64,000 bases of DNA, taken from positions 1-64,000 of the forward strand of contig NZ_BJZU01000034.1 of the NCBI RefSeq assembly GCF_007992195.1, given 5' to 3'. The notes beneath the pieces are model-generated. The model ran no database searches. It was not told the DNA's origin and saw nothing but the letters and a program-made list of their open reading frames with translations. This document shows positions 1-64,000 of the stretch, in pieces (the first letter of the stretch is position 1; each line of letters opens with the position of its first letter). The translations under genes and the position numbers were made by a program. This stretch comes from Methylobacterium oxalidis (lineage in GTDB: Bacteria > Pseudomonadota > Alphaproteobacteria > Rhizobiales > Beijerinckiaceae).

Positions 1-77
1 CGCCCCAGGACTCGGCGCCCCCAGGACTCGGCGCCCCAGGACTCGGCGCCCCAGGACCGGGCACCTCAGGAGCCGGG
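1..77. repeat. Short tandem repeat, about five copies of a 15-bp GC-rich unit
   Basis: The unit CGCCCCAGGACTCGG occurs at 1-15, 16-31 (one extra C), 32-46, then as diverged copies at 47-61 and 62-77. The array probably continues leftward out of the window. It lies downstream of the minus-strand HNH gene and has no gene of its own. Function unknown; slipped-strand expansion explains its form. Confidence 0.8.
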
Positions 78-135
78 CGGCGCCGGGGCGCGGTGAGCCG
101 CCCCCGCTGGGCGCGCGTCCGCGCTGAGGCCATGC

Positions 136-873
136 TCAGCCGTCGGCCGCCGCGTCAGGGTCGCTCGCCCGCCGCAGGCGGGCCCGCTCACCCGCCTCGT
201 CCCGGCATTTCGCGGCGTGGACGGCGCGGTTGACCACCTGCAGGTTCGGCGCGCCCCAGAACGCCAGCAGGCTCGGCCAGGGCGCGTCGCGGTGCTCGCG
301 CCAGACCCGGTACAGCGGCACGCGATGGTCGATCTCGGCCGTGCGCAGCAGGCGCTTGCCGGAGACGGCGCAGCGATGCCCCTGGCGGCGCTTGAGCGCC
401 GGTATCTGGTCGCTCGGCGCGAGCCAGAGCTTCCAGGCCGCCACGCAGGCGGAGTGCCAGCCCGCGTTCCGGTTCGGGATGCCGGTGCCCCAGAGGTCCA
501 CGTGCCAGCCGAAGCGGTAGACCGGCTGGCCGCAGACGCAGCAACGGCCGCGCCCGAGCAGGTGGGCGGCCTCGCGGTAGGGGGAGGGCGGCGCGCGGAA
601 ACCGGCCGCTCCGCCGCCGCCGGTCTCCGCGCCGGGGCGCCAGGTCCAGCCCTCCGGGGCGCCCGAGCGGGCGGCGAGGGCGCGGGCGAGGCGGTCGGCC
701 CGCAGGACGTGGCTGCGCCAGAAGCTCTCGACCGCGAGGCGGGGCGTCGGCGGGACGAGCGGGCGCGACAGGGCGTGCTGGAGAACCGCGGCGGGGAAGA
801 TCGGTGGCAGCGCCCGTTCGAGCCGCAGCAATGCCTGCCTGTTGCGCGTCGCGCGCCAATCCGAAGCCGCCAT
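136..873 (-). CDS. HNH endonuclease-like protein
   Basis: A 245-residue protein starting at the ATG at 873; a longer reading frame exists upstream but is rich in Arg/Pro and looks non-coding. The C-terminal part carries an HNH-type core: EIDHRVPLY, then NLQVVN and AVHAAKC, the spaced D-H / N / H-K residues of the beta-beta-alpha metal finger. Ahead of it are Cys pairs (CCVCG, HSACV and CAVSG) that could bind structural zinc. HNH proteins are metal-dependent nucleases used in restriction, phage packaging or mobile introns. No methylase, integrase or phage gene is visible nearby, so the role here is unknown. Family call fairly firm, biological role open. Confidence 0.7.
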   Translation of the reverse strand: MAASDWRATRNRQALLRLERALPPIFPAAVLQHALSRPLVPPTPRLAVESFWRSHVLRADRLARALAARSGAPEGWTWRPGAETGGGGAAGFRAPPSPYREAAHLLGRGRCCVCGQPVYRFGWHVDLWGTGIPNRNAGWHSACVAAWKLWLAPSDQIPALKRRQGHRCAVSGKRLLRTAEIDHRVPLYRVWREHRDAPWPSLLAFWGAPNLQVVNRAVHAAKCRDEAGERARLRRASDPDAAADG

Positions 874-1144
874 CGCGGCGCTGTACGCAGCCCTGCCCGG
901 CAGGGCAACCGCCCGCGGCGGCGAGGACGCCGTCACGGCGTGCGGCCCGCGACCCGGGGCAAGCTCTCGAGTCTTCACGATGGCCCGCGAGCCGAGGCCG
1001 GCGGCGCTCCGCGCGGGCGGCCCGAGGGCGTCGAGGCCGCCGCGATCCCCGGATCGTCTCAAATCCGTCTCCCCGGTGATGATCCGGCTTGCCCCGCAGG
1101 CCCGAACGGCTTGTAATTCAACATCTGTAGAAATAGCGAGATCG

Positions 1145-1499
1145 TTGGACGAGCGGCACGCCCTCTCCGCCTTCGCGGCTCTCGCAGGAGACCCGCCTGC
1201 GCATCGTCCGGCACCGCGTCGCGGCCGGTCCGGACGGTGTGGCGGCGGGGATCCTGGCCGGGGGCGTCGGCGCGTCCACCTCGAACCTGTCCTTCCACCT
1301 GAAGGAGCTGGAGCATGCGGGCCTCGTCCGGTCCCGCCGCGAGGGCCGCTCGATCATCGACAGCGCCGTCTACCCGACGCTGTCGGCGCTGATCGCCTTC
1401 CTGACGAGGGATTGCTGCCAGGGCCGCCCGGAGGTCTGCGCCCCCGCGATGGCCGCCCTCGATGCCTGCTGCACCCGGACGGAGACCGCCCGTGCCTGA
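1145..1499 (+). pseudogene. arsR: arsR-type repressor, broken by a frameshift
   Basis: Reading from a TTG at 1145 gives DERHALSAFAAL, a normal ArsR start. Homology then continues in another frame from 1182 (SQETRLRIVR) through the winged-helix core STSNLSFHLKELEHAG and the Cys-rich tail, to the stop at 1497-1499. At about 1181 the sequence reads GCTCTCGCAG where GCTCTCTCGCAG would keep the frame, so loss of a TC/CT dinucleotide is the simplest explanation. ArsR binds arsenite and represses ars operons; this copy would not yield a full repressor. A sequencing error is possible, but the neighbouring gene is damaged too. Confidence 0.75.
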
Positions 1500-1878
1500 G
1501 CTCACGATCGACGTCGTGATCTACCACAACCCCGCCTGCGGCACCTCGCGCAACGTGCTCGCGATGATCCGCAACGCCGGCCTCGCCGACCTCCTGAACC
1601 GCGCGGCCGGCGAGCAGCACGACGTGGCCGGTCAGCAGCACGACGTGGCCGGCCCCTCGGCGCTGATCGGCGCCTCGAACGTCTTCGGCCTCGCCGTGGC
1701 GGCCGCCATCAGCCTGTTCGGGTTCGATTCGGGCGCGGCGCTCGCCACGGTCGTCGGCATCCTCATCGAGGTGCCGGTCATGCTGACGGTGGCGTGGATC
1801 GTGAACCGGAGCGGGGGCTGGTTCGAGCGCGGCGCCGCGCGCACCGTCGCCCTGAAGCCCGCCGCCCGCGAGACCTGA
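1492..1878 (+). pseudogene. Chimeric remnant: start of arsC fused to the end of an Acr3/ArsB-type arsenite pump
   Basis: A 128-codon frame from a GTG overlapping the arsR stop. Residues about 5-30 ([20 protein letters not shown]) match the start of glutaredoxin-linked arsenate reductase with its active-site Cys. From about residue 55 the sequence ([18 protein letters not shown], then [15 protein letters not shown]) matches the last two membrane helices of an Acr3-type arsenite exporter. Most of arsC and most of the pump gene are therefore missing, as after an internal deletion that kept the frame. Near the junction a 21-bp unit (encoding QHDVAGQ) is tandemly duplicated. It cannot carry out either original activity; a new function is possible but unsupported. 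Confidence 0.7.
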
Positions 1879-2021
1879 CGGGGCGGCGGACCGTCCGGCG
1901 CGGTTCCGCGCTCAGGCGCGCTTACGCAGTCTGTGCGCATCCAAGACGTGTATGCGCCGACCTATTGATAACCTGGACTAGAATTAACCGTGCCGCCCAG
2001 GCGGTCCCGGAGCGATCCCGC

Positions 2022-2285
2022 GTGAACGACAACGACTCGACCGAGGCGCTGGTGGCGCGCTGCCGCACGCTGGAGCAGGCCCTCGCGCTGGTGACCGCGC
2101 ACGTCGCGCCGTCGCGCTCGGGCCGGCCTCCCGTCCTGACGCTGCAGGTGATGCGGAGCCTCGAGGCGGCGGCGGAGCGCGCGGACTTCCCGGCCTCGAC
2201 GCGAGACGCCCTCCGCCGCGCCGCCGCGGCACTGGGGGGCGAGGGGCGGGCGGCGCGGGGCCGGACGCCCCGCTCCGGGATCTGA
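2022..2285 (+). CDS. Small hypothetical protein, 87 residues
   Basis: The frame opens with GTG at 2022 and encodes a soluble, mostly helical protein (ALVARCRTLEQALALVTAHV, then LTLQVMRSLEAAAERAD) with an Arg-rich tail. No known domain is recognised. It ends 5 bp before the convergent CAP-domain lipoprotein gene. The stretch before it (1930-2000) is lower in GC than its surroundings, consistent with a promoter region. The amphipathic Ala/Leu/Glu pattern and normal codon use suggest a real gene, but this is not certain. Confidence 0.5.
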   Translation: MNDNDSTEALVARCRTLEQALALVTAHVAPSRSGRPPVLTLQVMRSLEAAAERADFPASTRDALRRAAAALGGEGRAARGRTPRSGI

Positions 2286-2289
2286 GGGC

Positions 2290-2790
2290 TCAGCCGCCCA
2301 GGACCAGCGCCCAGTAGCGCCGGTAGCGGGTCGTCGGGGCATCGGCCCGGGCGATGCCGATCCGGCGGAGCTGTGGGATCAGCATGTTGCGGTTGTGCTC
2401 GGGCGAGGCTTTCCAGCGGGCGAAGACCTGCTCGAACGTCTCGGAGCCCGCCGACAGGTTCTCGGCGGCGTGGGCGCGCCCGAGCCCGGCCTGCGACATC
2501 CGCGAGGTGAAGGTGCCGCCGAGATCGTGGCTGAGGCGGCCGGCCCGCGCGTTCGCGGTGGCTTGGTAGGAGGCCGCCCGCGTCAGCCCGGCATCGACGC
2601 TCACCGGCCCGAGCCCGTGCTGGGCGCGGTAGCGGGAGATGGCGGCGGCGGCCGCCTGCTCGTCGAGGATCACGAGGCTCGCCGGGGCGTCGGCCTCGGG
2701 CAGGACCCCCGGCGAGCCGCATCCGGCAAGCGCGAGCAGGAGGGCGGCGAGGGCGGCCGTCCGGGGGCGGGCGAGAAGGGGCAGGGGCAT
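2290..2790 (-). CDS. CAP-domain (SCP/PR1-like) lipoprotein
   Basis: A 166-residue protein. Residues 1-24 form a lipoprotein signal ending in the lipobox LAGC, so Cys24 is the likely acylated residue. The rest is a short bacterial CAP domain: HGLGPVSVDAGLTRAASYQA, then LSHDLGG, then the characteristic AAENLSAG and the ASPEHNRNMLIPQLRRIG block. CAP proteins of this type sit in the periplasm or envelope; their biochemical role is poorly known. The gene is single and converges with the small gene at 2022-2285. Domain call firm, function unknown. Confidence 0.85.
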   Translation of the reverse strand: MPLPLLARPRTAALAALLLALAGCGSPGVLPEADAPASLVILDEQAAAAAISRYRAQHGLGPVSVDAGLTRAASYQATANARAGRLSHDLGGTFTSRMSQAGLGRAHAAENLSAGSETFEQVFARWKASPEHNRNMLIPQLRRIGIARADAPTTRYRRYWALVLGG

Positions 2791-3058
2791 CGGCGCGGCA
2801 TCTGGCGGGGAATCGCCCGAGCCTCATTCTCGGCCGATGCGGCGAAAGCGGGGCGCCGGCGGATCGGGCCCGCGCCGATTCCGACGTCGGCGCTCCGATG
2901 CGCGGATCCGGCCCCGGGCCGGAGGGGAGTTCCGGCCTGCACCGGTACCCGATGCGCGTCTTCGTTGACGAATCCAAGCCATGAAACGCAGTATTGCATG
3001 CGATCCGTCGAATGGTTCGACTGATTCCATCAATGCTCGGTCTAGTGGCAGCGCTACA

Positions 3059-3400
3059 ATGACAAGTGGAAATATACCGTTGACTGTCGGGGCGAGGCGC
3101 CAAGCCGTCTTCACCCTGGAAGGCAGGACGAATCCCTGGCCGGCCGTTCTCCTGTGGCTCGAACACCGCAACCCGGCGAAGAAGCCGCGCGATCCGTCGA
3201 AGAGGGTCTCCGCGGCCCTCTCGCTGCAGTGGAGCCCGACCCCGACGGCTCCGGGGGGCGAGGCGTGGCGGCAGGCCGTGACGGTCACCAACGAGACCTC
3301 CGACGACCAGGAGATCACGGTCCATTTCTATCTTGCGGACGGCGCGGACCCGTCCGAGATCGAGGCCGGGGCGGTCTCGGAGAGCGACCTCGACGGTTGA
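3059..3400 (+). CDS. Hypothetical protein, probable beta-rich fold
   Basis: Taken from the ATG at 3059 (113 residues); an in-frame start at 2981 would give 139, but bases 2981-3070 have low GC and unusual codons for this genome and look like promoter DNA. The product has alternating beta-like segments (RQAVFTLEGRTNPWP, RVSAALSLQWSPTP, RQAVTVTNETSDDQEITVHF) and an acidic C-terminus. No family is recognised. No signal peptide or membrane helix is seen. It converges with the PepSY gene across an 87-bp gap. Confidence 0.5.
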   Translation: MTSGNIPLTVGARRQAVFTLEGRTNPWPAVLLWLEHRNPAKKPRDPSKRVSAALSLQWSPTPTAPGGEAWRQAVTVTNETSDDQEITVHFYLADGADPSEIEAGAVSESDLDG

Positions 3401-3487
3401 CCCGGGCCGGCATCCGCGCGGCTCGCACGGACGGCCCGGGGGCCGCGCCGCTCGGGCCGAGCGCCGGGACCGGACGCGCGGGGCGGC

Positions 3488-4687
3488 CTATCCCCGCCGC
3501 GCCCGGGCGCGGAACTTGGCGATCCAGAGCCAGAGGCCGGTGACGAACAGCGCCGGCAGGCTGAGGCCGACGAGCACCATCAGCGCCTGGCCCGCAGGCC
3601 CGAGCGCGAAGCGGGCGTGGATCGGCGAGATCCAGGATTTCAGGGTCTCGGCAGCGCTCAGGTCGTTGCCGGTCCGGGCGAAGAGCAGGCGCGGGCAATC
3701 CCGCGCGATCCAGAGTTCCGTGGACTGGACCCGGTGAGGCGCGTCCGGCGGCGCCAGCGAGAGCTGATAGGGGGCGCCCGCCTTCTCGGGCATGATCAGG
3801 AGGCGGAAGCTCAGGTCCGGGTAGGCGGCCCGCGCCACCGCGAGCGCGCGGTCGGGCCCGGCGCCGCCCGGGCAGGCGCCCTCCGGCGCGGGCGCGAGCA
3901 GGCCGGGCGCCGGCGCGCGGAGGGTCGAGACGCCGGCGAGCGCCCAGTCGAACCACATCGGGCGCAGGAGGTACACGCCCGACAGGATCGCGGCCGTGAG
4001 CGGCACGAGCAGCCAGACCGCGAGGACGTTGTGCCAGTCGAGGAGCAGGCGCCGGCCGCTTGCCCCGCTCTTGACCGTGAGGGCTTGGCGCCAGGTGCGG
4101 TCGTTGCGCGGCCACCAGAGGTAGACGCCGGTGGCGGCGGAGATCAGGAAGAGGATCCCGGCGACGGCGGTCGCGAACAGGCCGTAGGGCGGCACCATCA
4201 GCGCGGCGTGGAGGTGGACGAGGAAGCCCCACCAGGAGCGTTCGATGACGATGAAGCCGCGCGGGTCGCCGGAGGCGACGTCCACCGCGACGACCCCGTG
4301 CTCCTCGGGCGCGCCGGGATCGTGGCGCAGGTGCCCGGCGACGAGCGGGACCGCGGCCGGCAGCGGCGCGGCGTGGGGGGCCGCCACGACGAGGATCGTC
4401 TCGAGCTCGGGGTGCCGGGCCTTCGCCCGGGCCATCCACGCCTCGACGGGCGGCCACGCGGGCGAGGGCGGCGCCCCGTCCGGGAACAGGGCGGGCCCGT
4501 GCTCGGCGCGGACGATCGGCTCGGCGAAGACGAGGGCGGCGCCGCTGGCCCCGACCACGGCCAGGATCAGCCCGGCAACGAGGCCGAGGCTCAGGTGCAC
4601 GCGCCGCCAGAGGGTGCGCAGCCGGCTCCGGCCGCGCGGCACGGCGGAGGTGGACGGTTCCGCGGAGGTCGCCACGGCGGGGGGCAT
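3488..4687 (-). CDS. PepSY-associated transmembrane protein (iron-uptake partner)
   Basis: A 399-residue inner-membrane protein of the PepSY_TM family. The first helix (SLGLVAGLILAVVGASGAAL, about residues 27-46) is followed by a periplasmic segment, then helices with the family sequence GILFLISAATGVYLWWPR, the RLLLDWHNVLAVW region, and a last helix near the C-terminus (LMVLVGLSLPALFVTGLWLW). Such proteins often accompany TonB receptors for siderophores and are thought to help reduce or release iron in the periplasm. The start codon overlaps the receptor stop as TGATG, so the two are probably translated together. Metal and exact chemistry are inferred. Confidence 0.85.
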   Translation of the reverse strand: MPPAVATSAEPSTSAVPRGRSRLRTLWRRVHLSLGLVAGLILAVVGASGAALVFAEPIVRAEHGPALFPDGAPPSPAWPPVEAWMARAKARHPELETILVVAAPHAAPLPAAVPLVAGHLRHDPGAPEEHGVVAVDVASGDPRGFIVIERSWWGFLVHLHAALMVPPYGLFATAVAGILFLISAATGVYLWWPRNDRTWRQALTVKSGASGRRLLLDWHNVLAVWLLVPLTAAILSGVYLLRPMWFDWALAGVSTLRAPAPGLLAPAPEGACPGGAGPDRALAVARAAYPDLSFRLLIMPEKAGAPYQLSLAPPDAPHRVQSTELWIARDCPRLLFARTGNDLSAAETLKSWISPIHARFALGPAGQALMVLVGLSLPALFVTGLWLWIAKFRARARRG

Positions 4688-6825
4688 CAGAAGCGCGCCT
4701 GCATCAGGAGGCCGACCGTGCGCGGCGGCGTGAGATCGGCCGCCGTCCCCGCGCCGATCCTGCGGGTGAAGCCGACCTCGTCGGTCAGGTTGCGGACGAA
4801 GGCGCGGCAGGTCACGCCCTCGGCGAGCGTCGCGGTGACGCCGAGATCGACGAGCGCGTAGTTGCCCGCCTTCTCGACGAAGAGGTTCGTCAGGTCGCTG
4901 AAGTAGCTCGACACGTAGAGGACGTTGGCATCGAACGCGAGGGTCGGCGAGACGCGCCAGACGAAGCCCGCCGACGGCGTGACCGCGGGATCGCGCCCGA
5001 AGCGGTTGCCGCGCAGGTTCGGGTTCGTCGGCAGGCCCTCGGTGATCTCGGTGCGCAGCAGGCCGAGGCCGGCGCGGAGGTCGAGATCCTCGGCGACGCG
5101 CGCGCTCACCTCGAACTCGGCCCCGTAGGACACGCCGGCGGGCAGGTTGACGACCTCCAGCGAGAACCGGTTGGCGGGATCGCGCTGCAGGTAGAGCTGC
5201 GGATTGTCGTGCAGGTTGTAGAAGCCCGTCACCCCAAGGACGAAGCGGTTGTCCGGGAGCACGCGCCGGTAGGTCGTCTCGAAGGTCCAGACCGTCTCCG
5301 ACCGGAACGTGTAGGGATTGCCGGTGAAGAGGTTGATCGAGCCGCCGCCCGGATTGTAGCCCTCGCGGGCGGTCACCGCCACGGTCTGCACGGGGTCGAT
5401 GCGGTAGCTCGCGCCGATCTTCGGGAGGAAGACGACCTCGTCGGTGCCGGCGGCGGTCGTGAGGCGGCGCGGCGTGAGCGTCTGCGTCCGCGCGTCGTCG
5501 TTCCGGTTCAGGCGGCCGCCGAACAGCAGGTCGAGGTCCGGGGTGAGGGCGTAGCGGAGGTCGGCGAACAGCGCCTGCGCCGAGGTGCGGCCGATCGATC
5601 GCGTCAGGCCGATCGCGGCGGCGTCCTGCCAGCGCTCGTTGACGTTCAGGCCGACGAGGCCGCTGAGGCCGGTCCCGACGGTGCCGAACGTGTAGAGCAC
5701 GTCCTGGTTGAAGATCTCCTCGCGCAGCCGGAACCGCGTCGCGTCGGTCTGGAACCGGGCGCTGTCGAGGTGATCGAAGACGTAGCTCGTGATCGCGCGC
5801 AGTTGCCCGGCCTCGCCGGGCAGCCGGTAGATCGTGTCGGCGCCGAACGCTCCGGCCTGCGCGTCGAACACGCGCTGGTAGCCGCCGCGGGCGTAGGGGA
5901 TCAGGCGCGCCCGGAAGGGCTGGCCGATGACGTCGGGGCCGGCCACGACGTTGCGCGTCTGCGGGACGGTGCCGCTCTGGTAGTCGGCCAGCAGCTTGAC
6001 GGAGAGGTCCGAGCCCGGCCCGTCCGGCGTGTAGAGCAGCTTGCCGCGCACGCGCGTGGCCCGGGCTTCGAGCAGGCGGCCCGGATCGACGCCTTGCGGC
6101 ACCTCGATCATGCTCCGGGGGTCCGGGCTGCCCTCCTGCTCGACGACGAGGCGCGCGGCCAGCACGTCCGGGACGAGCGGGACGTTGGCGAGGCCCGCCA
6201 GGGTGAAGGCCGGCCCGAAGCGGTCGAAGGCGAAGCCCGCCCGGGCGCCGGCCTCGGCCACCGGCACCGGGTCGCCCGTGTTGACGATGAACGCGCCGGC
6301 GATCGCGTTGCGGCCCCGCAGGGTCGATTGCGGCCCGCGCAGCACCTCGACGCGCTCCACGTCGTAGGTGGTCAGGAAGTTCGAGACGGCGAGCGTCGTC
6401 GGCCGAACGATCTCGTCGACGATGAGCGGCGCGCGCGGCAGCGTGCCCTGCAGGATGTTGCTGGGAAGGCCCCCCGCGCCGCTCGACTGGATGCCGCGGA
6501 TGGCCGGCACCTCGCTCGCGCCGAGGGGCGTCGTGTTGGGGACGTTCTCGATGTCCTGGAAGAGCGTCCGGCCCGGCGTGATCCGCCGCTCCAGCTCCGG
6601 CTTCGTGATGATCGTGACGCTCGTGGCGGTGTCGAGAAGGCTCTGCACCCGGCGCTCGCCCTCGACGCTGAGCTCGCCCAGGGTCACGGCCGCGGGGGCG
6701 GGGGAGCGGCCGTCCTGCGCCGCGCCCGGAGCGGGGAGGCAAAAGGCGGCGGAGACCGCCGCGGCGAGGCCGAGCGGACGCATCGGCCAGTCCGCGTGGC
6801 TTCGGAAGCGAGGGGAGGGAAGCAT
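4687..6825 (-). CDS. TonB-dependent outer-membrane receptor, probably for a ferric siderophore
   Basis: A 712-residue receptor. A signal peptide is visible from Met15 (MRPLGLAAAVSAAFCLP, cleavage near AAQ), so the true start may be 6783 instead of 6825. The plug domain (about 45-165) contains VTIITKPELERR and VERVEVLRGPQSTLRGRN, and a 22-strand barrel follows, ending with the outer-membrane signature VGLLMQARF. Such receptors import chelates using the TonB-ExbBD system. It is translationally coupled to the PepSY protein and faces a divergent AraC regulator, the usual layout of a siderophore-responsive uptake unit. The substrate cannot be read from sequence. Confidence 0.88.
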   Translation of the reverse strand: MLPSPRFRSHADWPMRPLGLAAAVSAAFCLPAPGAAQDGRSPAPAAVTLGELSVEGERRVQSLLDTATSVTIITKPELERRITPGRTLFQDIENVPNTTPLGASEVPAIRGIQSSGAGGLPSNILQGTLPRAPLIVDEIVRPTTLAVSNFLTTYDVERVEVLRGPQSTLRGRNAIAGAFIVNTGDPVPVAEAGARAGFAFDRFGPAFTLAGLANVPLVPDVLAARLVVEQEGSPDPRSMIEVPQGVDPGRLLEARATRVRGKLLYTPDGPGSDLSVKLLADYQSGTVPQTRNVVAGPDVIGQPFRARLIPYARGGYQRVFDAQAGAFGADTIYRLPGEAGQLRAITSYVFDHLDSARFQTDATRFRLREEIFNQDVLYTFGTVGTGLSGLVGLNVNERWQDAAAIGLTRSIGRTSAQALFADLRYALTPDLDLLFGGRLNRNDDARTQTLTPRRLTTAAGTDEVVFLPKIGASYRIDPVQTVAVTAREGYNPGGGSINLFTGNPYTFRSETVWTFETTYRRVLPDNRFVLGVTGFYNLHDNPQLYLQRDPANRFSLEVVNLPAGVSYGAEFEVSARVAEDLDLRAGLGLLRTEITEGLPTNPNLRGNRFGRDPAVTPSAGFVWRVSPTLAFDANVLYVSSYFSDLTNLFVEKAGNYALVDLGVTATLAEGVTCRAFVRNLTDEVGFTRRIGAGTAADLTPPRTVGLLMQARF

Positions 6826-7049
6826 GGCGACGAACGAGCCTACCGCGAAGCCGGGATCAGCAAGCGAATGGCGAGCTTCGGGCGCGCACGCTACCCAGTT
6901 CCTACGATGGATGCCCCAAACCCGTCACGATCCGTGTTAGGATGAGGAAAAGTAATTCGCTGTCACCCGTTTGCACTTTGACATTAGAATAATGCCAGAT
7001 TGACTGACTTGGAGCTTCTCAAATCTGTCGCCGGCAAGTCGCCGGCCGG

Positions 7050-7934
7050 ATGGAACCTGGATGGGGCGACCGCTTGAGCAGTGCCGTGAACGGGGTGGGT
7101 GTGGAGACCATCGGTCCGCATCCTCAGGCGCAGTCCCTGCGCGAGAGCCGGCGGGGCGACGTGATCATGGCGCGCGCACGCTACGACGGCTACGTGGGCG
7201 CCTACCCGGCGCTGCCCTTTCTCGGCGTCTATCTGTGCCTCGAGGGCGGCGGGCAGCTCGTCAGGCGGAACGCGTCGCAGAACCTCGAAGGGGCGTTCCT
7301 GCCCGGGCGCGTGGGTCTCGGTGCGGTCGGCGTCGGCGGCGAGGGGCACGGCCCCCGCATGGATCTCCTGGCGCTCGGCATCGCGCCGGCCCGCCTGTCC
7401 GCGCTCGTCGCGGAACTCCCCGGCCAGCGGCTCGATCTCGAGGCCGCGGCCTCGGCCTTCCACGACGACCCCCTGCTCGCGGCATCGCTCCGGGCGATGT
7501 GGCAGGAGGGCGGGGAGCACGGGCTCTCGAGCGCCTTCGTCGATCACGCGCTGGCGGTGGTGCTGCACCGGATCGCCGCCGGCGTCCGGAGCGTGCCGCC
7601 GGGCGCCCGGCATCGTCTCACGGGCCGGCAGATGGAGCGCCTGACCGGCTTCATCGAGGCGTCCGGGGCCGACCTGTCGGTGGCGCAGCTCGCCGCGGTG
7701 CTCGATCTCAGCCCCAACCATTTCAGCCGGTGCTTCCGCGCGACCACCGGCCTCCCGCCCTACGCCTTCCTGACGCGCCGGCGCCTCGATGAGGCCGCCC
7801 GGCTGCTGACGGGGACGAGCCTGTCGATCACCGAGATCGCGGCGCTCAGCGGCTACGCCAACCCGAGCCAGTTCGCCTCGGCCTTCCGCCGCCACACGGG
7901 CGCGTCGCCCTCGGCGTGGCGCCGCGAGGGGTGA
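7050..7934 (+). CDS. AraC-family transcriptional regulator
   Basis: A 294-residue protein. The N-terminal ligand-binding half (to about 180) is poorly conserved. The C-terminal AraC domain has two helix-turn-helix units: DLSVAQLAAVLDLSPNHFSR (about 202-225) and ITEIAALSGYANPSQFASAF (about 253-275), ending RRHTGASPSAW. It is transcribed away from the TonB receptor gene across a 224-bp AT-richer region. By analogy with PchR/AlcR-type regulators, it probably activates the receptor in response to the imported chelate. That pairing is inferred from position. Confidence 0.88.
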   Translation: MEPGWGDRLSSAVNGVGVETIGPHPQAQSLRESRRGDVIMARARYDGYVGAYPALPFLGVYLCLEGGGQLVRRNASQNLEGAFLPGRVGLGAVGVGGEGHGPRMDLLALGIAPARLSALVAELPGQRLDLEAAASAFHDDPLLAASLRAMWQEGGEHGLSSAFVDHALAVVLHRIAAGVRSVPPGARHRLTGRQMERLTGFIEASGADLSVAQLAAVLDLSPNHFSRCFRATTGLPPYAFLTRRRLDEAARLLTGTSLSITEIAALSGYANPSQFASAFRRHTGASPSAWRREG

Positions 7935-8095
7935 GGTTTTCTCCGCGCGCAGGCTCGCGTCGCCCGCTTCCGTTCACGAGGCGGGCGTCAGCCGGGCTCT
8001 CCCGCGAGCGGCGGGATCGGAGGCAGGATGGCGTGTCCGCGCGCCGACGTGCGTCGGGGCGTGCGGTTCCGGGCGATGTGGGGGATCGGGAAACG

Positions 8096-8172
8096 TGGCG
8101 CGGGCGACGGGGCTCGAACCCGCGACCTCCGGCGTGACAGGCCGGCACTCTAACCAACTGAGCTACGCCCGC
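8096..8172 (-). tRNA. tRNA-Asp (anticodon GTC), CCA encoded
   Basis: Reading the minus strand from 8172: acceptor GCGGGCG, then TAGCTCAGTTGGTTAGA (D arm), an anticodon stem CCGGC/GCCGG around the loop CTGTCAC, and the T arm GCGGGTTCGAGCCCCGT, closed by CGCCCGC. The discriminator G and encoded CCA are at 8099-8096. Total 77 nt. The GTC anticodon and G discriminator identify aspartate. It is transcribed away from the nuo operon. Confidence 0.97.
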
Positions 8173-8585
8173 GTGGCGTGGCCGCCTCGTGCGGCGACGG
8201 CCGGGGTTTAGGAGGGCGGCCGGGGGCTGTCAAGCAGCCGCGCGCAGAATCGCGGAGCGCGTCCGCGCGCGCGCCGAGCGCAGTGACGACGGCCCCGGAA
8301 CCGAGGGGACCGGGTCCGGCCGCGCCCGGATCGACCGCGCGGTGCCGGGAATGCCGGCCCCGGCCGCCCCTGCGCCGATCTGCCCCTTGTCTGCCCACTG
8401 CCGCCGGGCGCCCCGCGCCCCCACCTCACTGTCGCAGGGCTGTTTGTGCGACGCGCAACGCTCTTGTTTCACCCGAACCGCTCGTCTAAGCCTCGCGCCG
8501 TGCGCTCTCTGGCATTGGAGGAATTCCACATGCCACGGTTCAGGAGGGCGCCCGCGGTCCCACACGAGCACGAGAGAGGCCTCGC
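8173..8585 (+). promoter_or_regulatory. Upstream region of the nuo operon; no gene seen
   Basis: This 413-bp stretch separates the divergent tRNA-Asp gene from nuoA and should contain the operon promoter. The best candidate is weak: TTGTTT at 8464-8469 with CTAAGC at 8486-8491. No clear operator, riboswitch or small gene was found. The long frames crossing it are antisense or out-of-frame shadows. Confidence 0.35.
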
Positions 8586-8951
8586 ATGACCGGCCTGCTG
8601 GCGGATTACCTGCCGCTCATCGTTTTCATCGGCGTGTCGCTGTTCATCGCGGTGGCGCTGCTCGTGGCTCCGTTCCTCGTGGCCTACAACAGCCCGGACC
8701 CGGAGAAGCTCTCCGCCTACGAGTGCGGCTTCAACGCCTTCGACGACGCGCGCATGAAGTTCGACGTGCGCTTCTACCTGGTCGCCATCCTGTTCATCAT
8801 CTTCGACCTCGAGGTGGCCTTCCTGTTCCCCTGGGCCATCACCTTCGGCGAGCTCGGCTGGTACGGCTTCTGGTCGATGATGGTCTTCCTCGGCGTGCTC
8901 ACCGTCGGGTTCGTCTACGAGTGGCGCAAGGGCGCCCTCGAGTGGGATTGA
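8586..8951 (+). CDS. nuoA: NADH-quinone oxidoreductase subunit A
   Basis: A 121-residue membrane subunit of complex I with three helices (about 9-33, 62-83, 92-113). The conserved loop after helix one, with [15 protein letters not shown] and Cys47, lies near the quinone site and changes exposure during the enzyme's active/inactive transition. Helices two and three contain the acidic pair [14 protein letters not shown]. It is the first gene of a complete nuoA-N operon, which couples NADH oxidation by ubiquinone to proton pumping across the inner membrane. The start is the only sensible ATG, downstream of the divergent tRNA-Asp. Confidence 0.97.
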
Positions 8952-8998
8952 GCCCCGCCGACCCGCAGCACAAGAGCCGCACACCCTCCGAGGCATCC

Positions 8999-9586
8999 AT
9001 GGCCCTCACCACCGAACTCTCCCGCGCCCCGACCATCGCGCCCCAGCCCAAGGGCATCATCGACCCCGCGACCGGCCGGCCGATCGGCGAGAACGACCCG
9101 ACCTTCCTGTCGATCAACAGCGAGCTCGCCGACCGCGGCTTCCTCGTGACCTCGGCGGACGAGCTGATCAACTGGGCCCGCACCGGCTCGCTGATGTGGA
9201 TGACCTTCGGGCTCGCATGCTGCGCCGTCGAGATGATGCAGATGTCGATGCCCCGCTACGATTGCGAGCGCTTCGGCTTCGCCCCCCGCGGCAGCCCGCG
9301 CCAGTCCGACGTGATGATCGTGGCCGGCACGCTCACGAACAAGATGGCCCCGGCGCTCCGCAAGGTCTACGACCAGATGCCGGAGCCGCGCTACGTCATC
9401 TCGATGGGCTCCTGCGCCAACGGCGGCGGCTACTACCACTACTCCTACTCGGTGGTGCGCGGCTGCGACCGCGTCGTGCCCGTCGACATCTACGTGCCGG
9501 GCTGCCCGCCGACCGCGGAGGCCCTGCTCTACGGCGTGCTGCTGCTGCAGCGGAAGATCCGCCGCACCGGCACGATCGAGCGCTGA
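8999..9586 (+). CDS. nuoB: NADH-quinone oxidoreductase subunit B
   Basis: A 195-residue subunit (PSST/20-kDa) that binds the terminal [4Fe-4S] cluster N2, which hands electrons to quinone. The ligands are visible: the adjacent pair Cys74-Cys75 in [10 protein letters not shown], Cys139 in SMGSCANGG and Cys169 in [15 protein letters not shown]. The start at 8999 gives the family's usual length; the first 30 residues are a variable N-terminal extension common in alphaproteobacteria. It lies 47 bp after nuoA and 9 bp before nuoC. Confidence 0.98.
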
Positions 9587-9595
9587 GCCCCGCCC

Positions 9596-10243
9596 ATGAC
9601 GAACGGCATCTCGATCCTTCCCCACACCCAGCCGGAGAGCGGCGAGGCCGCGCTGCGGGCGCTCGGCGACCGCATCGCCGCGGCCCTCGGCCCGGCCATC
9701 GTCGAGCGGCGCATCGCCTTCGGCGAACTCACCCTGATCGTGCAGGCCAGCGACATCGTCTACGCGCTGACCTACCTGCGCGACGACCCGGCCTGCGCCT
9801 TCCGCTGCTTCATCGACATCTGCGGCGCCGACTATCCGGGCCGCGAGAAGCGCTTCGACGTCGTCTACCACCTGCTCTCGCTGCGCCATAACGCGCGCAT
9901 CCGGGTGAAGGTGCAGACCGACGAGACGACGCCGGTCCCCTCCGTGATCGAGGTCTACCCGGCCGCCAACTGGTACGAGCGCGAGACCTACGACCTCTAC
10001 GGCATCCTGTTCTCGGGCCACCCGGACCTGCGGCGCCTCCTCACCGATTACGGCTTCGAGGGCCACCCGCTGCGCAAGGACTTCCCGCTCACCGGCTTCG
10101 TCGAGGTCCGCTACGACCAGGACGAGGCGCGCGTCGTCTACGAGCCCGTGAAGCTCACCCAGGAATTCCGCAACTTCGACTTCCTGTCGCCGTGGGAGGG
10201 CACCGAGTACGTGCTTCCGGGCGACGAGAAGAAGTCGGTCTGA
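9596..10243 (+). CDS. nuoC: NADH-quinone oxidoreductase subunit C
   Basis: A 215-residue 30-kDa-type subunit of the peripheral arm, which packs against NuoD near the quinone cavity. The signature block is clear: [17 protein letters not shown] followed by [29 protein letters not shown]-type sequence (about 118-165). NuoC and NuoD are separate genes here, as in mitochondria-like complex I, and unlike the fused nuoCD of E. coli. It begins 9 bp after nuoB and ends 10 bp before nuoD. Confidence 0.97.
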
Positions 10244-10253
10244 GGAGATCCCA

Positions 10254-11444
10254 ATGACCGAGCACAACATCCGCAACTTCGCGATCAACTTCGGGCCGCA
10301 GCACCCGGCGGCGCACGGGGTGCTGCGCCTCGTGCTGGAGCTCGACGGCGAGATCGTCGAGCGGGTCGACCCGCATATCGGGCTCCTGCACCGGGGCACC
10401 GAGAAGCTGATCGAGTACAAGACCTACCTGCAGGCGACGCCCTACTTCGACCGGCTCGACTACGTCGCGCCGATGAACCAGGAGCACGCCTTCTGCCTCG
10501 CCATCGAGAAGCTCCTCGGGCTCGAGGTGCCGCGGCGGGCCAAGCTCATCCGGACGCTGTTCTGCGAGATCGGGCGGCTCCTCTCCCACCTCCTCAACGT
10601 CACCACGCAGGCGATGGACGTCGGCGCGCTGACGCCGCCCCTGTGGGGCTTCGAGGAGCGCGAGAAGCTGATGATCTTCTACGAGCGGGCGTCCGGCGCC
10701 CGGCTCCACGCCAACTACTTCCGGCCCGGCGGCGTCCACCAGGACCTGCCGCCCAAGCTCATCGACGACATCGAGGCGTTCTGCGAGACCTTCCCGCAGG
10801 TGGTCGACGACCTCGACAACCTCGTCATGGCCAACCGCATCTTCAAGCAGCGCAACGTCGACATCGGCATCGTCACGGTCGACGAGGCGATGGAGTGGGG
10901 CTTCTCGGGCGTGATGGTGCGCGGCTCGGGCATCCCGTGGGACCTGCGCAAGTCGCAGCCCTACGAGGCCTACGAGGAGATGGAGTTCGACATCCCCGTG
11001 GGGAAGAACGGCGACACCTACGATCGCCAGGTGATCCGCATGGAGGAGATGCGCGAATCGGTGCGCATCATGAAGCAGTGCATCGCCAAGCTGCGCGAGC
11101 CGGCGGGCCAGGGCCCGATCGCGGCGCTCGACGGCAAGGTGGCGCCCCCGCCCCGGCGCGAGATGAAGCGCTCGATGGAGGCGCTCATCCACCACTTCAA
11201 GCTCTACACCGAGGGCTTCCACGTGCCGGCGGGCGAGGTCTACGCGGCCGTCGAGGCGCCCAAGGGCGAGTTCGGCGTCTACCTCGTCTCGGACGGCACC
11301 AACAAACCCTACCGCTGCAAGATCCGCGCGCCGGGCTTCGCCCACCTGCAGGCGATGGACTGGATGTGCCGCGGCCACATGCTGGCCGACGTCTCCTGCG
11401 TGCTCGGCACGCTCGACATCGTGTTCGGCGAAGTGGACCGCTGA
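10254..11444 (+). CDS. nuoD: NADH-quinone oxidoreductase subunit D
   Basis: A 396-residue 49-kDa-type subunit that forms most of the quinone-binding pocket with NuoB. Near the N-terminus is the hallmark [20 protein letters not shown], whose His lies beside the quinone headgroup, followed by [17 protein letters not shown]. The C-terminus ends with the conserved [16 protein letters not shown]. An AGGAG ribosome-binding site precedes the ATG. Full length, no abnormalities. Confidence 0.98.
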
Positions 11445-11458
11445 AGGCTACGTGAGAG

Positions 11459-12802
11459 ATGGCAAACCGCAGACTCGCCCCCGCCGCCGAGCAACCCGAG
11501 AGCTTCGCGTTCACCCCTGAGAACGCCGAGTGGGCGCAGGGGCAGATCGCCAAGTACCCGGAGGGGCGCCAGGCCTCGGCCGTGATCCCGCTCCTGTGGA
11601 AGGCGCAGGAGCAGAACGGCGGCTGGCTGCCGCGCGCCGCCATCGAGGCGGTGGCCGACCAGCTCGGCATGCCCCACATCCGCGTGCTCGAGGTCGCGAC
11701 CTTCTACACGATGTTCGCGCTGGAGCCGGTCGGCCGCTACTGGATCCAGGTCTGCGGCACGGTGCCGTGCGATTCCTGCGGGGCGCGCGAACTGAAGGCG
11801 ATGCTGCAGGAGCGGCTCGGGCCCCCCGGCCACGTCAGCCCGGACGGCAACTTCTCCTGGCTCGAGGTCGAGTGCCTCGGCGCCTGCTGCAACGCGCCGA
11901 TGGCGCAGATCAACCACGATTACTACGAGGACCTGACGCCGGAATCCCTCGGCCGGCTCATGGACGACCTCGCCGCCGGCCGCCCGGTCAAGACCGGCTC
12001 GCAGACCGGCCGCCACTCCTCCGAGCCCGAGGGCGCGGTCGCCACGCTGCAGGACCCGAGCCTGTTCGACGGCTCCCGCATCGGCGCCTGGCGCAAGCGC
12101 TTCGAGGAGACGCGGACGGAGGAGGGCGCGCAGGACGAGGCCGCCGCGAGCGAGCGGCAGGCCGCGGTGAACCCGAAGCCGGCCCGCCCCGACGCCGGCC
12201 GCACCGTCGAGCGGCCGGTCGCCGACGCGCCGGCCCAGCGCGCCGCCGCGGGCGAGGCGCCGGTCAAGCCCGAGGACCAGGCCGCCGCGGCCGAGCGCGG
12301 ACACTCCACCGCCAAGCACGGCGAGGCCCGGCCCACCGACGCCCCCGTCCTCGACACCCCGGCCGAGCGCGCCGTCGCGGGCGAGCCGGCGGCCGCCGAG
12401 GCCGGCGCGCAGTCGGCGCTGCGGCGCGACGAGGTCCCGCCGCAGCCCGAGGCGTCCGGCGCCAGCGAGGGCGAGGTCGCCGCCGAGGCCGAGGAGAGCC
12501 GCATCGCGGAGAAGCTCGCGGGCCTGCCCAGGGACGCGACCCCCGAGCAGCGGGCGGACGCGGTCGGCACCCGGCCCGCGGCCCTCCCGGCGGCGCGGGC
12601 GGGCGCGCCCGACGCGCTCACCCGCATCAAGGGGATCGGCCCCGGCAACGAGCGCCGGCTGCACGATCTCGGCATCTACCACTTCGACCAGATCGCCGCC
12701 TGGACCCGGGACGAGATCGCCTGGGTCGGCACCTACCTCGCCTTCCCCGGCCGGATCGACCGCGAGGACTGGGTGGGGCAGGCGCGTGCGCTGAGCCGCT
12801 AG
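11459..12802 (+). CDS. nuoE: NADH-quinone oxidoreductase subunit E with a long C-terminal extension
   Basis: Residues 1-180 are the normal 24-kDa subunit that binds [2Fe-2S] cluster N1a, with ligands Cys99, Cys104, Cys139 and Cys143 (CGTVPC and CLGACC). Beyond these the 447-residue protein is more than twice the bacterial norm. Residues about 200-380 form an Ala/Glu/Arg-rich, probably disordered linker. The last 60 residues ([20 protein letters not shown], then [15 protein letters not shown]) are a helix-hairpin-helix-like domain of the type also seen in some ribosomal and helicase-associated proteins. Similar extensions are known from other alphaproteobacterial NuoE; their role is not established. 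Confidence 0.96.
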
Positions 12803-12819
12803 GGCAGGGGACGACCGAC

Positions 12820-14121
12820 ATGCTCTCCGATCAGGATCGCATCTTCACCAACCTCTACGGCCTGCACTCGCCGGGCCTGGAGGCTGCCCGCAAGCGCGGC
12901 GCCTGGGACGGAACCAAGTTCCTCCTCGAGATGGGCCGCGACTGGATCATCGAGGAGATGAAGACCTCGGGCCTGCGCGGGCGCGGCGGCGCCGGCTTCC
13001 CGACCGGCCTCAAATGGTCCTTCATGCCCAAGAAGTCCGACGGGCGCCCCCACTACCTCGTCGTCAACGCCGACGAGTCGGAGCCGGGCACCTGCAAGGA
13101 CCGGGAGATCATGCGGCACGACCCGCACCTCCTGATCGAGGGCTGCATGCTCGCCTCCTTCGCGATGGACGCGCATGCCTGCTACGTCTACATCCGCGGC
13201 GAGTACGTGGCCGAGAAGCACGCCCTCCAGAAGGCCGTCGACGAGGCCTACGAGGCCCGGCTCGTCGGCCAGGACAACGTCCACGGCTACCCCTTCGACA
13301 TCTACGTCCACCACGGCGCGGGCGCCTACATCTGCGGTGAGGAGACGGCCCTCATCGAGAGCCTCGAGGGCAAGAAGGGCATGCCGCGCCTGAAGCCCCC
13401 GTTCCCCGCCAATATGGGCCTCTACGGCTGCCCGACGACGGTCAACAACGTCGAGTCGATCGCGGTGGCCGGCACCATCCTGCGGCGCGGCGGCGCGTGG
13501 TTCGCCGGGATCGGCGGCAAGAACAACACCGGCACCAAGCTGTTCTGCGTGTCGGGCCACGTCAACAAGCCCTGCAACGTCGAGGAGGAGCTCGGGATCA
13601 CCTTCCGCGAGCTCATCGACAAGCATTGCGGCGGCATGCGCGGCGGCTGGGACAACCTGCTCTGCTCGATTCCCGGCGGCTCCTCGGTGCCGCTCGTGCC
13701 GGCCGAGCAGATCATCGACGCCAAGATGGACTTCGACACCCTGCGCAACCTCGGCTCCGGCCTCGGCACCGCGGCGGTGATCGTCCTCGACCGCTCCACC
13801 GACATCGTCCAGGCGATCGCCCGCATCGCCTACTTCTACAAGCACGAGAGCTGCGGCCAGTGCACGCCCTGCCGCGAGGGCACGGGCTGGATGTGGCGCG
13901 TGATGCTGCGCATGGCGGAAGGCCGCGCCCAGAAGCGCGAGATCGACATGCTGTTCGACGTCACGAAGCAGATCGAGGGCCACACGATCTGCGCCCTCGG
14001 CGACGCCGCCGCCTGGCCGATCCAGGGCCTGATCCGGCACTACCGCCCCGAGATCGAGAAGCGGATCGACCGCTACAGCGCGAACCCGCATCCCGACCCC
14101 GTGCCGATGGCGGCGGAGTGA
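12820..14121 (+). CDS. nuoF: NADH-quinone oxidoreductase subunit F
   Basis: A 433-residue 51-kDa-type subunit that oxidises NADH. The FMN/NADH site starts at [16 protein letters not shown] (about 51-66) and continues with [13 protein letters not shown] and [15 protein letters not shown]. Cluster N3 ligands are Cys345, Cys348 and Cys351 in [14 protein letters not shown], plus Cys391 in HTICALGD. With NuoE it forms the NADH dehydrogenase module at the tip of the peripheral arm. The ATG at 12820 lies 17 bp after nuoE with a GGGG-rich ribosome-binding site. Confidence 0.98.
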
Positions 14122-14161
14122 GCCTGCCGCCCGCGATGAAGTTCGAGACCGAGAAGCACGT

Positions 14162-16243
14162 ATGACAAGAATCGTCGTCGACGGCACCGAGGTCGATGTC
14201 CCGGCCGAGTACACGCTGCTCCAGGCCTGCGAGGTCGCGGGCGCGGAGATCCCGCGCTTCTGCTTCCACGAGCGGCTGTCGATCGCCGGCAATTGCCGCA
14301 TGTGCCTCGTGGAGCTGAAGGGGGCGCCCAAGCCCGTCGCCTCCTGCGCCTACGCGGTCAAGGATTGCCGGCCCGGCCCCAACGGCGAGCCGCCGGAGGT
14401 GCTGACGCGCTCCGGCCAGACCAAGAAGGCCCGCGAGGGGGTGATGGAGTTCCTCCTCATCAACCACCCGCTCGACTGCCCGATCTGCGATCAGGGCGGC
14501 CATTGCGACCTGCAGGACCAGGCCATGGCCTACGGGGTCGACTCGACCCGCTACGGCGAGAACAAGCGCGCCGTCGAGGAGAAGTACATCGGCCCGCTGG
14601 TGCGGACCGCCATGAACCGCTGCATCCACTGCACCCGCTGCGTGCGCTTCCTCGCGGAGGTGGCCGGCGTGCCGGACCTCGGCGCCATCGGCCGCGGCGA
14701 GGACATGGAGATCACGAGCTACCTCGAGCAGGCGATGCACTCGGAGCTGCAGGGCAACGTCGCCGACCTCTGCCCCGTGGGCGCCCTCGTGCACAAGCCG
14801 CAGAGCTACAACGTCCGCCCCTGGGAGCTGACGAAGACCGACTCGGTCGACGTGATGGACGCGGTCGGCTCGGCGATCCGGGTCGATTCCCGCGGCCGCG
14901 AGGTCATGCAGATCGAGCCGCGGGTCAACGAGGCGATCAACGAGGAGTGGATCTCCGACAAGACCCGCCACGCCGTCGACGGCCTGCGCCTGCAGCGCCT
15001 CGACCGGCCCTACCTGCGCGAGAACGGCCGCCTGCGCCCCGCCACCTGGAACGAGGCGTTCGGCGCCATCGCGGCCCGCATGAAGGGCGCGGACGAGGCG
15101 CGCGTCGGCGCCCTCGTCGGCGACCTCGCGGGCGTCGAGGAGACGTTCGCGCTGAAGGGCCTGATGACCGCGCTCGGCGTGACGAACCTCGACTGCCGGC
15201 AGGCGGGCGAGCGGATCGACCCGGCCTGGGGCCGGGCCGCCTACACGTTCGGGCCGACGATCCCCGGCATTGAGGAGGCGGACGCGATCCTGCTCGTGGG
15301 CGCCAACCCGCGGCTCGAAGCCTCGCTCCTCAACGTGCGCATCCGCAAGCGCTGGCGCATGGGCCCGCTGCCGGTCGGCATGATCGGCGAGCCGGCCGAC
15401 CTGACCTACCCCCACATCCAGCTCGGCGCCGGCCCCGAGACGCTGGCCGAGCTCGCCGCGGGCCGCCACAGCTTCGCCGAGACCCTGAAGGCGGCCTCCA
15501 GGCCCGTCGTCGTCGTCGGCATGGGCGCGCTGGCGCGGCCGGACGGCGCGGCGATCCTCGCCGCGGCCGCGGCGCTCGCCCGCGACGTCGGCGCGGTCAC
15601 GCCCGAGTGGAACGGCTTCGGCGTGCTGCACACGGCCGCCGCCCGCGTCGGCGCGCTCGACCTCGGCTTCGTGCCGGGCGAGGGCGGCCTCGACGTCGCC
15701 GGGATGGTCGCGCCCGGCGCCCTCGACGTGCTGTTCAACCTCGGCGCCGACGAGGTCGAGATCGGCGCGGGCGCCTTCGTGGTCTACCAGGGCACCCACG
15801 GCGACCGCGGCGCCTCGCGCGCCGACGTGATCCTGCCGGGCGCCGCCTACACCGAGAAGAACGCGACCTACGTCAACCTCGAGGGCCGCGTGCAGTGGGC
15901 GAACCGCTCGTCCTTCCCGCCGGGCGACGCCCGCGAGGACTGGGCGATCCTGCGCGCGCTCTCGGACGTGCTGGGCCAGCGCCTGCCCTACGATTCGCTC
16001 ACCGCGCTGCGCCGCGCGCTCTACGCCGCCCACCCGCACCTCGCGGGCGTCGACGCGGTGGAGCCCGCCGACGCGGTCGCCGCGGCCGGAACCCTGGCGG
16101 CCCTCGGCGGCACCCCGGCCCGCGACCCGTTCCGCTCGCCGATCCTCGACTTCTACCTGACCAACCCGATCGCCCGCGCCTCGCGGGTGCTCGCCGAGTG
16201 CTCGAGCCTCGCCCGCGGGCGCGCGCTCGAGGCCGCGGAATAA
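14162..16243 (+). CDS. nuoG: NADH-quinone oxidoreductase subunit G
   Basis: A 693-residue 75-kDa-type subunit carrying several iron-sulfur clusters. The N-terminal ferredoxin domain has the N1b ligands Cys34, Cys45, Cys48 and Cys62. Next come the His/Cys cluster N5 region ([18 protein letters not shown]) and the N4 site ([10 protein letters not shown] and later ADLCPVGAL). The C-terminal two thirds resemble molybdopterin oxidoreductases but serve a structural role. The extra N7-cluster cysteines of E. coli-type NuoG are not evident, as expected for the mitochondria-like form. Confidence 0.97.
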
Positions 16244-16254
16244 GGCCGCCTGCG

Positions 16255-17277
16255 ATGACCTCCTGGGAAGTGCTCGGCACCGTCCTCCTGATCGCGCTGA
16301 AGAGCTTCGTGCTCCTCGCCGCGCTGCTCGTCTTCATCGCCTACGCGCTGCTCGCCGACCGCAAGATCTGGGCGGCGGTGCAGCTCCGCCGCGGCCCGAA
16401 CGTCGTCGGCCCCTGGGGCCTGCTGCAATCCTTCGCCGACCTCCTGAAGTTCGTGCTCAAGGAGCCGGTCATCCCGGCCGGCGCCAACAAGGCCATCTTC
16501 CTGCTCGCGCCCCTCGTCTTCGCGACGCTGGCGCTCGCCTCCTGGGCGGTGATCCCGCTGGCCGAGGGCTGGGCCATCGCCGACATCAACGTCGGCATCA
16601 CCTACATCTTCGCGATCTCGTCGCTGGGCGTCTACGGCGTCATCATGGGCGGCTGGGCCTCGAACTCGAAATACGCCTTCCTCGGCGCGCTCCGCTCGGC
16701 CGCGCAGATGATCTCCTACGAGGTCTCGCTCGGCTTCGTGATCATCTGCGTGCTGCTCTGCGCGGGCTCGCTCAACCTCTCGCGCATCGTGCTCGCGCAG
16801 GACACGGCGCTCGGCCTGTTCGGCTGGTACTGGCTCTGGCTGTTCCCGATGTTCGTGGTGTTCTTCATCTCGGCCATGGCCGAGACGAACCGCCCGCCCT
16901 TCGACCTGCCGGAGGCCGAGTCCGAGCTCGTGGCCGGCTACATGGTGGAGTATTCCTCCACCCCGTACCTGCTCTTCATGCTCGGCGAGTACGTGGCCAT
17001 CATGACCATGTGCGCCCTCGGCACGGTGCTGTTCCTGGGCGGCTGGCTCTCGCCGATCCCGTTCGCGCCCTTCACCTGGGTGCCGGGCGTGATCTGGTTC
17101 GCCCTGAAGGCGAGCTTCCTGTTCTTCATGATCGCCATGGTGAAGGCCATGGTGCCCCGCTACCGCTACGACCAGCTCATGCGGCTCGGCTGGAAGGTGT
17201 TCCTGCCCCTCTCGCTCATCTCGGTCGTCGTCGTCGCCTTCGTCCTCAAGCTCACCGGCCTCGCGCCGGGCGCCTGA
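16255..17277 (+). CDS. nuoH: NADH-quinone oxidoreductase subunit H
   Basis: A 340-residue membrane subunit with about eight helices that joins the two arms of complex I and forms the entry of the quinone channel. Signature segments are [18 protein letters not shown] (first matrix loop) and [20 protein letters not shown] (third loop), whose acidic residues start the proton-transfer path. The start follows the nuoG stop by 11 bp. Complete, with no abnormalities. Confidence 0.98.
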
Positions 17278-17302
17278 GCCACACCCAATCGGAGATCGCG
17301 CC

Positions 17303-17791
17303 ATGAAGCTCGATCAGGTCGCCAAGGGCCTTCTGCTCAAGGAGTTCGTGTCGGGGTTCGTCCTCGCCATGAAGTACTTCTTCAAGCCCAAGGCCACGAT
17401 CAACTACCCCTTCGAGATGGGCCATCGCGGCCCCCGCTTCCGGGGCGAGCACGCGCTGCGCCGCTACCCGAACGGGGAGGAGCGCTGCATCGCCTGCAAG
17501 CTCTGCGAGGCGATCTGCCCGGCCCAGGCGATCACCATCGAGGCGGGGCCCCGCCGCAACGACGGCACGCGCCGCACCACCCGCTACGACATCGACATGG
17601 TGAAGTGCATCTACTGCGGCATGTGCCAGGAGGCCTGCCCGGTGGACGCCATCGTGGAGGGGCCGAACTTCGAGTTCTCGGTCGAGACCCGCGAGGAGCT
17701 CCTCTACGACAAGGAGAAGCTCCTCCTGAACGGCGACCGCTGGGAGCGCGAGATCGCCCGCAACATCGCGATGGACGCCCCCTACCGCTGA
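17303..17791 (+). CDS. nuoI: NADH-quinone oxidoreductase subunit I
   Basis: A 162-residue TYKY-type subunit with two [4Fe-4S] clusters (N6a, N6b). The ligands form two ferredoxin motifs: [12 protein letters not shown] (about 63-74) and [12 protein letters not shown] (about 102-113). An amphipathic N-terminal segment with [13 protein letters not shown] anchors it at the membrane interface. It passes electrons from NuoG toward the N2 cluster of NuoB. The 122-bp gap that follows is one of the largest in the operon. Confidence 0.98.
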
Positions 17792-17913
17792 GGCGTCCCG
17801 CACCCCGCGCTGTTGTGCCACGCAGCGGCGGGGCCTATAGACGGGCCGCCCGCGCGACCCGATGGTTCTCGAGGCAGAAGGGGCCGCCCCGCGCGGCTGA
17901 CGCCGACAATCCG

Positions 17914-18534
17914 ATGACCGCAGCTGCCGCCTTCTTCTATCTCTTCGCGAGCGTCACCGTCGCGTCGGGGTTCATGGTGATCGCCTCGCGCAATCCCGTC
18001 GCCTCGGTCCTGTTCCTGATCCTCGCCTTCGTGAACGCTGCCGGCCTGTTCGTGCTGATGGGCGCCGAGTTCCTGGCGATGATCCTCGTCGTCGTCTACG
18101 TCGGCGCCGTCGCGGTGCTGTTCCTGTTCGTCGTGATGATGCTCGACGTCGATTTCGCCGAGCTGCGCCAGGGCTTCCAGCAGTACCTGCCGGTGGGCGC
18201 GCTGATCGGCGCGGTGTTCGCCATCGAGCTGATCCTGGTGGTCGGCTCCTGGACGATCGACCCGGGCCTCGTGCAGGCGCCGCTCGGCACCGTCGCGGCG
18301 GGCGAGAGCTTCACCAACACCGCCGCGCTCGGCCGCGTGCTCTACACGGAGTACGCCTACTTCTTCCAGATCGCGGGCCTCGTGCTCCTCGTCGCGATGA
18401 TCGGCGCCATCGTGCTGACGCTGCGCGACCGGCCGGGCGTGAAGCGGCAGAACATCAGCGTGCAGAACGCGCGGACGCAGGCGATGGCGGTCGAGACCCG
18501 CAAGGTGCCCTCCCGTCAGGGCGTCGAGGTTTGA
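17914..18534 (+). CDS. nuoJ: NADH-quinone oxidoreductase subunit J
   Basis: A 206-residue membrane subunit with five predicted helices. The third contains the conserved VVYVGAVAVLFLFVVMMLD, including the glycine/valine stretch that switches between alpha- and pi-bulge forms during turnover. The C-terminal tail after about residue 175 (RPGVKRQNISVQNARTQAM) is soluble. It begins at 17914 after a 122-bp leader and is separated from nuoK by 143 bp holding palindromic sequences. Confidence 0.97.
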   Translation: MTAAAAFFYLFASVTVASGFMVIASRNPVASVLFLILAFVNAAGLFVLMGAEFLAMILVVVYVGAVAVLFLFVVMMLDVDFAELRQGFQQYLPVGALIGAVFAIELILVVGSWTIDPGLVQAPLGTVAAGESFTNTAALGRVLYTEYAYFFQIAGLVLLVAMIGAIVLTLRDRPGVKRQNISVQNARTQAMAVETRKVPSRQGVEV

Positions 18535-18543
18535 GGATTCTGG

Positions 18544-18659
18544 CCCTCCCCGGCGCGGGGAGGGATCGAGGGCGGGACCGGTGCAGGGCGGGGCGTCGAG
18601 CTTGACGCCCGCGCCGCCCCCCGCCTCCGGCTCCTTCCCACGAGGGGGAGGGGCGACGT
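18544..18659. repeat. Palindromic intergenic element between nuoJ and nuoK
   Basis: Two perfect hairpins fill most of this gap: CCCTCCCC/GGGGAGGG (8-bp stem, 18544-18564, loop GGCGC) and GGGCGTC/GACGCCC (7-bp stem, 18591-18610, loop GAGCTT). A G-rich GAGGGGGAGGGG block follows near 18640-18656. A similar CCCTCCCCG...GAGAGGG motif lies between rnj and mce near 26745. This looks like a dispersed GC-rich intergenic repeat rather than a terminator, since no T-run follows and the operon continues. Confidence 0.5.
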
Positions 18660-18677
18660 GCGGAGCTTGAGAAGACG

Positions 18678-18983
18678 ATGATCGGACTGAGCCACTACCT
18701 GACGGTCGCCGCGATCCTGTTCACGCTCGGCGTGCTCGGCATCTTCATTAACCGCAAGAACGTCATCGTCATCCTGATGTCGGTGGAGCTGATCCTGCTC
18801 GCCGTGAACATCAACCTCGTGGCGTTCTCCACCCACCTCAACGACATCACAGGCCAGGTCTTCGCGCTGTTCGTACTCACGGTCGCCGCAGCCGAGGCCG
18901 CCATCGGCCTCGCCATCCTCGTCGTGTTCTTCCGGAACCGCGGCTCCATCGCGGTCGAGGACGTCAGCATGATGAAGGGCTGA
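18678..18983 (+). CDS. nuoK: NADH-quinone oxidoreductase subunit K
   Basis: A 101-residue subunit with three helices. The two membrane-buried glutamates of the family are present, in [18 protein letters not shown] and [18 protein letters not shown], where they form part of the lateral proton-transfer relay. It matches the usual NuoK length. The palindromic element upstream lies inside the operon and may affect mRNA stability between nuoJ and nuoK. Confidence 0.98.
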
Positions 18984-19059
18984 CGGAACGCCGCCGACTG
19001 AACCCCTTCGTTTCGACGCGCGGCGCCCGGCGCCGCGCGAGGCCGGACGCTAGAGAACG

Positions 19060-21195
19060 ATGTATCACGCGATCGTCTTCTTCCCCCTCATCGGCGCGCT
19101 CGTCGCCGGCCTGTTCGGCCGCTTCCTCGGCGCGCGGGCCTGCGAGTACCTGACGACGAGCTGCCTCGCCTTCTCGGCGCTGCTCTCCTGGGGCGTCTTC
19201 TTCGAGGGGGCCGACCACGCCACGCGGGTGCAGGTCGCGACCTGGTTCACGGCGGGCGACCTCGTGGTCGACTGGGCCTTCCGCATCGACACCCTGACCC
19301 GGGTCATGCTCGTCGTCGTGACGACGGTCTCGACCCTCGTGCACCTCTACTCCATCGGCTACATGGAGGAGGACCCGCACCGGCCGCGCTTCTTCGCCTA
19401 CCTGTCGCTGTTCACCTTCGCCATGCTGATGCTGGTGACGGCCGACAACCTCGTGCAGATGTTCTTCGGCTGGGAGGGCGTCGGCCTCGCCTCCTACCTG
19501 CTGATCGGCTTCTGGTACGAGAAGCCCTCGGCCAACGCCGCCGCCATGAAGGCGTTCATCGTCAACCGCGTCGGCGATTTCGGCTTCTCGCTCGGCATCT
19601 TCCTCGTCTTCGTCCTGTTCGGCTCGGTCGCCTTCGACGGCATCTTCCCGCGCGTGAACGAGCTCAAGGACGCGCACTTCCACTTCCTCGGCTACGAGTG
19701 GCACGCCCTGACGCTCGCCTGCCTGCTCCTGTTCATGGGCGCGATGGGCAAGTCGGCGCAGTTCCTGCTGCACACCTGGCTGCCGGACGCGATGGAGGGC
19801 CCGACCCCGGTCTCGGCGCTGATCCACGCCGCCACCATGGTGACGGCCGGCGTCTTCATGGTGGCGCGCCTGTCGCCGCTGTTCGAGCTGGCGCCGAACG
19901 CCCTCATCGTCGTCACCGTCATCGGCGGCATCACCGCCTTCTTCGCGGCCACGGTCGGCCTCGTGCAGAACGACATCAAGCGGGTCATCGCCTACTCGAC
20001 CTGCTCGCAGCTCGGCTACATGTTCGTGGCCCTCGGCGTCGGCGCCTACTCGGTCGGCATCTTCCACCTGTTCACCCACGCCTTCTTCAAGGCGCTGCTG
20101 TTCCTCGGCGCCGGCTCGGTCATCCACGCGATGCACCACGAGCAGGACATGCGGAACATGGGCGCGCTGCGGCCCTACATCCCCTTCACCACCGCCATGA
20201 TGGCGATCGGGACGCTGGCGCTGATCGGCTTCCCGTTCACCGCGGGCTACTACTCGAAGGACGCGATCATCGAGGCGGCCTACGCCTCGACCCGGCCCGG
20301 CCACACCCTGGCCTTCCTGGCCACCGTGATCGCCGCCTTCTTCACCTCGTTCTACTCCTGGCGCCTGTTCTTCATGACCTTCGAGGGTCCGGCGCGCTGG
20401 GCGGACCACGGCGCCCATGGTCACGACGCGCAGGACGCGCACGGCGCCGTGCACGCCGACCATCACGCTCCCGTCGCGCAGGCCTCCGTGCACGCCGACC
20501 CTCACCAGGCGGACGGGCTTCCGGGCCACCACGAGGGCGTCGCGCACGATGACAAGGGCCACGACGTCGAGCCGGCCTCGCACAGCGCGATCGAGCACCA
20601 CGACCATCACCCCCACACGCCGCACGAGAGCCCGCTCGTGATGACGATCCCGCTCGCGATCCTCGCCTTCGGCGCGCTGTTCGCCGGCCTCATCTTCAAG
20701 GACCGCTTCATCGGCGAGGGCATGGAGGCGTTCTGGGGCCACGCGCTCGCGCACGGGCCCGACAACCACATCATGCACGACATGCACCACGTGCCGGGCT
20801 GGGTCGTCGCCTCGCCGTTCATCATGCTGGTGCTCGGCTTCATCGTGGCCTTCTGGATGTATATCCGCCGGCCCGAGCTGCCCGGCCGGCTCGCCGCGCA
20901 GCAGCCGGTCCTGTACCGCTTCCTCCTCAACAAGTGGTACTTCGACGAGATCTACGACCGCATCTTCGTGCGGCCCGCCAAGGACTTCGGCCTGTTCCTC
21001 TGGAAGGAGGGCGACGGCCGCGTCATCGACGGCATGGGTCCCAACGGCATCGCCGCCCGCGTGGTGGACGTGACCCGCGGCGTCGTCCGCCTCCAGACCG
21101 GCTACGTCTACCACTACGCCTTCGTGATGCTCGTCGGCGTCGCGGGTCTCATCACCTGGTACCTGATGTCCGGCCTGCCGAAGGGCGGGCACTGA
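19060..21195 (+). CDS. nuoL: NADH-quinone oxidoreductase subunit L with a His-rich insertion
   Basis: A 711-residue antiporter-like proton-pumping subunit at the distal end of the membrane arm, with the long lateral helix at the C-terminus. Core motifs include [40 protein letters not shown] and the [20 protein letters not shown] region. Residues about 449-525 are an insertion rich in His and Asp ([20 protein letters not shown], later [13 protein letters not shown]) in a loop before the late helices; NuoL proteins elsewhere have a much shorter loop. The repeats are not identical at DNA level. The stop overlaps the start of a short bridging frame before nuoM. Confidence 0.97.
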
Positions 21196-21230
21196 TGGCC
21201 GGCAACGAGAAGTACGGGAACCTCCGCTGA
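21195..21230 (+). CDS. Eleven-codon bridging mini-frame between nuoL and nuoM
   Basis: The nuoL stop (21193-21195) overlaps an ATG as TGATG, and this frame ([11 protein letters not shown]) ends at 21228-21230 in a second TGATG that overlaps the nuoM ATG. A ribosome finishing nuoL could therefore reinitiate, read 11 codons and be delivered onto nuoM. The architecture is seen directly; translation and any function of the peptide are inference. A chance frame cannot be excluded. Confidence 0.4.
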
Positions 21231-22750
21231 TGTTCGGCCTCGGTATTCTCTCCGGCCTGCTGATCGTGCCGCTCGCCGGCGCGGCCTTCATCCTCACGTT
21301 GAACGGCGACGAGGAGGCGGTGAAGCGCAACGCCCGCTGGGCGGCGCTCGCCACCACGGTCATCACCTTCCTGCTCTCGCTGGTGGCCTGGGGCCGCTAC
21401 GACGCCACCTCGTCGAGCTTCCAGCTCGTGGAGAGCCACGCCTGGCTCACCGACACGATCCGCTTCAAGCTCGGGGTCGACGGCTTCTCGATGCCGCTGA
21501 TCCTGCTGACCACCTTCCTGATGCCGTTCTGCATCGGCGCCTCCTGGCACGCGATCGGAACCCGCGTGAAGGAGTACTTCGTCGCCTTCCTCGTCCTCGA
21601 GACGACGATGATCGGCGTGTTCGAGGCCCTCGACCTCGTCCTGTTCTACCTGTTCTTCGAGGCCGGTCTGATCCCGATGTTCCTCATCATCGGCATCTGG
21701 GGCGGCAAGCGGCGCATCTACGCGAGCTTCAAGTTCTTCCTCTACACGCTGCTGGGCTCCGTGCTGATGCTGCTCGCCATCATGGCGATGTACTGGCACG
21801 CCGGCACCACCGACATCCCGACCCTCCTGCAGACCCGCTTCCCCACGGGCATGCAGACCTGGCTCTGGCTCGCCTTCTTCGCCTCCTTCGCGGTGAAGAT
21901 GCCGATGTGGCCGGTCCACACCTGGCTCCCCGACGCCCACGTCGAGGCGCCGACCGCCGGCTCGGTGATCCTGGCCGGCATCCTCCTGAAGATGGGCGGC
22001 TACGGCTTCATCCGGGTCTCGCTGCCGATGTTCCCGGACGCCTCGCACCACTTCGCGCCCCTCGTCTTCGCGCTCTCGATCATCGCGATCATCTTCACCT
22101 CGCTGATCGCGATGATGCAGACCGACATCAAGAAGCTCATCGCCTACTCGTCGGTCGCCCACATGGGCTTCGTGACGCTCGGCCTCTTCACGATGAACGA
22201 GCAGGGCATCCAGGGCGCGCTGTTCCTGATGATCTCGCACGGCATCGTGTCGGGCGCGCTCTTCCTCTGCGTCGGCGTCGTCTACGACCGCATGCACACC
22301 CGCGAGATCGCGGCCTACGGCGGCCTCGTGAACCGGATGCCGCTCTATGCGGTGGCGATGATGGTCTTCACCATGGCCAATGTCGGCCTGCCCGGCACCT
22401 CGGGCTTCGTCGGCGAGTTCCTGGCGATGACCGGCGCCTTCAAGGCGAACCCGACGGTCGCCTTCTTCTCGGTCTTCGGCATCATCCTCTCGGCGGCCTA
22501 CGCGCTCTGGCTCTACGCCCGGGTGATCTACGGCAAGCTGGAGAAGCCATCGCTCAAGGGGATCCTCGACCTCGACAACCGCGAGAAGCTGATCCTCGCG
22601 CCGCTCGTCGCCCTGACGATCTACTACGGCGTGCACCCGGCCCCGATCCTCGACACCTTCGCGCCCTCCACCGAGGCGCTGATGGCGAGCATCAAGACCG
22701 CCCTCTCGAACACGCAGACCGCGGCCGCCGCGCTGCCCGTCGCGCGCTGA
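21230..22750 (+). CDS. nuoM: NADH-quinone oxidoreductase subunit M
   Basis: A 506-residue antiporter-like subunit with about 14 helices. The key Glu in [21 protein letters not shown] and the Lys-bearing motifs [20 protein letters not shown] and [17 protein letters not shown] mark the proton half-channels. The helix-breaking segment [16 protein letters not shown] is typical. Its start overlaps the stop of the 11-codon frame after nuoL, suggesting translational coupling. 14 bp separate it from nuoN. Confidence 0.98.
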
Positions 22751-22764
22751 AGGCATACGGACCC

Positions 22765-24210
22765 ATGACCGCCGCCCAGACCGTCCTTCCGACCCTCGCA
22801 CCCCTCCTGCCCGAGCTGATCCTCGGAGTCGGGGTCATGGTGCTGATCCTCTACGGGGCCTTCCGGGGCGAGCGCTCGGTGGAGGGCGTCAACGTCGGCG
22901 CGCTCCTCCTGCTCCTCCTCGCCTTCTTCGTGGTGGTCTCGCAGCCCGCCGGCCTGAAGGTGACGACGCTGTCCGGCGCCTTCATCTCGGACGCCTTCTC
23001 GCGGGTGATGAAGGGGCTGATCCTGCTCGGCTCGGCCGCCACCATCCTGCTCTCGCGGGACTATTTCCAGCGCGAGCGCATCGACCGGTTCGAGTACCCG
23101 ATCCTGATCGTGCTGTGCACGATCGGCATGATGGTGATGGCCTCGGCCAACGACCTCATCGCCCTCTATCTCGGCCTCGAGCTGCAGTCGCTCGCCGCCT
23201 ACGTCATCGCCGCCTTCCACCGGGACGACCTCAAGTCGACCGAGGCCGGCCTGAAGTACTTCGTCCTCGGGGCGCTCTCGTCGGGCATGCTGCTCTACGG
23301 CGCCTCGCTGATCTACGGCTTCACCGGCACCGTCTCCTTCCCCGGCATCGTCTCGGCGCTCCACGGCAGCGCCAGCCTCGGCATCGTGCTCGGCATCGTG
23401 TTCGTGGCGGCGGGCGTCGCCTTCAAGATGTCGGCGGTGCCCTTCCACATGTGGACGCCGGACGTCTACGAGGGCTCGCCGACGCCGGTGACCGCCTTCT
23501 TCGCCTCGGCGCCCAAGATGGCTGCGGTGGCGATGACCGTGCGCGTCTTCATCGGCGCCTTCCCGGACCTGACCGCGGTCTGGCAGCAGATCATCGTCTT
23601 CGTGGCCATCGCCTCGATGGCGCTCGGCTCCTTCGCGGCGATCGGCCAGCGCAACATCAAGCGCCTGATGGCCTACTCCTCGATCGGCAATATCGGCTAC
23701 GCGCTGATCGGGCTCGCCGCGGGCTCGCAGGAGGGCGTGCAGGGCGTGGTGATCTACATGATCATCTATCTCGCCATGACGCTCGGCGCCTTCGCGATCA
23801 TCCTGTCGCTCCGGCGCCGGGACGAGATGTTCGAGACGATCGACGACCTCTCGGGCCTCTCGCGCACGCACCCGGTGCTCGCCTTCTGCCTCGCGATGAT
23901 GATGTTCTCGCTCGCCGGCATCCCGCCGCTGGCCGGCTTCTTCGCGAAGTTCTACGTCTTCGCCGCCGCCATCAAGGCGGGCCTCGTGACGCTCGCCGTG
24001 ATCGGCGTGGTGACGAGCGTCGTCGGCGCCTACTACTACCTGCGCATCGTCAAGGTGATGTACTTCGACGAGGCGAAGGCGCCCTACGAGGCGATGGCGC
24101 CGGGCCTGCGCATCGTCCTCGCCGTCTCCAGCGTCGTGGTGATCCTGTTCTTCCTCGTGCCCGGCCCGCTCCGGGGCGCGGCGGACGCCGCGGCGAGATC
24201 GCTGTTCTGA
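22765..24210 (+). CDS. nuoN: NADH-quinone oxidoreductase subunit N
   Basis: A 481-residue antiporter-like subunit, the third of the pump trio with NuoL and NuoM. Diagnostic segments are LIALYLGLELQSLAAYVIAA, STEAGLKYFVLGALSSGMLL, FKMSAVPFHMWTPDVYEGSP and RNIKRLMAYSSIGNIGYALI. It closes the complex I genes, and birA follows after 7 bp, so the transcript very likely continues into the housekeeping genes downstream. Confidence 0.98.
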   Translation: MTAAQTVLPTLAPLLPELILGVGVMVLILYGAFRGERSVEGVNVGALLLLLLAFFVVVSQPAGLKVTTLSGAFISDAFSRVMKGLILLGSAATILLSRDYFQRERIDRFEYPILIVLCTIGMMVMASANDLIALYLGLELQSLAAYVIAAFHRDDLKSTEAGLKYFVLGALSSGMLLYGASLIYGFTGTVSFPGIVSALHGSASLGIVLGIVFVAAGVAFKMSAVPFHMWTPDVYEGSPTPVTAFFASAPKMAAVAMTVRVFIGAFPDLTAVWQQIIVFVAIASMALGSFAAIGQRNIKRLMAYSSIGNIGYALIGLAAGSQEGVQGVVIYMIIYLAMTLGAFAIILSLRRRDEMFETIDDLSGLSRTHPVLAFCLAMMMFSLAGIPPLAGFFAKFYVFAAAIKAGLVTLAVIGVVTSVVGAYYYLRIVKVMYFDEAKAPYEAMAPGLRIVLAVSSVVVILFFLVPGPLRGAADAAARSLF

Positions 24211-24217
24211 GATCCCG

Positions 24218-25027
24218 TTGAACGTCAGGCTCAGCGAGGCGGCCCGGGCGGCGGGGCACCGGCTCCACGTCCACGACAGCCTCGGCTCCACCAACACGGA
24301 GGCCCTGGAGCGGGCGCGATCCGGCGAGACCGGGCCGCTCTGGGTCGTCGCCCGCCGCCAGGAAGCGGGCCGGGGCCGGCGCGGCAACAGCTGGACCTCG
24401 CTGCCCGGAAACCTCGCCGCGAGCCTGCTCTGGCCGGTCGCGGGCGTCGAGCCAGATCGGATCGCGACGCTGGGCTTCGTCGCCGGCGTCGCGCTCGCGG
24501 CCGCCCTGGACGAGGCCTGCGGCACCGTGCCGGGTTCAGATGCGGCGGGCGCGACCCGATCTATCGCTCTGAAATGGCCGAACGACGTGCTCGCGGGGGG
24601 CGCCAAGCTCGCCGGCATCCTGCTCGAGGCGGAGATGCTGCCCGGCGGGCGGCGGGCCGTGGTGATCGGCTTCGGCGTCAACGTGGCGGCCGCGCCCCAG
24701 GGATTGCCATACCCCGCGACCTCGCTCGCCGCGCTCGGCAGCGCGACGGGCGCGGAGAAAGTTCTTGAATTCCTCTCCGGCCATGTCACCGAGGCGGCAC
24801 GCCTCTGGGAGGGCGGACGGAATTTCGCAGGCATTCGCGCGCGCTGGCTGGCGCGGGCGGCCGGCCTCGGATCGCCGATCGCGGTCCGCACCGGCGCCGA
24901 GACGCTGGAAGGCCTGTTCGACACGATCGACGAGGGGGGGCGGCTCGTGATCCTCGCCCCGGACGGCACGCGCAGGACCGTGACGGCGGGCGAGGTGCAT
25001 TTCGGGACGGCCGCGACGGCGGCCTGA
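24218..25027 (+). CDS. birA: Biotin--[acetyl-CoA-carboxylase] ligase, without DNA-binding domain
   Basis: A 269-residue enzyme that makes biotinyl-AMP and transfers biotin to the carrier lysine of carboxylases. The catalytic domain has HVHDSLGSTNTEAL, the adenylate loop QEAGRGRRGNSW (about 48-59) and the lysine motif ALKWPNDVLAGGAKLAGILL; a small C-terminal SH3-like domain ends the protein. The N-terminal winged helix of E. coli BirA is absent, so it is not expected to repress biotin synthesis. The start used is TTG at 24218, 7 bp after nuoN. Confidence 0.93.
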   Translation: MNVRLSEAARAAGHRLHVHDSLGSTNTEALERARSGETGPLWVVARRQEAGRGRRGNSWTSLPGNLAASLLWPVAGVEPDRIATLGFVAGVALAAALDEACGTVPGSDAAGATRSIALKWPNDVLAGGAKLAGILLEAEMLPGGRRAVVIGFGVNVAAAPQGLPYPATSLAALGSATGAEKVLEFLSGHVTEAARLWEGGRNFAGIRARWLARAAGLGSPIAVRTGAETLEGLFDTIDEGGRLVILAPDGTRRTVTAGEVHFGTAATAA

Positions 25028-25046
25028 ACTTGGGTTGGGTTGTTTG

Positions 25047-26720
25047 ATGACGACAGGGCAAGACGAACTCGTCTTCCTGCCGCTCGGCGGCGTGGGCGAG
25101 ATCGGGATGAACGCGGCTCTCTACGGGATCGGCCCGGAGAAGAGCCGCAAATGGATCATGGTCGATTGCGGCATGGGCTTCGCGGGCGAGGAGGCGATGC
25201 CGGGCATCGACCTCATGTTCCCGGACCTCTCCTTCATCGAGGAGCGGAAGGCCGATCTCCTCGGCATCTTCATCACGCACGCGCACGAGGATCACATCGG
25301 GGCGATCAGCGAGCTGTGGCCGCGCCTGCGCGCGCCCGTCTACGCCACCCGCTTCGCCAAGAACCTGCTCGAGACCCGCCGCCTCGGCGAGCCCGGCGCG
25401 CCGAAGGTGGAGCTGAGGGAGATCGTGCCCGGCCGGCGCGTGAAGGTCGGCCCCTTCGAGATCGAGTTCGTGCCCGTCTCCCACTCGATCCCCGAGTCGA
25501 ACGCCGTCGCGATCCGCAGCAGCCACGGCCTCGTCGTGCACACCGGCGACTGGAAGCTCGACGCGACGCCGATCCTCGGCGACGTGACCGAGGAGGCCGC
25601 CTTCCGCAAGCTCGGCGACGAGGGCATCCTGGCGCTGGTCTGCGATTCGACCAACGTGGTGCGCGAGGGCCGCTCGCCGAGCGAGGCCGAGGTCGCCGCG
25701 ACGCTCAAGCGCCTCATCACGGAATCGCCGCACCGGGTCGCCGTGACCACCTTCGCCTCGAACGTCGCCCGCATCCGGGCGGTGGCGGAGGCGGCCCAGG
25801 CCTGCGGCCGCGAGGTCATCGCGGTCGGCCGCGCCATGGACCGGGTCATCGACGTCGCCCGCGAGTGCGGCTACCTCGAAGGCCTGCCCGACTTCCTCAG
25901 CGCCGATTCCTACGGCAACCTGCCCCGCGGCAAGGTCGTGGCGCTGCTGACGGGCTCGCAGGGCGAGCCGCGGGCCGCCCTGTCCCGGGTCTCGCGCAGC
26001 GACCACCCGAGCATCACGCTGGCGGCCGGCGACCGGGTCATCTTCTCCTCGCGCGCCATCCCCGGCAACGAGCGCGACGTCGGCGCCATCATCAACGACC
26101 TGATCAACCAGGGTGTCGAGGTCGTGACCGATCGGACCGAACTCGTCCACGTCTCCGGGCACCCGCGCCGGGACGAGATGACCGAGATGTACGCCTGGAC
26201 GCGCCCCGGCACCGCGATCCCCGTGCACGGCGAGGCGCTCCACCTCGACGAGCACGCCCGCTTCGCCCGGGCGCAGGGCGTCGGCAACGTGGTCAAGGCC
26301 CGCAACGGCAGCCTGATCCGCCTCGCACCCGGCACGCCGGAGGTGGTCGAGCACGTCAAGGCGGGGCGCCTGTTCAAGGACGGCAACGTCCTCGTCGACG
26401 ACCGGGACCGCGCGATCCCGGAGCGGCGCAAGCTCGCGCAGGCGGGCATGGTCTCGGTCGCCATCGCCATCGACGAGGACGGCGACGTGGCGGGCGAGCC
26501 GGCCGTCGACATCATGGGCCTGCCGAACCGCGGCCGCGACGGCGAGCCGCTGATCGACACGGTGGTGGAGATCGTCTCGCGCACCCTGTCGGGCCTGTCG
26601 AAGGGCAAGCGGCGGGACGCGGACGCCGTCGAGAAGGCGGTGGACCGCGCCATCCGCTCCGGCGTCAACGAGGTCTGGGGCAAGAAGCCCGCCTGCCACG
26701 TTCAGGTGGTCGAGGTGTGA
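25047..26720 (+). CDS. rnj: Ribonuclease J
   Basis: A 557-residue metallo-beta-lactamase/beta-CASP ribonuclease that acts as a 5'-to-3' exonuclease and endonuclease in RNA maturation and decay. The metal site THAHEDHIGA (His78, His80, Asp82, His83) is intact, as are the beta-CASP blocks TTFASNVARIRAVAEAA and the late SGHPRRDEMTEMYAW. The ATG at 25047 is preferred over a TTG 12 bp upstream. The linkage to nuo, birA and mce is common in this bacterial order. Confidence 0.95.
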   Translation: MTTGQDELVFLPLGGVGEIGMNAALYGIGPEKSRKWIMVDCGMGFAGEEAMPGIDLMFPDLSFIEERKADLLGIFITHAHEDHIGAISELWPRLRAPVYATRFAKNLLETRRLGEPGAPKVELREIVPGRRVKVGPFEIEFVPVSHSIPESNAVAIRSSHGLVVHTGDWKLDATPILGDVTEEAAFRKLGDEGILALVCDSTNVVREGRSPSEAEVAATLKRLITESPHRVAVTTFASNVARIRAVAEAAQACGREVIAVGRAMDRVIDVARECGYLEGLPDFLSADSYGNLPRGKVVALLTGSQGEPRAALSRVSRSDHPSITLAAGDRVIFSSRAIPGNERDVGAIINDLINQGVEVVTDRTELVHVSGHPRRDEMTEMYAWTRPGTAIPVHGEALHLDEHARFARAQGVGNVVKARNGSLIRLAPGTPEVVEHVKAGRLFKDGNVLVDDRDRAIPERRKLAQAGMVSVAIAIDEDGDVAGEPAVDIMGLPNRGRDGEPLIDTVVEIVSRTLSGLSKGKRRDADAVEKAVDRAIRSGVNEVWGKKPACHVQVVEV

Positions 26721-26793
26721 TAAACTGGCGGTCACGAGACGAACCCTCCCCGCCGAGGAGAGGGACGATGCACAGCGCAGGGAGGAGACAACG

Positions 26794-27198
26794 ATGATCG
26801 GGCGGCTCAACCACGTGGCCATCGCGGTGCGCGATCTCGGTGCGGCCTGCGCCGTGTACCGGGACACGCTCGGCGCCAAGCTCTCCGAGCCGTTGCCGCA
26901 GCCCGAGCACGGCGTCACCGTCGTGTTCGTCGAGTTGCCCAACAGCAAGATCGAGCTGATGGAGCCCCTCGGCGAGGGCTCGCCGATCGAGAGCTTCGTC
27001 GAGCGCAACCCGGGCGGCGGCATCCACCACGTCTGCTACGAGGTGGACGACATCATCGCGGCCCGCGACCGTCTGAAAGGCCAGGGCGCGCGGGTGCTCG
27101 GCACCGGCGAGCCGCGCATCGGCGCGCACGGCAAGCCCGTGCTGTTCCTGCACCCCAAGGACTTCCTCGGCACGCTGGTCGAGCTGGAGCAGGTCTGA
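26794..27198 (+). CDS. mce: Methylmalonyl-CoA epimerase
   Basis: A 134-residue vicinal-oxygen-chelate protein that interconverts the 2R and 2S forms of methylmalonyl-CoA. It also works on ethylmalonyl-CoA in bacteria that assimilate C2 units by the ethylmalonyl-CoA pathway, as methylobacteria do. Metal ligands fit the family: His in RLNHVAIAVRDL, Glu in SKIELMEPLGE, His in GGIHHVCYEV and Glu in TLVELEQV. A strong GGAGG ribosome-binding site precedes the ATG. Encoded between rnj and a DUF1467 gene. Confidence 0.95.
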   Translation: MIGRLNHVAIAVRDLGAACAVYRDTLGAKLSEPLPQPEHGVTVVFVELPNSKIELMEPLGEGSPIESFVERNPGGGIHHVCYEVDDIIAARDRLKGQGARVLGTGEPRIGAHGKPVLFLHPKDFLGTLVELEQV

Positions 27199-27211
27199 GC
27201 GGGACGGCGAG

Positions 27212-27535
27212 ATGCATGCCCTGAGCCGATCCACGCCGCTCACCGTCGCCGCCGTGGTGGCGCTGGCGGCGGTCTTCGTGGCGCTGGCGGTGAGCCTGTT
27301 CAAGCTCACCGTCGGCGGGGCCGTCGCGCTCTACTTCGTGCTGTGGTGGACGCTGCTCTTCGCGATCCTGCCCCTGCGCAACCAGCCGGAGCACCGGCCC
27401 GAGCACATCGTGCCGGGCCAGGACCCCGGCGCTCCCGCCCTGCCGCGCCTGCGCGAGAAGGCGATCTGGACGAGCCTCTTCGCGGGCGCCGCCTTCCTGG
27501 CGGCGCTGGCGGTCTTCCCCCTCGCGGGTTTGTAA
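27212..27535 (+). CDS. DUF1467 small membrane protein
   Basis: A 107-residue protein with two helices (about 11-31, then 36-55, with another hydrophobic stretch at 87-104). The segment ALYFVLWWTLLFAILPLRNQ identifies the DUF1467 family, which is almost confined to alphaproteobacteria and regularly follows mce and precedes proS. It starts 13 bp after mce and is probably co-transcribed. No function is established. Confidence 0.88.
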   Translation: MHALSRSTPLTVAAVVALAAVFVALAVSLFKLTVGGAVALYFVLWWTLLFAILPLRNQPEHRPEHIVPGQDPGAPALPRLREKAIWTSLFAGAAFLAALAVFPLAGL

Positions 27536-27631
27536 ACGCCCGCGCGATTGACAGCCCGCCGGGCGCTCCCGACAAACCTTGGACAAGACGTGCGGGTGCA
27601 CCCGACGCGTCACCGGGATCGGGAGGAAGCC

Positions 27632-28951
27632 ATGCTGCCACAGGCGAGCAGCGCGTCCGACGCCGTGGACGAGGCCGGTGCCGGGCGCAGGCGCTGGCTC
27701 TTGCCCTTCATGCTGGCCCTGTTCTTCACCTGGGGGCTCGCCACCGTCCTCGTGGACATCATCACGCCGAAGCTGAAGAGCCTCTTCGCGCTGAGCTTCG
27801 CGGAGGCGACGCTCACCCAGTTCTGCTTCTTCCTCGCCTACGCCATCGTCTCCCTCCCGGCGGGGCTCCTCGTCGCCCGCATCGGCTACATGCGCGGGCT
27901 CGTCCTCGGCCTCGTCGTGATGGCGGCGGGCGGCCTGACCTTCGCGCCGGCCGCCAAGATCGGCCTCTACCCGCTCTTCCTGTTCGCCCTGTTCGTGATG
28001 GCGTCGGGCATCGCGGTCCTGCAAGTCGCGGCCAACCCCCTCGTCACGAAGCTCGGGCCAGCCGCCCAGGCCCCGAGCCGCCTGACCCTCGCCCAGACCT
28101 TCAACTCGCTCGGCACCACGGTCGGCCCCGCGATCGGTGCCTGGGCGATCCTCTCGCACGGACCCGCGACGCCGCCCGACCCGGCTGCGCTCTCGCCTGC
28201 GGCACTGGCCGCGGCCCGGCAGGCGGAGGCCGCCGTGCTGCAGACACCCTTCCTCGTGATCGCGGGCGGGCTGATCGGCCTCGCGATCCTGTTCTGGTCG
28301 GTGCGCTCCTGGGTGCGGGAGGAGGAGCACGCCGTCGAGGTGCACGGCCTCGGTCTCGATCTGCTGCGCCGGCCCCGCCTCGCGCTCGGGGCAGCGGCGA
28401 TCTTCCTCTACGTCGGCGCTGAGGTCGCGATCGGTACGCTGATGGTCAGCTACCTGGAGCAGCCGCGGGTGCTCGGCGCGGACCCGGCCACCGCCGGCCA
28501 CCTCCTGAGCTTCTATTGGGGCGGCGCGCTGGTCGGGCGGATCGTCGGCAGCTTCGCCCTCCGCTTCGTGCGGGCGGGGGCGGCGCTCGCGGTCTGCGCC
28601 CTCGCGGCGGGGCTGCTCGCCACGGTGTCGGGCCTGTCCGAGGGGCCGCTCGCTGCCTGGACACTGCTCTCGGTCGGGCTCGCCAACGCCATCATGTTCC
28701 CGACGATCTTCGCGCTCGCCATCGAGGGTCTCGGCGAGCGGACCGCACAGGGGGCCGGCATCGTCTGCGTCGCCATCGTCGGCGGGGCGATCATCCCGGT
28801 GGTGACCGGCTACCTCGCCGACCACGTCGGCCTCAGCCTCGCTCTCGGTGCCCCTGTCCTCTGCTACCTCTGCATCGCCGGTTACGGCCTCGCGAACCTG
28901 CGCGAGCCGGCTCAGGAATCCGACGCGCAGCCGAGCGGCGCGATCGCCTGA
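27632..28951 (+). CDS. Major facilitator transporter, sugar permease (FucP/GluP-like)
   Basis: A 439-residue carrier with 12 predicted helices. The first, PFMLALFFTWGLATVLVDII, followed by FALSFAEATLTQFCFFLAY and the ANPLVTKLGP loop with its LAQTFNSLGTTVGPAIGAW helix, places it in the fucose/glucose-galactose:H+ symporter group. The ATG at 27632 follows a GGGAGGAAG ribosome-binding site. It is inserted between the conserved DUF1467-proS pair, 96 bp after DUF1467. The sugar transported cannot be read from the sequence. Confidence 0.85.
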   Translation: MLPQASSASDAVDEAGAGRRRWLLPFMLALFFTWGLATVLVDIITPKLKSLFALSFAEATLTQFCFFLAYAIVSLPAGLLVARIGYMRGLVLGLVVMAAGGLTFAPAAKIGLYPLFLFALFVMASGIAVLQVAANPLVTKLGPAAQAPSRLTLAQTFNSLGTTVGPAIGAWAILSHGPATPPDPAALSPAALAAARQAEAAVLQTPFLVIAGGLIGLAILFWSVRSWVREEEHAVEVHGLGLDLLRRPRLALGAAAIFLYVGAEVAIGTLMVSYLEQPRVLGADPATAGHLLSFYWGGALVGRIVGSFALRFVRAGAALAVCALAAGLLATVSGLSEGPLAAWTLLSVGLANAIMFPTIFALAIEGLGERTAQGAGIVCVAIVGGAIIPVVTGYLADHVGLSLALGAPVLCYLCIAGYGLANLREPAQESDAQPSGAIA

Positions 28952-29101
28952 TCGTCCGCGACGGGAAGCTGCGGCGTGAGAATTTTCGCCGCCCGCCTCG
29001 ATGCCGGCATTGCACCCTCAGGTTGAGCTGAAACGCCGACACCAAGCGTCAATGGGGTTTCTTGCGGGTCGCGGAGGCATTCGGTTGGGTGACGGACAAA
29101 C

Positions 29102-29128
29102 AAAAAAGCAAGGCATTACGCCTTGCTT
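29102..29128 (-). terminator. Intrinsic terminator on the minus strand
   Basis: A 9-bp perfect stem, AAGCAAGGC paired with GCCTTGCTT (29106-29128) around a 5-base loop, followed on the minus strand by an uninterrupted T-run (the A-run at 29102-29107). The polarity shows it ends a minus-strand transcript, yet no protein gene lies upstream on that strand before proS, which points to the small RNA described here. Confidence 0.85.
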
Positions 29129-29245
29129 GAAGAGCTTCTGCTCGTCTCAGCCTTGCATTGTCCTACGCATTTCCTGCGTGGCGGCTGAATGTTCCTCCCA
29201 AGACTCGGACCGTGCGCTGCCTCTGGACGGCTGCGCGACCATCGC
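29102..29245 (-). ncRNA. Putative small RNA, about 144 nt, upstream of and divergent from proS
   Basis: A complete transcription unit on the minus strand: sigma70-like promoter at 29252-29280, expected start near 29245, intrinsic terminator ending near 29102. The RNA can form ACGCA-GGAAA-TGCGT inside a TCAGCC/GGCTGA stem, a GAGC/GCTC hairpin (29132-29143) and the terminator. The SRP RNA and RNase P RNA signature motifs are absent and a 6S fold is not apparent, so the family is unknown. A 31-codon frame (29242 to 29147) starts only a few bases from the predicted 5' end, and an internal GGGAGGAAC resembles a ribosome-binding site, so a small protein is an alternative. Confidence 0.6.
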
Positions 29246-29251
29246 GGCACG

Positions 29252-29280
29252 CTTATAGGAATAAGATTTCGCCCTGTCAC
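29252..29280 (-). promoter_or_regulatory. Sigma70-like promoter of the putative small RNA
   Basis: On the minus strand GTGACA (29280-29275) is separated by exactly 17 bp from TATAAG (29257-29252), each one base from consensus. The spacer is AT-rich for this genome. It faces away from proS and ends about 124 bp before the intrinsic terminator. Confidence 0.7.
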
Positions 29281-29523
29281 GGGGGCCGGAGCAGAAATCT
29301 GCGTTTTTTTGCCGGCGATGCGGCAAACCGCCCCAAAGCGGTGGGAAACCGCGGCAGTGGGTCCCGCGAAGCACCCGAAGCGGGACCGTTCGGTCGCCTC
29401 GCCGGGCAGCAGCAGGCATCTGCGGCGCTTGTGTTTTCCCGGTGCAATGTGTTGTGTGCCCCCGCGCGTTCCGCCGGCGGCCCGCGACATCCGGACTCGA
29501 CTTAGGGTTTCCCCAGGCTTCCC
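29281..29523 (+). other. Structured leader region upstream of proS
   Basis: No gene is supported on the plus strand. The stretch holds a short hairpin followed by T7 (GCAG/CTGC, T-run 29304-29310), which could act as a weak terminator. GCGGT at 29338-29342 can pair either with ACCGC at 29327-29331 or with ACCGC at 29348-29352. A perfect stem GTCCCGC/GCGGGAC lies at 29361-29386. Alternative pairings suggest possible attenuation of proS; this is inference. Bases 28952-29101, after the MFS gene, hold nothing recognisable. Confidence 0.35.
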
Positions 29524-30849
29524 ATGCGTCTTTCCCGCTACTTCCTGCCCACCCTGCGCGAGACGCCCAAGGAAGCCGAGATCGTCTCGCACCGCCTGAT
29601 GCTGCGCGCCGGGATGGTCCGCCAGGAGGCGGCCGGCATCTACGCGTGGCTGCCGCTCGGCCTGCGGGTGCTCAACAGGGTCTGTGCGGTGATCCGCGAG
29701 GAGCAGGACCGCTCCGGCGCGGTCGAGCTCTTGATGCCGACCGTGCAATCGGCCGAGCTCTGGCGGGAATCGGGCCGCTACGAGGCTTACGGCAAGGAGA
29801 TGCTGCGCATCACCGACCGCCACGAGCGCGAGATGCTCTACGGCCCCACCGCCGAGGAGGTGATCACCGAGATCTTCCGGGCGAGCGTGCGCTCCTACAA
29901 GGACCTGCCGAAGAACCTCTATCAGATCTCCTGGAAGTTCCGCGACGAGGTGCGCCCGCGCTTCGGCACCATGCGCTCGCGCGAGTTCCTGATGAAGGAT
30001 GCCTACTCCTTCGACCTCGATCAGGCCGGCGCGCGCCACGCCTACAATCGCATGTTCGTGGCCTACCTGCGCACCTTCGCCGGCCTCGGCCTCAAGGCGA
30101 TCCCGATGCGGGCCGATACGGGGCCGATCGGCGGCGACCTCAGCCACGAGTTCATCATCCTGGCGAGCACCGGCGAGAGCGAGGTGTTCTGCGACCGCGC
30201 CTATCTCGATTTCGAGATCCCGCCGGCCACGACGGATTTCGAGGACGTCGCGGGGCTCCAGGGCATCGTGGACGCCTGGACCTCGCACTACGCGGCGACC
30301 GATGAGATGCACGAGCCCGACGCCTTCGCGGAGGTGCCCGAGGAGAGCCGGCTCTCGGCCCGCGGCATCGAGGTGGGCCACATCTTCTATTTCGGCACCA
30401 AGTATTCCGAGCCGATGGGCGCCCGGGTGACCGGGCCGGACGGCATCGAGCGTCCCGTGCACATGGGGTCCTACGGCATCGGGCCGAGCCGTCTCGTGGC
30501 CGCGATCATCGAGGCGAGCCACGACGAGGCCGGCATCATCTGGCCGGACGCGGTGGCGCCCTTCGACGTCGCCCTGATCAACCTCAAGGTCGGCGATGGC
30601 GGCACGGACGGCGCCTGCGCCGAGATCCAGGCCCAACTCGAGGCCGCGGGCCTGAGCGTCCTCTACGACGACCGCGACGAGCGTCCGGGCGCCAAGTTCG
30701 CCACCGCCGACCTGATCGGCCTGCCCTGGCAGGTCATCGTCGGGCCGAAGGGTCTCGCCGAGGGCAAGGTCGAGCTGAAGCGCCGCGCCACCGGCGAGCG
30801 CGAGACCCTGGCGCCGGTCGACCTCCTCGCGCGGCTGAAGCGGATCTGA
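29524..30849 (+). CDS. proS: Prolyl-tRNA synthetase, short form
   Basis: A 441-residue class II aminoacyl-tRNA synthetase that charges tRNA-Pro. Motif 2 is [19 protein letters not shown] and motif 3 is [17 protein letters not shown]; the anticodon-binding domain occupies the last 100 residues ([20 protein letters not shown]). The editing insertion found in the 570-residue E. coli enzyme is missing, as is normal in alphaproteobacteria, where separate editing proteins remove Ala-tRNA-Pro. lolC/E follows after 7 bp. Confidence 0.97.
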
Positions 30850-30856
30850 GGCCGCG

Positions 30857-32164
30857 ATGTCGGGGCACGCGCGCAGGCTGGGGGATCGGGTCAGGGGCAT
30901 CGGCGCGAGCCTGCGCTCCGGCTCGACGGCGCCCTTCGCGCCCTTCGAGTGGATCATCGCCGGGCGCTACCTCCGCGCCCGCCGCCGCGGCGGCGGGGTC
31001 TCGGTGGTGGCCTTCTTCTCGGTGCTCGGGATCGCGCTCGGCGTCGCGACGCTGATCATCGTGCTCTCCGTGATGAACGGCTTCCGGGCGGAGCTCCTCT
31101 CGAAGATCGTCGGCATCAACGGCCACGTCTTCGTCACGCCGATCGACAAGCTGTTCACCGACTACACCGACCTGTCGGACCGCCTCTCGAAGGTGGCGGG
31201 CGTGCGCGCGGCCATCCCCCTCGTCGAGGGGCAGGCCTTCGCTTCCTCGCCCTACGGCGGCAGCGGCGTGCTGGTGCGCGGCGTGCGCGAGCAGGACCTC
31301 GACGGCATCGCCGCGATCTCGAAGAATCTCCGCGGCGGCACCCTGAGCGGCTTCGACGACGGCACCGGCGTCGCACTGGGCCGGCGCCTCGCCGAATCCC
31401 TCGGCCTTCAGGCCGGCGACCAGATCACCCTCTCGACCCCGAAGGGCGCGACGACGCCCTTCGGCACGGCGCCCCGCACCAAGTCCTACACGGTCAAGGC
31501 GGTGTTCGAGATCGGCATGACGGAGTTCGACGCGACCTTCGTGTTCATGCCGCTCGCCGAGGCGCAGGCCTTCTTCAACCGGGAGGGCGACGTCAGCCTG
31601 ATCGAGATCTACCTCGACAACGCCGACGGGGTCGCGGAGATGCGCGAGCCCCTGGAGATGGCGGCCGAGCGCCCGGTCCTGCTGACCGACTGGCGTCAGC
31701 GAAACCGCACCTTCTTCGGGGCGCTGGAGGTGGAGCGGAACGTGATGTTCCTGATCCTCAGCCTGATCGTGGTGGTGGCGACGCTCAACATCGTCTCGGG
31801 CCTGATCCTCCTCGTGCGCGACAAGTCGAGCGACATCGCGATCCTGCGCACCATGGGCGCGACGCCGGGCACGGTGATGCGCGTGTTCCTGATCAACGGC
31901 GCGCTGATCGGCTTCGTCGGCACGCTGGCGGGCCTGCTGCTCGGCATCGTCATCACGCTGAACATCAAGCCGATCCAGCGCTTCCTCTTCCCGAGCGCCT
32001 GGGACCCGACCGTGCGCTTCCTCGCCGAGATCCCGGCCCAGATGAACGCCACCGAGATCACGGTGGTGGTCATCACCGCCTTCCTGCTCTCGCTCGCCGC
32101 GACGCTCTATCCTTCCTGGCGCGCCGCCCGGCTCGATCCGGTCCAGGCGTTGCGGTACGGCTGA
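30857..32164 (+). CDS. Lipoprotein-releasing ABC transporter permease (LolC/LolE type)
   Basis: A 435-residue inner-membrane protein. Helix one (about 47-68, VVAFFSVLGIALGVATLIIV) is followed by a MacB-like periplasmic domain of about 200 residues, then three FtsX-type helices near the C-terminus. LILLVRDKSSDIAILRTMGA is the cytoplasmic coupling helix typical of LolC/E. With LolD it extracts mature lipoproteins from the inner membrane and hands them to LolA. Only one permease gene lies beside lolD, so it may act as a homodimer or a LolF-like hybrid, or a second gene may lie elsewhere. Confidence 0.9.
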   Translation: MSGHARRLGDRVRGIGASLRSGSTAPFAPFEWIIAGRYLRARRRGGGVSVVAFFSVLGIALGVATLIIVLSVMNGFRAELLSKIVGINGHVFVTPIDKLFTDYTDLSDRLSKVAGVRAAIPLVEGQAFASSPYGGSGVLVRGVREQDLDGIAAISKNLRGGTLSGFDDGTGVALGRRLAESLGLQAGDQITLSTPKGATTPFGTAPRTKSYTVKAVFEIGMTEFDATFVFMPLAEAQAFFNREGDVSLIEIYLDNADGVAEMREPLEMAAERPVLLTDWRQRNRTFFGALEVERNVMFLILSLIVVVATLNIVSGLILLVRDKSSDIAILRTMGATPGTVMRVFLINGALIGFVGTLAGLLLGIVITLNIKPIQRFLFPSAWDPTVRFLAEIPAQMNATEITVVVITAFLLSLAATLYPSWRAARLDPVQALRYG

Positions 32165-32185
32165 GGCGTCACAGGGGATCCCGTC

Positions 32186-32899
32186 ATGAGTACGACGCCC
32201 GAGCCCGCCGGCGCGCAGCCGGTGCCGGCCCTGTTCTTCGCCCGCGTCGAGCGGCGCTACAAGCAGGCGGAAGGCGCGCTGGAGATCCTGCGCGGCGCCG
32301 ATCTCGCGATCTGGCCGGGCGAGCTCGTCGCCCTGGTGGCTCCTTCCGGTGCCGGCAAGTCGACCCTGCTCCACTTGGCTGGCCTCCTCGAGAAGCCGGA
32401 CGGCGGCGAGGTCTATATCGGCGGCCAGCCCACGGCGGCGATGGGGGACGCCGAGCGCACGCGGCTGCGCCGGGAGGAGATGGGCTTCGTCTACCAGTTC
32501 CATCACCTGCTGCCCGAGTTCTCGGCGCAGGAGAACGTGGTGATGCCCCAGCTCATCCGCGGCCTCTCGCGGGCGGAGGCGAAGACCCGGGCGGCCGAGC
32601 TCCTGAGCTTCCTCGGCCTCAAGGACCGGTTGCAGCACCGCCCGGCCGAACTCTCGGGGGGCGAGCAGCAGCGCGTCGCCATCGCGCGGGCCGTCGCCAA
32701 CGGGCCGCGCCTGCTGCTCGCCGACGAGCCGACCGGCAATCTCGACCCGCACACGGCGGACCACGTCTTCTCGATCCTGATGGCGCTGGTGCGCGCCTCC
32801 GGCCTCGCGGCCCTGATCGCCACCCACAACCTCGATCTCGCGGCCCGGATGGACCGCCGGGTGACGATCCGCGAGGGGCTGATCGAGCAGCTCGCATAG
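32186..32899 (+). CDS. lolD: Lipoprotein-releasing ABC transporter ATP-binding protein
   Basis: A 237-residue ATPase. Walker A is [15 protein letters not shown] (about 52-66), the signature is [15 protein letters not shown], Walker B is [12 protein letters not shown], and the switch His is in [14 protein letters not shown]. The Q-loop segment [20 protein letters not shown] is characteristic of LolD/MacB-type ATPases. It powers the permease encoded 21 bp upstream. In many relatives the next gene is dnaE; here dnaE lies 12.4 kb further on, in the opposite orientation. Confidence 0.95.
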
Positions 32900-32911
32900 A
32901 GCCGCCCGCCC

Positions 32912-34528
32912 TCAGCGCCCGCTGTCCGCACCGAGTTCGAGGGCGAGCTGACCCTGCGGCGGCTCCGGCGCGTCATCCCCGAGTGAGGCGAGGAAGCGTG
33001 CGGCGTCCGCCGTGATCGCCGCCCGGCGCCGCGCGTTCATCCGCGCCAGGGTCCGATAGGGCATCGCGAGGCGGGGATTGCCCGAGAGCCGCTCCGCGTT
33101 CTCGATCAGGAAGTTCCAGTACAGGTAGTTGAACGGGCAGGCGCCCGCTCCGGCCTTGGCGCGCACGTCGAAGCTGCAGGCGCCGCAGTAATCCGACATC
33201 CGGTCAATGTAGGCGCCGGAGGCGGCATAGGGCTTCGAGCCCATCACGCCGCCGTCCGCCCACAGCACCATGCCGTGGACGTTGGGCAGCTCGACCCACT
33301 CGAAGGCGTCGGCGTAGACGATCAGGTACCATTCCTCGACCTGGGCCGGGTCTATGCCGGCCAGAAGCGCGAAGTTTCCTGTCACCATCAGGCGCTGGAT
33401 GTGGTGGGCGTAGGCGTTCGCCTGCGTGTCGCGGATGCAATGCGCGAGGCAGTTCATCCGCGTCTCGCCCGACCAGTAGAACCAGGGCAGGTCGCGCGTC
33501 GCCGCGAGCGCGTTGGTGCGGGCATAGTCCGGCATCCGCGCCCAGTAGAGCCCGCGCACATACTCGCGCCAGCCGAGGATCTGGCGGATGAAGCCCTCGG
33601 CGCAGTTCAGCGGCGCCCGGCCCTCGGCGTAGGCGCGCTCGGCCTCGCGGCAGACCTCCTCCGCGGTGAGGAGGCCGGCGTTCAGGGCCGGGGCGAGAAG
33701 CGCGTGGTAGAGGAAGGGCGCGCCCGCCTGCATCGCGTCCTGATAGTCGCCGAAGACCGGCAGGCACTCCGCGACGAAGTGCGTCAGCGCCCGCAGCGCA
33801 TCCGCCCGGGTGACCGGCCACCCGAAGCCGTCGAGATCGCCGAAATGGTCGGGGAAGCGCGCGGCCACGAGCTCGATCACCGCGCGCGTGGTCGCGTCCG
33901 GCGGGAAGCCGGCGCGGCGGGGCGGGACATGCCCCTTCGGCAGGCGCCTGCGGTTGTCGGTGTCGAAATTCCAGCGGCCGCCGACCGGCTCGTCGCCCTC
34001 CATCAGGATGCCGGTCCGGCGGCGCATGCCGCGGTAGAAGGTCTCCATGCGCAGGCTGCGGCGATCCCCGGCCCAGGCCCCGAAGTCGGCTCGCGGGCAC
34101 AGGAAGCGGTTGTCGCCACGGATCTCGACCGGTACCGGCAGGTCGTCCCGCCACCCCAGCATCATCTCCCAGACGCGCCACTCGCCGGGTTCCGTCACCA
34201 CGATCCGGTCGGGGCTGTGGCGGGCGACCGCCCGCTCCAGCTCGCCCGTGAAGGTGCCGGTGTTGCCGGCCTCATCGAGGTGCACGTAATCGACAGTGAT
34301 CCCTTCCGCCGTGATCTCGGCCGCGAAGTGGCGCATGGCAGAGAGCAGGAAGGCGATCTTCTGCTTGTGGTGGCGGACGTAAGTCGCCTCGGCCTCCACC
34401 TCGACGAGCAGGACCACGTCGCGGTCGGGGTCGAGGTCGGTCAGGGAGCTGACGCGCCGGTGGAGCTGGTCGCCGAGGACGAAGCGCAGGATCCGTTCCG
34501 GGCGGCTCGCCGTCGCCGCAGATCCCAC
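32912..34528 (-). CDS. Iron-sulfur bacterial cryptochrome/photolyase (PhrB-like, (6-4) photolyase family)
   Basis: A 538-residue flavoprotein. The N-terminal domain starts RFVLGDQLHRRVSSL, a form typical of the photolyase-related FeS-BCP family. The four [4Fe-4S] ligands of Agrobacterium PhrB are matched in spacing: Cys360, Cys448, Cys451 and Cys464 (88, 3 and 13 residues apart). The C-terminal FAD domain includes FALLAGIDPAQVEEWY and GVMGSKPYAASGAYI. PhrB repairs (6-4) photoproducts using light and is thought to bind a ribolumazine antenna. The GTG start at 34528 is 5 bp after the SDR stop, so the two form one operon. Repair versus signalling role is not decided by sequence. Confidence 0.92.
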   Translation of the reverse strand: MGSAATASRPERILRFVLGDQLHRRVSSLTDLDPDRDVVLLVEVEAEATYVRHHKQKIAFLLSAMRHFAAEITAEGITVDYVHLDEAGNTGTFTGELERAVARHSPDRIVVTEPGEWRVWEMMLGWRDDLPVPVEIRGDNRFLCPRADFGAWAGDRRSLRMETFYRGMRRRTGILMEGDEPVGGRWNFDTDNRRRLPKGHVPPRRAGFPPDATTRAVIELVAARFPDHFGDLDGFGWPVTRADALRALTHFVAECLPVFGDYQDAMQAGAPFLYHALLAPALNAGLLTAEEVCREAERAYAEGRAPLNCAEGFIRQILGWREYVRGLYWARMPDYARTNALAATRDLPWFYWSGETRMNCLAHCIRDTQANAYAHHIQRLMVTGNFALLAGIDPAQVEEWYLIVYADAFEWVELPNVHGMVLWADGGVMGSKPYAASGAYIDRMSDYCGACSFDVRAKAGAGACPFNYLYWNFLIENAERLSGNPRLAMPYRTLARMNARRRAAITADAARFLASLGDDAPEPPQGQLALELGADSGR

Positions 34529-34532
34529 CGCC

Positions 34533-35267
34533 TCACCCCTTGGTGCGCAGCATCGCGCGGCCGCCATCGGCGCCGATGATCTGACCGGTGATCCAGGCCG
34601 CCTCCTCGGAGACGAGGAAGCCCGCCAGCGCGGCGATGTCCTCCGGCCGGCCGAGGCGCTGCAGGGCGTGCATCTGCGCGATGCCCTGGGCCAGGGTTTC
34701 GTTGCCCGTGATCGCGGCGGCGAGCGGCGTTCGGGTGAGGGAGGGCGCCACCACGTTGATCCGCACCTGCGGCGCGAGCTCGGCCGCGAGCGAGAGGGCG
34801 AGCCCCTCCACCGCCCCCTTCGCCATGGCCACAGAGGCGTGCGAGGGGAAGCCCTGCGCCACCGCCACCGTCGAGAACAGGACGACGCCGGCTCCCGCCT
34901 CGCCCGCGCCGGCCTTGAGGGCGGGCGCGGCGGCCTGGATGGCCAGGAACGCGCCGAGCGCGTTGATGCGGAAATCGGCCTCGACATCCTCCGCCGTCAG
35001 CCGGGGAAGGTGGCGCAGGTTGATCGTGCCGACCGCGTAGACGAGGCCGCCGAGGCGCTCGCCGGCCTCGCGCGTGGCGTGATCGAAGAAGCCGGGATCG
35101 GTGACGTCGCCCGCGCTGATCGTGGTGTCGCCGAGATGGTCCGCGGCCTCCTCGAGCTTCGCGGCATCGCGGGCGGCGAGATGCAGCGGGTAGCCGCGGG
35201 CGCGCAGGGCCCGCGCCGTGGCGCGCCCGATGCCGCCCGTCCCGCCGTAGATCAACACCCGCTCCAT
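34533..35267 (-). CDS. SDR-fold protein lacking the catalytic tyrosine
   Basis: A 244-residue Rossmann-fold protein of the short-chain dehydrogenase family. The nucleotide site LIYGGTGGIGRATARAL (Gly8-Gly14) and structural Asn102 and Ser132 are present. Where the family has Tyr-x-x-x-Lys, the sequence reads FPSHASVAMAKGA, so Lys150 is kept but position 146 is Val. Ordinary oxidoreductase chemistry is therefore doubtful. It is the first gene of an operon with the FeS photolyase, suggesting a role in flavin or antenna supply or binding. NAD(P) or flavin binding remains plausible. Confidence 0.85.
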   Translation of the reverse strand: MERVLIYGGTGGIGRATARALRARGYPLHLAARDAAKLEEAADHLGDTTISAGDVTDPGFFDHATREAGERLGGLVYAVGTINLRHLPRLTAEDVEADFRINALGAFLAIQAAAPALKAGAGEAGAGVVLFSTVAVAQGFPSHASVAMAKGAVEGLALSLAAELAPQVRINVVAPSLTRTPLAAAITGNETLAQGIAQMHALQRLGRPEDIAALAGFLVSEEAAWITGQIIGADGGRAMLRTKG

Positions 35268-35438
35268 GGGGCACTCCGTCTGTCGCCGGCCGGCACCGAA
35301 ATTTCACCCGCCCCGCGACCCGGGCGCCGATTGGTGGTTAGGTATGGCGCGCGTATCCCCTGTGGAGTCGCGGCGCGCCCCCGCGCCTCAATCGTCAATG
35401 TCGCAGCCGCGGCCCGGTCCGCGGTGTCAGGAGCCCGT

Positions 35439-36305
35439 ATGAAGTTCGCCTTTGCGGGCATCGATTTCCTCGGCGGCGTGTTCGAGGCGCTGATCCAGGC
35501 GGGCTGGACGCCGATCAAGCTGTTCACCCGCCCCTGCGACGGAATCTACGACCACAACGAGGCCGTCGTGACCCTCGCGCGCCAGCGCCGGCTGCCGATG
35601 CAGCTCTCGCGGCTGCGCCAGTCCGACCTCGACGCTCTGAACGCCGCTCACGGCCGCGACTGGGCCCTCGTCGTCTCGGGCTATCCCTGGCTCGTCACCG
35701 GCTGGCACGGACGGGCCGCCTACGCCCTCAACATCCACCCCTCGCCGTTGCCCACCGGGCGCGGCCCCTATCCGCTCTTCCAGGCGATCGACGCGGGCTA
35801 TGAGAGCTGGGGCGTCACCGCGCATGTCCTGGCCGAGCAGGGCTTCGACACGGGCGACATCCTGGCTCAGGACATCTTCCCGCTCGTGCCCGGCGAGACG
35901 CACGAGACGCTCCTCGCCAAGTGCCAGATGGCGGCGCGCCGGCTCGCCGCAGGGCCCATCGCGCGGGAACTGCCGGCGCGCTGGCGCCGTCCGGAGCCGC
36001 AGGGGGACGGCACCTACTGGCCGCGGGTGAGCGATGCCGACCGCACCCTCGACTTCCGCCAGGAGGTCGAGACGGTGCTGCGGCGGGTGCGCGCCTTCGG
36101 CTCCATCGAGACGATCGCCCGGCTCGGCGACAGCCGCGTCTTCGTCGCCGCCGCCGAGGGCTGGCGGGAGGCGCACACCCACACGCCGGGCACGATCGTC
36201 CACCGCTACCGCCGCCAGATCGTCGTCGCGGCCCGCGACGGCTACGTCCTGATCACCCGCTGGAGCCTCGTGCCGCTCGCCGAGGCGGCTCAGCTCGGGC
36301 GCTGA
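35439..36305 (+). CDS. Formyltransferase family protein (Fmt/ArnA-like)
   Basis: A 288-residue protein with the N10-formyl-tetrahydrofolate transferase fold. The catalytic set is present: Asn and His in [20 protein letters not shown], His in [18 protein letters not shown], and the Asp of that last segment. The C-terminal third (about 190-288) resembles the Fmt C-terminal barrel. It is shorter than Met-tRNA formyltransferase (about 310) and its N-terminus ([20 protein letters not shown]) differs, so a different formyl acceptor is likely. It is divergent from the SDR-photolyase pair and followed by the DUF2256 gene after 2 bp. Confidence 0.8.
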
Positions 36306-36307
36306 GC

Positions 36308-36466
36308 GTGGCCCGGATGCGCCGCAAGGGCGACCTGCCGACCAAGACCTGCGCGCAGTGCGGAAGGCCCTTCGCTTGGCGCAAGAAGTGGGAGCGGGTC
36401 TGGGAGGAGGTGCGCTACTGTTCCGATCGGTGCCGCGCGGAGGCGAAGCGGCAGCGGGCGACCTGA
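36308..36466 (+). CDS. DUF2256 zinc-ribbon mini-protein
   Basis: A 52-residue protein from GTG 36308, or 49 residues from ATG 36317. The sequence [16 protein letters not shown] then [14 protein letters not shown] holds two Cys pairs (C-x2-C, C-x3-C) of a small zinc ribbon and matches DUF2256. In many bacteria this family is encoded beside or fused to FeS photolyase-related proteins, as in this locus. It follows the formyltransferase stop by 2 bp. Function unknown; a nucleic-acid or protein adaptor is possible. Confidence 0.85.
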
Positions 36467-36481
36467 GGCGGATCCGGGGCG

Positions 36482-37087
36482 TCAGTCCCGCGGCGGATAT
36501 CCCGGGGCGGCCAGCGCCTTCGGCGTGTCCACGTCGTAGAGGCAGCCGTCATCGCCCGCGATCTCCACCACGTCGTCCCGCCCGGCGAGGATGGGCCCGG
36601 CACCGCGGTCTCCCGTGAGGCCGGCGAGCGCCGGACCGAGCCGGCGCAGGTTGAGGAGCACGGGATTGCCGCGCCGGCCCGCGTGGACCGGCACCACCGC
36701 CGCGGGCGCGTGGCCGGCACCCGCGAAGGCGTCCGCCAACCGGTCGAGGGTGCGGGCGGAGACCCGCGGCATGTCGCCGAGGAGGACGACCACCGCCTCG
36801 CTCGTCCGAGGCAGTGCCGAGAGGCCGACCCTCAGCGAGGTCGAGAGGCCGGCCGCGTAGTCCGGGTTCTCCACCAGGGCGAGATCGAGGCCGGCGAGCG
36901 CCGCGCGCACGCCGGCCGCATGCGCGCCGAGCACGGCCACGGCCGGGCGCAGCCGCGAGGCGAGCGCGGCCTCCGCCGCGTGGCGAACGAGGGGGCGCCC
37001 CTCGAGGTCGGCCAGCAGCTTCGGCTCCAGGCCGAAACGGGTGCCGCGCCCCGCCGCGAGAATCAGGCCGGCGACCGCTTCAGGCAT
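36482..37087 (-). CDS. MobA-like nucleotidyltransferase (molybdenum cofactor modification)
   Basis: About 201 residues from the ATG at 37087 (an ATG 12 bp upstream also fits). The N-terminus AGLILAAGRGTRFGLEPKLL is the nucleotide-binding motif of the MobA/MocA/IspD fold, followed by VVVLLGDMPRVS with the metal-binding Asp. Proteins of this branch transfer CMP or GMP to molybdopterin in cofactor maturation of xanthine-dehydrogenase-type enzymes. It overlaps the upstream molybdopterin-binding gene by 8 bp and ends an operon with two XdhC-type genes. The exact nucleotide is not readable. Confidence 0.85.
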   Translation of the reverse strand: MPEAVAGLILAAGRGTRFGLEPKLLADLEGRPLVRHAAEAALASRLRPAVAVLGAHAAGVRAALAGLDLALVENPDYAAGLSTSLRVGLSALPRTSEAVVVLLGDMPRVSARTLDRLADAFAGAGHAPAAVVPVHAGRRGNPVLLNLRRLGPALAGLTGDRGAGPILAGRDDVVEIAGDDGCLYDVDTPKALAAPGYPPRD

Positions 37088-38117
37088 CCTCCTCCGCACC
37101 CTCCTCGGCGCTCGCCCCGCCCGCCCGCGGCTGCGGCCGCGAGACGATCTCGGTGAGGAGGCCGCCGACGCCGAGCGCCACGATGTCGGCGCGAGTCACA
37201 GCGAGCCCGGCGAGGAGCCGGTGCAGGATCCAGTCGAAGCCGTTCTCCTTCGGCGAGCGGGCGCAGCCCGGCGCGCCGATCACCGGAACGCCACCGAGCG
37301 CACCGACAAGGAGGAGGTTGCCCGGATCGACCGGCATGCCGAGATGGTCGACGCGTCCCCCGGCCGCCTCGATGCCGGAGGGGATCACGTCCCGCCGGTC
37401 GGCGATGGCCGAGGCGCCGAAGATCACGGCGATCTCGGCCCCGTCCGTCTCGACCAGGGCGCTGAGCGCGTCCGCGACCGCCACGGACGTGTGGGCCACG
37501 CGGCGCTCGGCCACGATCCCGGCGCCTGTCGGCGCGAGGCGGCGGGCGAGGGTCCGCAGGGTCTTGTCGACGGTCGCGTCCTTGAGGCCGGGCAGCAGGG
37601 TCGAGACCACGCCGACGCGGGTCAGCCGGTAGGGCGCCACCGCGATCGGCGCGGAGGGGGCCGCCTGCCGGGCCCGCCCGAGCAGCGTGCCGGGAACCGC
37701 GTAGGGAATGATCTTGACCGTCGCCACCATCTCGCCCGCCGCCACGGGTCGGAAGGGCGGGAGCGTCGCCACCGTGATCGCCTCGTCGACGGCGTTCACG
37801 GCGTCGACGGCATCCGAAGCGAGGCGCAGTACCCCGGCCCATTCCGCGTGCAGGTTGCAGCGGCCGGTGAAGGGCACTGCCGGTTCGACCCCGTCTCCGG
37901 CGAGGTGCCGGGCGAGGTCGCGGGCGGCCTCGTCCTCGCCGATGTCGCCGGCTTCGAGGCGGGCGGCCACCACCTCGCTGAGGCCCGCGGCCTCGAACCG
38001 CGCCACCACCTCCGGCGAGATCGCCTGCCCCTTGCGCAGAACCGTGTCGTCCGCGCGCACAGCGTGGGCCGCGATGAGGCCCGCCGCCTCGGCCAGGGGA
38101 ACGGGGCCGAACTTCAC
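37080..38117 (-). CDS. Molybdopterin-binding protein (MoeA/CinA-like domain)
   Basis: A 345-residue protein beginning MKFGPVPLAEAAGLIAAHAV, a sequence resembling the opening of MoeA-type proteins. The C-terminal MPT-binding domain includes VVSTLLPGLKDATVDKTLR, IAVIFGASAIADRRDVIP and GVPVIGAPGCARSPKENGFD. Members of this group lie beside mobA-like and xdhC genes and are thought to present molybdopterin during cofactor assembly. The start overlaps the XdhC C-terminal gene by 4 bp and the stop overlaps the MobA-like gene, so the four are tightly coupled. Confidence 0.85.
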   Translation of the reverse strand: MKFGPVPLAEAAGLIAAHAVRADDTVLRKGQAISPEVVARFEAAGLSEVVAARLEAGDIGEDEAARDLARHLAGDGVEPAVPFTGRCNLHAEWAGVLRLASDAVDAVNAVDEAITVATLPPFRPVAAGEMVATVKIIPYAVPGTLLGRARQAAPSAPIAVAPYRLTRVGVVSTLLPGLKDATVDKTLRTLARRLAPTGAGIVAERRVAHTSVAVADALSALVETDGAEIAVIFGASAIADRRDVIPSGIEAAGGRVDHLGMPVDPGNLLLVGALGGVPVIGAPGCARSPKENGFDWILHRLLAGLAVTRADIVALGVGGLLTEIVSRPQPRAGGASAEEGAEEDA

Positions 38118-38806
38118 GCCGACCCTCCAGCCCGGCCCGCAGCGACGATCTCGGCGAGGACGGAGAGCGCGATCTCCGCGGGCGTGGCGGCGCCGATGTC
38201 GAGACCGATCGGCGCCCGGATCCGGCCGATCTCGGCCTCGCTGAAGCCCGCCGCCGTCAGGCGCTCGACGCGCCGGGCGTGCGTCTTCCGCGAGCCGAGC
38301 GCCCCCACGTAGAAGCAGCCTGCCCGCAGGGCGGCCGCGAGGGCGGGATCGTCGATCTTGGGATCGTGGGTCAGCGCGGCGAGCGCGCAGTAACGGTCGA
38401 GGGGCGGGACCGGGCCGGCGAGCGCCGCGTCCGGCCAGAGCGGCACGAGATCGACGTCGGGGAAGCGCTCGGGCGTCGCGAAGGCGGTGCGCGGGTCGAT
38501 CACCGTGACGGCGAGGTCGAGGGCGGCCGCCATCGGGGCGAGGGCCTGGCTGATGTGTACCGCGCCGATCACGACGAGCCGCACCGGCGGCACCTGGACG
38601 GTCAGGAAGAGCTGGCGGCCTCCGGCCTCGACGAGCCCGCTGCGGCCGCTGGTGAGATGGGCGCGCAGCGCCTCGGCCAGGGGATCGGCCGCGATGTCAG
38701 GTTCGCGCACGAGCCGCTGCTCTCCGTCTCCCACGTCGGTCACGAGGATGGCGGCCCGGCGCGCGGCGCGCTCCGCGTTGAGCGCGCGGAGGGTCTCGAT
38801 GCGCAT
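38114..38806 (-). CDS. XdhC family protein, Rossmann (C-terminal) half
   Basis: A 230-residue protein corresponding to the NAD-fold half of XdhC/CoxI: RLVVIGAVHISQALAPMAAA, YCALAALTHDPKIDDPALAA and FYVGALGSRKTHARRVERL. XdhC proteins bind molybdenum cofactor, promote its sulfuration and insert it into xanthine-dehydrogenase-like enzymes. In this locus the family is split: the N-terminal half is a separate gene immediately upstream, with stop and start overlapping as TGATG. The usual partner enzyme subunits are not in this window. Confidence 0.87.
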   Translation of the reverse strand: MRIETLRALNAERAARRAAILVTDVGDGEQRLVREPDIAADPLAEALRAHLTSGRSGLVEAGGRQLFLTVQVPPVRLVVIGAVHISQALAPMAAALDLAVTVIDPRTAFATPERFPDVDLVPLWPDAALAGPVPPLDRYCALAALTHDPKIDDPALAAALRAGCFYVGALGSRKTHARRVERLTAAGFSEAEIGRIRAPIGLDIGAATPAEIALSVLAEIVAAGRAGGSA

Positions 38807-39129
38807 CAGGCGACCCGCTCGAGGAAGACGCGGATGCGCCCGCCGCAGGAGAGGCCGGCCCGCCACGCCGTCTCGTCGGCGACACCGAATTCGAGAATGC
38901 GCGAGCGCCCGTCGGCGATCACGTCGAGACCTTCGGTGATGACCTCGCCCTCGACGCAGCCGCCGGAGACCGAGCCGAGGAAGTTGCCCCCGCCGTCGAT
39001 GACGAGGTGGCTGCCGACAGGCCGCGGCGCCGAGCCCCAGGTCTCGATCACGGTGGCGAGCGCGACGTCGCGCCCGTCGCGCCGCCAAGTCTCGGCTGCG
39101 GCGAGGATGTCTGTGTCGGTGGCGTGCAT
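38806..39129 (-). CDS. XdhC family protein, N-terminal (CoxI-like) half
   Basis: A 107-residue protein matching the first domain of XdhC/CoxI: ALATVIETWGSAPRPVGSHL, GNFLGSVSGGCVEGEVI and the Cys of SCGGRIRVFLE. The conserved cysteines in SGGCVEG and LSCGG are those implicated in cofactor binding or sulfuration. First gene of a four-gene maturation operon. The 200 bp upstream separates it from the divergent periplasmic binding protein and should hold both promoters. Confidence 0.87.
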   Translation of the reverse strand: MHATDTDILAAAETWRRDGRDVALATVIETWGSAPRPVGSHLVIDGGGNFLGSVSGGCVEGEVITEGLDVIADGRSRILEFGVADETAWRAGLSCGGRIRVFLERVA

Positions 39130-39330
39130 AGTGCGGGATCCCGCAACGGACGCCCTGCCGGCCCTCGGCAGCGTCCGATGGTTTGGAGCCAGAGGCAGTT
39201 AGGCCCTCCGCTGCCGGTCGCAACCCGGATGCCGGAAAGGGGCGGCCTGCGGGTGCCTTTCCGCACCGCGCGGGCCAGGATATCACGATCACTCCTCCAT
39301 CGTCCGCCGAGCGCAGCGGGACGCGCACTT

Positions 39331-40437
39331 ATGAGAATCCTGACGGCCCTGCTCGTCGCTATCTTGGCCTCTGCCCCGGCGCTGGCGCAGGCGCCGTTGA
39401 AGATCGGGCTGTCCGCGCCGCTGACCGGGCCGGACGCAGCCTTCGGCCAGGGCCTGCGGCTCGGCGCGGAGCAGGCGGTGGCCGACCTCAACCGGAGCGG
39501 CGGGCGCAAGATCGCTCTCGTCGTGGCGGACGATGCCGGCGACCCGAAGCAGGCCGTGGCGATCGCCCGGAAGTTCGCGGCCGAGGGCGTGAGCCTCGCG
39601 ATCGGTCCGTTCGCATCCTCGGTGGCGGCGCTGGCGCTCCCGGCCTACGAGGAGGCCGGCATCGTGATGGTGGCGCCCGGCGCCACCTGGTCGCCGCTCA
39701 GCGCGCGCGGCGCCTGGAACCTCTTCCGTCTCGCGCCGAGCGACGCGCAGCAGGCGGCCTTCGCGGGCGCCTACATCGCGGAGCGATATGGGACGCGCCG
39801 CATCGGCATCGTGCACGACCGCACGACGTTCGGCCGCGGCCTCGCAGACGAGGTGTCGCGCACGCTGAAGGCGCGGGGCCGCCGCGAGGTGCTGTTCGAG
39901 AGCCTCGTCCGCGGCTCGAAGGACGCCTCGGACCTCGCCGCGCGGCTGAAGCGGGCGGCGGTGGAGGTCGTCTACTTCGGCGGCCTCGCGCCCGAGGCGG
40001 CACTCCTGATCAATGCGATGCGAGAAGCGGGTCTCGACGCGCCCATGGTCGGCAGCGACGGCATCCTCGACAAGGATTTCGCGCCGGCCGCCGGCCCCGG
40101 CGCCGAGGGCACGGTGATGACGATGGAGCCCGAGCCGCGCCGGCTGCCGGAGGTGCGGGGCGCCAAGACGATCCCGCGCACGCCGGAGGCCGATGCCGTT
40201 GCGGCACGGTCCTATGCGGCGGTGGAGCTTCTCGCGCAGGGCGCTGCGCGGGCGCGATCGACCCAAGGGACGAAAGTCGCGGCCGCCCTGCGCGAGGGCG
40301 GCCCGATCCGCACCCTCGTTGGCGACCTCAGCTTCGATCAGGCCGGCGACACGCGCTATCCCGACCTCGTCCTGCGGACGTGGCGGCGCACGGCGGACGG
40401 GCGGATCGACTATCTGGGAAGCGAGAACGGTCCCTGA
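39331..40437 (+). CDS. Periplasmic substrate-binding protein of a branched-chain amino-acid-type ABC transporter
   Basis: A 368-residue protein with a clear signal peptide (MRILTALLVAILASAPALAQ, cleavage near residue 19). The mature part is a type I binding fold: LKIGLSAPLTGPDAAFGQGL, then VVADDAGDPKQAVAIARKF and RRIGIVHDRTTFGRGLADEV, as in LivJ/UrtA-like proteins. No permease or ATPase gene is adjacent, so it is an orphan binding protein or serves a transporter encoded elsewhere. Ligand unknown. Confidence 0.87.
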   Translation: MRILTALLVAILASAPALAQAPLKIGLSAPLTGPDAAFGQGLRLGAEQAVADLNRSGGRKIALVVADDAGDPKQAVAIARKFAAEGVSLAIGPFASSVAALALPAYEEAGIVMVAPGATWSPLSARGAWNLFRLAPSDAQQAAFAGAYIAERYGTRRIGIVHDRTTFGRGLADEVSRTLKARGRREVLFESLVRGSKDASDLAARLKRAAVEVVYFGGLAPEAALLINAMREAGLDAPMVGSDGILDKDFAPAAGPGAEGTVMTMEPEPRRLPEVRGAKTIPRTPEADAVAARSYAAVELLAQGAARARSTQGTKVAAALREGGPIRTLVGDLSFDQAGDTRYPDLVLRTWRRTADGRIDYLGSENGP

Positions 40438-40637
40438 ACCCGCTTTCCTGTCGATGGGCGGGCGTGTGCGGGCGGGCGCGCTTGCGTCGGCCTCGCGCCG
40501 ACACTACATGCGTCCTACGCTTGACGGCTTCGCGCATCCGACGGGATCGGACCCGCCGCCCCGGCGTTTTGCTGATTGGCCGGTGATATTGGTCCCGGGT
40601 CCCCGCGATCGCCGGGCGATCCGGCTGGAGAGGATGG

Positions 40638-40913
40638 ATGGCGAAAGAAGAATTGATGCAGTTCGACGGTCTCGTTCTCGAGATCCTTCCGGATGCCCGC
40701 TATCGCGTGCAGCTCGACCAGGGCCACGAGATCGTGGCCTACACGGCCGGCAAGATGAAGAAGAACCGCATCAAGACCCTCGCCGGCGACCGTGTCACGG
40801 TCGAGATGTCGCCCTACGACCTCGAGAAGGGCCGTCTCGTCTTCCGCCACAAGGACGAGCGTTCGGCCGGCCCGCGCCCGCCGGTCCGCGGCGGGCAGTT
40901 CCGCCGCCGCTGA
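40638..40913 (+). CDS. infA: Translation initiation factor IF-1, extended form
   Basis: A 91-residue S1/OB-fold protein. The core (residues 1-72) keeps the IF-1 pattern: [57 protein letters not shown]. The typical factor stops near residue 72; here an Arg/Pro-rich basic tail of about 19 residues follows. IF-1 binds the 30S A site at initiation. The gene is alone, with its own terminator. The longer tail leaves open that this is a paralogue beside a standard infA elsewhere. Confidence 0.9.
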
Positions 40914-40937
40914 CCTTTCCCCGATCGTCCTGATCCG

Positions 40938-40966
40938 AAGCCGGCCCGCAGACGCGCGCCGGCTTT
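40938..40966 (+). terminator. Intrinsic terminator after infA
   Basis: An 8-bp perfect stem, AAGCCGGC (40938-40945) with GCCGGCTT (40958-40965), around a 12-base loop and ending in TTT. It lies 25 bp after the infA stop and 19 bp before the convergent parC stop, so it probably ends infA transcription and may also work against parC read-through. Confidence 0.6.
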
Positions 40967-40984
40967 CGTGCGTCTGGGCCGACC

Positions 40985-43231
<2,247 letters not shown>

Positions 43232-43261
43232 GAAAGCTCCGGTGGGAATCGGTCAAAAAGA

Positions 43262-43276
43262 GAACATAGCACGAAC
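43262..43276 (-). promoter_or_regulatory. LexA (SOS) box upstream of parC
   Basis: Minus strand GTTCGTGCTATGTTC: a perfect match to the alphaproteobacterial LexA consensus GTTC-N7-GTTC. It sits in the 49-bp space between the recO stop and the parC start, 31 bp before the ATG, where a bound repressor would block transcription. The match is seen directly; regulation is inferred from the known consensus. Confidence 0.6.
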
Positions 43277-43280
43277 AGTA

Positions 43281-44012
43281 TCACGCTGGCGCGAGTCCGA
43301 GTGCGACGAATCGCGTCCGCTCCTCGGGCACCGCGAGGCCGCGCGGCTCCCAGAGGTGGCGAGCCAGGAAATAGCCCGTCAAGGTAAATCCCTGACGAAC
43401 GTCATCCGGACCGGGCACGCGGTTGGCTCCGCTGCGCTCACCCAGGAAGGCGGGCAGCGGCAGGAGGCGGTCGCGGTAAGGCTCGCCGGCCGAGGCGCTG
43501 ACCGCGCGACCCGTCTTCGGCGAGACGTAGATCAGGGCATCGTTGGCGCCGGTCGCCGCGCAGGCCTGGAGATCGAGGCCGAAGCCGAGCTCGGCCAACA
43601 CCGCGAGCTCGAAGCGCACCATCAGCGCCGAGGCGATCGCCTTGTCGTCGAGATGCGCGATCAGCACCTGAGCCGCCTCGTAGAGGGCGGGGTGGGGATC
43701 GCGTTCGGGCAGGAGCCGCAGCAGGCCCGCCATGTGATTGACCCCGTAGAGGGCGAGGCCGGAATCGATCAGGCGCGAGGCGACGAGATCGAGCGGCTCC
43801 ACCGCGTAGGAGCCGAGGCCCTCGTCGAGCCGCGCGCGCCAAGTCACGCGCAGTCGGTTGCCGGTCTGCAGCACGGGCTGCATCCGCCGGGATCGACCGC
43901 CGTGGACGAGCCCGAGATGCCGACCGTGCTCGGCCGTCATCGCCTCCAGGATCACCCCCGATTCACCGTGCCGGCGCAGGCCGATCACGAAGGCGTCGTC
44001 GCTCCACTGCAT
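43281..44012 (-). CDS. recO: DNA repair protein RecO
   Basis: A 243-residue protein. The N-terminal OB fold starts MQWSDDAFVIGLRRHGESGV and continues with GRHLGLVHGGRSRRMQPVLQ, both typical of RecO, followed by the helical C-terminal domain (LLRLLPERDPHPALYEAAQV). RecO works with RecR and RecF to load RecA onto SSB-coated gaps and to anneal strands. It lies upstream of parC on the same strand, a frequent pairing in related bacteria. The four zinc-binding cysteines of some RecO proteins are not present. Confidence 0.93.
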   Translation of the reverse strand: MQWSDDAFVIGLRRHGESGVILEAMTAEHGRHLGLVHGGRSRRMQPVLQTGNRLRVTWRARLDEGLGSYAVEPLDLVASRLIDSGLALYGVNHMAGLLRLLPERDPHPALYEAAQVLIAHLDDKAIASALMVRFELAVLAELGFGLDLQACAATGANDALIYVSPKTGRAVSASAGEPYRDRLLPLPAFLGERSGANRVPGPDDVRQGFTLTGYFLARHLWEPRGLAVPEERTRFVALGLAPA

Positions 44013-44114
44013 GGACGACAGATAAGCATTCCGGGGCTGGGATGTGAGCGGTCGGATCGCCTTGATGGTTGCGGGAGCAACCGTATTCTCCCCAGGGTTC
44101 GGAGACGAAGACCT

Positions 44115-44537
44115 GTGATTCCCGCCGCGCACGCCCTCCGCCTCGGCACCCTGCTGGCCTTCTCGTGGCTTTCCGGTTGCTCGGGCGCATCGAAGCCGCC
44201 GATCATGGCGACCGAGGCGGCGCCGACCGGCTTCAAGGAGCGCGTGGCGGCGCTCGCCCTGCGGCAGGTGCCGTTCGGATCCGTCTCCGTGATCCCCGTC
44301 AGCTTCGAGAAGAGCCGCATCGCCGGCCCCTTCGAGGATGGCGGGCGCACGCTCTACTGCGTGACCAGCCGTCTGCGCGGCCGAAGCCTGCTCGGCACCG
44401 AGCGCGCGAAGGTCGTGATCCGCGAGGAGATCGGCACCGAGAAGCTCAGCGTCGTGGAGGACGAGCCGGAGGTCTGCGAGGGCCACCGCTCCGTGCCCTT
44501 CCCGGAACTGGAAGCCTACGCGGCGCGGCGGACCTGA
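44115..44537 (+). CDS. Small hypothetical lipoprotein
   Basis: A 140-residue protein taken from the GTG at 44115. Residues 1-22 form a lipoprotein signal ending in the lipobox LSGC. The mature part is basic and mixed (TGFKERVAALALRQVPFGSV, then GGRTLYCVTSRLRGRSLLGT and EVCEGHRSVPFPELEAY) with two cysteines that could pair. No known domain is recognised. It is divergent from recO and precedes the ChaC-like gene by 41 bp, so the two may share a transcript. Envelope location inferred from the lipobox. Confidence 0.7.
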   Translation: MIPAAHALRLGTLLAFSWLSGCSGASKPPIMATEAAPTGFKERVAALALRQVPFGSVSVIPVSFEKSRIAGPFEDGGRTLYCVTSRLRGRSLLGTERAKVVIREEIGTEKLSVVEDEPEVCEGHRSVPFPELEAYAARRT

Positions 44538-44578
44538 CCCGGGTTGATCCCGCGCCGCAGCGATGCTCCCCTTGGGGC

Positions 44579-45262
44579 ATGCCTGCCTCGAACCTCGCGC
44601 TCACCCTGGATCTCATCGCCCGCGCCCATCCGGAGCCCGTCGCGGACGACGCCACCGCCCTGCACCTCCTCACCGACGACGAGTTGCGGCCGGGTCTCGC
44701 GAGCGCCGTCGCGGGCAAGCCGGGGCCCGCCGACGAGGTCTGGGTCTTCGCCTACGGATCGCTGATGTGGCAGCCGGAATTCGCGGTCGCCGAGCGGCGG
44801 ATCGGCGTGGTGCGCGGATTCCACCGCCGCTTCTGCCTGCTGCAGCGCCGCTTCCGCGGCACGAGGGAGCGGCCGGGCTTCGTGCTGGCGCTCGACCGGG
44901 GCGGTACCTGCAAGGGCGTCGCCTTCCGCCTCGCCGGCACCGACCCGATGGCGGTCCTGATGCCGGTCTGGCGCCGCGAGATGAAGGGCAACGGCTACGA
45001 GGCGCGCTGGCTGCCGGTCGAGACGGAGGCCGGACGGGTCCATGCCCTGACCTTCATCGTCAATCGCCTCGGCGACCGCTACGCGGGGCGCCTGACGGAG
45101 GACGAGATCGCCGCGATGATCGCGGCGGCCTGCGGGCATCTGGGCCCCAGCGCCGAGTACCTCCTGCGCACCGCGCAGGCCTGCGCCGAACTCGGCATCC
45201 GCGACCGGCACCTGATGCGGCTTGAGGCCCTGGTGGCCGAGCGATTGGGCGGGTGCGGATAG
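44579..45262 (+). CDS. Gamma-glutamylcyclotransferase (ChaC-like)
   Basis: A 227-residue protein. The substrate-binding loop VWVFAYGSLMWQPEFAVAER near residue 55 is the signature of the ChaC branch, which converts glutathione to 5-oxoproline and Cys-Gly. The catalytic Glu is probably in LPVETEAGRVHALTFIVNR, and the C-terminal YLLRTAQACAELGIRD block is typical. Likely cytosolic. Converges with dnaE across a 51-bp gap. Whether glutathione or another gamma-glutamyl compound is the substrate is not shown by the sequence. Confidence 0.9.
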   Translation: MPASNLALTLDLIARAHPEPVADDATALHLLTDDELRPGLASAVAGKPGPADEVWVFAYGSLMWQPEFAVAERRIGVVRGFHRRFCLLQRRFRGTRERPGFVLALDRGGTCKGVAFRLAGTDPMAVLMPVWRREMKGNGYEARWLPVETEAGRVHALTFIVNRLGDRYAGRLTEDEIAAMIAAACGHLGPSAEYLLRTAQACAELGIRDRHLMRLEALVAERLGGCG

Positions 45263-45269
45263 GAGCTGC

Positions 45270-45294
45270 CGCGGAGCGGTTCGCCCTCTCCGCG
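45270..45294. terminator. Possible terminator hairpin between the ChaC-like gene and dnaE
   Basis: A perfect 7-bp inverted repeat CGCGGAG/CTCCGCG with an 11-base loop lies in the convergent gap. There is no T-run on either side, so the call is weak; the hairpin may only act as a 3'-end stabiliser. Confidence 0.3.
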
Positions 45295-45313
45295 ACGGAT
45301 GCGCAGGCGCGCC

Positions 45314-48300
45314 TCAGTTCACCTCCACCTGCACCACGCCCGGCACCGCCCGCAGCGCGCCCGCGACCTGCGGACTCGCCTGGTACTTGCCCGGCAGCTT
45401 CACCTCGACCTCGCGCTCGCCGCCGTCGAGGATGAGGATCAGGGAGACCTCGCCCTCGCCGCGAAGCGACAGGCGCTGCTGGACCGAGCCGATCGGGCGC
45501 TCGTCGCGCAGGTAGATCCGCATGCCCTTCTGGTAGCGGGCGACCGCCTGGTCCAGGGGCTCGGCGGTCTGGATGCGGGCGCGCACGTCCTCGCCCTCCA
45601 GGTTCGCTTGAAGCTGGAGCACCAGCGGCCGGCCGGGCTCCAGGATGTCGCGGTAGTGGCCGAGCCCCTCGGAGAAGATGATCGCCTCGAAGTGACCGGT
45701 CTGGTCCGAGAGGGTGACGATGCCGAGCTTGTTGCCGGTCTTGGTGCGCCGCTCCGAGCGGTCGAGCACCGAGGCCGCCACCCGCCCGACGCTGGTCGAC
45801 CCGGCCCGCACGGCGCGGCAGAACTCGGCCCAGGTCTGGACGCGCAGCTTCTCCAGAAGATGCCCGTACTCGTCGAGGGGGTGCCCGGACAGGAAGAAGC
45901 CGACCGCGTCGTACTCCTTCTTCAGCTTCTCGGCCATCGGCCAGGGGTCGTGCGGCGGGATGCGCAGGGAGACGTCGGCCGACGCGACGCCGCCGAACAT
46001 GTCGACGATGCCGGTCGTCTCGGCCTCGGCCGCCCCCTGCGCCAGCTTCATCATGGGCTCGACCGCCGCGAAGGCGCGCGACCGGTCCGGCTCGATGCAG
46101 TCGAGGGCACCCGCGGCGATCAGGTTCTCCAGCGTCCGCTTGTTGACGTGGCGCGGGTTGAGGCGGCGCGCGAGGCAGGCGAGATCCTTGAACGGCCGCG
46201 TGCCGCGCGCCTCGACGATCGCCTCGACCGCGGCCCGGCCGACGCCCTTGATGGCGGCCAGCGCGTAGCGGATGCGCCCGTCATGCACCTCGAAGACGAC
46301 GCCGGACGCGTTGATCGAGGGCGGCTCCACCACGATCTTCAGGCGCTGGGCGTCCTGGCGGAATTCCGCGAGCTTGTCGGTGTTGTCGATGTCGAGCGTC
46401 ATCGCCGCGGCGAGGAACTCGACCGGATGGTTCGCCTTCAGGTAGGCGGTCTGGTAGGTCAGCAGCGCGTAGGCCGCCGCGTGGCTCTTGTTGAAGCCGT
46501 AATCGGCGAACTTCGCCAGCAGGTCGAAGATCTCGTCGGCCTTCGCCTTGGTCAGACCCCGCTCCACCGAGCCCTTCACGAAGCGGTCGCGCTGGGCGTC
46601 CATCTCCGCCTTGATCTTCTTGCCCATGGCCCGGCGCAGGAGGTCGGCGTCGCCCAGCGAGTAGCCGGCCAGCACCTTGGCCACCTCCATCACCTGCTCC
46701 TGGTAGACGATGATGCCGAAGGTCTCCTTCAGAATCGGCTCCAGCTTCGGGTGAGGGTACCAGCTCGCCTCGTTGCCGGCGTCGCGCCCGAGCTTGCGCT
46801 CGCAGTAGACGGGAATGTTGGCCATCGGGCCCGGCCGGTAGAGGGCCACCAGCGCGATGATGTCCTCGAAACGGTCGGCCTGCATCTCGCACAGCGCCTT
46901 GCGCATGCCCGCCGATTCCACCTGGAACACGCCGACCGTCTCGCCGCGCTTCATCGGCTCGTAGGTCTTCTCGTCGTCGAGGGGCAGGCTGGCGAGGTCG
47001 ACCTCGATGCCGCGCTGCTTCAGGAGGTCCGTGCAGCAGCGCAGCATGGTCAGGGTCTTGAGACCGAGGAAGTCGAACTTCACGAGCCCCGCCTGCTCGA
47101 CCCACTTCATGTTGAACTGGGTCACCCGCATGCCCGTCTTCGGGTCGCGGTAGAGCGGTACCAGCTGCTCGAGCGGCCGGTCACCGATCACGACGCCCGC
47201 CGCGTGGGTCGAGGCGTGGCGGTGGAGCCCTTCGAGCTTCCTGGCGATCTCCATGAGGCGCGCGACGATCGGCTCCTCCTCGATCGCGCTCTGCAGCTTC
47301 GGCTCGCCCTCGATGGCCTGGGCCAGCGTCACGGGGTTGGCCGGGTTCTGCGGCACGAGCTTCGTCAGCTTGTCGACCTGCCCGTAGGGCATCTCCAGCA
47401 CGCGGCCGACGTCGCGCAGCACGCCGCGGGCCAGCAAGGTGCCGAAGGTGATGATCTGTGCCACCTGCGCGTGCCCGTAGCGCTCCTGCACGTACTGGAT
47501 GACGCGCTCGCGGCCCTCGACGCAGAAGTCGATGTCGAAATCCGGCATCGAGACGCGCTCCGGGTTGAGGAAGCGCTCGAACAGCAGGCCGAAGCGGAGC
47601 GGGTCGAGATCGGTGATCAGGAGCGACCACGCGACGAGCGAGCCGGCGCCCGAGCCGCGGCCCGGCCCGACCGGGATGTCGTGGTCCTTCGCCCACTTGA
47701 TGAAGTCGGAGACGATGAGGAAGTAGCCCGGGAACTTCATCTTGACGATGACGTCGAGCTCGAAGGCGAGGCGCTCGCGGTAGACGTCCTCCGCGATCCC
47801 CGGCGCGGTGCCGTGCTGCTTCAGCCGCAGCTCCAGCCCCTCCTCGGCCTGTCGGCGGAGTTCCGCCGGCTCGTCGAGGGCGATCACCTCGGCCACGGCG
47901 TTGGCGGCGTCCGCCCGCGCCTCGGCCTTCTCGGCGAGGGCCGCTTCCCTTGCGGGATCCGTGCCGGAACCCTTGCACGCGTCCCCGGCGGCGACGCTGC
48001 CGAAATTCGGCAGGATCGGCTTGCGGGTCCGCACCCGGTAGGCGCAGCGCATGGCGATCTCGACGGTCGCCGAGAGGGCCTCCGGCAGGTCGCGGAACAG
48101 GTCCGCCATCTCGGCGCGGGTCTTGAAAGCGTGGCGCGGGGTGAGCCGCCGGCGGCGCTCGTCCGAGACGAGGCGGCCCTCCGCGATGGCCAGCAGCGCG
48201 TCGTGTGCGTCGTAATCGTCGGGTTTCCCGAAGAAGGGCTCGTTGGCCGCGGCCACCGCCAGCCCGTGGCGGTCGGCGAGGCGCAGGAGTTCACGCTCGA

Positions 48301-48874
48301 CCCGGCGCTCCTCGTCGAGGCCGTGGCGCTGAAGCTCGACGTAGAGCCGGTCCTCGCCGAAAGCGTCCAGGAGCCGGGCGAGCCTCGCGCCCGCGAGTTC
48401 CGGCCGGCCGGCCCGCAGGGCCGCGTCGAGCGGCCCGGTCGGGCCGCCCGTCAGCGCGATCAGCCCCTCCGCGGCGTCGACGAGGGCGTCGGCCGCGACG
48501 CGCGGCGCCTCGCCCAGCGGCCCGTCGAAGTAGGCGCGGCTCGCGAGGCGCAGCAGGTTGCCGTAGCCGACCTCGTCCTGGGCCAGGATGACGATGTTGC
48601 AGGCCGGCACGCTCAGGCGCGCCAGCGGATCGTGCGCCTCGAAGGTGACGGAGAGCTGCATGCCGGCGATCGGCTGGATCCCGGAGCCCGCGGCCTTCTC
48701 GGAGAATTCCAGCGCGCCGAACAGGTTGTTCGTGTCGGTCAGCGCCAGCGCGGGCTGCCGGTCGGCGACGGCGGCCTTGACGAGGTCGGCGACCTTGAAG
48801 GCGCCCTCGAGCAGGGAAAAGGACGAGTGAACGTGGAGGTGGACGAATCCGACCTCCTTGAGCTGGCGCGCCAT
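45314..48874 (-). CDS. dnaE: DNA polymerase III alpha subunit (replicative, DnaE1 type)
   Basis: A 1186-residue C-family polymerase. The N-terminal PHP domain begins FVHLHVHSSFSLLEGAF; the palm has the catalytic aspartates in SMPDFDIDFCVEG (around residue 445); a clamp-binding motif related to QADMFG reads IVDMFGG (around 955); and an OB-fold follows near the C-terminus. Length and PHP sequence fit the replicative enzyme and not the shorter, SOS-induced DnaE2. Nevertheless a perfect LexA box lies 178 bp upstream, between this gene and a small SOS-type gene. The replicative role is established for the family; damage control of this copy is inference. Confidence 0.96.
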   Translation of the reverse strand: MARQLKEVGFVHLHVHSSFSLLEGAFKVADLVKAAVADRQPALALTDTNNLFGALEFSEKAAGSGIQPIAGMQLSVTFEAHDPLARLSVPACNIVILAQDEVGYGNLLRLASRAYFDGPLGEAPRVAADALVDAAEGLIALTGGPTGPLDAALRAGRPELAGARLARLLDAFGEDRLYVELQRHGLDEERRVERELLRLADRHGLAVAAANEPFFGKPDDYDAHDALLAIAEGRLVSDERRRRLTPRHAFKTRAEMADLFRDLPEALSATVEIAMRCAYRVRTRKPILPNFGSVAAGDACKGSGTDPAREAALAEKAEARADAANAVAEVIALDEPAELRRQAEEGLELRLKQHGTAPGIAEDVYRERLAFELDVIVKMKFPGYFLIVSDFIKWAKDHDIPVGPGRGSGAGSLVAWSLLITDLDPLRFGLLFERFLNPERVSMPDFDIDFCVEGRERVIQYVQERYGHAQVAQIITFGTLLARGVLRDVGRVLEMPYGQVDKLTKLVPQNPANPVTLAQAIEGEPKLQSAIEEEPIVARLMEIARKLEGLHRHASTHAAGVVIGDRPLEQLVPLYRDPKTGMRVTQFNMKWVEQAGLVKFDFLGLKTLTMLRCCTDLLKQRGIEVDLASLPLDDEKTYEPMKRGETVGVFQVESAGMRKALCEMQADRFEDIIALVALYRPGPMANIPVYCERKLGRDAGNEASWYPHPKLEPILKETFGIIVYQEQVMEVAKVLAGYSLGDADLLRRAMGKKIKAEMDAQRDRFVKGSVERGLTKAKADEIFDLLAKFADYGFNKSHAAAYALLTYQTAYLKANHPVEFLAAAMTLDIDNTDKLAEFRQDAQRLKIVVEPPSINASGVVFEVHDGRIRYALAAIKGVGRAAVEAIVEARGTRPFKDLACLARRLNPRHVNKRTLENLIAAGALDCIEPDRSRAFAAVEPMMKLAQGAAEAETTGIVDMFGGVASADVSLRIPPHDPWPMAEKLKKEYDAVGFFLSGHPLDEYGHLLEKLRVQTWAEFCRAVRAGSTSVGRVAASVLDRSERRTKTGNKLGIVTLSDQTGHFEAIIFSEGLGHYRDILEPGRPLVLQLQANLEGEDVRARIQTAEPLDQAVARYQKGMRIYLRDERPIGSVQQRLSLRGEGEVSLILILDGGEREVEVKLPGKYQASPQVAGALRAVPGVVQVEVN

Positions 48875-49051
48875 GACCGACCTTGTTCGTGGTCGGCCAG
48901 GATTCCGGCTCAGCCTTAAGGTGTCATCCGCAAAGACGGGGCTGTCCGCAGATGTCCACCGCCATGTGCCCTCCGGGCATCACAGGCGCCCCTGAGGCGC
49001 GCGAAACCGCACGCTGCGCGCGCTTTCCTGTGGGCGACGCCCGTAAACCGG

Positions 49052-49066
49052 GAACTTTTCGCGAAC
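49052..49066 (-). promoter_or_regulatory. LexA (SOS) box between the 38-residue gene and dnaE
   Basis: Minus strand GTTCGCGAAAAGTTC is a perfect GTTC-N7-GTTC match. It starts 13 bp after the stop of the 38-residue gene and 178 bp before the dnaE start. It could control a dnaE promoter or act with the other box to repress both genes. Consensus match is direct; function is inferred. Confidence 0.5.
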
Positions 49067-49078
49067 AGGAGGACACCC

Positions 49079-49195
49079 TTAATGCAGGGGCGCCAAGGCT
49101 ACGGCCCAGAGCGCGACCGCACTCGACAGGAGCCCGAAGGCCGTGAACTCGATGAACCCCGTGAGGATGTTCCGCTTGATCCCGTCCGCTCTCAT
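49079..49195 (-). CDS. Small membrane protein, 38 residues, behind a LexA box (SidA-like candidate)
   Basis: The frame begins at ATG 49195 with a good ribosome-binding site (GGAGG, 5 bp before the start). It encodes a basic start (MRADGIKRNILTGF) followed by one hydrophobic helix (GLLSSAVALWAVALAPL). A perfect LexA box lies 30-44 bp upstream and overlaps a plausible promoter spacer. In Caulobacter the SOS-induced inhibitor SidA is a 29-residue single-helix inner-membrane protein that blocks division. Length, topology and operator match that pattern, though sequence homology cannot be claimed. Codon use is normal. Existence is well supported; the role is inferred. Confidence 0.65.
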   Translation of the reverse strand: MRADGIKRNILTGFIEFTAFGLLSSAVALWAVALAPLH

Positions 49196-49224
49196 CTCGG
49201 CCTCCATCTGATGGGTACAGTTTT

Positions 49225-49239
49225 GTTCCTGTTTTGTTC
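49225..49239 (-). promoter_or_regulatory. LexA (SOS) box of the 38-residue gene
   Basis: Plus strand GTTCCTGTTTTGTTC, a perfect GTTC-N7-GTTC. On the minus strand it lies between a possible -35 (TTTACA, 49247-49242) and an AT-rich -10 region near 49224-49219, the classic position for a LexA operator. The surrounding 40 bp are unusually AT-rich for this genome. Confidence 0.65.
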
Positions 49240-49277
49240 TATGTAAAGCGAGGACGGCGGGCTAGGCCGCGACGTGG

Positions 49278-49292
49278 TTAGCGGCTCGTTAA
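49278..49292. promoter_or_regulatory. CtrA-like site (one mismatch)
   Basis: TTAGCGGCTCGTTAA resembles the alphaproteobacterial CtrA site TTAA-N7-TTAA with one changed base. It lies about 80 bp upstream of the small SOS-type gene and just downstream of the BcsS-like gene. Only a weak motif match; chance is possible. Confidence 0.25.
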
Positions 49293-49344
49293 GAGGGATG
49301 AACGGGACCGTGCGCGGGCAAGGATCGATCGCGCCTCGGTCCGC

Positions 49345-50073
49345 TCACTGAGGCGTCGCCCAGGCCGTCAGGGAGATGTACGGGCTCGGCCGCTCGCGCC
49401 CCGTCTCGAACTGGACCCCGGCGGAGACGCGCAGGCGATAGCGCCACAGCGGCACGTCGGTGGCGTGCAGGCCGAGGCTCCACTTGGCGTACCCGGTCTG
49501 ATCCGCGTAGAGGCTCGTCTCCGGCCCGAGAAAGGCATCCCAGATCCGGTAGCCGATGGCGAGGCGGCTCCACACGTCGCCCCGCGCAGTGCCCGCGATG
49601 AGGGTGCCGTTCACGAGCATGTCCGGGCTCGGATGCGCCCAGACTTCCCCGTGCAGCCGCAATCCGATCCGCGCCGGGAGAACTGCGACGCCCAGGCCGT
49701 CCGTCAGCGCCTCCAGCGACGCCTCGGGCCCGGCATAGAGGGCCGCGGTGCCCCAGTCGCCCGTCCACTGATACCCTCCGACCATCGCTGCCGCGACGGT
49801 GTAGCGGGCGAGCCGCGCGGTGTGGACGCTCGCGCCGCAGGTGCAGAGAGCCGTCTCGAACCGGCGCCCGAAGCCGGCGCTCGCCAGGATCACGGGGCCG
49901 GTGCCGCCCCCTTCCAGTTCGACCTTGACCCCGTTCGCCGCGAAGGAAGAGGGCGCCGCGTCGAGGCTGCCGAACACGACCGCGCGGAGCGGGTAGCTCT
50001 CGGCCTGGGCGGGCCCGAGCGCGAGCGGGAGGGCGAAGGCGGCACACGCGACAGGCAGAAGGCGGTGTGTCAC
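49345..50073 (-). CDS. BcsS-like outer-membrane protein (cellulose synthesis-associated)
   Basis: A 242-residue protein with a signal peptide (residues 1-24, ending AQA). The rest has repeated short amphipathic strands (VILASAGFGRRFETALCTCG, AAAMVGGYQWTGDWGTAALY, AGVQFETGRERPSPYISLTA), consistent with a small beta-barrel, and resembles the BcsS family reported with bacterial cellulose operons of alphaproteobacteria. No cellulose synthase genes are in this window. Two Cys in a CTCG segment could form a disulfide. The family call is moderately supported. Confidence 0.65.
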   Translation of the reverse strand: MTHRLLPVACAAFALPLALGPAQAESYPLRAVVFGSLDAAPSSFAANGVKVELEGGGTGPVILASAGFGRRFETALCTCGASVHTARLARYTVAAAMVGGYQWTGDWGTAALYAGPEASLEALTDGLGVAVLPARIGLRLHGEVWAHPSPDMLVNGTLIAGTARGDVWSRLAIGYRIWDAFLGPETSLYADQTGYAKWSLGLHATDVPLWRYRLRVSAGVQFETGRERPSPYISLTAWATPQ

Positions 50074-50211
50074 CGGGAACCCGCATCGGTCGAGTTCGCA
50101 TCAGTGTAGTATCGTCCGCCTCGATTTCGCCAGAGATGCGGCGCATCTGATCGCCGGAAATCAGGAATTATTTCTGGTTGCTTCAGATCGGCGGTGCGCT
50201 ATCCATTCGGC

Positions 50212-51012
50212 ATGATTGAAGAGAACCTTAGATCGGATTTTTCCGAGATCGATAACTTCAGCGAACTGTCGTCGGCCGCTGACCTGGTGCCATCTGCACG
50301 CCCTGCGGGTGGTGCCGAGGGATCGACGGCACGTGCGCTGCCGCGCTTGGCGGAGGCGGAGAACTCGGCTAGAGCCGCGCCCGGGACAGCAGCCAGCGGC
50401 CGAACCCTCTTGTATTCCGGTGCACGAACCTCCGACGTCCTCACCGTGCTCGCGAGCCAGGAGGGCGACCGGCTGACCGTCGGCGACATCGTCGCCGTGC
50501 TGCGGGACCGTGCCTTCGCGCTGCTCGTGGTCATCCTCGGCCTGCCGAACTGCCTGCCGATGCCGCCGCCGATCCCGCTGATCTGCGGCCTGCTGCTCCT
50601 GCTCGTCGCGGTGCAGATCGCCGCCGGCATGTCCGCGCCCTGGCTGCCCCGCGCGCTGCTCGGCCGCTCCGTGGCGCGCAGCGACGTGGAGCGGGCCGTC
50701 AACCGTGCCGTGCCGGTGCTGCGGCGGCTGGAGCGCTGGTCGCGCCCGCGCATGGCCGTGTTCGAGACCGCGCTCGGCATGCGCGGCATGGGGCTGATCC
50801 TGCTCACGCTCGCGATGGCGCTGATCGTGGCCGCACCCGTGGTCGGGCAGATCCCGCTCGGGCTAGCGGTCTGCCTCGTGGGCCTCGGCCTCGTGGAGCG
50901 GGACGGGATCGTCGTCCTGGTCGGCCTCGCCATCGGCACGGTCGGCGTCGCCCTCAATGCGGGCTTCGTCTACGCGATCGTCGCCGGGATCATGAGCCTG
51001 TTCAGCCTCTGA
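50212..51012 (+). CDS. ExoD-family membrane protein (exopolysaccharide synthesis)
   Basis: About 266 residues from ATG 50212; a GTG at 50194 would add six. The first 80 residues are variable and polar. The ExoD domain follows: TVGDIVAVLRDRAFALLVVI, then GLPNCLPMPPPIPLICGLLL and a series of helices to the C-terminus (GMGLILLTLAMALIVAAPVV). ExoD of Sinorhizobium affects exopolysaccharide production and nodule invasion; its biochemistry is not settled. Divergent from the BcsS-like gene. Polysaccharide theme shared with both neighbours on this side. Confidence 0.85.
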   Translation: MIEENLRSDFSEIDNFSELSSAADLVPSARPAGGAEGSTARALPRLAEAENSARAAPGTAASGRTLLYSGARTSDVLTVLASQEGDRLTVGDIVAVLRDRAFALLVVILGLPNCLPMPPPIPLICGLLLLLVAVQIAAGMSAPWLPRALLGRSVARSDVERAVNRAVPVLRRLERWSRPRMAVFETALGMRGMGLILLTLAMALIVAAPVVGQIPLGLAVCLVGLGLVERDGIVVLVGLAIGTVGVALNAGFVYAIVAGIMSLFSL

Positions 51013-51022
51013 CGGCGCCGGC

Positions 51023-51901
51023 TCAGGCCTCGAGGTGGCGCGGGCGCACCAGGCGGTAGACGAGGCCGCCGCGCGGCCCCACCAGCATCGAGGCGAGGTA
51101 GAGCCCGCCCGCCGCCAGCACGATGGCCGGGCCGGTAGGCAGATCGGCGTTGTAGGACAGGCTGAGCCCGATCACGCTCGCCAGCACCGCGACCAGCATC
51201 GAGACGGGGATCAGGCCGGTGAGATCGGACGCCCAGAAACGGGCGGTGATCGCCGGGAGCAGCATCAGCCCCACCGCCAGGAGCGTGCCGAGCGCCTGGA
51301 AGCCGCCCACGAGGTTCATCACCACGAGACCGAGGAAGGCGAGATGGACCGGGCCGCCCGCGCGGCTCACCGTGCGCAGGAAGAGTGGGTCCACGCACTC
51401 CATCACGAGAGGACGGTAGAGCACCGCCAGCGCGAGGAGCGTCACGGTGGCGATGCCGCCGAGGAGCAGGAGCGCCGGGTCGTCGAGGGCCAGCACAGTC
51501 CCGAACAGGATGTGCAGGAGATCGATCTGCGAGCCCCGAAGCGAGACGAGGAGCACGCCGGCCGCGAGCGAGATCAGGTAGAAGGCGGCGAGGCTCGCAT
51601 CCTCCTTGAGCATGGTCGAGCGGGTGACGAGCCCGGCGAGCAGCGCCACCGCGAGACCGGCGGCGAGTCCGCCGAGGGTCATGGCCGGCAGCGACAGGCC
51701 GGCGACCAGGAAGCCCGCCGCCGCGCCCGGCAGGATCGCGTGGCTCATCGCCTCGCTCATCAGGCTCATCCGGCGCAGCATCAGGAACACGCCGATCGGC
51801 GGCGCCGACACAGACAGGGCGAGGCAGCCCGCCAGGGCACGGCGCATGAAGCCGAACTCGACGAAAGGCCCGAGGACGGGAGCGGTCACCAGATCGATCA
51901 C
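51023..51901 (-). CDS. znuB: Zinc ABC transporter permease
   Basis: A 292-residue ABC-3 family membrane protein with eight or nine helices. Diagnostic segments are VFLMLRRMSLMSEAMSHAIL, with the His/Ser pattern of the metal pathway, and VVMNLVGGFQALGTLLAVGL followed by LLPAITARFW. The gene overlaps the ATPase gene by 4 bp (GTGA) and is the last of the unit. The nearby zur gene and candidate operator point to zinc rather than manganese. No znuA binding-protein gene is adjacent; it must lie elsewhere. Confidence 0.9.
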   Translation of the reverse strand: MIDLVTAPVLGPFVEFGFMRRALAGCLALSVSAPPIGVFLMLRRMSLMSEAMSHAILPGAAAGFLVAGLSLPAMTLGGLAAGLAVALLAGLVTRSTMLKEDASLAAFYLISLAAGVLLVSLRGSQIDLLHILFGTVLALDDPALLLLGGIATVTLLALAVLYRPLVMECVDPLFLRTVSRAGGPVHLAFLGLVVMNLVGGFQALGTLLAVGLMLLPAITARFWASDLTGLIPVSMLVAVLASVIGLSLSYNADLPTGPAIVLAAGGLYLASMLVGPRGGLVYRLVRPRHLEA

Positions 51902-52806
51902 GAGGCGCTCCGATGGCGGTGCCGGCCATGTCCGTGCTCGCGGATCTCGGGCCCTGCCGGGTGGAGGTGATCCGCATGATCGTGGTGGGCGTGGCCGTGA
52001 TGGGCGTGCTCGTCATGGACGTGCTCGTGGCCGCCCTGCGGGTGCGCCGGACCGTGCCCGGCATGGTCGCGGGCGCAGATCGCGGCGTTCTCGTCCCAGG
52101 CTTCCGAGAGGCGGGTGGCGCGCGCGAGGTTCAGGGGCGTCAGCACGGCGGCGGTCGGGCCCCAGGCCACGGGCTCGCGGGCGAGCAGCAGGGTCGTGGG
52201 GAAGTGGGCCCGCACCTGCGAGAGGTCGTGGAGGGCCGCGACGATGGTCCGTCCCTGCCCGTGCCAGCCTCGGATCAGGCGAACGAGGTCGTCGGTGGTG
52301 CGCGCATCGACGCCGGTGAAGGGCTCGTCGAGAAGGAGGACGGCCGCGTCCTGGAGGATGAGGCGGGCGAACAGGGCCCGCTGGAACTGCCCGCCGGATA
52401 GGGTCCCGATGGCCCGATCCTCGAATCCGGTGAGCCCGACCGCGGCGAGGGCGGCGAGAACCGTCTCCCGCTGCCGCTTCAGGCTCGCCCAGGGACCGAG
52501 CCGCCGCCAGAGGCCCATGCTGGCGAGATCGAGGACGCTCAGCGGGAAGGAGCGGTCGATCTCGTCCGCCTGCGGCAGGTAGGCGATCGCGCCGCGGTCG
52601 CGCTCGATCCGCCCGTCGAGGCAGCCGATCTCGCCGACGATGCCCTTCAGCAGGGTGGACTTGCCCGCCCCGTTCGGCCCGACCAGAGCGAGGAGGTCGC
52701 CGCGCGGGATCGTCCCGTCGAGGTGGTGAACGGCCGGATGGCGGTCGTAGCCGAGGGTCAGCCCCTCGAAGGCGACGGCACCGGCCTCGCCCGCGCGGCC
52801 GGTCAC
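51898..52806 (-). CDS. znuC: Zinc ABC transporter ATP-binding protein with a His-rich tail
   Basis: A 302-residue ATPase from the GTG at 52806. Walker A is [14 protein letters not shown], signature TLSGGQFQRALFARL, Walker B LLLDEPFTGVD, and the switch His is in ALHDLSQVRAHFP. The last 55 residues contain many histidines and aspartates (HEHVHDEHAHHGHAHHDHAD), a probable zinc-binding tail that could sense or buffer metal. The GTG start overlaps the stop of a 53-residue upstream gene as GTGA, which decides the start and implies coupled translation. Confidence 0.9.
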   Translation of the reverse strand: MTGRAGEAGAVAFEGLTLGYDRHPAVHHLDGTIPRGDLLALVGPNGAGKSTLLKGIVGEIGCLDGRIERDRGAIAYLPQADEIDRSFPLSVLDLASMGLWRRLGPWASLKRQRETVLAALAAVGLTGFEDRAIGTLSGGQFQRALFARLILQDAAVLLLDEPFTGVDARTTDDLVRLIRGWHGQGRTIVAALHDLSQVRAHFPTTLLLAREPVAWGPTAAVLTPLNLARATRLSEAWDENAAICARDHAGHGPAHPQGGHEHVHDEHAHHGHAHHDHADHLHPAGPEIREHGHGRHRHRSAS

Positions 52807-52964
52807 CGGAGCGCCCACAGGATCACGGCCCAGAGCCCGGCCGCGCAGAGGCCGGCAAGCGCGAGGCGGAAGCCGAGCCCGGCGCGGAACAGCGAGGCGC
52901 GCGGCAGGGACAGACGGGACGAAGGCGGACGGGAGGACGGGGCGGGCCGGTCGGTTCGGGTCAC
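52803..52964 (-). CDS. Small membrane protein at the head of the znu operon
   Basis: A 53-residue frame from GTG 52964: a Pro/Ser/Arg-rich cytoplasmic start (TRTDRPAPSSRPPSSRL), then one hydrophobic helix (GFRLALAGLCAAGLWAVILW) and a final ALR. The stop overlaps the znuC start as GTGA. It lies first after the putative Zur operator, so it would be co-expressed with znuC and znuB. No family is recognised. The coupling to znuC and the clean helix support a real gene, perhaps an accessory subunit of the transporter. Confidence 0.55.
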   Translation of the reverse strand: MTRTDRPAPSSRPPSSRLSLPRASLFRAGLGFRLALAGLCAAGLWAVILWALR

Positions 52965-53057
52965 GTCGGGGTCGGTTCCGGTGGCGCGGCGGCGGGGACC
53001 GACGTCGGGCGCGGCGGGCGAATTGCCGGGATCGGGCCGGAGCCCTATAGTCCCGGC

Positions 53058-53072
53058 TGATACACTGTAACA
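53058..53072. promoter_or_regulatory. Candidate Zur operator between zur and the znu operon
   Basis: TGATACACTGTAACA is an imperfect palindrome (TGATAC / GTAACA, 5 of 6 pairs) in an otherwise GC-rich gap, midway between divergent zur and znu genes. Its size and AT-rich half-sites resemble Fur-family operators. A single site could control both directions. Confidence 0.45.
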
Positions 53073-53100
53073 CCCTCGGAGTTCAATCGGGACGGGCGCC

Positions 53101-53601
53101 GTGACGGAGCACAGTCATCATCACGCGGGCGGGCACGACGGCCCGGGCTGCTGCGGCGGGGACGTGATCGAACGGGCCGAGCGCCTGTGCGGCGAGCGCG
53201 ACCTGCAGTTCACGCGCCTGCGCCGGGACGTGCTGCGGGTCGTGGCGGAAGCCGGCAAGCCGCTCGGCGCCTACGACATCGCGGAGCGCCTGAGCGGGGC
53301 GGGGCGGCGGGTCGCCGCGGTCTCGGTCTACCGCGCCCTCGATTTCCTGACGGAGCACGACCTCGTCCACCGCATCGCGAGCCGCAACGCCTTCGTTCCC
53401 TGCGCCCACGCGCACGGCGAGGGGGCGGGCCTCGTCTTCATGATCTGCCGCAGCTGCGGCGGCATCGACGAGACCACGTCCCCGGAGATCGAGGACCAGC
53501 TCGGCCGCACCCTGGCGCGCGCCGGCTTCCGGCCCGCGAGCCGCATCCTCGAGGTCGAGGGCGAGTGCGAGGCCTGCCTTCAGCGCGAGGCCGCCTCCTG
53601 A
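53101..53601 (+). CDS. zur: Zinc-uptake regulator (Fur family)
   Basis: A 166-residue repressor from GTG 53101. A short metal-binding-like head (EHSHHHAGGHDGPGCCGG) precedes the winged helix (LQFTRLRRDVLRVVAEAGKP, then VYRALDFLTEHDLVHRI). The dimer domain has the zinc sites: CAHAHGEG, CRSCGG and the late CEACL. The position next to znu genes supports Zur rather than Fur or PerR. Zinc-loaded Zur would repress znuC/B and probably itself through the palindrome upstream. Confidence 0.9.
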   Translation: MTEHSHHHAGGHDGPGCCGGDVIERAERLCGERDLQFTRLRRDVLRVVAEAGKPLGAYDIAERLSGAGRRVAAVSVYRALDFLTEHDLVHRIASRNAFVPCAHAHGEGAGLVFMICRSCGGIDETTSPEIEDQLGRTLARAGFRPASRILEVEGECEACLQREAAS

Positions 53602-53611
53602 GCCGCCTGCC

Positions 53612-55144
53612 TCAGAACGCGTTCCGGTAGGCTCGAGGCGAGATGACCGTCTGGACGATGATCTGCATGTCGAACCAGATCGACCAGTTGTCGATGTAGT
53701 GAAGGTCGTGCGCGACGCGCCGCTCCATGTCGAGGTCGGTCAGCGTCTCTCCGCGCAGGCCGTTCACCTGCGCCCAACCCGTGATGCCGGGCTTCACGTT
53801 GTGGCGGCGGGCGTAGAGCGCGATGCGCCGCTCGAAGCTGCGGTCATGGGCGAGCGCGTGCGGGCGCGGCCCGACGAGCGACATCTCGCCGAGCACCACG
53901 TTGAGGAGTTGCGGCAGCTCGTCGATGTTCGAGCGGCGCAGCATCGCGCCGATGCGGGTGATGCGGGAATCGTTGCGCGTCGCCTGCCGGAAGCCCGCAT
54001 TCTCCTCGACCTTCATGCTGCGAAACTTGAAGACGTCGAAGGGCTGCTGGTTGAAGCCGTAGCGGCGCTGCCGGAAGAAGACCGGACCGGGGCTGTCGAG
54101 CTTGATCAGCACGGCCACCGCCGCCATCAGCGGGGCGAGGAGCGCCAGGGCGGTGAGCGACAGGGCGAGGTCGAAAGCGCGCTTCAGCAGGATCTCGCCG
54201 ATGTTGAGCGGGCGCCGCCCGATGTTGATGCCAGAGAGCCGCCCGACGCGGGCGATCTCGAGGTCGGGAAAGCGGTCGAGCACCGCGCCCGGCCGCAGGT
54301 GGAGGGCGGCCGGAACCCGCAGGAAGGCGTCGATGCAGCGCTCGACCTCGGCATTGTCCGCCCAGGGCACGAGGATGAAGACGTCGTCCGGGCGCAGGAA
54401 GCGCACCACGGAGACCGCTAGGTCGAGGTCCTCGGAGAGCTGGGCCTGGCGCGCCGCCTCGTCCGCCGTCGCGTCGACGCGGCGCAGGTAGCTCGTGCCG
54501 ATCACCCGGAGGCCGAGCGCGTCGGCGTCGTTGCTCGCGTAGAAGCGTGCGATGTCCTCCTCGAAGCCGACCAGGTGCACCCGGCTGACGGAGGCGGAGG
54601 CCGGCGTGATACCCTTGCGCACGAGGGCGATCATCGCCGCACGCATGCTCAGCATCGCGGGCAGCCCGAGGACGAACAGGGTGACGGCGACGACGCGGGA
54701 GAAGTCGGTCGTGGTTTTCGTGGCGAAGCCGAACACCAGCACCACCGCCCAGGCGACCAGCCAGAGCGTGGCGGCGCGGCGCAGGTGCGGGCGCCGCGCC
54801 AGCGAGGTCTCGATGCTGTACTCCTCGCGCACGAGGTTCGTGAGGAGGACGAACAGGGCGACGAGGCCCGAGATGCGCAGGCTGCGGATCTCCGAGCCCG
54901 GGATCAGCGTGCCGGCCTGGGCGTAATAGTAGACGACTTCGATCGCGAGGCCGAGGCCGCAGATGGTCAGAACATCGGCGAGCGCGACGGTCGCCGAGAT
55001 CCCGAGGCGGAAGGCGGCTCGGCTCCGGCGCGGCAGGAGCGCGGCCCAGACGTTCCTGCGCCGGCCGTCGGCCGGGCGGACGCTTTGATACGTCTCGGGA
55101 AGGCGATCCTGAAACATCGGGCGCTCTGTTCCGTCGTGAGCCAA
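53612..55144 (-). CDS. Undecaprenyl-phosphate sugar-1-phosphate transferase (WcaJ/ExoY-like)
   Basis: A 510-residue polyisoprenyl-phosphate hexose-1-phosphate transferase that starts assembly of an exopolysaccharide repeat unit on the lipid carrier. It has four N-terminal helices, a middle Rossmann-like segment (about 190-310) and the catalytic C-terminal domain with a membrane-entering helix: ILLKRAFDLALSLTALALLA, then DVFKFRSMKVEENAG and the DELPQLLNVVLGEMSLVGPR block. An ATG at 55117 (MFQDRLPETYQSV) is an equally good start. A nearby ExoD-type gene fits a shared surface-polysaccharide role. Confidence 0.92.
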   Translation of the reverse strand: MAHDGTERPMFQDRLPETYQSVRPADGRRRNVWAALLPRRSRAAFRLGISATVALADVLTICGLGLAIEVVYYYAQAGTLIPGSEIRSLRISGLVALFVLLTNLVREEYSIETSLARRPHLRRAATLWLVAWAVVLVFGFATKTTTDFSRVVAVTLFVLGLPAMLSMRAAMIALVRKGITPASASVSRVHLVGFEEDIARFYASNDADALGLRVIGTSYLRRVDATADEAARQAQLSEDLDLAVSVVRFLRPDDVFILVPWADNAEVERCIDAFLRVPAALHLRPGAVLDRFPDLEIARVGRLSGINIGRRPLNIGEILLKRAFDLALSLTALALLAPLMAAVAVLIKLDSPGPVFFRQRRYGFNQQPFDVFKFRSMKVEENAGFRQATRNDSRITRIGAMLRRSNIDELPQLLNVVLGEMSLVGPRPHALAHDRSFERRIALYARRHNVKPGITGWAQVNGLRGETLTDLDMERRVAHDLHYIDNWSIWFDMQIIVQTVISPRAYRNAF

Positions 55145-55353
55145 GCTCTGTCCCGGACTGATACGGATCTCGGATCCGTCCGGGCTCTCGAGGACATCCG
55201 AGCAACGTTCGGACCTCGGACGGTCCTGCTCAGATCGGTTGCGCCCAACTCGATAACGCTCTTACTGGTTGCGTATTCGCCGCGCAATCCGCGCGGCGAG
55301 ACTGTGAAACGAGGTCTCCGGGCCGGCCTATTCCGAACCCGGCACGGCGCCGG

Positions 55354-55689
55354 TCAGGCGGCGTCCGCCTCGCCGGCGCGAGCGACGGTCTGGATCGTCT
55401 CGAAGCCCTCGAATTGCGGATGGCCGAGATACAGCGGCTTCGTCGTCGGCACCCGGCTGTGGGCCTTGCGGAACTGCTCGGAGCGGGTCCAGGCCTCGAA
55501 ATCGGCCCGCGAGCGCCAGATTGTGTGGGAGGCGTAGAGCACGTGGTCCTCGTGCTCGGGCCCGCGCAGGAGCTGGAACTCCACGAAGCCCGCCATCTCG
55601 CCGAGGTGGCTGTCGCGCCCGAGCCAGACCTGCTCGAATTCCTGTGTCGCGTCCTTGACCACCTTGAAGCGGTTCATGGCGATGAACAT
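55354..55689 (-). CDS. IsdG/HmoA-like antibiotic-biosynthesis-type monooxygenase
   Basis: A 111-residue ferredoxin-like-fold protein. The Asn near the N-terminus (FIAMNRFKVV), the Trp in TIWRSRADFEAW and the His in FRKAHSRVP occupy the places of the Asn-Trp-His set used by IsdG-type heme monooxygenases. Such enzymes open heme to free iron, or may act on other quinone-like substrates. It stands alone with no heme uptake genes close by; a TonB iron receptor lies 49 kb away. Fold assignment good, substrate less sure. Confidence 0.8.
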   Translation of the reverse strand: MFIAMNRFKVVKDATQEFEQVWLGRDSHLGEMAGFVEFQLLRGPEHEDHVLYASHTIWRSRADFEAWTRSEQFRKAHSRVPTTKPLYLGHPQFEGFETIQTVARAGEADAA

Positions 55690-56129
55690 GGGCGGGTCTC
55701 CTGCGCTCCGGATGACGAGGCCGGGTCTCCCGGCCGTTCGATCCCGGGAAGCCTATCCTCTGTCGCGGATCGCGCGAAGTCCGACGCATCGCCGCGAGTG
55801 CGTGAATTGCGCATCACCTGTCCGCGACTCAGCATTCCTCACAGGCGAAAAGACGCGGCGGCGCCGAGGCATGACTTGCAATCTGCCTGAGCTTCGTGGT
55901 CAAGTTGTTGCGGGGGCAACCTTCATGCGAGCCGAGATCCGCCTCGACCGTCACCGCCCGGTGATCAGGTCTGGGCGCCGGGCTTCGCGGAAACCGCAAT
56001 GGTTTTCCGTCGAGACCCGCGAGATCTCGAAGCTCCGACAGCGGAAGGAACGCCGTCTCAGGACACGAGCACGTCTCGCCGGAGGTCCGGCGGCGGGCGA
56101 GCACCTCAGAAGAAGGACCGTGTTGAACG
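55690..56129. other. 440-bp intergenic region, no gene supported
   Basis: Contains the promoter regions of the monooxygenase (minus) and the XRE regulator (plus). The only structure noticed is a short GTTGC/GCAAC hairpin at 55907-55920. Frames crossing it are Arg-rich shadows. No convincing operator or sigma70 pair was found. Confidence 0.4.
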
Positions 56130-56534
56130 ATGATGCCCAAGCAGACCACCGACGTGGACCGCCTTGTCGGTCTCCGCATCACGGCGTTGCGCAAGGCCCG
56201 CGGCATGAGCCAGACGGCGCTCGGCACCGCGGTGGGCGTGACCTTCCAGCAGGTGCAGAAGTACGAGAAGGGCCAGAACCGCGTCGGCGCCGGCCGCCTG
56301 CGCGAGATCGCCCGCCTGCTCGAAGTGCCGGTCTCGGCCTTCTTCGAGGAGAACGACGCCAGCGGCCAGCCGCAGGAGGACGTGTTCGGCTTCCTCAGCG
56401 CCCACGGCGCCATCGAGGTGTTGCGCGCCTACGCGGCCATCCAGGACGACCAGCTCCGTCGGGACGTCCTCGCCATCGTCCGCACGGCCTCCCGCCTTGG
56501 CCAGGGCACCCCGTCCGTCGAAGCCACGGCCTGA
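56130..56534 (+). CDS. XRE-family helix-turn-helix regulator
   Basis: A 134-residue protein with a Cro/C1-type DNA-binding domain at about 10-68 (LVGLRITALRKARGMSQTAL, then VGVTFQQVQKYEKGQNRVGA and LREIARLLEVPVSAFFEE). The C-terminal half is helical (AIEVLRAYAAIQDDQLRRDV). This form, with the QQVQKYEKG recognition helix, is widespread in Hyphomicrobiales and includes free-living regulators such as PraR. It is not beside a phage or toxin gene, so a housekeeping regulatory role is likelier than an antitoxin. It converges with the cob cluster. Confidence 0.88.
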   Translation: MMPKQTTDVDRLVGLRITALRKARGMSQTALGTAVGVTFQQVQKYEKGQNRVGAGRLREIARLLEVPVSAFFEENDASGQPQEDVFGFLSAHGAIEVLRAYAAIQDDQLRRDVLAIVRTASRLGQGTPSVEATA

Positions 56535-56617
56535 TCCGCCTCACCGGCAGGATCAAGGCCGTGCAATCGGGCATCGCATCCCGAAGGCCGCCGTCCGCGC
56601 CGGTCCGGGTCGCGCCG

Positions 56618-57946
56618 TCAGCCTGCCGCCCGGGTCCCGATGAGGTGGAAGAAGCTGCCGCTGACCCGACCGCGCCGGTGACCGGCCGGCCCGAGCGGCC
56701 TGCCCTCGGCATCCGTGACCTGCGCGAGCGCTTCCGGTAGCGCGGGAGGCTCGGTCAGCTCGCTCGCGTAGTGGAATTCGTGGCCGACGAGCCGCGCTCC
56801 CGCGCGGCCGAGGATGCCGTCCTCGAGGAGCGTCGCCACCCGGTAGCCGAGATGGAGCCGGCGCGCCTTGTAGGAGGTGGCGACCGGCAGGAGCCCCGCC
56901 ATGGCGTGGGTCTGCCCGGCCGCGTCCTCCAGGCTCTCGCCGAGCACCATGTAGCCGCCGCACTCGCCGTGGACCGGCTTCGCGGCCGCGAAGTGCCGCA
57001 GCCCGGCGAGGAAGCGGCCGGACGCCGCGAGGCGCGCCGCGTGCAACTCGGGATACCCGCCGGGCAGCCAGCAGGCGTCGCAGCTCTCCGGCGGCGCCTC
57101 GTCGGCCAGAGGTGAGAAGGGCACGATCTCGGCGCCCATCGCGCGCCAGCCTGCCACCATGTGCGGGTAGAGGAACGTGAAGGCCGCGTCGGAGGCAACG
57201 GCAACCCGCTGGCCCGGCGGGCGCGGCAGCCCTCCGGCGCTTGCGGCCGGCGGTCCGGCGCCGCCCGCGAGGGCGCGGATCGCGTCGAGGTCGAGACCCG
57301 CTTCCGCGAGGTCGGCGAGATGGTCGAGCCGGGCATCGAGGTCGGAGGTCTCGCGCGCCTGGACGAGGCCGAGATGCCGCTCCGGCAGAACGAGGCTCGC
57401 GTCGCGCGCGAGCGCCCCCAGCACCGGCATCCCGATCCGCGCGAGGCCCGCCTCGACGAGCCGCCGGTGGCGCGGGCTCGCGACCTTGTTGAGCACCACC
57501 CCGGCGATCCGCACCCGAGGATCGTAGGCGGCGCAGCCGAGCGCCACCGCCGCCGCCGATTGCGCCGCGCCCGAGACATCGAGGACGAGCAGGACCGGCC
57601 AGCCGTAGCGGGCGGCGATGTCGGCGTTCGCCCCGGTGCGGCCCTCTCCCGCCACGATCCCGTCGAACAGGCCCATCGAGCCCTCGGCGACGACGAGGTC
57701 CGCCTCGGCCGCGGCGAGCCGGGCGACCGCGTCGAGGAGCGCGCCGTCCATCGCGAAGCTGTCGAGGTTGAAGCTCGGATGTCCCGTGGCCGCCTGGTGG
57801 AAGGCGGGATCGATGTAGTCGGGCCCGCACTTCGCCCCCCGCACCGCCACGCCGCGCCGGGCGAGCGCCCGCATCAGCGCCAAAGTCACGGTGGTCTTGC
57901 CGGATCCCGAGCGCGGGGCGGCGACGAGGAGCCCGCGAGCGCTCAC
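56618..57946 (-). CDS. cobB: Hydrogenobyrinic/cobyrinic acid a,c-diamide synthase
   Basis: A 442-residue ATP- and glutamine-dependent amidase. The N-terminal synthase domain opens [20 protein letters not shown] and has [12 protein letters not shown] and [12 protein letters not shown]. The C-terminal glutamine amidotransferase domain has the catalytic Cys in [17 protein letters not shown] and a final His in GHEFHYASE. In the aerobic route it amidates the a and c side chains of hydrogenobyrinic acid. The GTG start overlaps the cobM stop as GTGA. Last gene of the cobL-E-M-B block. Confidence 0.95.
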
Positions 57947-58719
57947 GCCGGCGGCCTCCCGGATCCCCGAGCCCGGAACCGGCGGTCGTAATCCGGCGCG
58001 TAGAGGGCGCTCTCGCGGAAGTCGCCGGGCGCGAGCGCCGGGCCGACGAGGATCAGCGCCGTGCGCTCCAGTCCCGCCTCGGCGACGGCGGAGGCGATGC
58101 CCGCGAGCTTGGCCGTGATCACCCGCTCGTCGGGCCAGGTGGCGCGGAAGACCACGGCGGCCGGGCATTCGGCGCCGTAGAACGGGACGAGCTCCGCGGC
58201 GACCTGTTCGATGACGTGGATCGAGAGGTGGAGCGCCAGCGTCGCGCCCGTCGCGGCGAAAGTCGCGAGGGTTTCCCGCTCCGGCATGGCGCTGGCGCGG
58301 CCCGAGGTCCGGGTCAGCACGACCGACTGGGCGAGGCCGGGCACGGTCAGCTCCCGCCGCAGCACCGCGGCGGCGGCCGCGAAGGCGGGCACGCCGGGCG
58401 TCACCGTGTAGGGAATGCCGGCCGCCTCCAGGCGGCGGGTCTGCTCGGCGAGCGCGCTCCAGATCGAGAGGTCGCCCGAGTGCAGGCGGGCGACGTCCTG
58501 CCCCGCCGCGTGGGCGCGCGCGCACTCGGCCACGATGGCGTCGAGGTCGAGCGGCGCCGTGTCGACGACCCGCGCGTCGGGCGGGCACCAGCGCAGGATC
58601 TCGGGCGCCACGAGGGAGCCCGCATAGAGGCAGACGGGGCAGGCGGCGATCAGGTCGCGGCCGCGTACCGTGATGAGGTCGGCAGCGCCCGGTCCGGCGC
58701 CAATGAAGTGGACGGTCAT
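57943..58719 (-). CDS. cobM: Precorrin-4 C11-methyltransferase
   Basis: A 258-residue SAM-dependent tetrapyrrole methylase: [20 protein letters not shown] at the start, then [20 protein letters not shown] and [20 protein letters not shown], typical of CobM/CbiF. It methylates C11 of precorrin-4 to give precorrin-5. It overlaps cobE upstream and cobB downstream by 4 bp each, so the three are translationally linked. Confidence 0.95.
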
Positions 58720-59117
58720 GGGGAATCGGGAGGCGCGGCCAGGGCGCAGGTGGCCCCGGCGCTGGCGATGCGGGGAAGGACGAGGCGGGCGCCCGGCCCG
58801 GCCGCGGCGAGGGCCGCCGCCTCGGCGAGCGAGCCGACGCCGCGCAGGGCCTCGATCCGCGCCGAGCGGGTGAGGACCCGGGCGCCGGCGGCGGCGAGCT
58901 CCCGCGGCGACACGGGCGTTGGGGCCAGTGCGAAGACTTCGGCGGCGGCGCGCAGGGCCGGCTCCGCCGCCCGATCCTCCGCGGTGGCGAGGGCGCGAAG
59001 GCGCGACTCGGCGAGGCCCGTCTCGGCGAGCGCGCGCCGGACCAGGGCGACGATCTCGGCGCTAGCCGTCCCGCGGCGGAAGCCGATCCCGGCGACGAGG
59101 GGCGGGGAGGCGCTCAC
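58716..59117 (-). CDS. cobE: Cobalamin biosynthesis protein CobE (CbiG C-terminal-like)
   Basis: A 133-residue protein from the GTG at 59117. [20 protein letters not shown] and the [20 protein letters not shown] region match CobE and the C-terminal domain of CbiG, whose full-length form opens the lactone in the anaerobic pathway. The exact role of CobE in the aerobic pathway is not clear. It overlaps the cobL stop as GTGA. Normal length for the family. Confidence 0.88.
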
Positions 59118-60358
59118 GGCCTCGTCCAGACCCACTGGGTCACCGGCATGGCGGCGCGCCAGCCGTGCATCCCGCCGACCGGGTCGGCCCGGGCGACGGA
59201 GAGGCGGCGCAGCGCGCCTCCCGTCTCGGAGAAGGCACCGAGGAGCGCCGCCTCGCCTTCCAGGGTCACCGCGTTGGCGACGAGGCGCCCGCCCGGGGGC
59301 AGCGCCTCCGCGGCCCGGGCCAGGAGACCGGGCTCCGAGACGCCGCCGCCGACGAAGACGGCGTCGGGCGGCGGCAGGCCGGCGAGGGCGGCCGGTGCAG
59401 CACCCTCGACCACCGCGAGGTCGGGGACGCCGAGGCTCTCCGCATTGCGGCGGATGCGGGCCGCGCGGTCCGGGCGCGCCTCGACGGCCACTGCCCGCAT
59501 GGCGGGGTGGCGCAGCATCCACTCGATGGCGACGGAGCCGGCGCCGCCGCCGATGTCCCAGAGGCGCTCACCGAGCCGAGGGCGGAGGGCGGCGAGCGTG
59601 ACGGCACGGATCTCGGCCTTGGTGAGCTGCCCGTCGCTCTCGAAGGCCGCGTCGTCGAGACCGGGCGCGAGCGGCAGCACCCAGGCGCCGGGCTCGGCCG
59701 CGACCTCCACCGCGAGGGTGTTCAGCGGGTCGATCCCGTCGAGATCGAAGCCCACAGCCGCGGCGGCGCGGATGCGTTCGCGCGGCCCGCCCATCGCTTC
59801 GAGCACCGTGAGGCGCGAGGCCCCGAGGCCGCGCTCCGCCATCAGGGCGGCGACGAGGCCCGGCGTCGTGCCGTCCCAGGACAGGACGAGGAGTCGGGCG
59901 CCGGGCTGGAGATGGGGCAGGATGCGCGTGAGCGCGCGGCCGTGAAGGGTGAGGCAGGCGCACTCGGCGAGCGGCCAGCCGAGACGGGCGCAGGCGAGGC
60001 TGAAGGCGGAGGGCTGCGGGAAGGCGCGGATCTCGGCCGGCGGCACCAGCCGCGCGATCTCGGCACCGATGCCGTAGTGGAACGGGTCGCCGGTGGCCAG
60101 GATGCAGGTCGGCTCGCCGCGCCGCGCCAGAACCTCGGCGTAGGCGCCGGCGAACGGGCTCGGCCAGGGCCGCGCCTCGGCGGCGAGGGGGGCGGCGAGC
60201 GCGATGTGGCGCTCTCCGCCGTAGACGACACCCGCCGCGTCGAGGGCCGCGCTCGCGGCCGGAGAGAGCCCGGCGCGGCCGTCCTCGCCGATCCCGACGA
60301 GGGTCAGCCACGGCTCCCGGCTCGACACCGGCGCGGCGCTATCGGACAAGGCGGCCAT
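59114..60358 (-). CDS. cobL: Precorrin-6Y C5,15-methyltransferase (decarboxylating)
   Basis: A 414-residue fusion of a CbiE-like methylase (WLTLVGIGEDGRAGLSPAAS, CILATGDPFHYGIG) and a CbiT-like domain (from about residue 225; LWDIGGGAGSVAIEW is the SAM site). It methylates C5 and C15 and removes the C12 acetate carboxyl, giving precorrin-8X. The ATG at 60358 overlaps the divergent cobK start codon; a GTG at 60328 is an alternative and would leave a 28-bp gap. Heads the cobL-E-M-B block. Confidence 0.93.
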   Translation of the reverse strand: MAALSDSAAPVSSREPWLTLVGIGEDGRAGLSPAASAALDAAGVVYGGERHIALAAPLAAEARPWPSPFAGAYAEVLARRGEPTCILATGDPFHYGIGAEIARLVPPAEIRAFPQPSAFSLACARLGWPLAECACLTLHGRALTRILPHLQPGARLLVLSWDGTTPGLVAALMAERGLGASRLTVLEAMGGPRERIRAAAAVGFDLDGIDPLNTLAVEVAAEPGAWVLPLAPGLDDAAFESDGQLTKAEIRAVTLAALRPRLGERLWDIGGGAGSVAIEWMLRHPAMRAVAVEARPDRAARIRRNAESLGVPDLAVVEGAAPAALAGLPPPDAVFVGGGVSEPGLLARAAEALPPGGRLVANAVTLEGEAALLGAFSETGGALRRLSVARADPVGGMHGWRAAMPVTQWVWTRP

Positions 60359-61091
60359 GCGCATCCTCATCCTCGGCGGCACGGGCGAGGCGAGCGCCCT
60401 GGTGCGGGGCCTCGCGGGCAGCGGCCATGCCGTCACCCTGTCGCTCGCCGGGCGCACCGCCACGCCGAAGCGCGAGGCCGTGCCCACCCGCGTCGGCGGC
60501 TTTGGCGGCCCGGAGGGGCTTGCGCGTTATCTCGCCGAGAGCGGCATCGACCGTCTGGTCGACGCGACGCATCCCTTCGCCGCGCGGATCTCGCGCAACG
60601 CCGCCGCGGCGAGCCGTCTCGCGGGGGTGCCCCTGCTCGCGATCCGCCGACCGCCGTGGGAGCGACAGGCAGGCGACGACTGGCGCGAGGCCGCGAGCGT
60701 CGCCGAGAGCGTCGCCTGCCTCGGCGAGGCGCCCGTGCGCGCCTTCCTCACGGTCGGCCGGCTGGAGCTCGCCGCGTTCGAGGCTGCGCCCCAGCACGAC
60801 TACGTGGTTCGCGCGATCGAGCCGGTGGCGGAGGTGCTGCGCGTCCCGCACCTGACGGCGATCGCGGCGCGGGGGCCCTTCGACGCGGCGGCGGAGGCGG
60901 CGTTCCTGCGCGGCTCCGGCATCGACGTGCTGGTCAGCAAGAATTCCGGGGGAGATGCGACCTACGGCAAGATCGCGGCGGCGCGGGAACTCGGCATCCC
61001 GGTCGTGATGGTCCGCCGCCCGGACAAGCCCGAGGTTCCGGCGGTCGAGAACGCGGAGTCGGCGCTGCGAGTTCTTCTCGGCACGACGTAG
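60357..61091 (+). CDS. cobK: Precorrin-6A reductase
   Basis: A 244-residue NADPH-dependent enzyme that reduces precorrin-6A to precorrin-6B. It begins MRILILGGTGEASALVRGLA, the usual CobK/CbiJ opening with its nucleotide loop, then VDATHPFAARISRNAAAASR and LVSKNSGGDATYGKIAAARE. It is the only cob gene here on the plus strand, lying between cobL (head to head, start codons overlapping) and cobJ (tail to tail, 62 bp apart). Confidence 0.95.
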   Translation: MRILILGGTGEASALVRGLAGSGHAVTLSLAGRTATPKREAVPTRVGGFGGPEGLARYLAESGIDRLVDATHPFAARISRNAAAASRLAGVPLLAIRRPPWERQAGDDWREAASVAESVACLGEAPVRAFLTVGRLELAAFEAAPQHDYVVRAIEPVAEVLRVPHLTAIAARGPFDAAAEAAFLRGSGIDVLVSKNSGGDATYGKIAAARELGIPVVMVRRPDKPEVPAVENAESALRVLLGTT

Positions 61092-61153
61092 CGTGCGGGT
61101 GGCCTCTTCCGTCCGGGAGAGGTGGGGGCGGTGCGGATCCTGCGCGGCCTTCA

Positions 61154-61921
61154 TCACACCCGCTCCGTCGGCACGCTGCGCGGCGTGTAGACGAAGGGGC
61201 GCTCGCCGGGCCCACGCGGGATCAGCCTGGTGCCCGAGGCGCCGATGATCACGAGGGTCGCCATGTCGGCGGGCGCCTCCCGTGCCTCGCCGAGCGTCAT
61301 CACGCGGATGGCCTCGTCCGGCCGCGTCACGGCGCGGGCGAAGGCAACCGGCGTGTCGGCGCTGCGGATCTCCAGGGCGAGGCCGAGAGCTGCGCCGAGC
61401 TGCCAGGGGCGGGCCGAGGAGATCGGATTGTAGAGCGCGATCACGAAGTCGGCCCGCAGCGCCGCCTCGAGACGGGCGGTCACGATCTTCCAGGGCTTCA
61501 GGTTGTCCGACAGCGAGACGGCGCAGAAATCGCCCCCCATCGGCGCGCCGAGGCGCGCGGCGGCGGCCAGCATCGCGGTGATGCCGGGCTCGACCGTGAT
61601 CGCGAGCCGGCGCCACGCGGGCTCGCCGTCTTCCACCGCCTCGAACAGGGCGGCGGCCATGGCGAAGACGCCCGGATCGCCCCCCGACACCACGGCGACG
61701 TGCCGGCCCTCCGCCGCCAGCGTCAGCGCGTGGCGGGCGCGGTCGACCTCGACGCGGTTGTCGCTCGGGTGGCGGGTGAGGCCCGGCCGCTCCGGCACGC
61801 GGGCGACGTAGGGGATGTAGCCGATGAGGTCCGTCGCTCGCTCCAGGGCGGCGCTGGCGGCGGGGGTGACGAGGCCCGGGTCGCCGGGGCCGAGGCCGAC
61901 GACGGTGACGCTGCCGCTCAC
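61154..61921 (-). CDS. cobJ: Precorrin-3B C17-methyltransferase
   Basis: A 255-residue tetrapyrrole methylase: TVVGLGPGDPGLVTPAASAA, then HVAVVSGGDPGVFAMAAALF and FVIALYNPISSARPWQ, typical of CobJ/CbiH. It methylates C17 and drives ring contraction of precorrin-3B to precorrin-4. The start overlaps the cobI stop by 4 bp (ATGA). Last gene of the cobG-H-I-J block on the minus strand. Confidence 0.95.
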   Translation of the reverse strand: MSGSVTVVGLGPGDPGLVTPAASAALERATDLIGYIPYVARVPERPGLTRHPSDNRVEVDRARHALTLAAEGRHVAVVSGGDPGVFAMAAALFEAVEDGEPAWRRLAITVEPGITAMLAAAARLGAPMGGDFCAVSLSDNLKPWKIVTARLEAALRADFVIALYNPISSARPWQLGAALGLALEIRSADTPVAFARAVTRPDEAIRVMTLGEAREAPADMATLVIIGASGTRLIPRGPGERPFVYTPRSVPTERV

Positions 61922-62703
61922 GGCCTGCGGCCCTCGCCGGGCACCAGCACCATCGAGAAGTAGGGCGCCTCGTCGTCCGCCTTGCGGGCGAGGGGGATCA
62001 CGCGCTCGCCCTTCATGGTGCCGCGCTCGACGTAGACCGCCCGGTCGAGGAGCCCGGCCTCGGCGAGGGCTGCGCGCACCTTCGGGAGGTGACGGCCGAG
62101 CTTCATCACCACGGCCGCGTCGGTGCCGCGCAGGCGCTCGGCGAGAGCGGCCCGCCCGAGGGTCGCCGGCAGCACGGTGAGCACGTCGTCGCCCCAGGTG
62201 ATCGGGGTGCCGGCCCGCGTCCAGCAGCCGGACATGCCGGTGACGCCCGGCACTACCTCCACGGGGAAGCGGTCCTTCAGGCGCCGCCAGAGATGCATGA
62301 AGGAGCCGTAGAAGAAGGGGTCGCCCTCGGACAGGATCGCCACGTCGCGGCCGGCGCCGAGATGGTCGGCGAGCTTGCCCGCAGCGTCGTCGTAGAAGCC
62401 CGCGAGCGCCGCCACGTAGTCCGCGTGGTCGGGGGCGAGCTCGGTGGTGTAGGGGTAGACGAGGGGGAACTCGCGGGCGGGGTCGCGCAGGATCGCGTCC
62501 GCGATGGTGCGGGCGTTGCCGCGCCGACCCTTCTTGCAGAAGTGCACGAGCACCGGAGCCCGCTCCAGCACGCGCACGGCGCGCACGGTCAGGTAGTCCG
62601 GGTCGCCTGGGCCCATGCCGACGCCGTAGAGGGTGCCGGTCGTGACGAGGGCGGGCGCCTCGGCGGCGGGCTCGTCGGTGAGGAGGCTGTCGCGCGCGTC
62701 CAT
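61918..62703 (-). CDS. cobI: Precorrin-2 C20-methyltransferase
   Basis: A 261-residue methylase with a 22-residue variable head, then GTLYGVGMGPGDPDYLTVRA and VAILSEGDPFFYGSFMHLWR, typical of CobI/CbiL, with VVPGVTGMSGCWTRAGTPIT after it. It adds the C20 methyl to make precorrin-3A. The ATG at 62703 shares a base with the cobH stop (TGATG); a GTG one codon upstream is an alternative start. Confidence 0.94.
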   Translation of the reverse strand: MDARDSLLTDEPAAEAPALVTTGTLYGVGMGPGDPDYLTVRAVRVLERAPVLVHFCKKGRRGNARTIADAILRDPAREFPLVYPYTTELAPDHADYVAALAGFYDDAAGKLADHLGAGRDVAILSEGDPFFYGSFMHLWRRLKDRFPVEVVPGVTGMSGCWTRAGTPITWGDDVLTVLPATLGRAALAERLRGTDAAVVMKLGRHLPKVRAALAEAGLLDRAVYVERGTMKGERVIPLARKADDEAPYFSMVLVPGEGRRP

Positions 62704-63335
62704 CACTCGACCTCGCTCGCGAGCGCGTTCACCGCCGCGGCCGTCATGGCGCTGCCGCCGCGCCGGCCGTGCACCACGACGAAGGGCACGCGCCCGTCGC
62801 GCGCGAGCGCCTCCTTGGATTCGGCCGCGCCCACGAAGCCGACCGGGATGCCGATCACGGCGGCCGGCGGGCTCACGCCCTCGTCGAGCATCTCGAGGAG
62901 CCGGAACAGGGCGGTCGGCGCATTGCCGACCGCGACCACGCTGCCGGGCAGATGCTCGCGCCACAGCTCCATCGCGGCTGCCGAGCGGGTGGTGCCGGCC
63001 TCCGCGGCGAGTCCGGGCACGCGCGGGTCGCCGAGGGTGCAGATGACGGGATTGCTGGCGGGCAGGCGCGCGCGGGTGACGCCGTCGGCCACCATGCGCA
63101 CGTCGCACAGGATCGGGGCTCCGGCCCTGAGGGCGGCCTCGCCGGCCTCGGCGAAACCCTCCGACATCTCCACGTCGGCGGGCAGGTCCGTCATGCCGCA
63201 GGCGTGGATCATGCGCACCACGACGCGCTCGGCTGCCCCGCGGAAGCGGGCGAGGTCGGCCTCGGCGCGGATCATGGCGAAGGAGCGGGCGTAGATGGCC
63301 TGCCCGTCGCGCAGGTAGTCGAGGCGCGCGCTCAT
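62703..63335 (-). CDS. cobH: Precorrin-8X methylmutase
   Basis: A 210-residue enzyme that moves the C11 methyl to C12, forming hydrogenobyrinic acid. [20 protein letters not shown] carries the catalytic His, followed by [20 protein letters not shown] and the C-terminal [18 protein letters not shown]. Complete, 10 bp after cobG and overlapping cobI by one base. Confidence 0.96.
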
Positions 63336-63345
63336 CGGTCGTAAC

Positions 63346-64000
63346 TCACAGGTCGGAACGTGGGATGGCAGGGACCCCGAACTCTCGGTCGAGGCCGTGC
63401 GCGGAATCCGCCCTCCTTACGCGTTCGAGCGCCGCCTCGAAAGTCAGTTGCAGAGCCGGCTCGTCGCCGGGACCTCCGCCGAGAACGATCCCGTAGCCCC
63501 CCGCCTGCCCGACCAGGGTGAGATCCGAGCGGCCCGGTCTGGCGCAGCCCTTGGCGCAGCCGGACACGTGCATGGTGAGGCCGCGGGCGGCGAGCGCCCG
63601 GAAGGCGTCGGCCAGACGGGCGGCGTCGCTGAGTGCCGATGTCGCGCCCGAGGCGCAGGCCGGCGCGCCGGGGCAGGCGGCGACCGCGCGGCGGGGATCG
63701 TCGGGAGCCACGATGAAGCCGGCGGCGGCGAGATTCGCGAGGGCGACCTCGGCGGCGGCGGGATCGGGCGCCGCCAGCACGAAGCCGCGGGTGGAGGAGA
63801 GGCGGATTTCGGAGGCTCCGAGTGTTGCGGCAATCCGCGTCAGGGCATCGAGGGAGTGGCCGTCGCAGCGGCCGAACGGTGCCTCGAGGGCGAGGATGGT
63901 GCGAGTGGCGGAGAGGGTGAGGAGGCCGGCCGCAGGCGGCAGCCCGCTCTCCCGGGCCCGGTCGCCGTTTGCCGCAACGGACCCCCTCTCCCGTTCGGGA
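63346..64000 (-). CDS. cobG: Precorrin-3B synthase, partial (C-terminal part)
   Basis: An open frame continues to the right edge, so the gene's start lies beyond the window; about 217 C-terminal residues are present. The iron-sulfur/siroheme ligands are seen as CPGAPAC (C-x5-C) and, further on, [10 protein letters not shown] (C-x3-C), as in nitrite/sulfite-reductase-like Cob[21 protein letters not shown] belongs to the repeat before it. CobG hydroxylates precorrin-3A using O2 and forms the lactone, the step that marks the aerobic cobalamin pathway. Confidence 0.93.

Follow-up and report, generated by a model that had tools for sequence, protein, structure and literature searches.

A small gene with a LexA operator upstream of dnaE in Methylobacterium and related bacteria encodes a single-helix membrane peptide, a candidate SidA-like brake on cell division

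Our analysis of a 64,000-nucleotide (nt) stretch of the Methylobacterium oxalidis genome (contig NZ_BJZU01000034.1; here referred to as the window) points to a 38-codon gene upstream of dnaE that is, with near certainty, controlled by LexA and encodes a real membrane peptide. We consider it likely, with a probability of about two in three, that this peptide acts like SidA to hold back cell division once DNA has been damaged, in which case division would be inhibited and FtsW would be the presumable target.

Results

The small gene and its upstream signals

The initial annotation of this DNA had described a 38-codon frame with a GGAGG site and an exact GTTC-N7-GTTC box located upstream in a promoter. 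Our reading of the window confirmed both of them: the frame runs on the minus strand from an ATG at 49195-49193 to a stop codon at 49081-49079, and the box lies between a −35-like and a −10-like hexamer. The features of the locus are as follows, from upstream to downstream.

49242..49247, minus strand: −35-like hexamer TTTACA, read from sequence
49225..49239, minus strand: LexA operator GAACAAAACAGGAAC, a GAAC-N7-GAAC direct repeat (GTTC-N7-GTTC on the plus strand), assigned by exact pattern match and conservation
49219..49224, minus strand: putative −10-like hexamer AAAACT, read from sequence
49201..49205, minus strand: ribosome-binding site GGAGG, 5 bases 5′ of the ATG of the small gene
49079..49195, minus strand: small gene of 38 codons encoding a single-helix membrane protein, MRADGIKRNILTGFIEFTAFGLLSSAVALWAVALAPLH, assigned by open reading frame and conservation in the genus
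45314..48874, minus strand: downstream neighbor, which we take from its N-terminal sequence to be dnaE (DNA polymerase III alpha); its ATG lies 204 bases past the stop codon of the small gene

The spacer between the two hexamers is 17 bases long and consists almost wholly of the operator; a LexA operator within the promoter, as in genes of the SidA type, is predicted at 49225-49239 at the level of sequence. The box pattern alone is weak evidence, as it is only mildly rare: four matches to GTTC-N7-GTTC were found in the window compared with a shuffle mean of 0.76, and 3 of 100 shuffles reached four. The case for the operator therefore rests on its conservation. In the whole genome, the repeat occurs 141 times and the reversed control pattern 66 times, which means that many single boxes in the genome occur by chance. 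Two of the other matches in the window are located at 40425-40439 and 43262-43276, both on the minus strand. The remaining one, at 49052-49066 (minus strand), is a second exact box, situated past the small gene and ahead of dnaE; among the 59 genus loci it recurs at an equal offset only in L002, the nearest relative, the boxes of L042 and L049 being offset differently, and it was therefore rejected as a conserved element and is probably a chance or clade-specific occurrence.

Each of the 59 genus genomes has the repeat before the small gene, with its first base 44 to 62 nt 5′ of the chosen start codon. In the alignment of these operators, the eight GAAC/GAAC bases are invariant, most of the spacer bases are nearly so, and the flanks are variable; a TTKAC, TTTCC or CTATC sequence is found 8 or 9 bases 5′ of the operator in 47 of the 59 genomes. 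The recA operator of M. oxalidis itself, GAACAAAACAGGTAC, shares 14 of 15 bases with the small-gene operator (18 of 21 over a longer stretch), and lexA of the same genome is preceded by a LexA-type box, GAACACTTGCGGAAC. An operator of the GTTC-N7-GTTC type, the mark of the alphaproteobacterial LexA regulon, is thus common to the small gene, recA and lexA. Another box, GTTCCCGTTATGTTC, precedes a radA-like gene, presumably RadA to judge from its translation (locus L092; contig C50, 21403-21417). The same LexA consensus, GTTCN7GTTC, also appears in the available text of a published study (PMC12700426). Kept in 59 of 59 genomes and nearly identical to the operator of recA, the box strongly supports the LexA control suggested by the initial annotation, and LexA would be expected to bind it in vivo.

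Conservation of the small protein within the genus

A protein search covering 99 genomes, 59 of them from the genus (M. oxalidis included), matched the small protein in all 59 genus genomes at E values of 1.7 × 10−4 or lower and gave only weak matches (E > 0.5) in the others. A separate scan of named contigs yielded 44 loci, 43 of them from Methylobacterium or Methylorubrum and one from a Beijerinckiaceae metagenome-assembled genome. The conserved core comprises 34 residues and was found in nearly all of the 59 genus loci, while the first four residues of the 38-residue protein are present only in M. oxalidis and L002.

The mean entropy at codon positions 1, 2 and 3 of the small gene is 0.72, 0.42 and 1.10, respectively, and the median dN/dS ratio is 0.33 (922 of 1,536 pairs, restricted to dS between 0.1 and 1; 56 of the 59 sequences, with L044, L053 and L059 dropped for length), a figure that is rough, as dS is high in many pairs. 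Judged from the alignment, this pattern is that of purifying selection on the protein. Frame +2 was likewise free of stop codons in all 56 sequences tested, and the openness of the small frame was therefore not used as evidence. Both the frame and its box are conserved before dnaE in relatives, which excludes the lack of conservation that would have spoken against the original proposal. In L059, the small protein carries a short repeat where the helix begins (MVELMIELMAF).

The small gene and its operator are separable from dnaE

The small gene lies on the strand of dnaE and 98 to 232 bases before it in 54 of the 59 genus loci, and the two genes may share a transcript. Such an arrangement would suit a leader peptide or an upstream open reading frame controlling dnaE, the operator then serving dnaE, and C. 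crescentus dnaE was itself listed as SOS regulated in the available part of a comparative paper (PMC3323433). We nevertheless regard this explanation as very improbable. In four genomes of the genus (L016, L017, L019 and L020), no dnaE follows the small gene and a convergent gene is found in its place, yet both the frame and the operator are intact; a fifth locus without dnaE, L041, ends at the end of its contig. In G008, the one of the four genomes with the moved gene in which dnaE was read, dnaE is located 1.36 Mb from the small gene and no operator was found in the 850 bases before it. Moreover, the amino acid conservation follows a membrane-helix pattern. A leader peptide of dnaE was rejected on the grounds that in one clade the gene and operator are found side by side at a site apart from dnaE. 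The operator thus appears to go with the small gene and not with dnaE, a conclusion for which G008 is the single case, and its traveling with the small gene bears on the older statement that Caulobacter dnaE is SOS regulated.

Distribution beyond the genus

A profile built from the genus proteins (A1) recovered short frames from further genera, both in the family and in the order, counted here as Hyphomicrobiales, to which Methylobacterium belongs. A widened profile (A2) reached further families and, at E values of 0.02 or lower, had matches in 57 of 397 order genomes, chance matches included. Inspection of the DNA at the A1 and A2 matches showed that the same repeat precedes most of those with a short frame. 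Numerous profile matches, among them L115, L116, L124-L128, L130-L134, L200 and L202-L204, were dismissed as chance, as they had long frames, no operator or no dnaE; L412, L413, L416, L417 and L423 were dismissed on the same grounds, and L409 was ambiguous.

Because dnaE follows in many of the profile matches, we also searched by position before dnaE. A query with the N-terminal part of DnaE matched every one of the 110 order genomes searched, and 850 bases before dnaE were read in 89 of them (29 from loci and 60 fetched; M. oxalidis was excluded and 20 genomes were unread in this count). The rule demanded a repeat of the form GAAC-N7-GWAC or GTAC-N7-GAAC, a start codon 8 to 74 bases further on, and a frame of 25 to 60 codons with a hydrophobic stretch and its end before dnaE. 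An operator followed by a helix gene was found in 46 of the 89 genomes, compared with a mean of 0.0 in twenty rounds of dinucleotide shuffling, and the repeat alone in 51, compared with a shuffle mean of 2.1. It should be noted that the rule was written after the profile matches were known; 9 of the 89 genomes were profile matches, 7 of them positive, and 39 of the 80 others were fresh positives that the profile had not found. The positive genomes span 22 of 38 families and encode one-helix proteins of 28 to 38 residues; two of the 46, L319 and L354 of family f22, have odd frames that may represent another protein, and in 31 of the 46 loci TTGAC occurs at most 22 bases 5′ of the repeat. The 43 other genomes revealed no such gene before dnaE by the rules used, and the count of 46 is on the low side, as some copies lie outside the 850 bases or have moved (G314 and G008).

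In the class as a whole, DnaE was matched in 140 of 144 genomes searched, and the DNA upstream of dnaE was read in 70 (the 30 best matches and 40 chosen among the larger genomes), of which 68 were counted as other orders after M. oxalidis and one genome of the same family had been left out. A repeat with a helix frame preceded dnaE in nine of the 68 (G747, G708, G668, G794, G636, G769, G631, G749 and G742), the frame of G631, which fell below the hydrophobicity rule, being found by eye; by these rules, no gene of this kind was found in the other 59 loci. A third profile, A3, among whose members are proteins of G708, G794, G742 and G769 or G636, had matches at E values of 0.05 or lower in 27 of 255 class genomes. 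Reading the DNA at these matches revealed the repeat, the frame and dnaE in G630, G863, G822, G914, G890 and G717, as well as the repeat and the frame with no dnaE seen in G867; the remaining matches were rejected as chance.

A predicted single helix with a conserved face

From the single sequence, AlphaFold2 predicted one helix spanning residues 2-34 (mean pLDDT of 93.3, pTM of 0.52). With 38 residues, a core of 34 and this one predicted helix, the protein is similar in build to SidA, for which about 29 residues and one membrane helix are typical. That the frame encodes a real one-helix membrane protein, as had been proposed, is strongly supported by its conservation in 59 of 59 genomes, the dN/dS ratio of 0.33 and the predicted helix.

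We counted conservation along the helix in 69 of 85 rows anchored on a tryptophan residue that is nearly invariant in the family; members without Trp, families f41 and f51, and the L364 protein were excluded. Apart from Trp itself, conservation peaks at position −17 relative to it (Asp/Glu in 46 of 69 rows) and at −7 (Phe in 53 of 69), with further peaks at −14 (Ala or Glu) and −11 (Ser or Ala). The strongest period of conservation is helical, at 100 to 105 degrees (permutation P value of 0.018 without Trp), and the conserved face of the 38-residue protein comprises Glu16, Leu23 and Trp30. While the Methylobacterium branch carries Glu at −14 and many others carry Asp/Glu at −17, L219, L220 and L316 have both the acidic residue at −17 and Glu at −14 and thereby link the two forms.

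That a solitary helix keeps one face conserved suggests that it has a partner within the membrane. The face does not tell which partner this is, and transporters or proteases are the targets of many one-helix modulators in bacteria; the peptide could accordingly be an SOS-induced modulator of a membrane complex other than the divisome, such as the protease FtsH or a respiratory or transport complex. We consider this unlikely, since the place, operator and size of the small gene are, as far as can be judged, those of SidA, whose target is known.

The same helix face bears on another explanation. LexA control, small size and a single helix equally fit TisB and DinQ of Escherichia coli, LexA-controlled one-helix peptides that belong to the type I toxins and are characterized by long leaders and an antisense RNA. 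A peptide of this kind would insert into the membrane and lower its potential, leading to dormancy rather than to a specific block of division. However, the promoter read from the sequence would leave about 16 to 20 bases between the expected transcription start and the ATG, which would give no room for an antisense-controlled leader such as those of tisB and dinQ. Furthermore, the helix keeps a specific face with its nearly invariant Trp, and the small gene is a fixed chromosomal neighbor of dnaE in many families, which type I toxins are not known to be. A toxin of the TisB or DinQ kind thus appears improbable, and the short predicted leader and the tie to dnaE set the small gene apart from both.

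Relation to SidA and other known proteins

The window protein had no family match. Pfam gave no match for 44 genus proteins, NCBIfam gave for the same number only podovir_small (two proteins, at 0.36), PHROG gave none for 45 members, and no solved structure matched. A mobile origin was rejected, as a tblastn search of plasmids and phages with the 38-residue query returned no match, a weak null for a sequence this short and hydrophobic. Matches of single members of the wide alignments were scattered and judged to be chance, with the exception of the SidA model. Our search of the open-access literature found the gene reported nowhere outside Caulobacter.

The SidA model, NCBIfam NF033228, is an equivalog of 29 positions with a curated cutoff of 35 bits. 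We scanned 124 distinct family proteins (44 from A1, 45 from A3, three of these shared with A1, then 2 and 4 more, and 32 from A4), and none reached the cutoff. The best match, and the only one to touch the model, was the L320 protein (family f36), whose residues 1-22 aligned with positions 1-21 at 13.2 bits (E value of 0.067 for 18,950 models); the window's own protein did not match. Such a match is unlikely to arise by chance for one model named beforehand. Since comparable or weaker scores were also obtained with five unrelated models (four matched once each and one by two proteins), we count it as support and not as proof. As the cutoff was not reached, we did not file the small protein as SidA.

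According to the available text of the sources, SidA is a 29-residue inner-membrane inhibitor that binds and acts on FtsW (PMC4211646), and lexA mutants lacking SidA cease to filament (PMC12700426). The gene is CCNA_02004 (PMC10769358), Caulobacter dnaE and recN are CC1926 and CC1983, respectively (PMC1839093), and recN is also CCNA_02062 (PMC12700426). Equating the two designations of recN places dnaE near CCNA_02002-02005, with sidA within about two genes of it, by arithmetic rather than by map. Caulobacter sidA therefore appears to occupy the same place before dnaE as the small gene; this position is seen directly for the small-gene family and is deduced for Caulobacter from the locus numbers and the older regulon listing.

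SidA of C. crescentus thus resembles the small protein in being LexA controlled, about 30 residues long, equipped with one membrane helix and, by locus numbers, encoded beside dnaE. The small protein is five (core) to nine residues longer than SidA, with Glu at Trp −14 in the window protein and Asp/Glu at Trp −17 in many relatives. The claim of the initial annotation that the frame is a functional counterpart of SidA was hence borne out in part: it is supported by what is apparently the same place, by an operator of the same type, by comparable size and by the weak colinear match of one relative to the SidA model, whereas the SidA cutoff was reached by none of the 124 proteins. Most likely, the small protein acts in the manner of SidA, to which it may be orthologous, the likeness being judged from the model and locus numbers and not from the sequence of SidA itself.

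DidA of Caulobacter, also described in the available text of PMC4211646, is likewise a small membrane protein with one helix that inhibits division in response to damage, but it has 71 residues, acts on FtsN and is induced by DriD instead of LexA. YneA of Bacillus, SosA of Staphylococcus and ChiZ of Mycobacterium, which belong to other phyla, are damage-induced membrane inhibitors that act late in division, with an action on FtsW predicted or shown; a LysM domain is present in ChiZ and an extended helix in SosA, as given in the available part of PMC13396833.

Discussion

We propose that LexA, bound to the operator between the −35 and −10 elements, would block the promoter of the small gene. 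Upon DNA damage, RecA filaments would trigger the self-cleavage of LexA, and the derepressed promoter would yield an mRNA with a short leader from which the 38-residue peptide is made. The peptide would insert into the inner membrane as one helix, its Lys-Arg end most likely in the cytoplasm, and the conserved face would dock on a membrane protein partner, the likeliest being the septal peptidoglycan complex around FtsW, FtsI and FtsN. Constriction would then wait until the damage is repaired, as with SidA in Caulobacter.

Beyond the single locus, we lean toward the view that the SidA-like SOS checkpoint peptide is an old alphaproteobacterial gene, placed before dnaE since before the orders split and missed at about 32 codons, and that the operator credited to dnaE belongs to the peptide gene. 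In that case, a membrane division brake that position alone can reveal is hidden in many lineages of the order, and regulon lists naming dnaE as SOS controlled would probably need correction. How division is held after DNA damage is understood in few species outside the SulA type, and the small gene supplies a candidate that can be put to the test across much of an order: an operator with a small frame before dnaE provides a way to find further members, and the conserved helix-face motif provides a basis for mutagenesis.

Several further observations concern the DNA around the small gene. The spacer before dnaE (48875-49078) contains conserved blocks, including a GTGGATATC-like one (14 loci aligned; L028, L034, L043, L044 and L059), and several relatives carry TTATGCACA or TTTTGCACA and TTGTCCACA or TTATCCACA; we take these blocks to resemble DnaA boxes. 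In genus g72 (L104-L111 and L113), two tandem LexA-like repeats, 21 bases apart, precede the small gene. In 7 of the 46 positive order loci (L310, L312, L335 and L356 among them), GANTC, the methylation site of CcrM, lies within about 22 bases 5′ of the LexA operator, and in four of the seven the site reads TTGACTC and thus falls over the −35 element.
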